This document shows positions 1 to 41,019 of a stretch of DNA of 41,019 nt, one piece after another. This DNA comes from Terrimicrobiaceae bacterium (GTDB lineage: Bacteria > Verrucomicrobiota > Verrucomicrobiia > Chthoniobacterales > JAATET01). Numbering within the stretch: the first letter of the stretch is position 1; every line of letters starts with the position of its first letter. A model generated the notes under the pieces. It was given only the letters and a program-made list of their open reading frames with translations. It had not been told where the DNA came from and searched no databases. The DNA lies in NCBI GenBank assembly GCA_028713285.1, contig JAQTOP010000023.1, positions 1 to 41,019 on the forward strand. The letters run 5' to 3'. The translations under genes were made by a program, and so were the position numbers.

Positions 1-1232
1 CCGTAGGGCGTGTCGTTCGCCTTGCGGATCGCCTCCTCCTCGGTGTCGAACGTGTCAACCACGAGCACGGGACCGAAGATTTCCTCCCGCACGATTTTCG
101 CATCCGCCGGCGCGTTCACAAAAATCGTCGGCTGCACGAAATTGCCCGCCGCGCGCTGGTCCGCATACGTCCCGCCGCCCGTCAACAACTCCGCCCCGCA
201 TTCCCGCCCGCCCGCGATGGCGGCGAGCACTTTCTCCTGGTGGGCGCGGGTGATGAGCGGGCCCATTTCGGTGGCCTCGTCCAGGCCATCTCCCACGACG
301 ATTTTTTCAGACGCCGCGGCGAGGCGCGGAAGCAAATCCGCCGCCATGCTGCGCTCGATGAGGAGGCGCGAGCCGGCGTTGCACACCTCGCCCTGGCCCG
401 CAAAAATGCCGAACATCGCGTATTCGAGGGCCACGGCGGGATCGGTGTCGGCGAACATCACGATCGGCGACTTGCCGCCCAGTTCGAGCGTGACCTTTTT
501 GAAATTTCCCGCCGAGGCCTGCAGGATCTTGCGGCCCGTCACGCCGCCTCCCGTAAAGGCGATCTTGTCCACGCGGTCGCTCGCCGCGAGCGCGGCGCCG
601 ATGGGATCGCCCGCGCCATGGAGGAGCTGCGCCACGCCCGGCGGGAATCCGGCCGCGTCGATGAGCTCGAAGAGAAGCTGCGCGCTCCACGGGGTGAGTT
701 CGGACGGCTTCAGGATGCAGCAGTTGCCCGCCGCGAGGCCCGGCGCGAGCTTCCATGCGGCCATGAGCAGCGGGTAGTTCCATGGAATGATCTGCCCGCA
801 CACGCCGACCGGCTCGCGCACGGATTGCGAGACGATGTTCGGATCGCCGACCTCGTAGGTCTCGCCGTGCGGCTTCGTCGCGAAACCCGCGTAGTAGCGA
901 AAGCAGGCCGCGGCGTCGGCGGCGTCGGCGCGCGATTCCCGCAGGGGCTTGCCGTTGTTGAGCGTGTCGCGGCGGGCGAACTCGCCGGCATTTGCCTCGA
1001 TGAGATCGGCGAGCTTGAAGAGCCTCGCGGCGCGCTCGGGCGCTGGAGTCCAGGGCCACGGGCCATCGTCGAACGCGGTGCGCGCGGCGCGGATCGCCGC
1101 CTCCGCGTCGGCGGCGTCCGACTCCGCCGCGACGCCCAGAACGGAGTTGTCCACCGGATTGATGAACTCGCGCGTGCGGCCCTCGCGCGCCGGGACAAAC
1201 CTGCCGCCAAGGTAATTCAGGAGGGGTTTCAT
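1..1232 (-). CDS. Aldehyde dehydrogenase family protein (betaine-aldehyde dehydrogenase-like), 3' end beyond window
   Basis: Predicted NAD(P)-dependent oxidation of an aldehyde to its acid in the cytoplasm. The frame read down from the ATG at 1232 begins MKPLLNYLGGRFVPAREG and shows the ALDH hallmarks. These are IIPWNYPLLMAAWKLAPGLA (cofactor and oxyanion region), FTGGGVTGRKI, the general-base glutamate in VTLELGGKSP (about Glu250) and the catalytic thiol in FAGQGEVCNAGSR (about Cys284). It ends with FGPVLVVDTFDTEEEAI, so only about the last 80 residues of a roughly 490-aa protein are missing. AAGGTGA about 8 bases upstream supports the start. Betaine- or gamma-aminobutyraldehyde-type substrates are plausible from overall similarity, but the substrate cannot be read from this sequence. 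It stands 40 bases downstream of the flotillin stop on the same strand, so readthrough from the nfeD-flotillin pair is possible. Confidence 0.93.
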   Translation of the reverse strand, partial: MKPLLNYLGGRFVPAREGRTREFINPVDNSVLGVAAESDAADAEAAIRAARTAFDDGPWPWTPAPERAARLFKLADLIEANAGEFARRDTLNNGKPLRESRADAADAAACFRYYAGFATKPHGETYEVGDPNIVSQSVREPVGVCGQIIPWNYPLLMAAWKLAPGLAAGNCCILKPSELTPWSAQLLFELIDAAGFPPGVAQLLHGAGDPIGAALAASDRVDKIAFTGGGVTGRKILQASAGNFKKVTLELGGKSPIVMFADTDPAVALEYAMFGIFAGQGEVCNAGSRLLIERSMAADLLPRLAAASEKIVVGDGLDEATEMGPLITRAHQEKVLAAIAGGRECGAELLTGGGTYADQRAAGNFVQPTIFVNAPADAKIVREEIFGPVLVVDTFDTEEEAIRKANDTPY

Positions 1233-1272
1233 GGCAGATTCACCTTACCGCAATTCCAGCGCGCCGCCAGAT

Positions 1273-2700
1273 TCAACCGGCGTCCGGAGGCGCCTGCGGC
1301 GGCTTCGGTTTGGCCGCCTCCTTGGATTTGCCGAGGTAGTCGGGCAGCTCGATTCCGGCGCTGCGGGCGATCTCGTGCAAGGAGAGCACGTTGCCCAGCA
1401 GGCCGTTCACGAAGTTGCCGGGGCTGTTCTCGCCGAGCGCGACGATCTTCTCGAACGTGAGCCCGCGGATGGCTTCGCTCTGCACGCGGGCGAGTTCGAC
1501 GATGCGCTCGGTGAGCAGAAGTTGCACAGCGGAGCTGGCGCTGTCCCCCGCGACGCCGACGAGCTTTTCAAAGCCCTGTGCGCGGCCTTCGAGCGCGGCC
1601 CGGGCGCCGTCGGCCTCGGCGAGCAGCTTCGCGCGGATGCCCTGGGCCTCGCCTTCGAGCACGGATTTCATTCCCGCGCCTTCGGCTTCCTTCTGGATGC
1701 GCAGGGCGTCCGCCTGGCCCTTGAAAATGCGGCGGGTCTTCTCCGCCTCCGCCTCGGCGTTGATCTCGGCCTCCTCCTTCGCGATTTTTGCCGGAACGAT
1801 GCGCGTGGCTTCGAGGGTCGAGCGCTCGAGCGCGGCGCGGGCGGCCTGCGCGAGCTGCTGGGCCTTGAAGCCTTCCTCGAGCACTTTCGCCTCCTGAATC
1901 TTCACCGCGGTCTCGGAAATGCGGCTCGCCTCGGCGCGGGAAACAGCCAGCTGGGACTCGGAGTCCGCGATGCGCACGGCGGCGGCGTTCTCACCGGCCC
2001 TCGCGTCGGCCAGGGCGTTGGCCACGGCGATGGCCTGCTCGCGCTGGGCATTGGCCCGGCCGATCTCGCCCTTCTTGGTTTCGTCGGCGACCTTGATGTT
2101 CGCGTCGTTGATCGCCCGCGCCGCCGCCTCGCGGCCAAGCGCCTCGATGTAGCCGGAGTCGTCGGTGATGTCGGTAATGTTGCAGTTGATCATCCGCAGG
2201 CCGACCTTGTTCAACTCGACATCGACGCCCTCGGTGATGTGGCGGATGAGCTTTTCGCGATCCGCGTTGATTTCTTCGATGGTCATCGACGCAATGACGA
2301 CGCGCATCTGGCCGATGATGATCTCCTTCGCGAGCGATTCGATTTCGTCGCCCGGCAGGCCGAGCAGGCGTGTCGCGGCATTTTCCATCACGCCGTCCTG
2401 CGTGCTGATGCCGATGGTGAACGACGCGGGCGTGTTCACGCGGATGTTCTGGGCCGACAGCGCGCCCTTGAGCGGCACGTCGAGGTTCATCGGCCGCAGA
2501 TTGAGGTAGGAGCACGATTGGAAGATCGGCAGCACGAAGGTCGCGCCGCCGTTGTAGCACTTGCTGCTGCGGTCTCCGCCGATGTTTCCATAGACGACGA
2601 GCACCTTGTCGGGCGGGCACATCTTGTAACGGCTGAGGAAGCCGATGAGCAGGAAGGCGAATACGAGGACGCCGAGCGTCGCGAAGATGATGATGTCCAT
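1273..2700 (-). CDS. Flotillin-like SPFH/band 7 membrane scaffold protein
   Basis: The 475-aa product starts MDIIIFATLGVLVFAFLLIG, an N-terminal membrane hairpin or anchor. A cysteine- and glycine-containing SPFH segment follows (MCPPDKVLVVYG, FVLPIFQSCSYLNLRPMNLD). After that come the band 7 core with IGQMRVVIASMTIEEINADR and a long Ala/Glu-rich coiled coil (about residues 200-380) with the EAE-type repeats typical of flotillins. The tail is Pro/Lys-rich (KPKPPQAPPDAG). Bacterial flotillins are known to organise membrane microdomains and commonly sit next to an NfeD gene, as here. The upstream NfeD stop overlaps an in-frame GTG at 2733 (GTGA), which would add 11 residues. I prefer ATG 2700 because it begins directly at the hydrophobic anchor, although neither start has a clear Shine-Dalgarno. 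Confidence 0.92.
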   Translation of the reverse strand: MDIIIFATLGVLVFAFLLIGFLSRYKMCPPDKVLVVYGNIGGDRSSKCYNGGATFVLPIFQSCSYLNLRPMNLDVPLKGALSAQNIRVNTPASFTIGISTQDGVMENAATRLLGLPGDEIESLAKEIIIGQMRVVIASMTIEEINADREKLIRHITEGVDVELNKVGLRMINCNITDITDDSGYIEALGREAAARAINDANIKVADETKKGEIGRANAQREQAIAVANALADARAGENAAAVRIADSESQLAVSRAEASRISETAVKIQEAKVLEEGFKAQQLAQAARAALERSTLEATRIVPAKIAKEEAEINAEAEAEKTRRIFKGQADALRIQKEAEGAGMKSVLEGEAQGIRAKLLAEADGARAALEGRAQGFEKLVGVAGDSASSAVQLLLTERIVELARVQSEAIRGLTFEKIVALGENSPGNFVNGLLGNVLSLHEIARSAGIELPDYLGKSKEAAKPKPPQAPPDAG

Positions 2701-2729
2701 GGGCAGGGTGTTGAGTTCGGATAAAAGGT

Positions 2730-3308
2730 TCACAGCTTCTCGACGACGAGCGTTTCCGGCGGGATGACTTCGCGCACGATGACCGCCGAGCCTGTGGGAA
2801 TCGGCTCCGCGCCCCGGGTGAGGGCGGGCAGGGTCTGCATCTGACCCTGGAACGTGATCTGCACCTGGCCGCCGCTTGCCGCGACCGCAGGGATGCTCAA
2901 ATAGACACGGCCCGTGCAGCCCACCGCGTTTTCCATGCGGATGTTTCCGCTCGAGCGCGCCGTGTAAAGCAGGCGCACGAGCAGATAGATCGCGGTCATC
3001 AACACGAGCCCCGCGACGAAGGCCGCCGCGGTCGCGCCGCCGACGCCCCAGCCGGCCTTGAACGCGATCACGCCCGTCCAGCCGAAGCCGACAAAAAACG
3101 CCACGACGCTGCGCAGCGAGATGAACCCGATCGAGCCATCGGCGTGGGACGGATCGAAATCGTGATGCCCGTCCAGCCCCAGAAAAAACAGGCCGATTTG
3201 CGCGAACAGCAACAGCGCGGCGACGACGCCAATCGCGTAAAAGATCTGGAGCGCGAGCACCTGCCCGGCGAAGAAGCCCAGTGCCTGGTTGAGAATCGCG
3301 AGCGTCAT
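2730..3308 (-). CDS. NfeD-like membrane protein (flotillin partner)
   Basis: The 192-aa product has several membrane segments: LQIFYAIGVVAALLLFAQIG, the SLRSVVAFFVGFGWTGVIAF stretch and AAAFVAGLVLMTAIYLLVRL. A soluble C-terminal beta-rich domain follows from about residue 122 (NAVGCTGRVYLSIPAVAASG ... VVEKL), matching the OB-fold domain of NfeD/YuaF proteins. NfeD-type proteins are known partners of flotillins. The gene lies immediately upstream of the flotillin gene and its stop is at the beginning of that reading frame, consistent with a two-gene operon. Beyond a membrane-scaffold or membrane-stress role, its function is inferred. The ATG at 3308 is the first in frame that precedes the hydrophobic part. 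Confidence 0.85.
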   Translation of the reverse strand: MTLAILNQALGFFAGQVLALQIFYAIGVVAALLLFAQIGLFFLGLDGHHDFDPSHADGSIGFISLRSVVAFFVGFGWTGVIAFKAGWGVGGATAAAFVAGLVLMTAIYLLVRLLYTARSSGNIRMENAVGCTGRVYLSIPAVAASGGQVQITFQGQMQTLPALTRGAEPIPTGSAVIVREVIPPETLVVEKL

Positions 3309-3402
3309 TGCCGACCTTGGGCGCGAGGTTAGCCGCCATGCCGCCTGCCGCCAAGCGGGATCGCCGGCAACGGTTGAAAATCCGCCCGCGGCGCGACGGC
3401 GA

Positions 3403-4353
3403 TCAATACACCTCCGGCACGATCATGTCGGGCGGGACGGGATGGCGGTGGTAATCGGGATGATGCTCGCGCGGGGGCAGGATGATCGGCTCGTGCGGCA
3501 CCGGCTCGTAGGGCACCTGGCCGAGCAGGTGGTGGATGCAGTTCAGCCGGGCGCGCTTTTTATCCACGCCCTGCACGATCCACCACGGCGCCTCGGGGAT
3601 GTGCGTGCGCTGGAACATGATTTCCTTCATGACGGTGTATTCCTCCCAGCGGCGGCGCGACTCGAGGTCCATCGGGCTGAGTTTCCACTGCTTGAGCGGA
3701 TCGTGCACCCGCGCGCTGAAGCGGAATTCCTGCTCCTCGTCGGTGATGGAGAACCAATACTTGATGAGCTGGATGCCGGAGCGAATGAGCATTTTCTCGA
3801 ACTCCGGCACGGAGCGGAAGAACTCCTGGTATTCCTCCTCGGTGCAGAATCCCATCACCCGCTCGACGCCCGCGCGGTTATACCAACTCCGGTCGAAGAG
3901 CACCATCTCGCCGGCGGCGGGCAGGTGCGCGGCGTAACGCTGGAAATACCACTGCGTCTTCTCGCGGCTGTTCGGAGCGGGCAGGGCGGCGACTCGGCAG
4001 ACGCGGGGATTCAGCCGCTGGCTGATGCGCTTGATCGAGCCGCCCTTGCCGGCGGCGTCGCGCCCCTCGAAGAGAATGACAAGCTTATGGCCCGCATCGA
4101 CGACCCAGTCCTGCAGCTTCACCAGCTCGCCCTGGAGGCGGAAAAGCTCGCGGAAATAAAAGGCGCGAAAGGCCTTGTGCGCGGCCTCTTCGCCCGGGGT
4201 GTGCGGCTGCTGGCTCTCGGGCAGCGCGCCGTCTTCGAGCTCCATCTCGAGCTCCTCGTCGAAGCTGTCCACCATCTCGCGGTGGATGCGCTCGAACAGC
4301 GCTTTCTCGCGGTCGCTGGGAAAAGGTTCTGCGGGCTGTGCGGGGTCTGGCAT
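3403..4353 (-). CDS. ppk2: Polyphosphate kinase 2 (PPK2) family
   Basis: The 316-aa protein is predicted to transfer phosphate between inorganic polyphosphate and a nucleotide. The P-loop GRDAAGKGG is at about residues 97-105, preceded by KLVILFE. The lid-type region REKTQWYFQRYAAHLPAAGE follows, then the Walker B-like FDRSWYNRAGVERVMG (about 153-168). The sequence ends with the conserved KKRARLNCIHHLL and a His/Pro-rich tail. Length and motif order match the single-domain PPK2 class. The acidic N-terminal 60 residues resemble those that precede the core in PPK2 enzymes. Whether it prefers GDP, ADP or AMP cannot be told by eye. It is the second gene of a possible minus-strand pair with the small membrane protein upstream (gap 69 bases). 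Confidence 0.93.
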   Translation of the reverse strand: MPDPAQPAEPFPSDREKALFERIHREMVDSFDEELEMELEDGALPESQQPHTPGEEAAHKAFRAFYFRELFRLQGELVKLQDWVVDAGHKLVILFEGRDAAGKGGSIKRISQRLNPRVCRVAALPAPNSREKTQWYFQRYAAHLPAAGEMVLFDRSWYNRAGVERVMGFCTEEEYQEFFRSVPEFEKMLIRSGIQLIKYWFSITDEEQEFRFSARVHDPLKQWKLSPMDLESRRRWEEYTVMKEIMFQRTHIPEAPWWIVQGVDKKRARLNCIHHLLGQVPYEPVPHEPIILPPREHHPDYHRHPVPPDMIVPEVY

Positions 4354-4422
4354 GGCTCAAGCTGGCCTGTGAGATTCGCGCACTGCATGCAAGGGGATTC
4401 CCGCGACAAACCGGTTACGTTT

Positions 4423-4713
4423 TCAAGACGCCGGTTTCCAGATCGCGGCGTCGATGATCGCCCAGAGATGCACCAGTGCGGCGATGACCGCCGGGATGAA
4501 CAGCAAAAACCACAGCGCATAGCCGACGACCGGAATGCCAAAGAAAAGCAGCGCGGGCAGGATGCGGCCCTGGATCAACTGGCCCAGGCCGGGAATGAAG
4601 AAACTCGCCAGGGCGGCGATGACGTTGCCTGCGGAACCGCGACCTTCAGCCATGCCGAAAGCTTCGCGAAGTTTCGCCGCAGAGTCAACGGGCGGCCGCG
4701 ATGCCTTTGACAC
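4423..4713 (-). CDS. Small membrane protein with a TM2-like hairpin, function unknown
   Basis: The 96-aa product has two predicted membrane helices: VIAALASFFIPGLGQLIQGR (about 30-49) and the hydrophobic stretch from LPALLFFGIPVVGYALWFLL through IPAVIAALVHLWAIIDAAIW. The motif PGLGQLIQG resembles the PGxGQ-x-Y/I-x-G turn of TM2-type small membrane proteins. That is a family-level resemblance, not a functional assignment. The first ATG (4713) leaves only 33 bases to the divergent serA start. An internal ATG at 4653 (MAEGRG) would still keep both helices and leave room for promoters, so the start is uncertain. No catalytic residues are visible. Confidence 0.7.
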   Translation of the reverse strand: MSKASRPPVDSAAKLREAFGMAEGRGSAGNVIAALASFFIPGLGQLIQGRILPALLFFGIPVVGYALWFLLFIPAVIAALVHLWAIIDAAIWKPAS

Positions 4714-4746
4714 CGCCCGTCCCGCCGCCTAGCCTCTCACCTTCCT

Positions 4747-6345
4747 ATGCAAATCCCGAAGGTCCTGGTCGCCGACCCAGTCTCGCAAAGCGGCGTCGAT
4801 GAACTCGCCGCCGGCGGCGCCCTCGAAGTCGTCGTGCAAACCGGCCTGCCTGAAGACGAACTCATCCGGATCATTCCCGAATTCTCCGCCCTCGTCGTGC
4901 GCTCGCAGACGAAGGTCACCGCCGCCATCTTCGACGCGGCGAAGAAATTGAAGGTCGTGGGCCGTGCCGGCGTGGGCGTGGACAACGTCGATATCGAAGC
5001 CGCCACCCGCCACGGCGTCATCGTGATGAACACCCCGGGCGGCAACACGATCTCGACCGCCGAGCACGCGTTCTCCCTCCTCGTGAGCATCGCGCGCAGC
5101 ATCCCGCAGGCCGACGCCAGCGTGAAGGCCGGCCGCTGGGACCGCAAAAAATTCGAGGGCGTCGAACTCTACAACAAGACGCTCGGCGTGCTCGGCATGG
5201 GCCGCATCGGCACCGAGCTCGCGCGCCGCGCCATCGCCTTCGGCATGCGCGTCGTCGCCTACGATCCGTATCTCTCCGCGGCGAAGGCCCGCTCGCTCCA
5301 GGTCGAGGTCGTGGACCAGATCGACGACCTCCTTCCGCGCGTCGATTTCCTCACGATGCACATGCCGCTCACCGCGGAAACGAAGCACATGCTCGACGCG
5401 CGCAGGCTGGGCTTGATCAAGCGCGGCGTCCGCATCGTGAACTGCGCCCGCGGCGGCCTCATCGACGAAGCCGCGCTCAAGGAGGCGCTGGAATCCGGCC
5501 AGGTCGCCGCCGCCGCGCTCGACGTCTTCGAGGTCGAGCCGCCTCCCGCCGACTATGCGCTGAAGGAATTGAAGAACATCGTCTTCACCCCGCACCTCGG
5601 CGCATCGACGGCCGAGGCGCAGGAAAACGTCGGCATCGAAATCGCGCAGGCCATCCGCGCCGCGCTCCTCGAGGGCGAGATCCGCAATGCCGTGAACATG
5701 CCGAGCATCGACGCGAAGACCTTCGCCATCGTGAAGCCCTATCTCACGCTCGGCGACAAGCTCGGCCGCTTCGCCGCCCAGCTCGCGCAGAAGCGCAAGG
5801 ACCGCATCGTCATCACCTACGGCGGCAAGGCGGTGGAACTGCCGACCGACGCGGTCACCCGCGCCGTGCTCACCGGCTTCCTCCAGCACGCCGGCGGCGA
5901 CGAGGTGAACAGCGTGAACGTGCACACGATGGCCGCGACGCTCGGCCTGCAGGTCGAGGAGATCAAATCCAGCGAGCAGACCGACTTCAACGAATGGCTG
6001 CACGTCGCGGCGTGGAGCGGCGACGCGAAGGTCTCCATCGGCGGCACGTTCTTCGGCGCAAAAAACGAACCCCGCATCGTCCGGGTGAACGGCCAGCCCG
6101 TCGAGGTCACGCCGAGCGGCGTCGTCCTGCTCCTCGAGAACAGGGACCGCCCCGGCATCGTCGGCCACCTCGGCACGCTCCTCGGCGAGCAGAACGTGAA
6201 CATCGCGAGCATGTCGCTCAGCCGCGATGCCGTCGGTGGAAAGGCGCTCACGCTGCTCAACGTCGATTCCGCGCCCGACCAGACCACGCTCGACCGCCTG
6301 CTTGCCGAGCCCGATATCTTCTCGGCCCGCGTGATCAAGCTGTAG
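4747..6345 (+). CDS. serA: D-3-phosphoglycerate dehydrogenase
   Basis: The 532-aa enzyme catalyses the first step of serine synthesis, the NAD-linked oxidation of 3-phosphoglycerate in the cytoplasm. The substrate domain contains VVGRAGVGVDNVDIEAA. The Rossmann motif is LGVLGMGRIGTELA (about 147-160). The catalytic triad is visible as Arg235 (NCARGGLIDE), Glu264 (DVFEVEP) and His283 (TPHLGAST). An intervening domain follows, and then a C-terminal ACT domain from about 455 (LLLENRDRPGIVGHLGTLLG), the usual site of serine feedback control. The length equals the long, type I PGDH with both extra domains. It is divergent from the small membrane protein gene and convergent with the ABC exporter gene, so it is probably transcribed alone. 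Confidence 0.97.
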   Translation: MQIPKVLVADPVSQSGVDELAAGGALEVVVQTGLPEDELIRIIPEFSALVVRSQTKVTAAIFDAAKKLKVVGRAGVGVDNVDIEAATRHGVIVMNTPGGNTISTAEHAFSLLVSIARSIPQADASVKAGRWDRKKFEGVELYNKTLGVLGMGRIGTELARRAIAFGMRVVAYDPYLSAAKARSLQVEVVDQIDDLLPRVDFLTMHMPLTAETKHMLDARRLGLIKRGVRIVNCARGGLIDEAALKEALESGQVAAAALDVFEVEPPPADYALKELKNIVFTPHLGASTAEAQENVGIEIAQAIRAALLEGEIRNAVNMPSIDAKTFAIVKPYLTLGDKLGRFAAQLAQKRKDRIVITYGGKAVELPTDAVTRAVLTGFLQHAGGDEVNSVNVHTMAATLGLQVEEIKSSEQTDFNEWLHVAAWSGDAKVSIGGTFFGAKNEPRIVRVNGQPVEVTPSGVVLLLENRDRPGIVGHLGTLLGEQNVNIASMSLSRDAVGGKALTLLNVDSAPDQTTLDRLLAEPDIFSARVIKL

Positions 6346-6366
6346 ATTGCCGGGGAGCGCCGGGCC

Positions 6367-8160
6367 TCACGCGTTGTCGTATTGCCCGGCCTTGTAGAGC
6401 TCGGCATACACCCCGCCCCGGCGCAGCAGCTCGGGGCCCGGGCCGAACTCCACGATCATGCCATTTTTGAGCACGGCGATCCGGCCGATCTGATGCACCG
6501 TCGCGATGCGGTGCGTGACGATGAGCGTCGTGCGTCCCCGCATGAGCTCCTCGATCGTGCCCATGATCGCCGATTCCGTCGTGGGATCGAGCGCGGAGGT
6601 CGGTTCGTCGAGCAGGAGGATCGGCGCGTCCTTGAGGAACGCCCGGGCGATGCCGATGCGCTGCCGCTGGCCCACGCTCAGGTGCCCGCCGCGCTCGCCC
6701 ACGAGGGAGTCGAAGCCCTTCGGCAGGTCCATGATGAAGTCGTAGGCCTGCCCGCGTTTCGCCGCCTCGATGATTTCGGCATCGCTGGCGCCGGGCCGGC
6801 CATACGCGATGTTCTCGCGCACGGTCGTCGAGAAAAGCAGGGTGTCCTGGAGAACCATGCCGATCTGCGCGCGGAGGGATTTTTTGGTGACGTGCTTGAT
6901 GTCCTGCCCGTCCACGAGCACCTGCCCGGCGTTCGGCTCGTAGAACCGCAGCAGCAGGCTCAGCAGCGTGCTCTTGCCCGCGCCCGTTCCGCCGACGAAG
7001 GCGACCGTTTCGCCCGGCTCGATGCGCAGGTCGATGCCCCGCAGGATCGCGCGATCCGCCGAGTAGGAAAACGCGACGCCGCGATACGCGATGTCGCCCT
7101 TCACCTCGCCGAGATCCTTCGCGCCCGGTTCGTCGCGCGTCTCCGGCTCGCGATCCAGCACCTCGAAGCACCGCGTCATCCCCGCCGCCGCGCCCTCCAG
7201 CGCCCAGGCCGTGTAGCTGAGCTGCTCGAGCGGCTGGTAGAGCATCACGAGATACCCGGAAAAAAGCACGAGGTCGTCGAGCCGCAGCTGCCCGGCGAGC
7301 ACCTGCCGCGCACCGACATAATACATGAGCGCCGTGCCCGCGGCCATGAGCGTCCCGATGACCAGCGCGCTCGTCACCGACGTGATGTTGAACTTCAAGT
7401 TCGCCTCCAGGCTCCGGCTCGCCCGGCTGAAAAACTGTCTCACCTCGAAGTTCTCGCGGCCAAAGGCATGCACGAGGCGGATCGAACTCAATCCCTCCTG
7501 CGCCACCGCCAGCACGTCGCTCTCGCGCTCCTGGATCTGCGTGGATTCGCGCCGGATGCGCTCCGCGAAATACCGCAGCGCGAGATACACCGCCGGCAGC
7601 ACGGCGAACGACGCCAGCGTGAGCTTCCAGTTGATGGCGAGCATGAATCCCATCGCCCCGACCAGCGTGAGGATCGAGCTCAGGATCGTCGCGAAGCCCT
7701 TGTTGTAGATCGTCTGGATCGACTGCGAATCGTAGGCCACGCGGAACGACGAATCGGCGCTCCGGCGCGAGTCGTGGAAATAGAGCGGCAGCGTCTGGAG
7801 GCACGAGTAGATGTCGGTGCGCAGCTTCAGCAGCGCTTTCAGGCCCGTTTTGATGAAGAGGTAATTCGAGATCAGATTCACCACGCCCCATGCCAGGCTG
7901 ATGAACACGAGCCCGAGGCAAATCCAGAGCACCATGAGCGGGGGCGGCAGGCTGGCGAACCAATCGCCAAGCGCCGAGGCGGCCGGCGGCTCCGCATGCT
8001 GCGCGTGGAGGATGCCGCCGATCAGGAATTTGAACGGCCAGGGTTTCAGCAAATTCAGGCCCACCGCCGCGAGCATCGCGAGCAGGCCGAAAATCGTCGG
8101 CCACACGAAGGGCCGGAAATAGCGCAGCGTGCGCGAGTAAACGGACATGGCCCGACTCAC
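6367..8160 (-). CDS. MsbA-type ABC exporter, fused membrane and ATPase domains
   Basis: A half-transporter of about 597 aa. The N-terminal membrane domain has about six helices (for example PTIFGLLAMLAAVGLNLL, MVLWICLGLVFISLAWGVVN, SSILTLVGAMGFMLAI). The ATPase domain has Walker A GGTGAGKS (about 390-397), signature LSVGQRQR (from about 494), Walker B LLLDEP (about 515-520), D-loop SALD and the switch His in VTHRIAT. It would homodimerise to export lipid or another hydrophobic substrate; lipid A core or drugs are family possibilities and the substrate is not visible. I chose GTG 8160 because GGAGGG lies 10 bases upstream. ATG 8148 (MSVYSRTLRY), four codons later, is the alternative. It is convergent with serA and lies 56 bases downstream of the defence operon. 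Confidence 0.93.
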   Translation of the reverse strand: MSRAMSVYSRTLRYFRPFVWPTIFGLLAMLAAVGLNLLKPWPFKFLIGGILHAQHAEPPAASALGDWFASLPPPLMVLWICLGLVFISLAWGVVNLISNYLFIKTGLKALLKLRTDIYSCLQTLPLYFHDSRRSADSSFRVAYDSQSIQTIYNKGFATILSSILTLVGAMGFMLAINWKLTLASFAVLPAVYLALRYFAERIRRESTQIQERESDVLAVAQEGLSSIRLVHAFGRENFEVRQFFSRASRSLEANLKFNITSVTSALVIGTLMAAGTALMYYVGARQVLAGQLRLDDLVLFSGYLVMLYQPLEQLSYTAWALEGAAAGMTRCFEVLDREPETRDEPGAKDLGEVKGDIAYRGVAFSYSADRAILRGIDLRIEPGETVAFVGGTGAGKSTLLSLLLRFYEPNAGQVLVDGQDIKHVTKKSLRAQIGMVLQDTLLFSTTVRENIAYGRPGASDAEIIEAAKRGQAYDFIMDLPKGFDSLVGERGGHLSVGQRQRIGIARAFLKDAPILLLDEPTSALDPTTESAIMGTIEELMRGRTTLIVTHRIATVHQIGRIAVLKNGMIVEFGPGPELLRRGGVYAELYKAGQYDNA

Positions 8161-8216
8161 TATTGGATTACCCTCCAAAAACCAAGCGCGCCGAAAGATG
8201 CTGCCGCTCTCCCCGC

Positions 8217-10904
8217 TTACCCGGAGGCCGAATGAGCGAGCAATCCGACGACTGTCATATTCCCGGCGATGATGTCGTGGGGGATGATCGCATACTGCCA
8301 CGGCTTCCCGCCGTAAGTCTTCGCGTGGTCGCTGGCGTGCTCGCACCACTGCTCGGCCACCGCTTTTTTTGCAAGCACATCCTCGCTCGTCATCTCGTTA
8401 CGTGCTTTTGGTTCGAGCATGTAAATGGCGCTCTCGGTCTCCGCGACAAAATCCGGTTGGTATTCGGGATGGTCCGCGCCCGATTTGTAGTAAATCTGAA
8501 ACTGCCCCTTGGCGGGCTTGAACCACTTGGTCGCGTCGCGTTCGAGGATCACTGCAAGTTTTCGCTCTGCGTCGGAGTGAAACTTTTGAACGGCATAAAG
8601 ACACTTGGTAAATCCGCCAAAAAGATACTTCGCCATGTTGCTCTTGTCGGCAGGCGACACGCGGAAATCGAGCGGCGGTTCGCTGGCAGCGGCGCTGTAG
8701 GCGCTCGGCTTGAGGTCGGTGAAGCCTTTGCTGATCTTGACCTCGAAACCCTCGGCTTCCTCCCAGTAGTGCGTCTGCATCTGCGTGTGGATGGACTTCG
8801 CGATGTCGCGCTGGTAACAGCGCAGCACCTTTCGCGTGTCGTCCTCGCTCAGGTATCCGCGGAAATGGGAAACGGTCTGGCTGGCCAGCTCGTAGAGCAG
8901 ATCGGCATGGGCGTCGTAGGAGATGTCGTCGAAGTCCACGAGGCCGCTCACCACGTAGTCTTCGAGCCTGGATTCCTCGATGCCGCCACGGCCGAGCGTC
9001 AGGACTTCGTGCTCGTTGGTGCGGAGATACTGCGCCCAGAGTTCGTCGGTGAACGGTGGGTAGCGCAGCGTCTTGAGGTCGAGCGTGAATGGCTTGAAGC
9101 CAGATGTCGTTTCGCCCCGCGGAACCACAAGAATTCGCGGAATATCGATGGTCTGCTGGGTGACCAAGGCAGACGTTTTCGCCACGATCGCGGCAATGTC
9201 CGGCGGCTTGGTCACCGCCTCCATTTCGAGCTGCGTGGGGCGATATTCTTCCGCAACCCGAGCGACAATCTCGGATTGAACGTCCGGCCGATTGAGGAGT
9301 GTGAGGCTGGGGAGCGTCTTTGGCTGGTTTTCCAGCCTGCGGATTACATCACGGGTGATTTGAGCGAGCTTCTCCTCGGCGGAAGTTTCGAAGGCGCGGG
9401 GCTGATCCTTACCGGCCACCTGCGTGCTGGCGCTCGTATGCGCCGGCTGAACGCCTAGCATGCTGTCCAGCCGCGATTGCGAAACGACGGTCACGGTCTT
9501 CTGCGCGATCTGCTCGGGATCGAGCACCAGCGTCTGCAGGCGGATCGGCGAGTCCGACTTCTTCGCGTCCTCGACGATTTCCTGGAAGCGGTCGTGCGCG
9601 ACGATGTTCAGGCGGTCCACGGCGGCGACGCCGGTGCGTTTGCCGTAGGGCAAGCGCAGGCCGCGTCCGATGGATTGCTCGATGAGGATGCGGGCGTTCG
9701 CCGCGCGCAGCGGGACGATGGTGTAGAGGTTCGTCACGTCCCAGCCCTCCTTGAGCATGTTCACGTGGATCACGATCTCCGTGGGCTCGTCGGCGTGCTC
9801 CACTTTGAGCAAACGCTCGACCATCTCGTCTTCCTCCGCGCCCGTCTTGCTGGAGTCCACCTGGATCACGCGCTCCTTGTAACGTCCCTCGAAGAACCCT
9901 TCCGACTGGATCAGCGTGAGAAGCTGTGCCGCGTGCGTGATGTCCCGCGCGATCACGAGCACGAAGGGCTTCACGATTTGCTGTTCGGTTTCGCGCGCGT
10001 AAGTTTCGAGCTGCACTTTCACCTGCTCGTGCAGGCGCACGCCGTCCTCCAGCTTGAGGCGCTCGATTTCCTCGGGCGACATGCCGGCGGGGTTGAAGTT
10101 CTTCCGCGTCACCACGGCCGGTTCCTTCACGAAGCCATCGGCCAACGCCTTGCCCAAGGCGTAATCGAAAATGATGTTCTTGAAAGCCACCGGCCCGCGC
10201 GGGCCTTCCACGAAAGGCGTGGCCGTCAGCTCCAGTCCGATCACCGGCTTGAGTTCGTTGATCGCCCGGACGCCGGAGGAGGCGCGGTAGCGGTGCGACT
10301 CGTCCATGAGCAGCACGAGGTCGCTCAGTCCGGCGAGATACTCGAAGTAGCTTTCGCCGATGTATTCGGCCATCCGCTTGATCTTCGGTGACTTTCCGCC
10401 GCGCACCTCGGAGTTGATCTTCGAGATGTTGAAGATGTTCACCTTGCAGCGCAGCACCTGGTCGAAAAGCGTGCCCGCCTTCCCCTCGTAGTTGTCGCCC
10501 GTGATGATCTCCGGCGTGTCGATGGCAAACTCCGCGATGCCCTTGAAGACATACTTCGGCGTGTTCGGGGTGAAGTCGGCGATGAGCTTGTTGTAGATCG
10601 TCAGGTTCGGCGCGAGGACGAAGAAATTGTTCAGCCCGTGGGCGAGGTGGAGGTAGGCGATGAAGGCGCCCATCAGCCGCGTCTTGCCTACGCCCGTCGC
10701 CAGCGCGAAGCAGAGCGACGGAAACTCCCGCTCGAAATCGGTGACGCTCGGAAACTCGCTGCGGATCGCATCCAGCGCTGCTGTCACGCTCGCGCCTTTT
10801 TTCGGCGGCGCGATTTCGGTGATGCGGTCGAGGATTTCGAGCGAACGCCGCTGGGGCGGGCGAAGGCTGAGGCGGCCAGCGATGGCGTTGACGTGGCGGT
10901 TCAT
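8217..10904 (-). CDS. res: Type III restriction enzyme Res subunit (SF2 helicase plus nuclease)
   Basis: The 895-aa protein acts with Mod to translocate along and cut unmodified foreign DNA. SF2 motifs are visible: Walker A ATGVGKT (69-75), DESH (201-204), motif III LTATPF (226-231) and motif VI QSIGRGLRLPYG (from 410). The C-terminus carries a PD-(D/E)xK-type nuclease: PDF with Asp818, then Glu831-x-Lys833 in LEPKA. Length and order match type III Res proteins (PF04851-like core). It is the last gene of the operon. Its ATG overlaps the GxxExxY stop as ATGA (10901-10904) and no Shine-Dalgarno precedes it, so translation probably depends on coupling. In most type III systems res directly follows mod; here GxxExxY lies between them. 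All catalytic motifs look intact, so it is probably active. Confidence 0.93.
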   Translation of the reverse strand: MNRHVNAIAGRLSLRPPQRRSLEILDRITEIAPPKKGASVTAALDAIRSEFPSVTDFEREFPSLCFALATGVGKTRLMGAFIAYLHLAHGLNNFFVLAPNLTIYNKLIADFTPNTPKYVFKGIAEFAIDTPEIITGDNYEGKAGTLFDQVLRCKVNIFNISKINSEVRGGKSPKIKRMAEYIGESYFEYLAGLSDLVLLMDESHRYRASSGVRAINELKPVIGLELTATPFVEGPRGPVAFKNIIFDYALGKALADGFVKEPAVVTRKNFNPAGMSPEEIERLKLEDGVRLHEQVKVQLETYARETEQQIVKPFVLVIARDITHAAQLLTLIQSEGFFEGRYKERVIQVDSSKTGAEEDEMVERLLKVEHADEPTEIVIHVNMLKEGWDVTNLYTIVPLRAANARILIEQSIGRGLRLPYGKRTGVAAVDRLNIVAHDRFQEIVEDAKKSDSPIRLQTLVLDPEQIAQKTVTVVSQSRLDSMLGVQPAHTSASTQVAGKDQPRAFETSAEEKLAQITRDVIRRLENQPKTLPSLTLLNRPDVQSEIVARVAEEYRPTQLEMEAVTKPPDIAAIVAKTSALVTQQTIDIPRILVVPRGETTSGFKPFTLDLKTLRYPPFTDELWAQYLRTNEHEVLTLGRGGIEESRLEDYVVSGLVDFDDISYDAHADLLYELASQTVSHFRGYLSEDDTRKVLRCYQRDIAKSIHTQMQTHYWEEAEGFEVKISKGFTDLKPSAYSAAASEPPLDFRVSPADKSNMAKYLFGGFTKCLYAVQKFHSDAERKLAVILERDATKWFKPAKGQFQIYYKSGADHPEYQPDFVAETESAIYMLEPKARNEMTSEDVLAKKAVAEQWCEHASDHAKTYGGKPWQYAIIPHDIIAGNMTVVGLLAHSASG

Positions 10905-11341
10905 AGGGACACGTCTGTTTGAACCACAGATTCCCGCTGATTCTCGCAGATGGAGGAGCCGGAATGAACCAGGCGTTTATACTCCAGCGAGCGGGGCGAG
11001 AAGTTGACGATGATGGAGCGTTGCAGGCCGGTGATGCGCAGATGGTTGAGGACTTGGGCCTGTTCGATCGGGCCGATTTCCTGGATCGCCTTGCACTCCA
11101 CGAGAACCGTCCCGAAACAGACAAAATCTGCCTTGTAGAAGCTCGGCAGAACGCCTCCTTTGTAGCGAACTTGCAGGAGTTTCTCGCGCTCGAACGGAAT
11201 GCGCCGGGAGGCGAACTCGACCGCCAGTGCGTCCTGATAAACTGCCTCCAAAAAGCCGCCGCCTAATTCCCGATGCACTTCCATCGCCGCGCCGATGATG
11301 GCGAACGTCTCCGGGTCTCGATGTTTTGAATCTGCGTTCAT
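10901..11341 (-). CDS. GxxExxY protein (PD-(D/E)xK-like), bounded by repeat arms
   Basis: The 146-aa protein shows the family's naming motif at residues 29-35 (GFLEAVY). It is followed by a nuclease-like core, YKADFVCFGTVLVECKA, with Asp72 and Glu82-x-Lys84 in PD-(D/E)xK spacing. The typical closing motif VNFSPRSLEYKRLV is also present. No biochemical role is established to my knowledge, so nuclease activity is inference. The ATG (11341-11339) lies inside one arm of a repeat (11329-11359). The last coding residues (SICENQRESVV) are encoded by the opposite arm (10922-10952). Those residues extend past the usual end of the family and resemble SICENL-type peptides made from the same repeat elsewhere. 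The left arm begins on the mod stop codon, and the gene's own stop overlaps the res ATG. This looks like a cassette dropped between mod and res. Confidence 0.88.
   Translation of the reverse strand: MNADSKHRDPETFAIIGAAMEVHRELGGGFLEAVYQDALAVEFASRRIPFEREKLLQVRYKGGVLPSFYKADFVCFGTVLVECKAIQEIGPIEQAQVLNHLRITGLQRSIIVNFSPRSLEYKRLVHSGSSICENQRESVVQTDVSL
10922..10952. repeat. Repeat arm at the 3' end of the GxxExxY gene
   Basis: A 31-base arm, inverted relative to 11329-11359 (23 of 31 positions match) and in the same orientation as the left arm of the compact palindrome in the helicase gene (24 of 31). It encodes the C-terminal ICENQRESVVQ of the GxxExxY protein, the counterpart of ICENLCESAVE in the helicase. 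It ends 18 bases before the res start codon. Confidence 0.78.
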
Positions 11342-11359
11342 CTGCGTAAATCTGCGGTT
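11329..11359. repeat. Repeat arm at the 5' end of the GxxExxY gene
   Basis: A 31-base arm that differs by a single base from the right arm of the compact palindrome in the helicase gene. On the minus strand it starts on the last two bases of the mod stop codon and includes the GxxExxY start codon and its first codons (MNAD). Three GCAGAT words occur at 10-base spacing. No Shine-Dalgarno is visible in it. Confidence 0.85.
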
Positions 11360-12974
11360 AAAAAAGGTCTTGTTGCCCGGCCTTGGGTGGCGCTTTGGGC
11401 AGGTTCTCCACGTCGAGGCTGTAGTCGTCGTGGCCCCACTCGCAGCGGCTGAGCACCTGCTTGGGAATCTTCTTCACCGTCAGGTTTTCGTAGCGGTCGG
11501 TCTTGCCGCGGAAGGCGGGGCAGAGCACGAGCAGCGAACGCTCCGACCCCACTTCATCGCTGAGCTGCGCGAGCTGCTCGTGGCCGAGTTGCGCGGTCGT
11601 CACGTAGAGAAAATCCCGCTCCGTCGAGTGGCCGTGCTGCCAGTAGATCGCGTCACTTGGCGCATAGTTGAAGCCCTCCAGTTTGCACAGCGCCTCGGCG
11701 AGCATTGCGGCGTTGTATTGCCGGTTAATGACCCAGTTGCCCCACTTGTCTTTCTCCAGCAGCGAAGGCGCGAGGTTGTAGTAACGAAAGCCGCCACCGC
11801 CCTTCCAACCCTCGGCTTCGGTGATGCCACCGGAGTCTGCGCCATCAATGACCTTCTTCAAGCGCGGAACGATATGCGTGTCGGCGGTTCCCTCGACTTC
11901 GACCATGATCCAGCGCCGCCCCATTTTCTGCGCGACCGCACCCGTCGTTCCTGAGCCCGCAAACGAGTCGAGCACCAAGTCGCCTCGATCCGTGGCTATT
12001 TGTAGAATTCGCTGAAGCAGCCGCTCCGGCTTAGGTGTAGCGAATGGTTCAATGTCTGGGAGGAGTTTGCGTAGATGATCACGTCTCGCTTCCTGATTCG
12101 AGCCTACTTCGTCTGCTGACCACCAAGTCTTAGGAACGATACCGTCTTTGATGTCGGAAAGGAACTTCTTGATGATCGGCAGTCTGTTGCCGTCTTTCCC
12201 GAAATATACCCGCTTGTCAGCAAGCGCTGCCTCGAAAGTCTGTTTGCTAAAGCGCCAAAAGTTACCACTCGGCGGAGTGACCGTCCGTCCCGACGGTAAC
12301 GTAATAGGGTAGCGCAGGCTTTCTCCTCCGCTCTTTGCCGTTCCGTCAGCGCCTTGCCTCCAAGGGCCACGAGGATCGTTGTCGGGATTTTGATAACGCT
12401 CGAGCTGCTGTTCAGTTCTCTTAAGTAGGTTGCGCGTCTTCCGCCACACCTCCTTCTCTTTCGCATAGAGTAAAACGTAGTCGTGAGAGGAAGAAATATC
12501 GGTGTCATTTTTTCGACCGCTATCCTTCTCCCACACCATTGACGCTACGAAGTTAGTACGGCCGAAAATTTCATCGCACATCACTTTGAGGTAATGGCAC
12601 TCATTGTCGTCGATCGTGATCCAAAGTGAGCCATTTGGAGCGAGTAGCTTATGAATCAGCTCAATGCGTGGTCGCATTAGGGATAACCAAAGCGAATGCT
12701 CAATTCCGTCGTCGTAGTGCTCAAAAGCGCTGCCCGTGTTGTAAGGCGGATCAATGAAGATGCACTTCATCTTACCCGAGAACTCCTGCTCCAGCGCCTT
12801 GAGGGCGAGTAGATTGTCGCCGTGGATGAGCCGGTTGTCGAAAAGGTCGCCGTCGGTGACGCGATGCTTGGCGTGATACGACTTGGCCGGGTCTTCGAGC
12901 AGGATGCGCGGCTCCAGCTTTGGCCGGTTCTCCTTTCCGATCCAGGTCAGTTCTAGTTTCTGTTTCTTACTCAT
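11358..12974 (-). CDS. mod: Type III DNA methyltransferase Mod subunit (beta class)
   Basis: The 538-aa S-adenosylmethionine-dependent DNA methyltransferase, predicted to make N6-adenine marks, both protects self DNA and supplies target recognition to Res. The catalytic motif DPPYNTG (75-81) comes before the AdoMet motif FAGSGTTG (338-345), the beta-class order typical of type III Mod. The segment between them (about 150-300) should contain the target recognition domain. The N-terminus (MSKKQKLELTWIGKENRP) and the NRLIHGDNLLALKAL lead-in are typical of the family. The ATG overlaps the upstream gene's TGA as ATGA (12971-12974). Base composition drops in the middle of the gene (about 46% G+C over 12481-12660 by hand count) against about 62-65% at both ends. 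This suggests exchange of the central part by recombination. Confidence 0.94.
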   Translation of the reverse strand: MSKKQKLELTWIGKENRPKLEPRILLEDPAKSYHAKHRVTDGDLFDNRLIHGDNLLALKALEQEFSGKMKCIFIDPPYNTGSAFEHYDDGIEHSLWLSLMRPRIELIHKLLAPNGSLWITIDDNECHYLKVMCDEIFGRTNFVASMVWEKDSGRKNDTDISSSHDYVLLYAKEKEVWRKTRNLLKRTEQQLERYQNPDNDPRGPWRQGADGTAKSGGESLRYPITLPSGRTVTPPSGNFWRFSKQTFEAALADKRVYFGKDGNRLPIIKKFLSDIKDGIVPKTWWSADEVGSNQEARRDHLRKLLPDIEPFATPKPERLLQRILQIATDRGDLVLDSFAGSGTTGAVAQKMGRRWIMVEVEGTADTHIVPRLKKVIDGADSGGITEAEGWKGGGGFRYYNLAPSLLEKDKWGNWVINRQYNAAMLAEALCKLEGFNYAPSDAIYWQHGHSTERDFLYVTTAQLGHEQLAQLSDEVGSERSLLVLCPAFRGKTDRYENLTVKKIPKQVLSRCEWGHDDYSLDVENLPKAPPKAGQQDLF

Positions 12975-13552
12975 GCGCCGTGCCGCACTCGCTGTTCGAG
13001 TGTGCCCCAGAAATAGCGGAAGGATGTCGAGTGCGGTTGCGCGCGGGCGGGGCTGAACTTTGGAGCGATGTCCTTGGCGAAGGCGATTTCATTGAACGAG
13101 GCGTGCTGCCCAAAGTGGGTCTTGTAGAGCCTGCGAAGCCGTCCCTTGGCCACGCTGCGGGTATCCTCCGGCCCGGCCCACTCACAGCCCGGCATGACGG
13201 ACTGGATGGCTGCGGCGTCCGCGAGAAACCACGATTCAATCTCCTTGATGGCGACGCACACATGGAAGGAGCGGGCCGCACGCTCGCCCACTCGGGCGAC
13301 GGCGCGCACGGCGTCGTCGAAAAGCTCCAACACCGCCGTGACGCAAGGATCGTCGTCCATATCCACGAGGGTGAAGCCGGCGGCGTAGTGGCAATCGCAG
13401 AAGCTCTCGATCAAGCGGGGCGTTTCGCGGATGAGCTTGTCGCGGTTCTTCATGTTGCGGACATCGAAGCGGTGGCCGCGGAAATGTTTGTGGAGAACCT
13501 TGTCCCAGAATTGGTAATCGGAAGGCCCTTCGACGCCGACGCCGATGGTCAT
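12971..13552 (-). CDS. DUF4276-type, TOPRIM-like protein paired with AAA ATPase
   Basis: The 193-aa protein starts MTIGVGVEGPSD and carries residues arranged like a TOPRIM fold: Glu8 in VEGPSD, the acidic cluster VDMDDDP (63-69) and IKEIESWFLAD (102-112). Together with the following PEDTRSVAKGRLRRLY stretch these match my recollection of DUF4276. Proteins of this kind are usually encoded next to an AAA ATPase of the RecF/OLD type, as here. TOPRIM-like partners in such pairs (RloB, the AriB partner in PARIS) act as nucleases or effectors in phage defence. That function is inferred for this protein. The start at 13552 is favoured by GGGAGG 6 bases upstream and an ATGA overlap with the ATPase stop. 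Its own stop overlaps the mod start in the same way, so expression should be tightly coupled to both neighbours. Confidence 0.82.
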   Translation of the reverse strand: MTIGVGVEGPSDYQFWDKVLHKHFRGHRFDVRNMKNRDKLIRETPRLIESFCDCHYAAGFTLVDMDDDPCVTAVLELFDDAVRAVARVGERAARSFHVCVAIKEIESWFLADAAAIQSVMPGCEWAGPEDTRSVAKGRLRRLYKTHFGQHASFNEIAFAKDIAPKFSPARAQPHSTSFRYFWGTLEQRVRHGA

Positions 13553-14766
13553 GGAATCCCTCCCAACGTGCCTTGCTCCCAAAGTTCACCGAGGCGGAAG
13601 TGTTTGCGGAACGAATCCACCTCCGCCACGGCGGATGCCTGCCGCACTTTGGTGATACCGTCCTCCTTGTCGCAAAGGATCACTTCGGAGGGTTCGAGTT
13701 CGTCGAGGAAATCGGGGTTGTGCGTGGTGGCGAGCACCTGGCTGTGTGTCGAGGCGGTGCGCAACAGCTCGACGACGTTGCGCGCGAGATGCGGATGCAG
13801 GCCGGTTTCCGGCTCCTCGATGGCGACGAGGCTGGCGCGCTCGGCGGACCAATAGACGATGACCATGAGCGCGAGGAGACGAACGGTGCCATCGGACGCG
13901 GCACGGGGATTGATGCCAGCACGAAGACGTTCCTCGATGATCTGAAAAGTGCGTTTGCCCTCCACCTCCAGCGGACGGGAGCGAACGCCTTTGAACGAGG
14001 GAACCGCGCCGCGCAGCCCTTGGATAAGGTTATTGATGCCGCCGTTTCCACTTTTCTCCATCCGATGAAGGATGGTGGCGAGAGCTTCGCCGGCTTCACC
14101 CAAGTCCGGGTCCACGACATCCTTGCTGGCCTGCCGGACGACATCGGGATTGATGTTGAAGAACGACCAACGCTCGATGAAGCGACGGAAGCGCCCGACG
14201 ACCGGGCCGATGAAACTGCTGCCCGCGACGAGGCGCGTGGAGTCGTCTTCCTCGATGGCGTGCTTCCGCGCGTCGGGATCGGACAACGGATCGAGCACGG
14301 TGAAGGACTCGCGCGAGCGATTGAGTTGGAAGGTGGCGGTTTCCTTGTTCGGAAGCGCAAGTTCCGCATCGAGGTGTTCCGAGAGAACGACGGGGACGCC
14401 ATCGCTCGCGCGCAAGTCGATCTCCACCCGGTAGTGGTAACTGGAAATGGAATAGATGACTCCCTGCCTGCTACGAAAGCGCCCCGTGGGCACTTTCACC
14501 CGCAACGTGATGCGGAGCGGCTTCGGCGTATCGCGCTCGCGCAGGATTTTGTTCCGCACCTCCCCGGTTCCGCCGTATTCGTTGGCCGCCACCTCGACGC
14601 TTTGGAGCATGGCGATCTTGAGGAAGCGCAGCGCGGAGATGAGGTTCGTTTTGCCGGACGCATTGGCGCCGACGATGAAGTTCAGCGGACACAGCGCGAG
14701 CGGGGACATTCCGGAGCCGAAGCTCTTGAAGTTCTCGATGCGCAATTCGGTGATCATGGAAGGCAT
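13549..14766 (-). CDS. AAA family ATPase (AAA15/RloA-like), defence-associated
   Basis: The 405-aa ATPase is of the RecF/SMC-like type. The N-terminus ITELRIENFKSFG is followed by Walker A GANASGKT (33-40). After a central insert (about 70-280) come a signature-like ASDGTVRLL (290-298), Walker B IEEPETGLHP (316-325) and the switch THN (348-350), ending in FLDELEPSEVILCDKED. This layout matches AAA_15/AAA_21 proteins found with TOPRIM-like or DUF partners in defence loci (rloA near type I restriction genes, ariA in PARIS). It probably acts as a sensor that controls the downstream DUF4276 protein, which is inference. The gene lies 22 bases after the helicase stop and overlaps the DUF4276 start by 4 bases. 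ATG 14757 (MITEL) is an alternative start. Confidence 0.88.
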   Translation of the reverse strand: MPSMITELRIENFKSFGSGMSPLALCPLNFIVGANASGKTNLISALRFLKIAMLQSVEVAANEYGGTGEVRNKILRERDTPKPLRITLRVKVPTGRFRSRQGVIYSISSYHYRVEIDLRASDGVPVVLSEHLDAELALPNKETATFQLNRSRESFTVLDPLSDPDARKHAIEEDDSTRLVAGSSFIGPVVGRFRRFIERWSFFNINPDVVRQASKDVVDPDLGEAGEALATILHRMEKSGNGGINNLIQGLRGAVPSFKGVRSRPLEVEGKRTFQIIEERLRAGINPRAASDGTVRLLALMVIVYWSAERASLVAIEEPETGLHPHLARNVVELLRTASTHSQVLATTHNPDFLDELEPSEVILCDKEDGITKVRQASAVAEVDSFRKHFRLGELWEQGTLGGIP

Positions 14767-14788
14767 GGTTGTAGTGGCGGCCGGGAGA

Positions 14789-17680
14789 TTATTGCAAATG
14801 CCACCTTACGATGAAGAGGGGGCAAAGCGATGTCTTCTGCGCGAGCTTGCCCTCGATGGCGGCGATGAGTTCTTCGCGCTGGCGATCCACCTGATCCTGC
14901 GCCTCGAAGAGTGATTTGCGCTTCGCATTCCGCTGGCTTTCCAAGGCGCGGATTTGCTTTTGCCCGGCGAGCTTTTCCTCCAGCGAGAGAGCGGTGGTCG
15001 CGGCGCGGCGCGCTTCCTTGATCTGGCGGTCGAGTTCCTTGATCTCTCGTTCAAGGCCGAGCTTGAGGTCGTCGGACCAGCCTTCGAGCTTCTCGGCCTC
15101 AGCCTCAAAGACCGCGGCGTTGCGCTGCGAGATGCCGCGCTGGATGGATTGCTGGCGCTGGCTGGTGAGTGCGCGGAGACTTTCAACCGCCGATTCACAC
15201 AGATTTTCGCAGATTCCTTCTCCTGAAAATCTGCGTTCATCTGCGTCAATCTGCGGTTTTACCTCGGCAGGCAGCGTGAGGAGGCGGGCGGCGGCTTCTT
15301 GCTCCAAGGTTTCGCCACCATCCGTCGCCGCCGCGAAGATGAGATGGTCTTCTGCCTGGTCGAGTGATTCGACGGTGAATAGCGAAAGCGTGAGCCAGCC
15401 GGTTTTGCCGCGGAGCGGTTCGAGCACGGTGACTTTGCCCTCGTGCTCCTCGTAGTGGAAGCGCAGCTCGGCCACGGGCAGCGAGCGATCCTTGGCCTGC
15501 GCGATGAGCGCTTCGGCGAGCGGGTGCTGGAGACGGAAAACGTGCGCCTCGCCGGTGCGGCGCGGGAGTTCGTAGAGGCCGAGCGGGATGTCGCCCTCGA
15601 ACGGGCACGAGTGCAGCCGAAACGAGGAGTCGTTGAGGAACTCGGCGTGTGACCCAAGCTCTTGCCGGGTGAGTTGCATGAGCAGGCGCTCGAAGCGGTT
15701 GAGATAGGCCCGCGAGGCTTCGTCGCGCACTTTCAATTTCTCGCGAACTTCGTCGTCGAAGTTTTCGAGCAACTGCTGCCGGGTCTTCGTCATGGCCTCG
15801 TTGATTTCGAGGCTGAGTTCGAGCTGGAGCTGATCGAAGGCGACACCGATTTCCTCCGGGCGGCGGCAGCGCTGGTAGATGTCGGCGATGCGCTTCTCGA
15901 AATCGACGCCGGACTCGATGGTCCCGAGGACTTCATCGCTCGCGCCGAAGACGCCCTCGAAGAGTTTGAATTTCTCGGACAGGAGCTGGAAGACGCGTTG
16001 ATCGGCGGCGTTGTTCTGGTTGAGGAAATTCACCACGACGACGTCGTGCTGCTGACCGTAGCGGTGGCTGCGGCCGATGCGCTGCTCGACGCGCTGCGGA
16101 TTCCACGGGAGGTCGTAGTTCACGACGAGCGAGCAGAACTGGAGATTGATGCCCTCCGCGCCGGCCTCGGTGGCGATGAGGATCTGGCCTTCCTCGCGGA
16201 AGTAATCGACGAGCGCCGAGCGCATGTCCGCCGAGCGCGAGCCGCTGATGCGGTCGGTGCCCGCGTGGCGGCTGACCCAATCCGCGTAAATCTGCTTCGA
16301 GCGGTCGTCGTTGTTCGAGCCGTTGAAGAGCACGAGGCCGTCGCGAAACGGGCTATCGGCGAGCACGCGGAGCAGGTAGCTTTGCGTGCGGCGGGATTCG
16401 GTGAAGATGATCGCCTTGCGCGCCGCGCCCAATCGATGCGCCTCGGCGAAGGCGCGATCCAAGGCGACAAGCAACGCCTTGCCCTTGGCGTTTTGCTCGA
16501 TCGAGAGCGCAAGCTGACTGAAGCCATCGAGGTCATTCACCTCCTGCTGAATGGCGGCGCGGTCCTCGGCGGAAAGCGGCTCGGCTTCGCCCTCGTCCGG
16601 CCATTCCTCGGCGGTTTCGTCGAGCGCCTCGTAGTCTTCGTCGAGTTCGTCTTCGAGCGGCTGCGCGGGCGGCTGGTCGCGGATTTTGTCGCGCAAACGC
16701 TTGCCGATGGTTTCGAGCGCGCCGGCGATGGCGTAGGTGGAGGAAGCGAGTAGCTTGCGCAGGACGAGGGTCATCAGCGAACGCTGGCTCGGCGGAAGCG
16801 CCTGGAGATTGTCGCGGCGCAGGTAGTCGGAGACGAGATTGTAGAGCCGGTCCTCGCTTTCTTCCGGGGTGAACGGCTGCACCATCGGATGACGCCGCGT
16901 GTAGCGAACGTAGGGGAGCACTTGCCGGCGGAGGGTCCGGTGGCAGACGGGCTTCAGCCGGGCCTTTAGCGTCTGGAAAACCTGCTCCTGACTGAGATTG
17001 GTGAACTGATCGCGGAAGCTCTTGAGATCACCAAACGTGTGCTCGTCGATGAAGCTAACGAGGCCGTAGAGTTCGAGCAGCGAGTTTTGCAGCGGCGTCG
17101 CGGTGAGGAGCAACTTGGGCGCGTTGTTCAGCGCGAGCTTGAGCGTGTTCGCGATGACGTTGGACGGCTTATAGACGTTCCGCAGGCGGTGCGCTTCGTC
17201 GATGACGACGAGATCCCACGCGATGTTGCTGATGCTGTCCGCTTTGCCCTTCGCGAACTGGTAGGAGCAGATGATGATGTCCGCTCCCTCAAACGGGCGC
17301 AGATTTCCGGCGCGAATCGTGGCGTTGTAGGACTTCGTTTCGAGGATGCGGCACGGGAGAAAGAACTTCTCGGTCAATTCCTGATACCATTGTTTCCGCA
17401 GATTCGACGGTGTGATGACCAGGATGCGCCGCTTCCGCTCCGCCCATTTCTGCGAGAGCACGAGCCCGGCTTCGATGGTCTTTCCAAGGCCGACTTCATC
17501 CGCGAGCAGCGCGCCTTTCGAGAGCGGTGACTGAAACGCGAACAAGGCCGCATCGACTTGGTGGGGGTTGAGGTCAACTTGGGCACCCGCCACCGCTCCC
17601 GCCAGCTTTTCAAGACTGTCCGACGAACACCGCTTGGTAAGCTCGTAAGCGAAATACTTGGCGTGATAAGCCGTCAACAT
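14789..17680 (-). CDS. SNF2/RapA-type helicase, first gene of the defence operon, with a repeat-encoded insertion
   Basis: The 963-aa SF2 ATPase starts MLTAYHAKYFAYELTKRC. Motifs: Walker A DEVGLGKT (61-68), DEAH (161-164), LTATPLQN (192-199). The helicase C domain has AEGINLQFCSLVVNYDLPWN and QRIGRSHRYGQ (about 533-545). A long charged coiled coil closes the protein. Related SNF2 enzymes, such as DISARM DrmD and helicases next to type III-like mod/res pairs, act in phage defence as translocases. Residues about 808-832 (QIDADERRFSGEG then ICENLCESAV) are encoded by a 74-base palindromic repeat, read in frame without a stop. This looks like a tolerated insertion just before the coiled coil. Upstream in-frame ATGs would run into the divergent membrane protein gene, so ATG 17680 is preferred. 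Confidence 0.9.
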   Translation of the reverse strand: MLTAYHAKYFAYELTKRCSSDSLEKLAGAVAGAQVDLNPHQVDAALFAFQSPLSKGALLADEVGLGKTIEAGLVLSQKWAERKRRILVITPSNLRKQWYQELTEKFFLPCRILETKSYNATIRAGNLRPFEGADIIICSYQFAKGKADSISNIAWDLVVIDEAHRLRNVYKPSNVIANTLKLALNNAPKLLLTATPLQNSLLELYGLVSFIDEHTFGDLKSFRDQFTNLSQEQVFQTLKARLKPVCHRTLRRQVLPYVRYTRRHPMVQPFTPEESEDRLYNLVSDYLRRDNLQALPPSQRSLMTLVLRKLLASSTYAIAGALETIGKRLRDKIRDQPPAQPLEDELDEDYEALDETAEEWPDEGEAEPLSAEDRAAIQQEVNDLDGFSQLALSIEQNAKGKALLVALDRAFAEAHRLGAARKAIIFTESRRTQSYLLRVLADSPFRDGLVLFNGSNNDDRSKQIYADWVSRHAGTDRISGSRSADMRSALVDYFREEGQILIATEAGAEGINLQFCSLVVNYDLPWNPQRVEQRIGRSHRYGQQHDVVVVNFLNQNNAADQRVFQLLSEKFKLFEGVFGASDEVLGTIESGVDFEKRIADIYQRCRRPEEIGVAFDQLQLELSLEINEAMTKTRQQLLENFDDEVREKLKVRDEASRAYLNRFERLLMQLTRQELGSHAEFLNDSSFRLHSCPFEGDIPLGLYELPRRTGEAHVFRLQHPLAEALIAQAKDRSLPVAELRFHYEEHEGKVTVLEPLRGKTGWLTLSLFTVESLDQAEDHLIFAAATDGGETLEQEAAARLLTLPAEVKPQIDADERRFSGEGICENLCESAVESLRALTSQRQQSIQRGISQRNAAVFEAEAEKLEGWSDDLKLGLEREIKELDRQIKEARRAATTALSLEEKLAGQKQIRALESQRNAKRKSLFEAQDQVDRQREELIAAIEGKLAQKTSLCPLFIVRWHLQ
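15185..15258. repeat. Compact palindromic repeat inside the helicase gene
   Basis: Two 31-base arms, 15185-15215 and 15228-15258, are inverted copies of each other (25 of 31 positions match) around a 12-base loop. Each arm contains the word GCAGAT repeated at about 10-base spacing. The right arm matches 30 of 31 bases of the arm at the start of the GxxExxY gene (11329-11359). The left arm matches 24 of 31 bases of the arm at that gene's end (10922-10952). The element is read through in frame by the helicase gene. Confidence 0.85.
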
Positions 17681-17834
17681 TTCGGGTTGCCAGCACGCTA
17701 GGTGGCGCCAGGGAGCCTTCCAACTCCAATAATTGCAAATCCGCGCGGCGGCCAAACATTCCACGGGGGATCCCTGCCGCCCCGGCGGACTTCCCCATTG
17801 CCGCGCCGGGCCGAATCTGCTCCCTTCGCTTCGC

Positions 17835-18488
17835 ATGAATACCGAAGTCGTCGCCGAGCCTGCCATCGCCATGGAGCTGGCCCGTCGCACGCGCAACCCG
17901 CTGCGCAAGCTTTACTACTGGACGCTTCACTGGGCCGGCACGCGCTATGCCATTCCGGCGCTGTTCGTCATTTCGTTCGCCGAGGCGTCGTTCTTCCCGA
18001 TCCCGCCCGACGCGCTGCTGCTGCCCATGTGCTTCGCCCGTCCGAAGAAATGGTTCGTCTATGCGTTCTGGTGCCTGGTTGCCTCCGTGCTCGGCGCGAT
18101 CGCCGGCTGGACGATCGGCCTCTATTTGTGGCACGCCGTCTCGGGATTCTTCTTCCACTGGATTCCCGGATTCACGCCCGAGCGGTTCGAGAAAATGAGC
18201 GCGCTCTACCAGCAATACGGCTTCTGGATCATCATGGTGAAGGGCCTCACGCCCATTCCGTTCAAGCTCATCACGATCAGCGCCGGGGCCTGCCACGTAT
18301 CCCTGCCGACGCTCGTGGTCGCGGCGATCATCAGCCGCGGAGCCCGATTTTTCCTGCTCGCGGGGATGGTGCGCGCATTCGGGGAGGCGGTGAAGCCCTT
18401 CCTCGAGAAGTATCTCGACTGGGTGCTGCTCGCGTGTTTCGTGCTCTTGATCGCCGGCCTTTTCGCGCTGAAGTTTCTGCCGCATTGA
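17835..18488 (+). CDS. YqaA/DedA-type (SNARE-associated, VTT) membrane protein
   Basis: The 217-aa integral membrane protein carries the family features. FAEASFFPIPPDALLLPMCF is a re-entrant region with the F-P-I-P-P-D turn. GAIAGWTIGLYLW is the glycine-rich helix. VKGLTPIPFKLITISAGACH is the second conserved hairpin (about 135-155). A final hydrophobic helix is DWVLLACFVLLIAGLFALKF. DedA/VTT relatives are linked to lipid flipping and membrane homeostasis; the exact substrate here is unknown. ATG 17835 is chosen because upstream codons in this frame look non-coding. Only 154 bases separate it from the divergent defence operon. Its stop lies 4 bases before the DUF502 start, so the two are almost certainly co-translated. 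Confidence 0.88.
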   Translation: MNTEVVAEPAIAMELARRTRNPLRKLYYWTLHWAGTRYAIPALFVISFAEASFFPIPPDALLLPMCFARPKKWFVYAFWCLVASVLGAIAGWTIGLYLWHAVSGFFFHWIPGFTPERFEKMSALYQQYGFWIIMVKGLTPIPFKLITISAGACHVSLPTLVVAAIISRGARFFLLAGMVRAFGEAVKPFLEKYLDWVLLACFVLLIAGLFALKFLPH

Positions 18489-18492
18489 GGTT

Positions 18493-19137
18493 ATGATTCC
18501 AGAGCCCACCGAGCGAGCCCGTTACGTGGTGCGGCTGCTTTGGAGCCGCCTGCTCACCGGCATCGTCATCACGGTGCCGCTCATCGTCACACTGTGGGTG
18601 CTCTGGCTGGGCTACGGCTTCATCGCAAAAATCAGCGAGCCGCTCTGGACGACGCTCGGCGTGACGAACAGCACGCTGCTGAATTTTTGCACCACCGTCC
18701 TGCTGCTGATCGCCGTCGGCTTCATGGCCGCGCATGTCCTGGGCCAGCGGATCATCGAGCGCGCGGAGGCTGTGCTGATGCGCGTGCCGCTCATCGCGCC
18801 GCTCTACGGCGCGGTGAAGCAGATGCTCGATTCCTTCCGCATGATCAAGTCCGGCGCGCAGACGAAACGCGTCGTGTATCTCGAGTATCCCTCGGAGGGC
18901 TCGCTGCTCATCGGCTTCGTCACCGGGCAATACTTCGAGCCGCGCCTCCAGCGCCGGTTCACCCTGGTCTTCCTGCCGATGGCTCCGAACCCGCTGGCCG
19001 GCTTCGTCGTCGCCGTGCCCGCCGAGCGCATCATCGAGTGCTCGCTCACCTTCGAGGAGGCGTCCAAGCTCATTGTTTCGGGCGGCCTCGTGGTGCCGCC
19101 CTTCACGGCCTCGGCGGAAGTTCCGACGCCCCGCTAG
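18493..19137 (+). CDS. DUF502 family membrane protein
   Basis: The 214-aa protein has two N-terminal membrane helices (LLTGIVITVPLIVTLWVLWL and LLNFCTTVLLLIAVGFMAAH). The diagnostic DUF502 segment follows: VPLIAPLYGAVKQMLDSF, then YPSEGSLLIGFVTG, LVFLPMAPNPLAGFVVAVP and a closing SGGLVVPP. The family is widespread in bacteria, is predicted to sit in the inner membrane, and has no established biochemical role. GAGG directly upstream and the 4-base gap to the YqaA-type gene indicate an operon, suggesting a shared membrane function. An inverted repeat 26 bases after the stop may end the transcript. Confidence 0.9.
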   Translation: MIPEPTERARYVVRLLWSRLLTGIVITVPLIVTLWVLWLGYGFIAKISEPLWTTLGVTNSTLLNFCTTVLLLIAVGFMAAHVLGQRIIERAEAVLMRVPLIAPLYGAVKQMLDSFRMIKSGAQTKRVVYLEYPSEGSLLIGFVTGQYFEPRLQRRFTLVFLPMAPNPLAGFVVAVPAERIIECSLTFEEASKLIVSGGLVVPPFTASAEVPTPR

Positions 19138-19162
19138 GGGAGAAATCGCGAGGAATTTTTGA

Positions 19163-19184
19163 ACAGGGGTGATCCAAGCCCTGT
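19163..19184. promoter_or_regulatory. Inverted repeat upstream of the 64-aa gene
   Basis: ACAGGG and CCCTGT are separated by 10 bases in the 80-base gap between the DUF502 stop and the small gene. It could end the DUF502 transcript or act as an operator or leader hairpin for the next gene. There is no U-tract, so the role is undecided. Confidence 0.3.
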
Positions 19185-19217
19185 CACATTTGCGTAACCT
19201 CAATAGGAGGCAAAACC

Positions 19218-19412
19218 ATGAAGAACCGCTATCGCAGAATCAACACCCACCAGCTTTCCCTCGGCCAGCTCGTCGCCATCGTGAACTCCTGTGCGAAGGA
19301 CAGCAGGGAGACCGTGGCCGCCGTCGCCGACATGATCGCCAGCGGTCGCATTTCCATTTGCGACCATGGGACGCGCAAACAACTGAAGCTCGCGCCGATG
19401 CCCAGCCACTGA
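19218..19412 (+). CDS. Small basic protein of 64 aa, unknown function
   Basis: Starts MKNRYRRINTHQLSLGQLVA and continues with a likely helical, amphipathic middle (RETVAAVADMIASGRI) and a basic end (RKQLKLAPMPSH). I do not recognise a family. Evidence that it is a real gene: AGGAGG is placed 8 bases before the ATG, the strongest Shine-Dalgarno I noticed in the window. It has its own 80-base upstream region with an inverted repeat, and a strong hairpin lies 21 bases after its stop. It has no signal peptide, membrane helix or cysteine pair. The pattern of a short, basic N-terminus and one or two helices could suit a DNA- or protein-binding regulator, but that is guesswork. Confidence 0.68.
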   Translation: MKNRYRRINTHQLSLGQLVAIVNSCAKDSRETVAAVADMIASGRISICDHGTRKQLKLAPMPSH

Positions 19413-19432
19413 CCCTTTCTCACCGCAACCGC

Positions 19433-19466
19433 GAGGGCGGCCCCGGGCAATCCCGGCGCCGCCCTC
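19433..19466 (+). terminator. Terminator-like hairpin between the 64-aa gene and purB
   Basis: A 9-bp stem GAGGGCGGC/GCCGCCCTC is stacked, across a single C-C mismatch, on a 5-bp CCGGG/CCCGG stem with a CAAT loop. No run of T follows, so termination efficiency is uncertain. It is nevertheless the most stable hairpin noticed between genes here. Confidence 0.6.
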
Positions 19467-19543
19467 CGCGTTCTCCCCGGCAGAAGGATCGCGTGCGGCA
19501 TTTTGCTTTGGTCTGCGCCGCGGGCCTGCGTTAGAACCGCCGC

Positions 19544-20842
19544 GTGATCGAACGCTACAGTCTCCCGGAAATGCGCGCTCTGTGGAGCGAGCAGCGCAAA
19601 CTCGAAATCTGGCTCGAAATCGAAACCCTCGCGTGCGAGGCGATGGCCGGGCTGGGCCACATCCCCAAGGCCGACGCCGAGGCGATCCGCGCGCGCGGCG
19701 CCTTCGATCTCGACGAAGTGCTCGAGATCGAGAAGCGGACGAACCACGACGTCATCGCCTTTCTCGAAAACGTCGCCTCGAAGATCGGCCCCGAGGCCCG
19801 CTGGGTGCATCAGGGCCTCACCTCCTCCGACCTGCTCGACACCACGCTCGCCGTGCAGATGAACGAATCCTGCGTGCGCCTGCTCGCCGATTTGCACGCC
19901 CTGCGCGCCGCCATCGCCCGCCGCGCCGAGGAGCACAAATTCACGCCGATGATCGGCCGCAGCCATGGCATCCATGCCGAGCCGATCACCTTCGGCCTCA
20001 AGCTCGCGCTCATGTATGACGAATTTGGCCGCGCCATCGAGCGGCTCGAGCAGACCCGCGAGCGCGTGCGCGTCGGGAAGGTGAGCGGCGCCGTCGGCAC
20101 GCATGCGCACCTCGACCCGCGCGTCGAGGCGTTTGTGATGGAGAGGCTGCATCTCAAGCCCGCGCCGATTTCCACGCAGATCGTCCAGCGCGACCGCCAT
20201 GCGGAGTTCATGACGACGCTGGCGCTCGTGGCGTCGAGTATCGACCGCTGGGCCACGGAGTTCCGCCACCTCCAGCGCACCGAGGTGCTCGAGGTCGAGG
20301 AATATTTCAGCCCTGGCCAGAAAGGCAGCTCCGCCATGCCGCACAAACGCAACCCGATCACCGGCGAGCGGTTGAGCGGCCTCGCCCGCGTGATCCGCAA
20401 CAACGCCGGCGCCGCGCTCGAAGACGTGGCGCTCTGGCACGAGCGCGACATCAGCCACAGCTCGGTCGAGCGCATCATCCTGCCGGATTCCTGCACCCTG
20501 CTCGATTACATGCTCGTCACCCTCGCGACGCTCGTGGACCGCCTGCTCGTCTATCCGGAAAACATGCGGCGCAATCTCGAGCTGACCGGCGGCCTCTACG
20601 CGAGCCAGGGCGCGCTGCTGCGCCTCACCGAAAAAGGCCTCGAACGCAAGACAGCCTACGAGGCCGTGCAGCGGGCCGCCATGCGGACGTGGAAGGAAAA
20701 AATCCCGCTCGCGCGGACGCTGGCCGAGGAGCCGGAGGTCGCCGCGCAGCTTAGCCCCGCGGACGTCGCCGACGCCTGCGCGCTCGGCCATCATTTCAAA
20801 CACGTCGAGGCCAAATTCCGCGCGGTCGGCCTGGAGCCGTAG
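19544..20842 (+). CDS. purB: Adenylosuccinate lyase
   Basis: The 432-aa cytoplasmic enzyme cleaves SAICAR and adenylosuccinate, releasing fumarate, in purine synthesis. It begins with GTG at 19544 (VIERYSLPEMRALWSEQRK, a classical PurB N-terminus). The catalytic His region is IGRSHGIHAEPITFG (His141), and the flexible fumarase-superfamily signature is GSSAMPHKRNP (261-271) with the catalytic Ser. Length is normal for the short PurB subfamily. It is preceded by a strong hairpin and so probably has its own promoter. A 7-codon frame and the deacetylase gene follow closely downstream on the same strand. Confidence 0.96.
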   Translation: MIERYSLPEMRALWSEQRKLEIWLEIETLACEAMAGLGHIPKADAEAIRARGAFDLDEVLEIEKRTNHDVIAFLENVASKIGPEARWVHQGLTSSDLLDTTLAVQMNESCVRLLADLHALRAAIARRAEEHKFTPMIGRSHGIHAEPITFGLKLALMYDEFGRAIERLEQTRERVRVGKVSGAVGTHAHLDPRVEAFVMERLHLKPAPISTQIVQRDRHAEFMTTLALVASSIDRWATEFRHLQRTEVLEVEEYFSPGQKGSSAMPHKRNPITGERLSGLARVIRNNAGAALEDVALWHERDISHSSVERIILPDSCTLLDYMLVTLATLVDRLLVYPENMRRNLELTGGLYASQGALLRLTEKGLERKTAYEAVQRAAMRTWKEKIPLARTLAEEPEVAAQLSPADVADACALGHHFKHVEAKFRAVGLEP

Positions 20843-20847
20843 TTGCA

Positions 20848-20859
20848 AAGGAGCTCCTT
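20848..20859. promoter_or_regulatory. Palindromic Shine-Dalgarno of the 7-codon frame
   Basis: AAGGAGCTCCTT is a perfect 12-base palindrome that contains the AGGAG ribosome binding site 6 bases before the ATG at 20860. It sits 6 bases after the purB stop. Confidence 0.5.
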
Positions 20860-20883
20860 ATGGACGATTTCAACGATTCATGA
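20860..20883 (+). CDS. Seven-codon reading frame (MDDFNDS) coupled to the deacetylase gene
   Basis: ATG at 20860, followed by six codons and TGA at 20881-20883. It is preceded by AAGGAG at good spacing, while the lipoprotein ATG at 20880 has no Shine-Dalgarno of its own. The TGA overlaps that ATG (ATGA). Ribosomes loaded here would terminate on the next start codon. I read it as a translational coupling leader rather than a functional peptide. The product is too short to assess otherwise. Confidence 0.4.
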   Translation: MDDFNDS

Positions 20884-22187
20884 AGTTCCGCGCCCTTTTT
20901 CTCTGCACCGCACTCGCACTCTGCGGCTGCGACAAACTGCCGAAGCTGAAAAAGCCGACGCCGACTCCGACGCCCGCACCCGCGGCGACGCCCACGCCGA
21001 TACCGGTTCCGACGCCAGTTCCCACGCCCACGCCGGTGGCGATAGACCCCTCCATCCAGGCGATCGTCTTCTGCTACCACCGCTTCGAGGAGAATCCCAC
21101 AAAAGACGGTCTCGGCATCAAGCCCGCCGAGTTCGAGCAGCAGATGCAAACCTTGAAGGACAAGGGCATTACCATCGTCTCTATGGATGACTTCCTCGCA
21201 TGGCGGCGCGGAGAGAAAAACCTCCCCAATCCTTCCGCAGTCCTCTCCATCGACGATGGCTATCTCTCCGGCTACGAGGTCGCCTGGCCGATCCTCAAGA
21301 AGTTCGGCTACCCGTTCACGATGTATATCTACACAGACTACGTGAAGGGCGGTCCGAAGTCCGGCGGCAAGTCGATGACGTGGGAGCAGCTCGCCGAAAT
21401 GCGCGATGCCGGTGTCGATATCGCGTGCCACACCGTCTCGCACAGCAACCTCCGCTCGAAGCAGGGCAAGAGCGAAGAGCAATACCACCAGTGGCTCGAG
21501 AACGAGCTCGGCACATCCAAGAAAATGCTCGAGGAAAAACTCGGCATCAAGGTGCGGACGCTCGCGTATCCCTACGGCAACTACAACGATGAGGTGAAGA
21601 AAGTCGCCATGGAAAACGGCTACGAGGCCGCCTTCACGGTTTATGGCCAGCACCTGCACTGCACGGGCGATCCCGCCACGATCGGGCGCTACGCCATCAC
21701 GTCCACGAACCCGCAAATCTTTGCGGCCGCCGTTAACTTCGCCGGCAGCGCCGCCAACGGCGCAGAAGTCAGTATTGCGCCGGCGGCTGGCGTTATTACC
21801 GAGCCGATGCAGGGAGAGACGATCTCGGATCCCAAGCCGACGCTCAAAATCAACCTCGCCACATTCGGCGCTGTCGATCCGAAGAGCGTGGAAATGCGCA
21901 TCAGCGGCTTCGGCCTTGTGCCCGCAACCTACGATGCGCCGTCGCAATTGCTCAGCTACCCGATGCACCAGCGGCTGCGCGAAAGCGATGTCACCGTGAT
22001 CGTGAGCGCCCGTGCCGGGGGGCGCAAGGCCGTCACAAACTGGACGTTTCACTACGATCCGAATGCCACGCCGAGCCCGACTCCGGTCGCCGCACCGGCC
22101 GTGGCGGCGACCCCGGCGGAGTCCGCGACCCAACCATCGGCCCCGGGCGATGAGGCGGGCATCCCTCCCATGAAGCCGGCGCAATAA
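20880..22187 (+). CDS. Lipoprotein polysaccharide deacetylase (NodB homology domain)
   Basis: The 435-aa protein has a lipoprotein signal with lipobox LCGC (Cys17). A Pro/Thr-rich tether of about 30 residues follows (PTPTPTPAPAATPTPIPVP and on, about 27-53), then a NodB carbohydrate esterase 4 domain. Motif 1 is SIDDGY (Asp125-Asp126), motif 2 is HTVSH (His184, His188, metal ligands) and motif 3 is AYPYGNYND (229-237). The C-terminal 150 residues look like a beta-sandwich (DPKPTLKINLATFGAVDPKS) with a second Pro/Ala-rich tail. It probably deacetylates an N-acetylated cell-surface or peptidoglycan glycan from a membrane anchor. The substrate is not visible. Translation appears coupled to the preceding 7-codon frame. 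Confidence 0.92.
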   Translation: MKFRALFLCTALALCGCDKLPKLKKPTPTPTPAPAATPTPIPVPTPVPTPTPVAIDPSIQAIVFCYHRFEENPTKDGLGIKPAEFEQQMQTLKDKGITIVSMDDFLAWRRGEKNLPNPSAVLSIDDGYLSGYEVAWPILKKFGYPFTMYIYTDYVKGGPKSGGKSMTWEQLAEMRDAGVDIACHTVSHSNLRSKQGKSEEQYHQWLENELGTSKKMLEEKLGIKVRTLAYPYGNYNDEVKKVAMENGYEAAFTVYGQHLHCTGDPATIGRYAITSTNPQIFAAAVNFAGSAANGAEVSIAPAAGVITEPMQGETISDPKPTLKINLATFGAVDPKSVEMRISGFGLVPATYDAPSQLLSYPMHQRLRESDVTVIVSARAGGRKAVTNWTFHYDPNATPSPTPVAAPAVAATPAESATQPSAPGDEAGIPPMKPAQ

Positions 22188-22237
22188 ACCAAATTCGTGC
22201 TTTCTCCGCGCGGCATTTCCAGCGAGATTTCCGACCA

Positions 22238-22480
22238 ATGAGCTCGGGCATCATCGAGTTTTTCCGGCGGAAACTGGGCGGCGAGAAGCCGCTGCATCCC
22301 ATCGACCGCCGCGCGGCGAAGCATTGGGTGAAGCAGCGGCTCGCGCACATCTTTCCCGAGCTGCGGAACGACCCCGAAGCGCTCGAGCGCGCCTATCGCG
22401 AACTCGACATGGAGCCACGGCCCGGTTCCGGCAGGGGCGGGGAGACCGTCTTCGAGGCGATCCTGCCGGGGAGGTTGTAG
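22238..22480 (+). CDS. Small 80-aa protein, unknown function
   Basis: Begins MSSGIIEFFRRKLGGEKPLH and continues with a charged, probably helical stretch (RRAAKHWVKQRLAHIFPELR, then NDPEALERAYRELDME) and a glycine-rich end (PRPGSGRGGETVFEAILPG). I recognise no family. It has no signal peptide or membrane helix and is predicted cytoplasmic. It lies 50 bases after the deacetylase gene on the same strand and converges on the next gene with a 24-base gap. Codon use is ordinary for the window and antisense frames look worse, so it is probably real, but evidence is limited to that. Confidence 0.6.
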   Translation: MSSGIIEFFRRKLGGEKPLHPIDRRAAKHWVKQRLAHIFPELRNDPEALERAYRELDMEPRPGSGRGGETVFEAILPGRL

Positions 22481-22504
22481 CGCACCGGGTTCTCCGCGCG
22501 ATCC

Positions 22505-23614
22505 TCAATACGGCGCGGCGCCGGCCGCGGGCTCCGCGCGGGGAGGAGCGGCCTGGCGCACGGCGAGCATGAGATTCGACTCGCCGAGCCGCCATTTGTA
22601 ACCGGTGCCGAAATCGAGCGGCTGCGCGCCGTTCTGGTAGGCCTGCGCGAGGTCGGGCTGCACGTATTTTTTGAAGAGATCGAGCGTGCCGGCATACCTG
22701 CCAAAGAAGGTGATCTGCCACGGGCCTGTGCCAACAAAGGTGCGCAGTGGCAGGCCGGAGTCGTCCTGCAGGATGGCCACGCTCCGGTCGAGGAGGAAGC
22801 TGCGCGCGCGGGAAAAATACGGCTCGTGCAGGAGATACGACGCGGCTTTGAGGTAGGACACCGCGGGGCTGAAGCGGCTCATCCATGCGAAGAGCGCGGG
22901 GCGGGACTTCATCCCGTCGTCCGAAAGATCGGCCCGGATATAATAGACGCTCTGCTCGGGAGCCGTCGGATGTTTGCGGAAATGGATGAGGACCCCCGGC
23001 AATCCACCGCCTGGGCTGAACGGTTCGACGCCGAGAATTTCCCCGCCGCCCAGCGCGATGAACGACTCGATAATGGGCAGGACGCCTTTGAAATCCGTGT
23101 GCTCCAGATCGACCTTCATGTCCTTCGTGATGAAGAAGCCGAACTGTAGAGTCACGGACGTGGACTGGCGCAGATTCGCGAGGCCCGCCTGCAACCGCGC
23201 GGCATCGAGCTGCTCGGGCGGGACGATGGAGCCGACCGACTCCAGGCCGACGAGGATGTAAACGGGCACGTCCGGGAAGAGCGCGTAGGCGTTGATAAAA
23301 TCCGGGCCGGAGAAAAGGTAATAGAGAGCCTGCGGGGAGCCGATGCGCGGAGCGAGTTCCCTCGCGGCGAATGCGCGCATTTTTCCGAAATAACGGTTGT
23401 CGAACTTCCGCCACGTCGTCGCATACGCGCGCGCGTGGTCGAGGTATTCCGGCGTGCGCTGCCACGCCTCAAGCGGCGAACCCGCCGCCACGCGCAGGCC
23501 GGAGAGGAAGCGCGCCTCGTCGTTGGGCGTGGATCCCGGGAGCGTCGGAACCTGGGCCGATGCCGCGGCGGCAAGGAAAAGTCCGGCAAGCAGGGCCGGG
23601 CGCGAGGCTTTCAT
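22505..23614 (-). CDS. Secreted protein of 369 aa, unknown function
   Basis: Start MKASRPALLAGLFLAAAASA is a Sec signal peptide with a likely cleavage after residue 20 (ASA/QV). The mature part is a mixed alpha/beta protein. It has recognisable blocks such as TWRKFDNRYFGKMRAFA, YYLFSGPDFINAYALFPDVP, VEPFSPGGGLPGVLIHFRKH and FVGTGPWQITFFGRYAG, but no catalytic motif I can name. It resembles periplasmic or outer-surface proteins of unknown role. An upstream in-frame ATG at 23650 would overlap the permease gene and spoil the signal peptide, so ATG 23614 is chosen. The gap to the permease stop is 13 bases, so the two are probably one transcript. Confidence 0.82.
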   Translation of the reverse strand: MKASRPALLAGLFLAAAASAQVPTLPGSTPNDEARFLSGLRVAAGSPLEAWQRTPEYLDHARAYATTWRKFDNRYFGKMRAFAARELAPRIGSPQALYYLFSGPDFINAYALFPDVPVYILVGLESVGSIVPPEQLDAARLQAGLANLRQSTSVTLQFGFFITKDMKVDLEHTDFKGVLPIIESFIALGGGEILGVEPFSPGGGLPGVLIHFRKHPTAPEQSVYYIRADLSDDGMKSRPALFAWMSRFSPAVSYLKAASYLLHEPYFSRARSFLLDRSVAILQDDSGLPLRTFVGTGPWQITFFGRYAGTLDLFKKYVQPDLAQAYQNGAQPLDFGTGYKWRLGESNLMLAVRQAAPPRAEPAAGAAPY

Positions 23615-23627
23615 CAGCGGCAGAATA

Positions 23628-24947
23628 CTATGCCCGGCGCGATTTGCCACGCATCCAGCGGCCGGCTCGATAGATGGCCAGCGCGAGAGCGAGCGTGCCG
23701 ATGCCCGCCGCCGCCTGCCAGGGACGTTCCCTCGCCGTATAGACGAGCGTAAAGACTCCCGTCGCCGCGAAGAGCAGCGGCGTGGCCGGATAGCCCCAGC
23801 AACGGAACGGCCGCGCGAGGTTCCGCTCGCGCACGCGCAGCACGATCACCCCGAGCACGGCCAGCAATCCGCAAACAACGAGCGCGAATTGCGTGTAGAG
23901 CAGCACGCTTTGGAAGGTCGCGGTCCAGAGCAGGCCCAGCACGAGCGCGAGCTGGAGCACCACCGCGTTCGCCGGGATGCCGCCGCGCGTGCGGCGCGCG
24001 AGGAAATGCAGCGTGGCAAAATCCTCGCCGATCGTCGCGGCCACGCGCGGCCCGGCCCACGTCATCGCGCTGATCGCGGAGACCAGGCCGGCGCATATGA
24101 AGCCGGAGAGGATGCGCCCGCCGCGCGGCCCGAAGATCGCGGCGCCCGCGAGATGCCCGACATCGAGCTGTCCGCTCAAGGTCGCGAGCGGCACGGTTTT
24201 GAGGAACACTGCGTTGACCGCGAGATAGAGCAACCCGACGAAAGTCGTGCCCGCGATGAGCGACCACGGCACATCGCGCGAGGGATTGCGCACTTCGCCG
24301 ATGATGTAGGTCGAGGCGTTCCAGCCCGAGTAGGCATACATCACATACATCAGCGACACCGCGAAGGGCGTGGTAAACAGCAGCGCCGCATCGGCAGGCC
24401 GCGTCGCAAAAGTTCCCTCGACCGTCGGCCCGATCACGAATCCGCTTGCGATCAGCGTCGCGAGCACGGTGAGCTTGAGCACGGTAAGGCAGTTCTGGAA
24501 AACCATGCTCGATTCCACGGTGACGAGGTGCGCGCCGGTCACCGCAATCGCCACGACTGTCGATGCGACCAGCGGCTGGACAGCCGGAACGGCCGCGTGC
24601 AAATACTCGCCGAAGGCCATCGCTGCCAGCGCGACCGGCGCGGCAAAGCCCACCGTCGCGGAGACAAAACCCGCCATAAACCCGATCTCTCGCCCGTAGA
24701 TGTAGTTCAGAAAATTGTATTCGCCGCCCGAGCGGGGCAGCGCGGCGGCCAGCTCGGCGTAACAAAGCGCGCCGCAGAGGGCGAACCCTGCGCCCATCAC
24801 CCACAGCAGCAGGATCACCGGCGCGGAGGGCAGGACGGCCACTTGAAAGCCGAGGCTCGTGAAGATGCCGGTGCCGACCATGTTCGCGATCACGACCGAC
24901 GTGCAGGTCAGCCAGCCGATGCCGCTTCGTTCGCCCATGCGCGACAT
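23628..24947 (-). CDS. APC-superfamily amino acid permease
   Basis: The 439-aa integral membrane transporter has about 12 predicted helices. The family's helix 1 signature is VVIANMVGTGIFTSLGFQV, with the unwound GTGIF. Helix 2-3 is LCYAELAAALPRSGGEYNFL. Helix 6 is SLMYVMYAYSGWNASTYIIG, followed by the EVRNPSRDVP loop. These are hallmarks of LAT/AGT-type amino acid-polyamine transporters. Substrate is not predictable by eye. A second start (ATG 24938) is possible. The gene is followed after 13 bases by the secreted unknown protein and preceded by the ferritin-like gene (61-base gap) on the same strand. Confidence 0.9.
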   Translation of the reverse strand: MSRMGERSGIGWLTCTSVVIANMVGTGIFTSLGFQVAVLPSAPVILLLWVMGAGFALCGALCYAELAAALPRSGGEYNFLNYIYGREIGFMAGFVSATVGFAAPVALAAMAFGEYLHAAVPAVQPLVASTVVAIAVTGAHLVTVESSMVFQNCLTVLKLTVLATLIASGFVIGPTVEGTFATRPADAALLFTTPFAVSLMYVMYAYSGWNASTYIIGEVRNPSRDVPWSLIAGTTFVGLLYLAVNAVFLKTVPLATLSGQLDVGHLAGAAIFGPRGGRILSGFICAGLVSAISAMTWAGPRVAATIGEDFATLHFLARRTRGGIPANAVVLQLALVLGLLWTATFQSVLLYTQFALVVCGLLAVLGVIVLRVRERNLARPFRCWGYPATPLLFAATGVFTLVYTARERPWQAAAGIGTLALALAIYRAGRWMRGKSRRA

Positions 24948-25008
24948 GTAACCGGCGACGGCGCGGGCTTCCAGCCTGCCGTCGCCGATATTCCCGACTG
25001 CCGCCCGC

Positions 25009-26082
25009 CTAGCGTCTGTGAGCCGAGTCCGCGGCCACCGCCAGCGCGTTCAATGTCTGGAAGAATTGCTGGGATTGCCCGGAGAACAGCCCGGATCGAG
25101 TCAACCCGGATGCCGCCGCCACCGCGCCGGCGTTTCCCGGCTTGATCGGACGGATGACCGAACAATGCGGCAGATTCGCGTTGAGGAATTTACACGGCCT
25201 TGGCATGACCTTCGCGGTTTGCGTGCCCGGATCGGCGTTGAGGTTCGGGAAAACCAGGCCGTCGCCGGTGTTCAACGGCGGCGCATTGCCCGCCAGGTCG
25301 TCCCAGATGGCAAAATGGAAAACCTCGGTGCCGCCGATGCTCAGCAAAATGCGGAGCACGTCGAGATTGGTCGCGCGGACGGCGAGCGATGCGTAGAGGC
25401 TGGAGCCACCCTGCTCGATCGTCCCGAAGTGAAAGGCGGCCGTGTTGGCGATGGCCTGAATCTGCATGGAGGAATTGCCGTCGTGCAGCGGAATGGCCGG
25501 CCGGTCCACGATGCGGACCGCCTGCGCGAAGTGATCGCCGAAATCGGGATTGCCCGCGCTCCGGTAGCGGCGATACCAGCTCGTGTCCACGGTGAGTTTG
25601 CCCAGATTCGTCAGCCGGCCCCGTTGAACGGCCCCGTGCGCCGGGCTGCTGGGCAGGGTGCGGAAGGCGTCGAGATTAACGGGTTGCTCGCCGACGGATT
25701 CGAGGAAGCCGTTGATGAACGCCGCGTGGCTGATCTCATCGTTGGTGTTGCCTTCGATGTATTCGCCCATGTCCTCGTCGAGGACTTCCAGCGCGTCCCG
25801 GAAGGGTTTGTTGCCCGCAGCCAGCTCGAGGTATTGCTGCCAGAGATCGGTCTCGAGGAGCTCGGCGGCCGCGAGGAATTTGAGGATGGCGACGTCGCCC
25901 TGCGTGATCCGCCGGCTTCGATCGCCCGCGAGGGCCTCGCCGGCGCTTAGCACCAGCCCGCCGGCCGGCAGCAGCGCCACGCCGGCCAGGCCCAATCCCT
26001 TGACGAAGGACCGGCGGCCCAGCGGGCTCGACATGAGATGCGGGGACTCTTGCTCTTTGCTGTCAATATCGATGGAGTTCAT
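25009..26082 (-). CDS. Tat-exported ferritin-like domain protein
   Basis: The 357-aa protein has a twin-arginine signal: GRRSFVKGLGLAGVALLPAG at about 22-41. A four-helix ferritin-like region follows: LKFLAAAELLETDLWQQYLE (from about 67) and NDEISHAAFINGFLESVGE, which supplies Glu and Glu-x-x-His type metal ligands. The remaining half (PAIPLHDGNSSMQIQAIANT and GGTEVFHFAIWDDLAG) contains further ferritin-like helices with Glu/His residues. Such proteins (DUF4439/ferritin_2 type) are periplasmic and of unknown activity; a redox or metal-linked role is inferred. ATG 26082 is preferred, with ATG 26022 (MSSPLGRR) as alternative. It is divergent from the ECF sigma gene (152-base gap), an arrangement that may place it under that sigma factor. 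Confidence 0.82.
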   Translation of the reverse strand: MNSIDIDSKEQESPHLMSSPLGRRSFVKGLGLAGVALLPAGGLVLSAGEALAGDRSRRITQGDVAILKFLAAAELLETDLWQQYLELAAGNKPFRDALEVLDEDMGEYIEGNTNDEISHAAFINGFLESVGEQPVNLDAFRTLPSSPAHGAVQRGRLTNLGKLTVDTSWYRRYRSAGNPDFGDHFAQAVRIVDRPAIPLHDGNSSMQIQAIANTAAFHFGTIEQGGSSLYASLAVRATNLDVLRILLSIGGTEVFHFAIWDDLAGNAPPLNTGDGLVFPNLNADPGTQTAKVMPRPCKFLNANLPHCSVIRPIKPGNAGAVAAASGLTRSGLFSGQSQQFFQTLNALAVAADSAHRR

Positions 26083-26234
26083 TTGAATGATGGGTTCCCC
26101 GACGTGATGCGCGGCGGAGTGCGATTGTTCCAACCCGGGGAAAAAAATTTCGCCCGGCCGGGGATTCGCGCTTCGGCTCGAACGACCGGCAGGGAACAAA
26201 TCGCGCGTCGAAGGCTCTGATTGTAAACTCTGGT

Positions 26235-26759
26235 ATGTCTCCTTCCGTGGATTTCGAATGCCTGGTGCGGAGCCACTACCGCGACCTCTATCACTTTGCA
26301 TTCAGCCTCGTGCGCAATCCGTCGGAAGCTTCAGACCTCGTGCAGGAAACTTTTCACATTTGGGCCAAAAAGGGGACCCAGCTCCGCGAGCAGCGCTCCG
26401 CGAAGAGCTGGCTCTTCACGACGCTGCATCGGCTGTTCCTGCAAGCATGCCGGCACCAGACGCGCTTCCCCGAAATCGAACTCACCGAGGCGCAGGGCGA
26501 GCTGCCGGATGCCTCCGTCGATCCCGCCGCAAAGCTGGATTCCGAGGCGGTCCTGAAGGCGCTCGAGGAGCTGGATCCCGGCCATCGGGCGCCCCTCGCG
26601 CTGTATTACCTCGAAGACTATTCCTACCGCGAAATTGCCGGGATCCTCGAAGTCCCGCTTGGAACCGTGCAATCGCGCATTTCCCGCGGAAAGGCCCGGT
26701 TACTGGAAAAACTGACGGGATCTCCCGGGGCAAACGTGTCGGAAGGAGGTGCGAAATGA
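26235..26759 (+). CDS. ECF-family RNA polymerase sigma factor
   Basis: The 174-aa sigma factor. Region 2 is FECLVRSHYRDLYHFAFSLV followed by EASDLVQETFHIWAKKG (about 7-47), binding core polymerase and the -10 element. Region 4 is LDPGHRAPLALYYLEDYSYR, then EIAGILEVPLGTVQSRISRG (about 113-152), a helix-turn-helix for the -35 element. The linker is short and acidic, as usual for ECF sigmas. The stop overlaps the next gene's ATG (ATGA, 26756-26759), so it is coupled to a membrane protein with the layout of an anti-sigma factor. It may control itself and the divergent ferritin-like gene; no convincing ECF promoter pair could be fixed by eye. Confidence 0.94.
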   Translation: MSPSVDFECLVRSHYRDLYHFAFSLVRNPSEASDLVQETFHIWAKKGTQLREQRSAKSWLFTTLHRLFLQACRHQTRFPEIELTEAQGELPDASVDPAAKLDSEAVLKALEELDPGHRAPLALYYLEDYSYREIAGILEVPLGTVQSRISRGKARLLEKLTGSPGANVSEGGAK

Positions 26760-27481
26760 CGAGCCGGGAAGCCAGGGAAATCCTGAAAACCTACCGCCCG
26801 GGGATCGACTTTCACGACCCGGCGTTTCACGAGGCGGTGGCCCAGGCCCGGCGCGATCCGGACCTCGCCGCGTGGGTGCGCAATCAGGACGCGCTGTATC
26901 AAGGCATCCGCAGCCAGTTGAAGGATGTTCCCGTTCCCGAGGATCTCGCGGCGAAAATCCTGACGAGCCACAGGCCGCGCTGGAGCGGGCGCGAAATGCT
27001 CCAGCTCGCCGCCGCCGTCGCGATCCTGGCTGCCGTCGCTGCATTCTGGCTGCAGGAGCGACGCCATCCCGCGACCTTCGCCGACTACCGCACGTCCATG
27101 GCCGCGCTCGTATCGAAAAAATATCCCATGGGCCTGGAGACGCCGGACCTCGAACGCGCACGGAAATTTCTCGCGAACAACCAATCCCCGTCCGACTACG
27201 TCCTGCCGGCCGCATTGAAATCCGCACCGCTCCTCGGTTGCGCGACCTTGAGTTGGGGCGCGAATCCCGTGTCGCTCCTGTGCTTCCGCCAAAAGGACGG
27301 CTCCGGGCTTTGGCTGTTCGTCACGGAGCATCCATCGCTGCGCGGCTTGCCCGCGTCGGTCGAGCCCGAGTTCTCACAGACGAATGGATTGATCACCGCC
27401 GGATGGCGGGACGGCGGGAAAATCTATCTAATGGCGAGCCTCGGAGGTCCGGACCGCCTCGCGCCCTACCTGCGCGAGTGA
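26756..27481 (+). CDS. Probable anti-sigma factor, single-pass membrane protein
   Basis: The 241-aa protein has a cytoplasmic N-terminal part of about 80 residues (SREAREILKTYRPGIDFHDP, ending VPVPEDLAAKIL). One membrane helix follows at about 82-99 (LQLAAAVAILAAVAAFWL), then a periplasmic C-terminal domain (PLLGCATLSWGANPVSLLCF and LWLFVTEHPSLRGLP). There is no clear zinc-binding HxxxCxxC motif, so it is not a classical ZAS-type anti-sigma. The assignment rests on topology and position. GGAGGT lies a few bases before the ATG, and the ATG overlaps the sigma factor stop. It would hold the sigma factor at the membrane until an envelope signal arrives, which is inference. Confidence 0.78.
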   Translation: MTSREAREILKTYRPGIDFHDPAFHEAVAQARRDPDLAAWVRNQDALYQGIRSQLKDVPVPEDLAAKILTSHRPRWSGREMLQLAAAVAILAAVAAFWLQERRHPATFADYRTSMAALVSKKYPMGLETPDLERARKFLANNQSPSDYVLPAALKSAPLLGCATLSWGANPVSLLCFRQKDGSGLWLFVTEHPSLRGLPASVEPEFSQTNGLITAGWRDGGKIYLMASLGGPDRLAPYLRE

Positions 27482-27555
27482 TTCGTTCAATTTCCTGCGC
27501 GACGCGAGAGGATTGGATTTTTTTCGAGCCCGGTCGAGTTTCTCACGAGGAATGC

Positions 27556-28185
27556 ATGACGCCAGCCTTCCGAGTCCGCCATCCGCGTCCGCCCGGGTTC
27601 ACCGTGATCGAGTTGATCACCGTCGTGGCCATCCTGGCTGTGCTGGCGACTCTGCTTCTCACGGCGGCCGGGAGGGCGATGGAAGCCGCCCGGCGAACCC
27701 AGGCCGCGCACGATGTGAGGGAGATCGTGGAGGCGGTCGATGCCTACTACACCGAATATGGGCACTATCCCGTGCGGCCCGATCAGGAGGGCTCGGAGGT
27801 GACCTTCCGCACGGACAACAGCGATCTTTTTTATGCCTTGCGGGCGGTCCCGAAAGGCGCGAACTCGGGCGACGCGCTCAACCCCCGCCGCGTTGTCTTC
27901 CTCGAGGCGCCGGAGGCCAAAGGCTCGCTCCCCCGCGCAGGCATCGCGCGAGGGATCTGGTATGACCCCTGGGGACCCCAGCCCGGCAAGCCCGAAAGCG
28001 GCATCTATCACGTGCGGATCGATGCCGGCTACCGCGGGACCGTCAGCGATCCTTATCCTGGAGGCGATTTCGACGAGGGTGGCGGCTCGGCGCCGATGAT
28101 CCATACCGGCGTGATCGCCTGGTCCCTGGCGAAGGGCGGCCTCCAGACCTACCAGTTGCTCGACCAGATTGTGTCGTGGAAATAG
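27556..28185 (+). CDS. Type IV pilin-like (GspG/H-type) pseudopilin
   Basis: The 209-aa protein has a prepilin N-terminus: a short leader ending in Pro-Pro-Gly, cleavage before Phe15 and GFTVIELITVVAILAVLATL as the hydrophobic helix, with the conserved Glu at mature position 5. The globular part contains EIVEAVDAYYTEYGHYPVRP, typical of the GspG and general prepilin-like family, and WYDPWGPQPGKP near the end. Verrucomicrobia and planctomycetes carry many such stand-alone pseudopilins, whose roles are mostly unknown. No other secretion or pilus gene is adjacent. ATG 27556 is preceded by GAGGA. It lies 74 bases after the anti-sigma gene on the same strand and converges on nagA with an 8-base gap. 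Confidence 0.88.
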   Translation: MTPAFRVRHPRPPGFTVIELITVVAILAVLATLLLTAAGRAMEAARRTQAAHDVREIVEAVDAYYTEYGHYPVRPDQEGSEVTFRTDNSDLFYALRAVPKGANSGDALNPRRVVFLEAPEAKGSLPRAGIARGIWYDPWGPQPGKPESGIYHVRIDAGYRGTVSDPYPGGDFDEGGGSAPMIHTGVIAWSLAKGGLQTYQLLDQIVSWK

Positions 28186-28193
28186 AGCCGGGC

Positions 28194-29372
28194 TCAACCG
28201 CGGCCCTCGAAAACGCACCGGCCGCCCACCCATGTCTGCCACATGCGAAACCCGTCGTCGAACAGCACGAGATCCGCGCGCAGCCCCGGCGCGAGTGAAC
28301 CGCATTCCTTGTCGAGTCCCAGCGCGCGCGCGGGCGAGGTCGTCGCCGTCCGCACGGCCTCGCCGGGGGGCATACCGACCGCCAGGACGAGCGTGCGGAT
28401 GCCGTCGATCATCCGGCACGTGCTGCCGGCCAGCGCCGCCCCATCGGCCGTGAACGCCACGCCATCGCCCACGCGGCATTGCACGTCGCCAAGCAAAAAT
28501 TCCGCGCCGTTCGCAAGCCCCGCACCCGCCGTCGCGTCGGTGATGAGCGCGATCCCGTCCGCACCCTTCGCATGCCAGAGCATGCGCAGCAGCGTGGGCG
28601 AGACGTGGGCCCCGTCGGCGATCACCTCACAAATCACGTCCGGGTCGGCGAGGGCGGCCTCGAGCAAGCCGGCCACGCGAAATGGCCCGCGCCGCCGCGC
28701 GGAGGACATGCAATTGAACGTGTGCGTGACCTGCCGCATGCCTTCGGAGAATGCCGCCCGCGCCTCCTCGTCCCACGCGTCGCTGTGCCCGCCGCTCACG
28801 CGAATGCCCGCCGCGACCAGCGCCGGGATCAGCTCGCGCATGCCGGGCAGCTCGGGCGCGAGCGTGATCTGCGTGATCACGTCCGCGTAACGCACCCAGT
28901 GGTCGATGTCGCCGGGTTCCGGGACGCGCAGAAATTCCAGCCGGTGCGCGCCGCGGCGCTCCGGCGAAAAATACGGGCCCTCGACGTGCATGCCGATCAG
29001 ACGCGCGCCCGTGGCGCCGGAAGATCCGCGCCAACCGCGCACCGCGTCGAGCGCGCGCCCGATGTCGCGCCACGGAGCGCAGACAGTCGTCAGCGCAAGC
29101 GCCGTGCTGCCGCCCGTTGCGTGGTAACGGCAGATCGTCTCGAGGGCCTGGGGCGTGGACTCCATGGCATCGCGGCCCAGCGCTCCGTGCACGTGGAGGT
29201 CGATGAAGCCGGGCGCAAGCAGCCGCCCGCCGGCGTCGATCACTTGTTCGCCGGGTTCCGGTTCGACCCGGGGGCCGACTTCGGCGATCCTCCCGGCCCG
29301 CACGCGCAGCCCGCCCTCGCGGATCACTCCATCCGGCAGGCAAAGCCGGGCGTTCGTAAAGCGGAGGCTCAT
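28194..29372 (-). CDS. nagA: N-acetylglucosamine-6-phosphate deacetylase
   Basis: The 392-aa metal-dependent amidohydrolase converts GlcNAc-6-phosphate to glucosamine-6-phosphate and acetate in the cytoplasm. The N-terminal strand domain leads into APGFIDLHVHG (His60, His62). Further ligands and catalytic residues are Glu131 in GMHVEGPYF, His196 in SGGHSDA, His217 in THTFNCMS and catalytic Asp279 in LITDATAGAG. The barrel ends with TTSPARALGLDKECGSLAPG and LRADLVLFDD. The gene is complete and of normal length. No nagB or sugar transporter is adjacent. It supports amino sugar recycling or chitin/peptidoglycan use. The gap to the hybrid kinase gene upstream is 25 bases. Confidence 0.95.
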   Translation of the reverse strand: MSLRFTNARLCLPDGVIREGGLRVRAGRIAEVGPRVEPEPGEQVIDAGGRLLAPGFIDLHVHGALGRDAMESTPQALETICRYHATGGSTALALTTVCAPWRDIGRALDAVRGWRGSSGATGARLIGMHVEGPYFSPERRGAHRLEFLRVPEPGDIDHWVRYADVITQITLAPELPGMRELIPALVAAGIRVSGGHSDAWDEEARAAFSEGMRQVTHTFNCMSSARRRGPFRVAGLLEAALADPDVICEVIADGAHVSPTLLRMLWHAKGADGIALITDATAGAGLANGAEFLLGDVQCRVGDGVAFTADGAALAGSTCRMIDGIRTLVLAVGMPPGEAVRTATTSPARALGLDKECGSLAPGLRADLVLFDDGFRMWQTWVGGRCVFEGRG

Positions 29373-29397
29373 GGTCCGGCTGGATTTCGGCTCGGAT

Positions 29398-32163
29398 TCA
29401 AGCCCGCCGGCCGACCAGCGACCGAATCTCCTTCAGCAAATCCTCGCGGCTCGCCGTGCCCTTTTGCAAAATCTTCTCCACCTTTCCGAGCAGCGCGCTG
29501 CGATCCTCCGGCGTGAGTTCCTTCGCGGTGAGCACGATGACGGGGACTCCCCTCCATTCGACCCGCTTTCGCAACTCGCGCAAAAATTCGAAGCCGTCCA
29601 TCTCGGGCATCATCAGATCGAGCAGCACAAGCGCGGGAATCTGCTGCTCGATCTGCTCGAGGGCGATTCTTCCATTTTCGGCGCACCGCGTCGCAAGCTT
29701 CTCCTTCTCGAGCATCCGCTGGATCATTTCCCGCGTGCCGGGGTCATCCTCGACCACCAGGACGGCGCGCGCATCCGCCGGATCGCGATAGCGCCGGATC
29801 ACCGAAATCAATCGCTCCCGCTCGATGGGCTTCGTGAGGTATTCCTGGGCGCCGAGGGCGAATCCCATTTCCTTTTCCTCGAGCATCGTGGCGAGGATCA
29901 CCGGGATGGAATGCAGCTCGGGGTCGTTTTTCAATTCCGACAGCACGGCCCAGCCGTCCATTCCCGGCATCAGCACGTCGAGCACGATCACGGCGGGTTT
30001 CGCGACGCGGGCAAGTTCGAGGCCGGCCCGCCCATCGGCCGCCACCTGCACCTCGTAGCCCTCCTTCGTCAGCGAGCGGCTCATGAGTTCGCGAACGGCC
30101 GGGTCGTCGTCCACGACGAGCACCACGGGCCGACCCGTGAATTCCGCGGCCTCCGCTGCAGGCTGCGGCGGGCGGGCGGGCGCACCCTCGGGGACGACCT
30201 CGACGGGCAGCCAGAAAATGAAGGCGGTGCCTTTGCCGTATTCGCTTTCCACGGCAATGTCGCCGCCCATCATCCGGCAGAATTTTTTGCTGATCGCGAG
30301 GCCCAGGCCGGTGCCGCCATATTTGCGGGTGGTGGAATCGTCCGCCTGGCTGAAGGCCTGGAAAAGTTTGCCCAGTTGCGCGGGCGTCATGCCGATGCCC
30401 GTGTCGCGCACGGTAAAAATCATCCGCTCCGCGCCGTCCACGGTCTCGCGGCGCGTCTCGACGGTGAGCGTTCCGTTCTCGGTGAATTTTGCCGCATTGC
30501 TCAGGAGATTGAAAAGCGTCTGCCGCACCTTGGTGAGGTCGGCGCGCATCGTGCCGGGATCGTCCGGACAGCGCACGTCGAGCACGTTGTGATTCTTCTC
30601 GATGAGCGGCTGGATGGTCGCCACCACGTCGTCGAGCATCGCGCGCACGTCGAAGGACTCGACGTAGAGCGTCATTTTCCCGGCCTCGATTTTGGAGAGG
30701 TCGAGCACGTCGTTGATCAAGGCCAGCAGATGCCGGCCGGCGGCGTGGATTTTTTTGAGATCGGGCACGAAGGCCTCCTGGCCGGCGTCCTCCGCGTCCT
30801 CGACCAGCATCTCGCTGTAGCCGATGATGGCATTCATCGGCGTGCGCAACTCGTGGCTCATGTTCGCGAGAAAGGCGCTCTTCGTGCGGTTCGCGGACTC
30901 GGCGGACTCGCGCGCCTCCTGGGCGTCTCCGACCGCTTTCGCCAGCTCGGCGGTGCGGTCCTGCACGGTCTTTTCGAGATTCTGGTTCCACTCCGCGAGG
31001 CGCTGCTCGCGGGTCTGAATTTCGTGCGCCATGGCCTGAAAGTCGTGAGCGAGGCTCCCGAGTTCATCCTTGCGGCCGGCGAGCGCGTCGAGGCTGGCGG
31101 GATCGAATTTCCCGCCCTGCATCGCCGAGGCCGCCTGTTCGAGATCGATAATGGGAGCGGTCATGCGCCGCGCCACCACCGTGACGAGGCCGAGCATCAC
31201 AACAACCGCCGAGACCGCGATGAGGATCGAGCGAATGGCCAGCGCATTGACGGGCTGGAGGATTTCCCTCGACGGGATGTTCAGGACGACCTTCCAACCG
31301 GTGAGCGGGGCCTGCCACCAGTAGATGCGTCGCGATTCTCCATCGATCTTCGCGCCGGCCGTGCCATGCGGCGAGTCCTTTACCAGCCTGCCGTCGGGAA
31401 GATCGCCGACATTTGCGCCGGCGAAATCCCGCCGCAGCATTAATCGCTGGTCCGGGTGCGTGATGATTTTTCCGGCGCGGCTGACGAGGTAGGTGATCTC
31501 GGCGGACTTGCCGCGAGCCTGCCCGTGTGAGGAGCGGAGCTGGAGGCGGTTGACGATGGCGAGCAGGCGATTGAGCGCGACGTCCGCGCCGGCGGTGCCG
31601 ATGTATTGCCCCTGCTTGTCGGTGACGGGCGCGGTGACGCTGACCATCGTGATGTTTGATCCCCCGGCACCGTAGTAGGGCTCGGTGACATAGAGCTGCC
31701 AGCTCTTCTTCGGGCCGGCATACCATTCCCAGTTGGAGTCATGGTAATCGTAGCCGATCCGCGCGGCATTCGGGTAGCTGGCACGGTTCACCCACGCGCA
31801 GGCGAGCGGCTCGTTCCAGCGCATGCCTTCGAAGGCGAGATAAATTCCATACACCTCGTTCGTGGGCACCGCCGCCAGCTCCGCCGCGAGGTAGGGAATG
31901 ATGCCGCTGTCCGGCTGCGGTCCGATGGCTTTCTGCCGCGCGGCGATGGTCGTCGGCAGCATGCCGACCTTGCGGATAAAGTCGTCAAGATCTTCGGCGG
32001 CGGCCTTCACCTGCTTGAGCGCCTCCGCGTCGGTTTGCTTCTCGATGGCGTGGCGGCTCGAGGTGTAGTTCAGCCATGCCGTGGCGGCGAGCACGGCGCA
32101 CATGACGAGACCGATGGACCACTGGAGCTTGTGGGCAAACGTTCGGGGCGCGAAGGGGATCAT
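29398..32163 (-). CDS. Hybrid sensor histidine kinase with two receiver domains
   Basis: About 921 aa. One helix near the N-terminus (LQWSIGLVMCAVLAATAWLN) is followed by a long periplasmic dCache-type sensor (EPYYGAGGSNITMVSVTAPV, DKQGQYIGTAGADVALNRLL). A second helix (SILIAVSAVVVMLGLVTVVA), HAMP and coiled coil come next. HisKA has SHELRTPMN (His437). HATPase_c has NLLSNAAKF (N box), DTGIGMT (G1) and TGLGLAIS (G2). Receiver 1 has VLDVLMPGMDG (Asp729) and receiver 2 has LLDLMMPEMDG (Asp849), a multistep phosphorelay layout without a visible HPt domain. Cache domains usually bind small molecules. No adjacent response regulator or output gene is seen, so the target is unknown. ATG 32163 is the first that fits the membrane start. 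Confidence 0.93.
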   Translation of the reverse strand: MIPFAPRTFAHKLQWSIGLVMCAVLAATAWLNYTSSRHAIEKQTDAEALKQVKAAAEDLDDFIRKVGMLPTTIAARQKAIGPQPDSGIIPYLAAELAAVPTNEVYGIYLAFEGMRWNEPLACAWVNRASYPNAARIGYDYHDSNWEWYAGPKKSWQLYVTEPYYGAGGSNITMVSVTAPVTDKQGQYIGTAGADVALNRLLAIVNRLQLRSSHGQARGKSAEITYLVSRAGKIITHPDQRLMLRRDFAGANVGDLPDGRLVKDSPHGTAGAKIDGESRRIYWWQAPLTGWKVVLNIPSREILQPVNALAIRSILIAVSAVVVMLGLVTVVARRMTAPIIDLEQAASAMQGGKFDPASLDALAGRKDELGSLAHDFQAMAHEIQTREQRLAEWNQNLEKTVQDRTAELAKAVGDAQEARESAESANRTKSAFLANMSHELRTPMNAIIGYSEMLVEDAEDAGQEAFVPDLKKIHAAGRHLLALINDVLDLSKIEAGKMTLYVESFDVRAMLDDVVATIQPLIEKNHNVLDVRCPDDPGTMRADLTKVRQTLFNLLSNAAKFTENGTLTVETRRETVDGAERMIFTVRDTGIGMTPAQLGKLFQAFSQADDSTTRKYGGTGLGLAISKKFCRMMGGDIAVESEYGKGTAFIFWLPVEVVPEGAPARPPQPAAEAAEFTGRPVVLVVDDDPAVRELMSRSLTKEGYEVQVAADGRAGLELARVAKPAVIVLDVLMPGMDGWAVLSELKNDPELHSIPVILATMLEEKEMGFALGAQEYLTKPIERERLISVIRRYRDPADARAVLVVEDDPGTREMIQRMLEKEKLATRCAENGRIALEQIEQQIPALVLLDLMMPEMDGFEFLRELRKRVEWRGVPVIVLTAKELTPEDRSALLGKVEKILQKGTASREDLLKEIRSLVGRRA

Positions 32164-32301
32164 CGTTTGGAAACGCCGGCAGGAATGGATTTCATTGCCC
32201 CCCCTGTTTCTAGGGCTGCGGGGAAGCGGGCGTCGAGAGCGCAAATCGGGGCGGCGATTTCGGTCACGCGATTTTCCGGATTCGCGCTAGCCTGTGGTTG
32301 C

Positions 32302-33174
32302 ATGTCCAAACCGAGCACGGTTGCCGCTCCCGCCGAATTGCTGGCCTACCTTTTCGCCACGATGCCGGAGGTGAAGAAGACGAAAATCCGCACCTGGCTG
32401 AAATTTCAGGCCGTCACGGTGAACGGCCGACCGGTCACGCAGTTCAACCATCCGCTCGTGCCGGGCGACGTGGTGGCGATTCGCTCCGACCGCTATGCCG
32501 TGCCGAAGACGCTGCTCGGCGCGGGCATGCAGGCCTGGCACGAGGACGCGCACTTGATCGTCATCGACAAGCCCGCCGATCTCCTGAGCATCGCGAGCCC
32601 GGACGAGCCGGAAAAGACCGCGTATTTCCAGCTCACCGACTACCTGCGCCAGGGCCACACCAAATCCAGCGAGCGCGTGTGGATCGTGCATCGCCTCGAC
32701 AAGGAGACGTCGGGGCTGATGGTCTTCGCGAAAACGCCCGAGGCCAAGGACGCACTCCAGACCGGGTGGGATCGCGCGGAGAAGCACTACGAGGCCGTGA
32801 TCGAGGGACGGCTTCCCGCGAAGGAAGGAACGTTCGCGTGCGACCTCGACGAGCGGAACCGGTTCAAAGTCTTCGTCGCCGCGCCGGGCGAACACACCCG
32901 CCACGCCGTCACGCACTATCGCGTGATTGACGAGGGCCGCTCCCGCTCGCTCGTCGAGCTGAGATTGGAAACCGGCCGCCGCCACCAAATCCGCGTGCAG
33001 CTCGCCCACGCCGGTTGTCCGATCATCGGGGACGAAAAATACGGCGCGCGGTCGAATCCCGCGAAGCGGCTCGGCCTGCACGCGACCTTTCTGCGCTTTC
33101 CGCATCCCGCGACGGGCGAGGACATGCGCTTCACCTCGCCCCTTCCGAAGGCGCTCGTGGCGTGCGTGCGATGA
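32302..33174 (+). CDS. RluA-family 23S rRNA/tRNA pseudouridine synthase
   Basis: The 290-aa protein has an N-terminal S4 RNA-binding domain (about 10-60, MPEVKKTKIRTWLKFQAVTV). The pseudouridine synthase core follows: DAHLIVIDKPADLLSIAS, the catalytic motif HRLDKETSGLMVF (Asp133), ETGRRHQIRVQLAHAGCPII and GDEKYG, ending in LHATFLRFPHP. Motif order and length match RluA/RluD-type enzymes acting on uridines in rRNA or tRNA. Which positions it modifies cannot be told by eye. It is divergent from the sensor kinase gene (138-base gap), which gives both genes room for promoters. Confidence 0.93.
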   Translation: MSKPSTVAAPAELLAYLFATMPEVKKTKIRTWLKFQAVTVNGRPVTQFNHPLVPGDVVAIRSDRYAVPKTLLGAGMQAWHEDAHLIVIDKPADLLSIASPDEPEKTAYFQLTDYLRQGHTKSSERVWIVHRLDKETSGLMVFAKTPEAKDALQTGWDRAEKHYEAVIEGRLPAKEGTFACDLDERNRFKVFVAAPGEHTRHAVTHYRVIDEGRSRSLVELRLETGRRHQIRVQLAHAGCPIIGDEKYGARSNPAKRLGLHATFLRFPHPATGEDMRFTSPLPKALVACVR

Positions 33175-33252
33175 CCGGCGCATTGCCGATGGACGAATCC
33201 GCAATTCCCCGGTAAATCCACGTTGCTTCGCCGAACTTTTTCACCCCTGCGC

Positions 33253-34188
33253 ATGAAAACCCAGTTGCTCGGACTCAGCGACCTGCGTGTCGGGCGCCTC
33301 GCCTACGGATGCATGCGGATTTCCGGTTCGTGGGATCGCACGAAGGTGGATCGCGAGGTCATCCAGCGCGGAATCAAGATCGTCGAAACGGCGTTCGAGG
33401 CGGGCTGCACGCTCTTCGACCATGCCGACATCTACGGCGACACGGCGTGCGAAAGCATCTTTGGCGAGGCGCTCAAGCAGCATCCCGATTGGCGCAGCAA
33501 GATCGTGATCGTCACCAAGTGCGGCATTCGTTTCGAGGATGAACCCGATGCCGGGCAGCCCCATCGCTACGATTTTTCCGCGGAGCACATCGTCGCCTCG
33601 GCGGAGGAATCCCTCGGGCGTCTCGGGATCGAGACCATCGACGTCCTGCTCCTGCACCGCCCGGATTTTCTGGCGGATCCCGACGAGATCAGCCGTGCGT
33701 TCGTGCAATTGCGGGAGGCCGGAAAAGTCCGCCATTTCGGCGTCAGCAATTTTCGCCCGTCCCTGCTGAGCGCCGTGCAGCGCGCGCTGCCGTTCCCGCT
33801 GGTCGCGAACCAGGTCGAGATTCACCTGCGTCGGCTCGATTGCTTTACGGACGGCACGCTCGATCAATGCCTCGAGCGGCGCATCACTCCGATGTCCTGG
33901 AGCCCCGTGGCGGGCGGGCGGATCGGCACGGGCGCCACAGCCGCGCTCGACGATGAGAAGCATCGCAAGCTCCTCGCCGCGCTCGACGCCGCGGCGGGCG
34001 ATTACGGCACGGATCGCACGAACATCGCCCTCGCCTGGCTGCTGCGCCATCCCAGCGGAATCCTTCCCGTCATTGGCACCGTCAATCCCGAGCGCATCCG
34101 GTCCGCCGCCCAGGCCGACCGCGTCGAATTGGACCGCGACACGTGGTATCGGATTCTGCTCGCGGCGCGCGGAGAGAAATTGCCCTGA
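33253..34188 (+). CDS. Aldo/keto reductase (YdhF-like)
   Basis: The 311-aa NADPH-dependent oxidoreductase has a (beta/alpha)8 barrel. The catalytic tetrad is visible as Asp56 and Tyr61 (FDHADIYGD), Lys89 (VIVTKCGIRF) and His135 (VLLLHRPDF). The cofactor phosphate end is LLRHPSGILPVIGTVNPERI. Similarity is to YdhF-type enzymes (DQPHRYDFS-like region and ISRAFVQLREAGKVRHFGVS). Substrate unknown. ATG 33253 (MKTQLLGLSDLRV) is chosen over the upstream TTG at 33223. It converges on dnaE2 with a gap of 11 bases. Confidence 0.94.
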   Translation: MKTQLLGLSDLRVGRLAYGCMRISGSWDRTKVDREVIQRGIKIVETAFEAGCTLFDHADIYGDTACESIFGEALKQHPDWRSKIVIVTKCGIRFEDEPDAGQPHRYDFSAEHIVASAEESLGRLGIETIDVLLLHRPDFLADPDEISRAFVQLREAGKVRHFGVSNFRPSLLSAVQRALPFPLVANQVEIHLRRLDCFTDGTLDQCLERRITPMSWSPVAGGRIGTGATAALDDEKHRKLLAALDAAAGDYGTDRTNIALAWLLRHPSGILPVIGTVNPERIRSAAQADRVELDRDTWYRILLAARGEKLP

Positions 34189-34199
34189 CCCCGCGGCGC

Positions 34200-37100
34200 T
34201 CAGCGGAAGTCGTGGGATTGCGGCATCTCCGCCGCGCGAGTCTCCAGTCGCGAAATTTCGCGCGCGCGAATCAGCACCACGCCCTCGGTATTCTGAACGT
34301 CGCCCCGAATGCGCAGAAACGGCTCCTGCGTGATGCAGAGGCGCCGCCGCTCGAACAGCTCGGGCGCAACGATCGCGTTTGACACGCCCGTCTCGTCTTC
34401 GAGGCTGATAAACACATAGCCTTTCGCCGTTCCGGGGCGCTGGCGGCAGATCACCAGCCCCGCGATTTCCACCCGCATTCCCGAGCGGGCTTCGCGGAGG
34501 TCGCCGGCCAGCCGGACTCCCGGCAGCGACGCGCGCACGAGCGTCATCGGATGCGGGCCGGTCGTCATTCCCGCGCCTGCGTAGTCCGAGTGGAGCCGCT
34601 CCGCGAACGTCATGGGCTCGAGGGGCGCGGACGTGTCGGGCGCATCGAACAAATCGGCCTCGCGCACCGGCGCCTCCACGCGCCACAAGCTGTCGCGCCG
34701 GTGCGCGCCCAGCCCGTTCAATGCGCCGATGCGCGCCAGCGACCGCGCCGCCTCCCGGCCGACGCCGGTGCGCCGCTTGAAATCGTCGATGGAGGCGAAG
34801 GCGGCGGCGTTTCGCGCGGAGACGATGCGCCCGCCCTCGGCTCGGGTGAGGCCTTTCACCACGCACAGGCCGAGGCGGATCGAGCCATCGTCGGCGACCG
34901 TGCAAGGCCATCCGGAGTCCGTCACCGAAACCGGCCGGACCCTGATTCCATGAGCCTTCGCGTCATAAACGAGCGTCGAGGACGAGTAAAAGCCCATCGG
35001 CTGGTTGTTGAGCAGGCTCGCGTAAAACTCCGGCCCGCGATGCACCTTCAGCCACGCGCTCGCATACGCGATGAGGGCGAAGCTGATCGCGTGCGACTCG
35101 GGAAATCCATACACCGCGAAGGATTGCACGGACTGCGTGATCTGCTCGACGACGTCGGCGGGCGTCCCGTTGCGCTCCATGCCCGCGCGCAGTTTCACAC
35201 AGACTTTTTCCATGCGCTCCTGCGACCGGTGGAAGCTCAGCGCGCGGCGCAATTCCTCCGCCTCGCTGCCGGTGAAGTCCGCCATGACCATCGCCATTTT
35301 GAGCAACTGCTCCTGGAAGAGCGGCACGCCGAGCGTGCGCTTGAGCACCGGAATAAGCCGCTCGTCGATGTAGGTGACGGCTTCCTCGCCGGCGCGGCGC
35401 GCGAGATAGGGGTGCACCATGCCGCCCTGGATCGGGCCCGGCCGGATGATGGCCACCTCCACCACGAGGTCGTAAAACCGCTCCGGTTTCATGCGCGGCA
35501 GCGTCGCCATCTGCGCGCGGCTCTCGACCTGGAACACGCCGATCGTATCGGCGGCGCGAAGCATCGTGAAGGTCTCGGGGTCATCCTGCGGGAGCTGCGC
35601 GAGATCGACGGGGCGGCCCCGCTGCCCGCAGAGCTCGATGGCATCCTGGAGGACGGCCATCATGCCGAGGCCGAGCAGGTCCACCTTGATGATGCCGAGG
35701 TCCTCGCAGTCATCCTTGTCCCACTGCGCGACGACCCTGCCCGGCATCGACGCGCGCTCGAGCGGCATCACCGAGCTGAGCGCGCCCTGGCAGATGATCA
35801 TGCCGCCCGAATGCTGCCCGAGATGGCGCGGGAGCCCGTAAATCTGCGGGTAAAGCCGGGCCGCGGCCTGCGTGCGGGGATTGTCCGGCGACAGCCCGGC
35901 CTGCTGCATCTGCGCGGCGAGCTCGATGGTGTGGGGAAAATCCCCGCTCGCATAGAGCCGCGAAAAACGGTCGAGCATCTCCGGCGGGAAATTGAGCGCC
36001 TTGCCGATCTCCCGCATGGCGCTGCGCCCGCGGAAGGTGATGACGTTTGCCGTCATCGCGGCCCCATGCTCGCCGTAGCGCCGATAGACTTCCTGAATGA
36101 CGCGCTCCCGCCGGTCCCCGCTCGGCAGATCGAGGTCGATGTCGGGCCAGGATTTCCGGCCCTCACTCAGGAACCGCTCGAACAGCAGGTCGTAGCCGAT
36201 GGGGTCGCAGGCTGTGATGCCCAGGCTGTAGCAGACGGCGCTGTTGGCCGCGCTGCCCCGCCCCTGCATGAGGATGCCCTCGTCGCGGCAGAAATTCGCC
36301 AGATCCCAGACGATGAGAAAATAGCCGCAAAACCTCAGCTTCTCGATGAGGCCGAGTTCGCGCTCGAGCTGCCGCCGCACGCGCCCGGACAGCGTTCCAT
36401 AGCGATTCCTCGCGCCCGCATACGTGACCTCGCGCAGCACGCGCGCCATCTCTTCGTCCGGGAGATTTTGATATCGCGGAAATTCGTAACCGAGATTTTC
36501 CAATGAAAATTCGATGCGGTCCGCCACGCGCAACGTGTTCGCCACTGCGTCGGGACAGTCGGCAAACAGGTTCGCCATTTGCCGGCCCGACTTGAGGTAA
36601 CGCTCGGCATTGCGCTCGAGCAGACGCCCCGCCGCATCGAGATGGGTGTGATGGCGGGCGCACGAGAAGACGTCGAGGAGCTCGCGGGATTGCGGCGTCG
36701 CATGGCTCACGCCATTGGTCGCGACCGGCATCAGCCCGAGCGCGCCGGCCAGCTCGAGGAGGCGCGCATTGCGCCGGGCCTCGCCGCGCACGAGGTGGCG
36801 CTGGATTTCCACGCAGACGTTCTCCCGGCCAAACGTCGCAACGAGCCGCTCGACGGCCAGCCGCGCCGCGGCTGCATCCCCCTTCTCGAGATGCCGCCAC
36901 ACCGGCCCGTCTTCGTCCCCCGTGAGCGCGATCCAGCCGTCGCCGAATTCGGCGAGTTCGCTCCACCGGACTGCGCACGCGGCTTTCGTGCCGCGCAATT
37001 TCGCGATGGTAAGCAGCCGGCAAAGATTGCGGTAGCCGTCGCGCGTGCGCACCAGCACCGGAAGGACCGAACCGTCCTCGAGCGTGAGTTCCGTGCCGAC

Positions 37101-37286
37101 GATGGCCCTGAGCCCGTGCTCCTTCGCGACCGCGTGAAGGCGCGGCGAGCCATAGACGCCGTCGCGGTCGCAAAGCGCGATGGCGGGCAGCTCCAATTCC
37201 GACGCGCGCCGGCCGAGCTCCTCGGGCGCGCTCGCCCCGCGAAGAAAGCTGAAGGCGCTGCGCGCGTGGAGTTCAACGCAGGTCAT
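34200..37286 (-). CDS. dnaE2: Error-prone DNA polymerase III alpha DnaE2
   Basis: The 1028-aa translesion polymerase of the ImuA-ImuB-DnaE2 mutasome. The N-terminal PHP domain is MTCVELHARSAFSFLRGAS with LPAIALCDRDGVYG. The catalytic Pol III alpha palm has PDIDLDLPSGDRRE (about 382-395) and a finger region with GRGSAANSAVCYSLGI. The helix-hairpin-helix and OB-fold part near the end has CRQRPGTAKGYVFISLEDET, and the chain ends with RAREISRLETR. It is shorter than replicative DnaE1, as known for DnaE2, and lacks the C-terminal clamp-binding tail of DnaE1. ATG 37286 (MTCVEL) overlaps the imuB stop by 14 bases. It is the last gene of the lexA cassette and should be damage-inducible. Confidence 0.96.
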   Translation of the reverse strand: MTCVELHARSAFSFLRGASAPEELGRRASELELPAIALCDRDGVYGSPRLHAVAKEHGLRAIVGTELTLEDGSVLPVLVRTRDGYRNLCRLLTIAKLRGTKAACAVRWSELAEFGDGWIALTGDEDGPVWRHLEKGDAAAARLAVERLVATFGRENVCVEIQRHLVRGEARRNARLLELAGALGLMPVATNGVSHATPQSRELLDVFSCARHHTHLDAAGRLLERNAERYLKSGRQMANLFADCPDAVANTLRVADRIEFSLENLGYEFPRYQNLPDEEMARVLREVTYAGARNRYGTLSGRVRRQLERELGLIEKLRFCGYFLIVWDLANFCRDEGILMQGRGSAANSAVCYSLGITACDPIGYDLLFERFLSEGRKSWPDIDLDLPSGDRRERVIQEVYRRYGEHGAAMTANVITFRGRSAMREIGKALNFPPEMLDRFSRLYASGDFPHTIELAAQMQQAGLSPDNPRTQAAARLYPQIYGLPRHLGQHSGGMIICQGALSSVMPLERASMPGRVVAQWDKDDCEDLGIIKVDLLGLGMMAVLQDAIELCGQRGRPVDLAQLPQDDPETFTMLRAADTIGVFQVESRAQMATLPRMKPERFYDLVVEVAIIRPGPIQGGMVHPYLARRAGEEAVTYIDERLIPVLKRTLGVPLFQEQLLKMAMVMADFTGSEAEELRRALSFHRSQERMEKVCVKLRAGMERNGTPADVVEQITQSVQSFAVYGFPESHAISFALIAYASAWLKVHRGPEFYASLLNNQPMGFYSSSTLVYDAKAHGIRVRPVSVTDSGWPCTVADDGSIRLGLCVVKGLTRAEGGRIVSARNAAAFASIDDFKRRTGVGREAARSLARIGALNGLGAHRRDSLWRVEAPVREADLFDAPDTSAPLEPMTFAERLHSDYAGAGMTTGPHPMTLVRASLPGVRLAGDLREARSGMRVEIAGLVICRQRPGTAKGYVFISLEDETGVSNAIVAPELFERRRLCITQEPFLRIRGDVQNTEGVVLIRAREISRLETRAAEMPQSHDFR

Positions 37287-38721
37287 ACGCGCCCTCCACC
37301 GACCAGCCATTTTGCTGGCGCGCCAGCCGGATCAACCCGCGCCCTTCCACCGCGACATCCCATTCCTCCAGGCTCCACGGGCATTCCCACCACTGCCCCG
37401 ACACGCGATACGGGCCGCATGCCCGGCTCACCGGTCCGGACCACTGCGGCGCATCCAGCCATGCCGGCCTGCCCGCCACGATCCGAACCGCCACCGGATG
37501 TCCCGGTCGCAGCCGGCGCAGGGGCAGGCCGAACGAGGGTGGAACGGCCGCCGCGCCCGCCGGCTCGTCGGAAAACGCTTCGAGCAGGAAAGCGCCGGGC
37601 CGGTGCGAATCCGCCGGCTGCGGAGTGCCGACGCCATTTTCACCGACCATCGCCTGGAGCCGCGCGAGCGTGGCACCGAAGCCATTCGGGTCGCGCAGTC
37701 CACGCTCGAAAAGCGCGAGTTGCCGCCCGAGCGGGTCGGACGCGAAGAGCTCGAGCCGGAGCCCGATCGGCTGGTTGTCGAGCCGGAGGGCGTCGAGGTG
37801 CGTGTCCAGGATGCGATACAGAATTTCCACATCGCTCGTGGGCGACGGCACGGAAAATTCCCTGGCGTATGCGCCCCCGCCGTCGAGCGGCAGGCGCAGC
37901 GCCATTTTGCTTGCGACGCGATGTGCCGAGCGCAGCCGCGCGCACAGCGAATCGAGAAATCGCCGCAACAGAAAGAGGAGCGGTTCGGTGGTCTCGATGC
38001 CGTGCTCGAAATCGAACGCCTCGATCAAGCTTTCGCGCGGCTGGAGAAGGCGGAGCGCCCGGCGGCCGCGGCCCGTCGCGCGCCGCCACATGCGCTCCGC
38101 ATCCGCGCCCAGCCGCTCGATGACTTCCATTTTGGGCAGCCGCAGAAAATCGCCGACCGTGCGGATGCCCCAGTCCTCGAGAATCGCGCAGAGGCGCTCG
38201 TCCGGCTCCAGTGCGCGCACCGGCAGCCCCGCGCAAAATGCGCCGCCGTCGTAAACCACGTTCACCCGGTCGGCGCAACGGGCCGCGAGCAGCGCGTGCT
38301 CGGGATGGCGCGCCACGCCGACGCGCGACTCGAGGCTTTCCGCGTCGAGCTGGCCGGCGAGGTTTTCCGCGAGCCTCTGCCAGCACGCGCCCTTGGGGGC
38401 CGCGCGCAAATCCAGCGTCGCGATCCCGGAGCCGGTCGCCTCCACACGCGGAGAAAAGCGCCATGCGACCTCGGCCAGCAGGGCCTCGCACGCCTGCTCC
38501 TGCGCCGGCGCGCGGGCGATGAGCCGCAGCCCGGGGCAGCGCGCGAGGCCCTGCGCGGAGGTCAGCCCCGGAGTCACGCCCTGCTCACCGGCATCGGACG
38601 TGGCCTCCAGGATCACTCCCCGCGCCGCGTCCGCATCGACGAGCGCGACCGCCGGTGGCAGCTCCCGCCAGCGCATGGCCGCCTGCAGCCGGAAACGCGG
38701 AATCCAGATCGCGGCGAACAT
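37273..38721 (-). CDS. imuB: ImuB, Y-family polymerase-like mutasome subunit
   Basis: The 482-aa protein begins MFAAIWIPRFRLQAAMRW, the ImuB counterpart of the Pol IV start. Where active Y-family enzymes have DMD and SLDE, the catalytic acidic residues are not all present (for example IWIPRF at the first site). This agrees with ImuB being a non-catalytic adaptor. It recruits DnaE2 and the sliding clamp; QLALF at about 334-338 fits the beta-clamp binding consensus. The N-terminal palm/finger and little finger-like regions are followed by a C-terminal extension (PWSLEEWDVAVEGRGLIRLA). It lies 4 bases after the imuA stop and overlaps dnaE2. Confidence 0.93.
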   Translation of the reverse strand: MFAAIWIPRFRLQAAMRWRELPPAVALVDADAARGVILEATSDAGEQGVTPGLTSAQGLARCPGLRLIARAPAQEQACEALLAEVAWRFSPRVEATGSGIATLDLRAAPKGACWQRLAENLAGQLDAESLESRVGVARHPEHALLAARCADRVNVVYDGGAFCAGLPVRALEPDERLCAILEDWGIRTVGDFLRLPKMEVIERLGADAERMWRRATGRGRRALRLLQPRESLIEAFDFEHGIETTEPLLFLLRRFLDSLCARLRSAHRVASKMALRLPLDGGGAYAREFSVPSPTSDVEILYRILDTHLDALRLDNQPIGLRLELFASDPLGRQLALFERGLRDPNGFGATLARLQAMVGENGVGTPQPADSHRPGAFLLEAFSDEPAGAAAVPPSFGLPLRRLRPGHPVAVRIVAGRPAWLDAPQWSGPVSRACGPYRVSGQWWECPWSLEEWDVAVEGRGLIRLARQQNGWSVEGAYDLR

Positions 38722-38725
38722 CGCC

Positions 38726-39388
38726 TCACGCGGTGCGCCTCATTTCCATCCCCGCGCGCTCCCGCACGGCCAGGCGCATCCCCGCCGCCAGCTCCGCCCG
38801 CGGCTGCTCGAGCGCGTCGAGTTCCCACGAGGAATCGCAGTGGATGCGCAACCGGGCGCCCTCGGCGATCGGCCGCTCGCTCAGGACGAGCAGGCTCGTG
38901 GCCGCCGATTCCAGGATGCGCTGGAACCGATGCCAGGTGCTCGACGGAATCCGGCGCAGCGCGTCCGCCGGGACGCCCTGGACGTCCAGCACGACCAGCG
39001 GGAGATTGCCGTCGCGCAACAGCAGATCCGTGGCGCGGATCGCCTGCCGCGCATCGCGGCAGCGCACCCAGAGCATGCGCCGGAGGAGCGGACCGGCCCA
39101 TTGCGAGGGGTCGAAGCTGTCGCCGCCGTCCACCAGCGCCAGATGCCAGCCGTCGCGGAGCGCCTGTTCGAGAAGCATGCCGAGCAGGAGCGGACCGCTG
39201 CCGGTCGTGCCGGAAAATTCATTGATCGCGCCGCGCCGAAGGCCGCCGACCGCCCGGTCGATCGCCGCGCAGCCGCTCGCGAGCGCTTCACCGGGCTCCG
39301 CGCGGGGATGTGGAAATTGACCGGCCAGCTGCGTGCGCAGCGCCTCGAAGCGCAGGATTTTTTCGGCGCGGTTGTCGGCGGTTTCCAT
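38726..39388 (-). CDS. imuA: ImuA, RecA/SulA-like mutasome protein
   Basis: The 220-aa protein is of the ImuA type, a RecA-related fold. GAINEFSGTTGSGPLLLGML (about 53-72) occupies the P-loop position, but the degenerate GTTGSGP lacks a clear GKT/S, so ATP binding is doubtful. Strand-like blocks WHLALVDGGDSFDP, LPLVVLDVQGV and AATSLLVLSE follow. ImuA is required with ImuB and DnaE2 for induced mutagenesis in other bacteria. GAGGAGG 5 bases upstream supports the start at 39388. It lies 10 bases after the lexA stop. I assign it by position and the RecA-like pattern rather than by a unique motif. Confidence 0.85.
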   Translation of the reverse strand: METADNRAEKILRFEALRTQLAGQFPHPRAEPGEALASGCAAIDRAVGGLRRGAINEFSGTTGSGPLLLGMLLEQALRDGWHLALVDGGDSFDPSQWAGPLLRRMLWVRCRDARQAIRATDLLLRDGNLPLVVLDVQGVPADALRRIPSSTWHRFQRILESAATSLLVLSERPIAEGARLRIHCDSSWELDALEQPRAELAAGMRLAVRERAGMEMRRTA

Positions 39389-39398
39389 GGCAGCCTCC

Positions 39399-40004
39399 TC
39401 ACCGCACCCGGATCAACGCGCGGAAGATTCCCTGAACGATCAGCTCGGCCGCCGGAATGAGGTCGGGGTAGTCCGGGTTCTCCGCCTGCAACCATGGGCG
39501 TCCGCGCCGCACGCGATAGCGCTTGAGCGTCGTCGCGCCATCGATGAGCGCGGCCACGATGTCGCCATTCGCGGGCCCGGGGCCGTGCTCGAGGATGACG
39601 ACACCCCCGTCGAGAATGCCCGCGCCCGTCATGGAATCCCCGCGCACATCGAGCCCGAAGAGCCGGGAATTTTTTGGCAGGCGCAGGGCGTCGGCATCGA
39701 CCGCGAGCGAGCGGTCGGCCGTCTGCTCGGAGGACTCCGGCGCGCCGGCGGGAATCGCTCCGAAGATCGGGACGTCGATGATGCGCGGCAGGCCATGCGG
39801 GCCCGCGAGCCGGATGTTGCGGCAGGCGCCGGGCTCGCGGCGGATGGCCCCCTTTTTTTCGAGTGCGTCGAGGTGGCCGCTGACGGTATTTGGGGAACTG
39901 AATCCGAATTGTTCCTGAATCTCCGCGATGCTGGGGCTCACCCCGCGGACGCGCTGGCAGTCGCGAATGAAATGAAGAATCTCGCTCTGGCGTGGGCTGG
40001 GCAT
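39399..40004 (-). CDS. lexA: LexA repressor, cassette-associated
   Basis: The 201-aa SOS repressor. The N-terminal winged helix has SPSIAEIQEQFGFSSPNTVS (about 23-42). The self-cleavage site is Ala86-Gly87 in IPAGAPE. The Ser-Lys dyad is Ser124 in VRGDSMTGAGI and Lys161 in TTLKRYRV. It heads the operon lexA-imuA-imuB-dnaE2, known in several phyla as a DNA damage-inducible mutagenesis cassette. It shares a 59-base divergent region with dinB. A 16-base palindrome (40006-40021) ends 1 base before its ATG. No Shine-Dalgarno is visible, so the message may be leaderless. A genome may carry a second lexA elsewhere; that cannot be seen here. Confidence 0.95.
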   Translation of the reverse strand: MPSPRQSEILHFIRDCQRVRGVSPSIAEIQEQFGFSSPNTVSGHLDALEKKGAIRREPGACRNIRLAGPHGLPRIIDVPIFGAIPAGAPESSEQTADRSLAVDADALRLPKNSRLFGLDVRGDSMTGAGILDGGVVILEHGPGPANGDIVAALIDGATTLKRYRVRRGRPWLQAENPDYPDLIPAAELIVQGIFRALIRVR

Positions 40005-40005
40005 A

Positions 40006-40021
40006 CCGTATAAACATACGG
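40006..40021. promoter_or_regulatory. Candidate LexA operator between lexA and dinB
   Basis: CCGTAT and ATACGG flank a 4-base AAAC spacer, a perfect 6+6 inverted repeat. It overlaps TATAAA on the plus strand, usable as a dinB -10 element, and on the minus strand it abuts the lexA start codon. Position between a LexA gene and two SOS-type transcription units makes an operator likely. It differs from the E. coli CTG-N10-CAG and B. subtilis GAAC-N4-GTTC boxes. Confidence 0.62.
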
Positions 40022-40063
40022 GTATTGCCGCTCTCCCGGTTCGGCAAGCAGGGAATGTCCATC

Positions 40064-41019
40064 ATGCGCAAAATCATCCATCTCGACATGGACTGCTTCT
40101 ATGCGGCCGTCGAAATGCGGGAGCGGCCCGAGCTGGCGGGCCGGCCGGTCGCGGTCGGCGGGGGCAGCCGGCGGGGGGTCGTGACGACCTGCAACTACGA
40201 GGCGCGGCGGTTCGGCGTGCATTCGGCGATGCCCGGCTTCCTGGCCCGGGAGCGCTGCCCGGAGCTCGTGTTCCTGCCCGTCCGCTTCGATCTCTACCGA
40301 ACCGAGTCGCAGCGCATCCGCGCCATCCTGCGGGAATACACGCCCCTCGTCGAACCGCTCTCGCTGGACGAGGCGTATCTCGACGTGACGGCCTCGAGCG
40401 CGTTTGCCTGGGAGATCGCGAAGGAAATCCGTGCGCGCATCCGCACCGAGACGGGGCTCACCGCCTCCGCCGGCGTGGCGCCGAACAAGATGCTGGCAAA
40501 GATCGCGAGCGACTGGCGCAAGCCCGACGGCCAGTTTGCCATCCTGCCGGGAGCCATCGCGGAATTCATGCGGGAACTTCCCGTCAGGAAAATCTGGGGG
40601 ATCGGCCCGAAAAGCGCCGAACGCATGGCGGCCCGCGGCATTCACACCTGCGGCGACCTTCAGCGATTCCCCCTTCCGGAAATGATCCAGCGCCACGGCA
40701 AATGGGGGGAGGAGCTTTACCGGCTCTGCCGGGGCGAGGACGACCGCGCGGTGCGCCCCGACCGCATCCGCAAATCGCTCAGCAACGAGTCCACGCTCTC
40801 CGCAAACCTCACGACGCTCGAGGAATGCCGCGATGCCCTCGCGGGACTCGCGGAGGAGGTGCTCCTGGAAATCCGGCAGAAGGCCGCCGGGCGCCGCATC
40901 CGGAAGGCGTTCGTGAAAATCAAATACGCCGATTTCACGCGCACGACGCGGGAATGCGTGTGCCCGGAGCCGACGGTCGCGGTGTTCCTGCAATTGCTCG
41001 ACGCGGCCCACGGACGCCG
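40064..41019 (+). CDS. dinB: DNA polymerase IV (DinB, Y family), 3' end beyond window
   Basis: Reads MRKIIHLDMDCFYAAVEMRE from 40064, with the Y-family catalytic DMDxFxAxVE (Asp8, Asp10) and LSLDEAYLD (Asp102, Glu103). The helix-hairpin-helix GIGPKSAERMAARGIHTCGD and the start of the little finger (RKSLSNESTLSANL) follow. About 318 codons are present and the C-terminal end is cut by the window. An upstream in-frame ATG at 40055 sits only 1 base after AGGG; ATG 40064, with that site 9 bases away, is preferred. Pol IV performs translesion synthesis and is usually LexA-regulated. Here it diverges from the lexA cassette and shares its operator region. Confidence 0.95.
   Translation, partial: MRKIIHLDMDCFYAAVEMRERPELAGRPVAVGGGSRRGVVTTCNYEARRFGVHSAMPGFLARERCPELVFLPVRFDLYRTESQRIRAILREYTPLVEPLSLDEAYLDVTASSAFAWEIAKEIRARIRTETGLTASAGVAPNKMLAKIASDWRKPDGQFAILPGAIAEFMRELPVRKIWGIGPKSAERMAARGIHTCGDLQRFPLPEMIQRHGKWGEELYRLCRGEDDRAVRPDRIRKSLSNESTLSANLTTLEECRDALAGLAEEVLLEIRQKAAGRRIRKAFVKIKYADFTRTTRECVCPEPTVAVFLQLLDAAHGR

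Follow-up and report, generated by a model that had tools for sequence, protein, structure and literature searches.

The window, the whole stretch of 41,019 nt that was analysed, contains a SNF2/DrmD-like helicase gene holding a 74-bp hairpin and, about 4 kb from this hairpin, a GxxExxY gene lying between matching inverted ends. The features concerned are as follows.

8217 to 10904, minus strand: ResIII/helicase gene, directly downstream of the GxxExxY element
10901 to 11341, minus strand: GxxExxY protein gene, 146 aa, predicted PD-(D/E)XK nuclease fold (TIGR04256, PF13366)
10919 to 11362, minus strand: gene-bearing element, the GxxExxY gene between matching ends, inserted between the DNA methylase and type III-like res/helicase genes
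10925 to 10951, plus strand: right end of the GxxExxY element, units CACAGAT, CGCTGAT and CGCAGAT, spacing 10,10; encodes ICENQRESVVQ
11330 to 11356, minus strand: left end of the GxxExxY element, CGCAGAT three times, spacing 10,10; encodes the MNAD start
11358 to 12974, minus strand: DNA N6/N4 methylase gene, directly upstream of the GxxExxY element
14789 to 17680, minus strand: SNF2/DrmD-like helicase gene with the insert; its ATG lies at about 17680 and the open frame begins at 17908
15185 to 15258, minus strand: gene-less hairpin element, 74 bp, made of a left end, a 14-nt loop and a right end
15188 to 15214, plus strand: second arm of the hairpin, units CGCCGAT, CACAGAT and CGCAGAT with linkers TCA and TTT, spacing 10,10, two mismatches
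15229 to 15255, minus strand: first arm of the hairpin, CGCAGAT three times with linkers TGA and GAA, spacing 10,10, no mismatches

The ResIII helicase, DNA methylase, AAA (AbiEii-like) and SNF2/DrmD-like genes between positions 8217 and 17908 form a probable defence island.

Analysis of the hairpin sequence indicated that the 74-bp inverted repeat runs exactly from 15185 to 15258, opening with AACCGC and closing with GCGGTT. Folded as RNA it gives a single long hairpin (-39.3 kcal/mol, z -7.8), and folded as DNA it reaches a z of -7.5; no curated Rfam family matched positions 10800-15400 at E values up to 0.1. On the helicase (minus) strand the repeat is translated as KPQIDADERRFSGEGICENLCESAV, which corresponds to residues 808-832 if Met 77 of the open frame (about 17680) is taken as the helicase start. 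The first-pass annotation had placed the palindrome at these residues without frameshift or stop, and both coordinates and translation proved exact; the likeness that it had seen between ICENLCESAVE in this peptide and ICENQRESVVQ at the GxxExxY C-terminus was borne out by the two translations. An MNAD-type start had also been read on the other strand, and all six frames had been thought to be tolerated in coding sequence. Neither holds, as NRRLTQMNADF is encoded by the helicase strand in a different frame and stops occur in two of the six frames, leaving four open.

The helicase reading frame spans 1039 codons, and its sequence indicates a protein related to DISARM DrmD that is not a member by the NCBIfam model (689 bits against a cut-off of 950). 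Among 286 genomes searched within the same class, 24 had a match to the helicase, the own genome included. The hairpin peptide was looked for as a conserved part of these orthologous helicases and is absent from all aligned relatives (more than 20), including the closest one at 92% identity. The linker in which the peptide lies, ahead of a probable coiled coil, is variable and measures 41 residues in the window against 25-26 in closer relatives. Alignment at the DNA level revealed that the 74-bp insert stands in for about 29-30 nt of this linker, giving a net gain of 45 nt with the frame kept. The hairpin is thus an insertion into the helicase, as had been suggested, accompanied by local replacement; the clean gap of 70-80 bases expected in orthologues was not seen, since about 30 nt of linker were replaced. 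Excision of the insert from the mRNA, as in 23S intervening sequences, was rejected because loss of 74 nt would break the frame, whereas the net 45 nt keeps it. A second helicase copy in the own genome (G000:C102:3402-6281) is 55% identical and carries two in-frame TAG stops.

The arms of the hairpin have the same units and the same spacing as the ends of the GxxExxY element, so that the hairpin corresponds to the two ends of the element minus its gene. The peptide likeness between helicase and GxxExxY protein follows from this, because both translate the same kind of DNA end, and does not reflect convergence. When the 3.5-Mb genome was searched for CGCAGAT triplets at spacing 10, allowing three mismatches at most, seven places were found against none for a reversed control, and four of the seven are the two hairpin arms and the two ends of the window GxxExxY unit. 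The TTAACC edge of the left end supplies the stop codon of the upstream methylase. PF13366 is the only gene between the ends, with no known transposase (DDE, HUH, serine or tyrosine recombinase) there. The own genome also has another gene-less hairpin, between genes read as rplT and pheS. One of its other GxxExxY elements (L011) has matching ends built of a unit (GGAAAGGGAG...) that is atypical and does not fit the CRCNRAK pattern, and three loci on contig C48 of the same assembly (L006, L007 and L008 in G000:C48) form a tandem array of units of about 190 bp, each mixing CACAGAG, CACCAAG and CGCAGAT arm types.

The window GxxExxY protein is a clear member of TIGR04256 (130 bits against a cut-off of 35, E 5e-38) and of PF13366, PDDEXK_3 (116.8 bits against a cut-off of 22, E 9e-34); no account of the ends or the mobility of this family was found in the literature searched. 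Alignment of 67 GxxExxY proteins showed that G29, E32, Y35, D72, E82 and K84 are common to all, the PD-(D/E)XK catalytic residues E32, D72, E82 and K84 thus being invariant in 67 of 67 sequences. An AlphaFold2 model (pLDDT 89) retrieved SSO0001, LHK-Exo, RecE and other Cas4/RecB-type nucleases in a fold search, and we are confident that the modelled fold is a nuclease fold closest to this type. A weak sequence match to T7 endonuclease I (E 0.2) was left unused, the fold search favouring Cas4/RecB-like nucleases.

For comparison of the ends, 187 GxxExxY loci were taken (5 from the own genome, 30 and 100 from the class, and 52 from named genomes of many phyla), of which 184 were usable. When the two flanks were compared for their best inverted match, the median score was 19.5 at the own locus and 8.0 with flanks swapped between loci; scores of at least 14 were reached by 78% of the 184 loci and by 5.7% of swapped ends. 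The TIGR02436 family had been chosen as the control and failed, its genes having inverted arrays as well, so regions 600 bp upstream were used instead, and these reached 14 in 1% of cases. About 22% of the GxxExxY loci are without clear matching ends, which was counted against a mobile-element reading.

A clear triple was present at both ends of 92 loci; their unit consensus, C-R-C-N-R-A-K, is in part imposed, since the filter accepted only C at position 1 and only A at position 6. The consensus is the same at both ends in 79 of these loci, with units spaced at 8-10 nt, and the spacing pair agrees between the ends in 89%, against 18% when ends are swapped and 22% when swapped within one genome. 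Unit and spacing vary between loci, yet agree at the two ends of one locus. A TTTAAC-like edge opens both ends, and the similarity stops there, about 6 nt outside.

Between the two ends of one element the unit letters agree in 94% and the linkers in 50%, the latter being close to the 39-48% found among unrelated loci with the same unit. Conservation of base pairing was rejected as the cause of the matching arms on account of these linkers; units and spacing, not pairing, appear from the sequences to be under selection and are the likely objects of recognition, because the linkers between the units are not matched.

Mapped on the protein tree, unit position 7 shows 5 changes (32 after shuffling), unit position 4 shows 16 (36 shuffled) and spacing 32 (57 shuffled), while the host-genome label changes 24 times against 26 shuffled and is scattered as by chance. 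The ends go with the protein lineage and not with the host. The window GxxExxY protein itself shares 66-78% identity with relatives from other organisms, a Wenzhouxiangella among them, and only 24-37% with the four further copies of its own genome; the nearest named relatives of its gene are from Verrucomicrobia.

Pattern searches for the CGCAGAT unit type found 1438 occurrences of CGCAGAT-N2-3-CGCAGAT in 178 genomes with GxxExxY and 33 in 108 genomes without it. Genomes with at least 10 such pairs numbered 23 among the former and none among the latter, the maximum being 202. Many GxxExxY genomes have few copies in this count, as is expected because other unit types exist. In the set of 92 loci, 84 elements closely follow a co-directional open frame (at least 80-100 codons), mostly at 40 nt or less, compared with 42 for the other side, and the TTTAAC edge sometimes provides the stop codon of the preceding frame; operon structure alone accounts for part of this bias. 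The spanning of open reading frames by other hairpins is an uninformative measure in GC-rich DNA. No GxxExxY copy was found in phages, and plasmids gave only 8 records.

Comparison of orthologous junctions among relatives indicated that purQ-purL, cysS-acyltransferase and mod-res are empty, hairpin-only or gene-bearing depending on the relative, such filled and empty sites being what is expected of an IS with its MITEs. At purQ-purL the own genome has a GxxExxY element and so has G035, there with other units, while the congener G076 has a gene-less hairpin and G227 and others are empty. At mod-res, which holds the window element in the own genome, L290, L292 and L293 are empty with about 17 nt between the genes, and L295 and L297 carry at the same position a different GxxExxY (27-28% identical) with other, CACAAAG-type ends. 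At this junction L295 contains an additional hairpin and one more gene, and L294 has another gene there. At cysS-acyltransferase the orthologous gene occurs in three congeners with CGCAGAT units in one, CACGGAT units in the others and equal spacing. At rplT-pheS four congeners (L320-L324) have a hairpin whose units differ between them and match within each, one being degenerate; two of these hairpins end in T-runs and may be terminators or attenuators. Since orthologous sites differ in their units between species, plain cut-and-paste fails unless insertion or replacement is repeated, and either recurrent insertion or replacement at favoured sites or a concerted rewriting of units is needed. 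No target-site duplication was visible at mod-res or in the helicase, the relatives compared being strongly diverged.

Given that the sequences show an insertion, ends in common, ends coupled to protein lineage and variable occupancy, we consider it probable that the 74-bp repeat is a MITE-like, gene-less copy of a minimal one-gene mobile element served by the GxxExxY nuclease. The full element would be one GxxExxY PD-(D/E)XK nuclease gene between two inverted ends, each with TTTAAC at its edge and then three units of 7 nt (C-R-C-N-R-A-K) spaced 8-10 nt, with unit and spacing particular to each element lineage and equal at both ends. We infer mobility from the sequence comparisons. The nuclease, as the putative mobilising enzyme, would recognise the arrayed units and cut or resolve DNA at the two ends, whereby anything between them, gene or no gene, would be copied or moved and would land for the most part directly behind stop codons. 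The copy in the helicase, gene-less and of one lineage with the neighbouring GxxExxY element (CGCAGAT, spacing 10,10), would have landed in the variable linker, replaced about 30 nt with the frame retained, and been translated.

A different origin for the hairpins would be repair or replication (quasi-palindrome correction, slippage or template switching) with homogenisation by host enzymes, GxxExxY being a passenger or tolerant of them. Such a process would suit the agreement of units and arms within an element even though orthologous elements use different units, as well as the unrelated loops of gene-less hairpins and the roughly 30 nt replaced in the helicase. It is unlikely, as palindrome correction would equalise the linkers too and these agree in only 50%, the ends track protein lineage across genomes and not the host, and the repeat is nearly missing from genomes without GxxExxY. 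The ends might instead be binding sites of a regulatory or defence system (autoregulation, restriction) and the hairpins decoys or regulatory sites with no part in a mobile element. The often operon-like position of the gene right after a stop codon, with 84 of 92 following a co-directional frame, and the methylase, res, AAA and SNF2 neighbours typical of defence would agree with this; we regard it as rather improbable, because housekeeping genes, purQ and purL for example, flank the element as well, one genome can hold about 200 unit pairs, and sites filled in some relatives are empty in others.

The first-pass annotation had compared the repeat to the RPEs of Rickettsia, which are described as palindromic, in-frame inserts in variable linkers of functional-looking genes (PMC2229807, PMC10969869). 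The comparison stands for the outcome, a palindrome translated in frame within the variable linker of a functional-looking coding gene, and fails for the machinery, as a matching gene-bearing element was found. The hairpin lies outside Rickettsia and has 74 bp against 105-146 bp for RPEs. A stand-alone, RPE-like protein-coding palindrome unrelated to any gene is therefore disfavoured and very improbable: the hairpin ends match the unit and spacing of the gene-bearing element in the same window, and the other hairpin copies examined are mostly between genes. For a chance palindrome or a conserved part of the helicase nothing was found in favour. The former is ruled out by the fold (z -7.8) and the lack of any match to the control pattern, and the latter fails because no related helicase has the peptide; together they can be considered refuted.

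Compared with known systems, the MITE-like copy of a one-gene element that we favour resembles IS and their MITEs in its single gene with inverted ends on either side, in short gene-less derivatives that share these terminal inverted repeats, and in filled and empty sites. It differs in that the gene encodes a predicted PD-(D/E)XK nuclease without a known transposase domain, each end consists of three short units whose sequence and spacing are lineage-specific, and the gene-less copies share ends but not loops, which are unrelated to one another, so that simple internal deletion from one master does not account for these copies. REP/REPIN sequences with RAYT likewise consist of a single nuclease gene flanked by palindromic repeats thought to be spread by RAYT, with many non-autonomous copies. 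A single nuclease gene flanked by palindromic repeats and many gene-less copies are also found for GxxExxY, whereas RAYT is a Y1 HUH enzyme, of which none lies between the ends, and unit structure and period differ. The one-gene GxxExxY element is apparently widespread and undescribed.

It would explain where a very common class of interspersed hairpins in bacteria comes from and which enzyme may serve them, and would turn a nuclease family that is uncharacterised and was seen here in many phyla into a mobile-element system open to testing. As the ends are variable and go along with the protein, every element lineage would amount to a natural experiment in DNA recognition, and the helicase case illustrates how such elements may add peptides to conserved proteins. 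Beyond this, we put forward tentatively, as a possibility towards which we do not yet lean, a single reading in four parts: GxxExxY elements would be a new class of mobile DNA in which one PD-(D/E)XK nuclease spreads DNA between three-word arrays, word and spacing would co-evolve with the nuclease and be rewritten in concert at both ends, gene-less hairpins would spread in trans, including into coding genes, and TIGR02436 genes between 7-nt arrays would form a second, parallel class.

The TIGR02436 genes (four-helix-bundle, 23S intervening-sequence) at L251-L280 are flanked by inverted arrays of a locus-specific unit and, with these arrays, would be a second element class of the same design. 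The heptameric repeats of Beggiatoaceae, such as TAACTGA (PMC4679880), may be related to the TIGR02436 arrays, which we offer as a suggestion only. TIGR02436 genes resemble GxxExxY genes in being bounded by inverted arrays of a unit particular to the locus, and differ in protein family and in period, which is 7 in 21 of the 26 TIGR02436 loci scoring at least 14 and 8-10 in GxxExxY ends.
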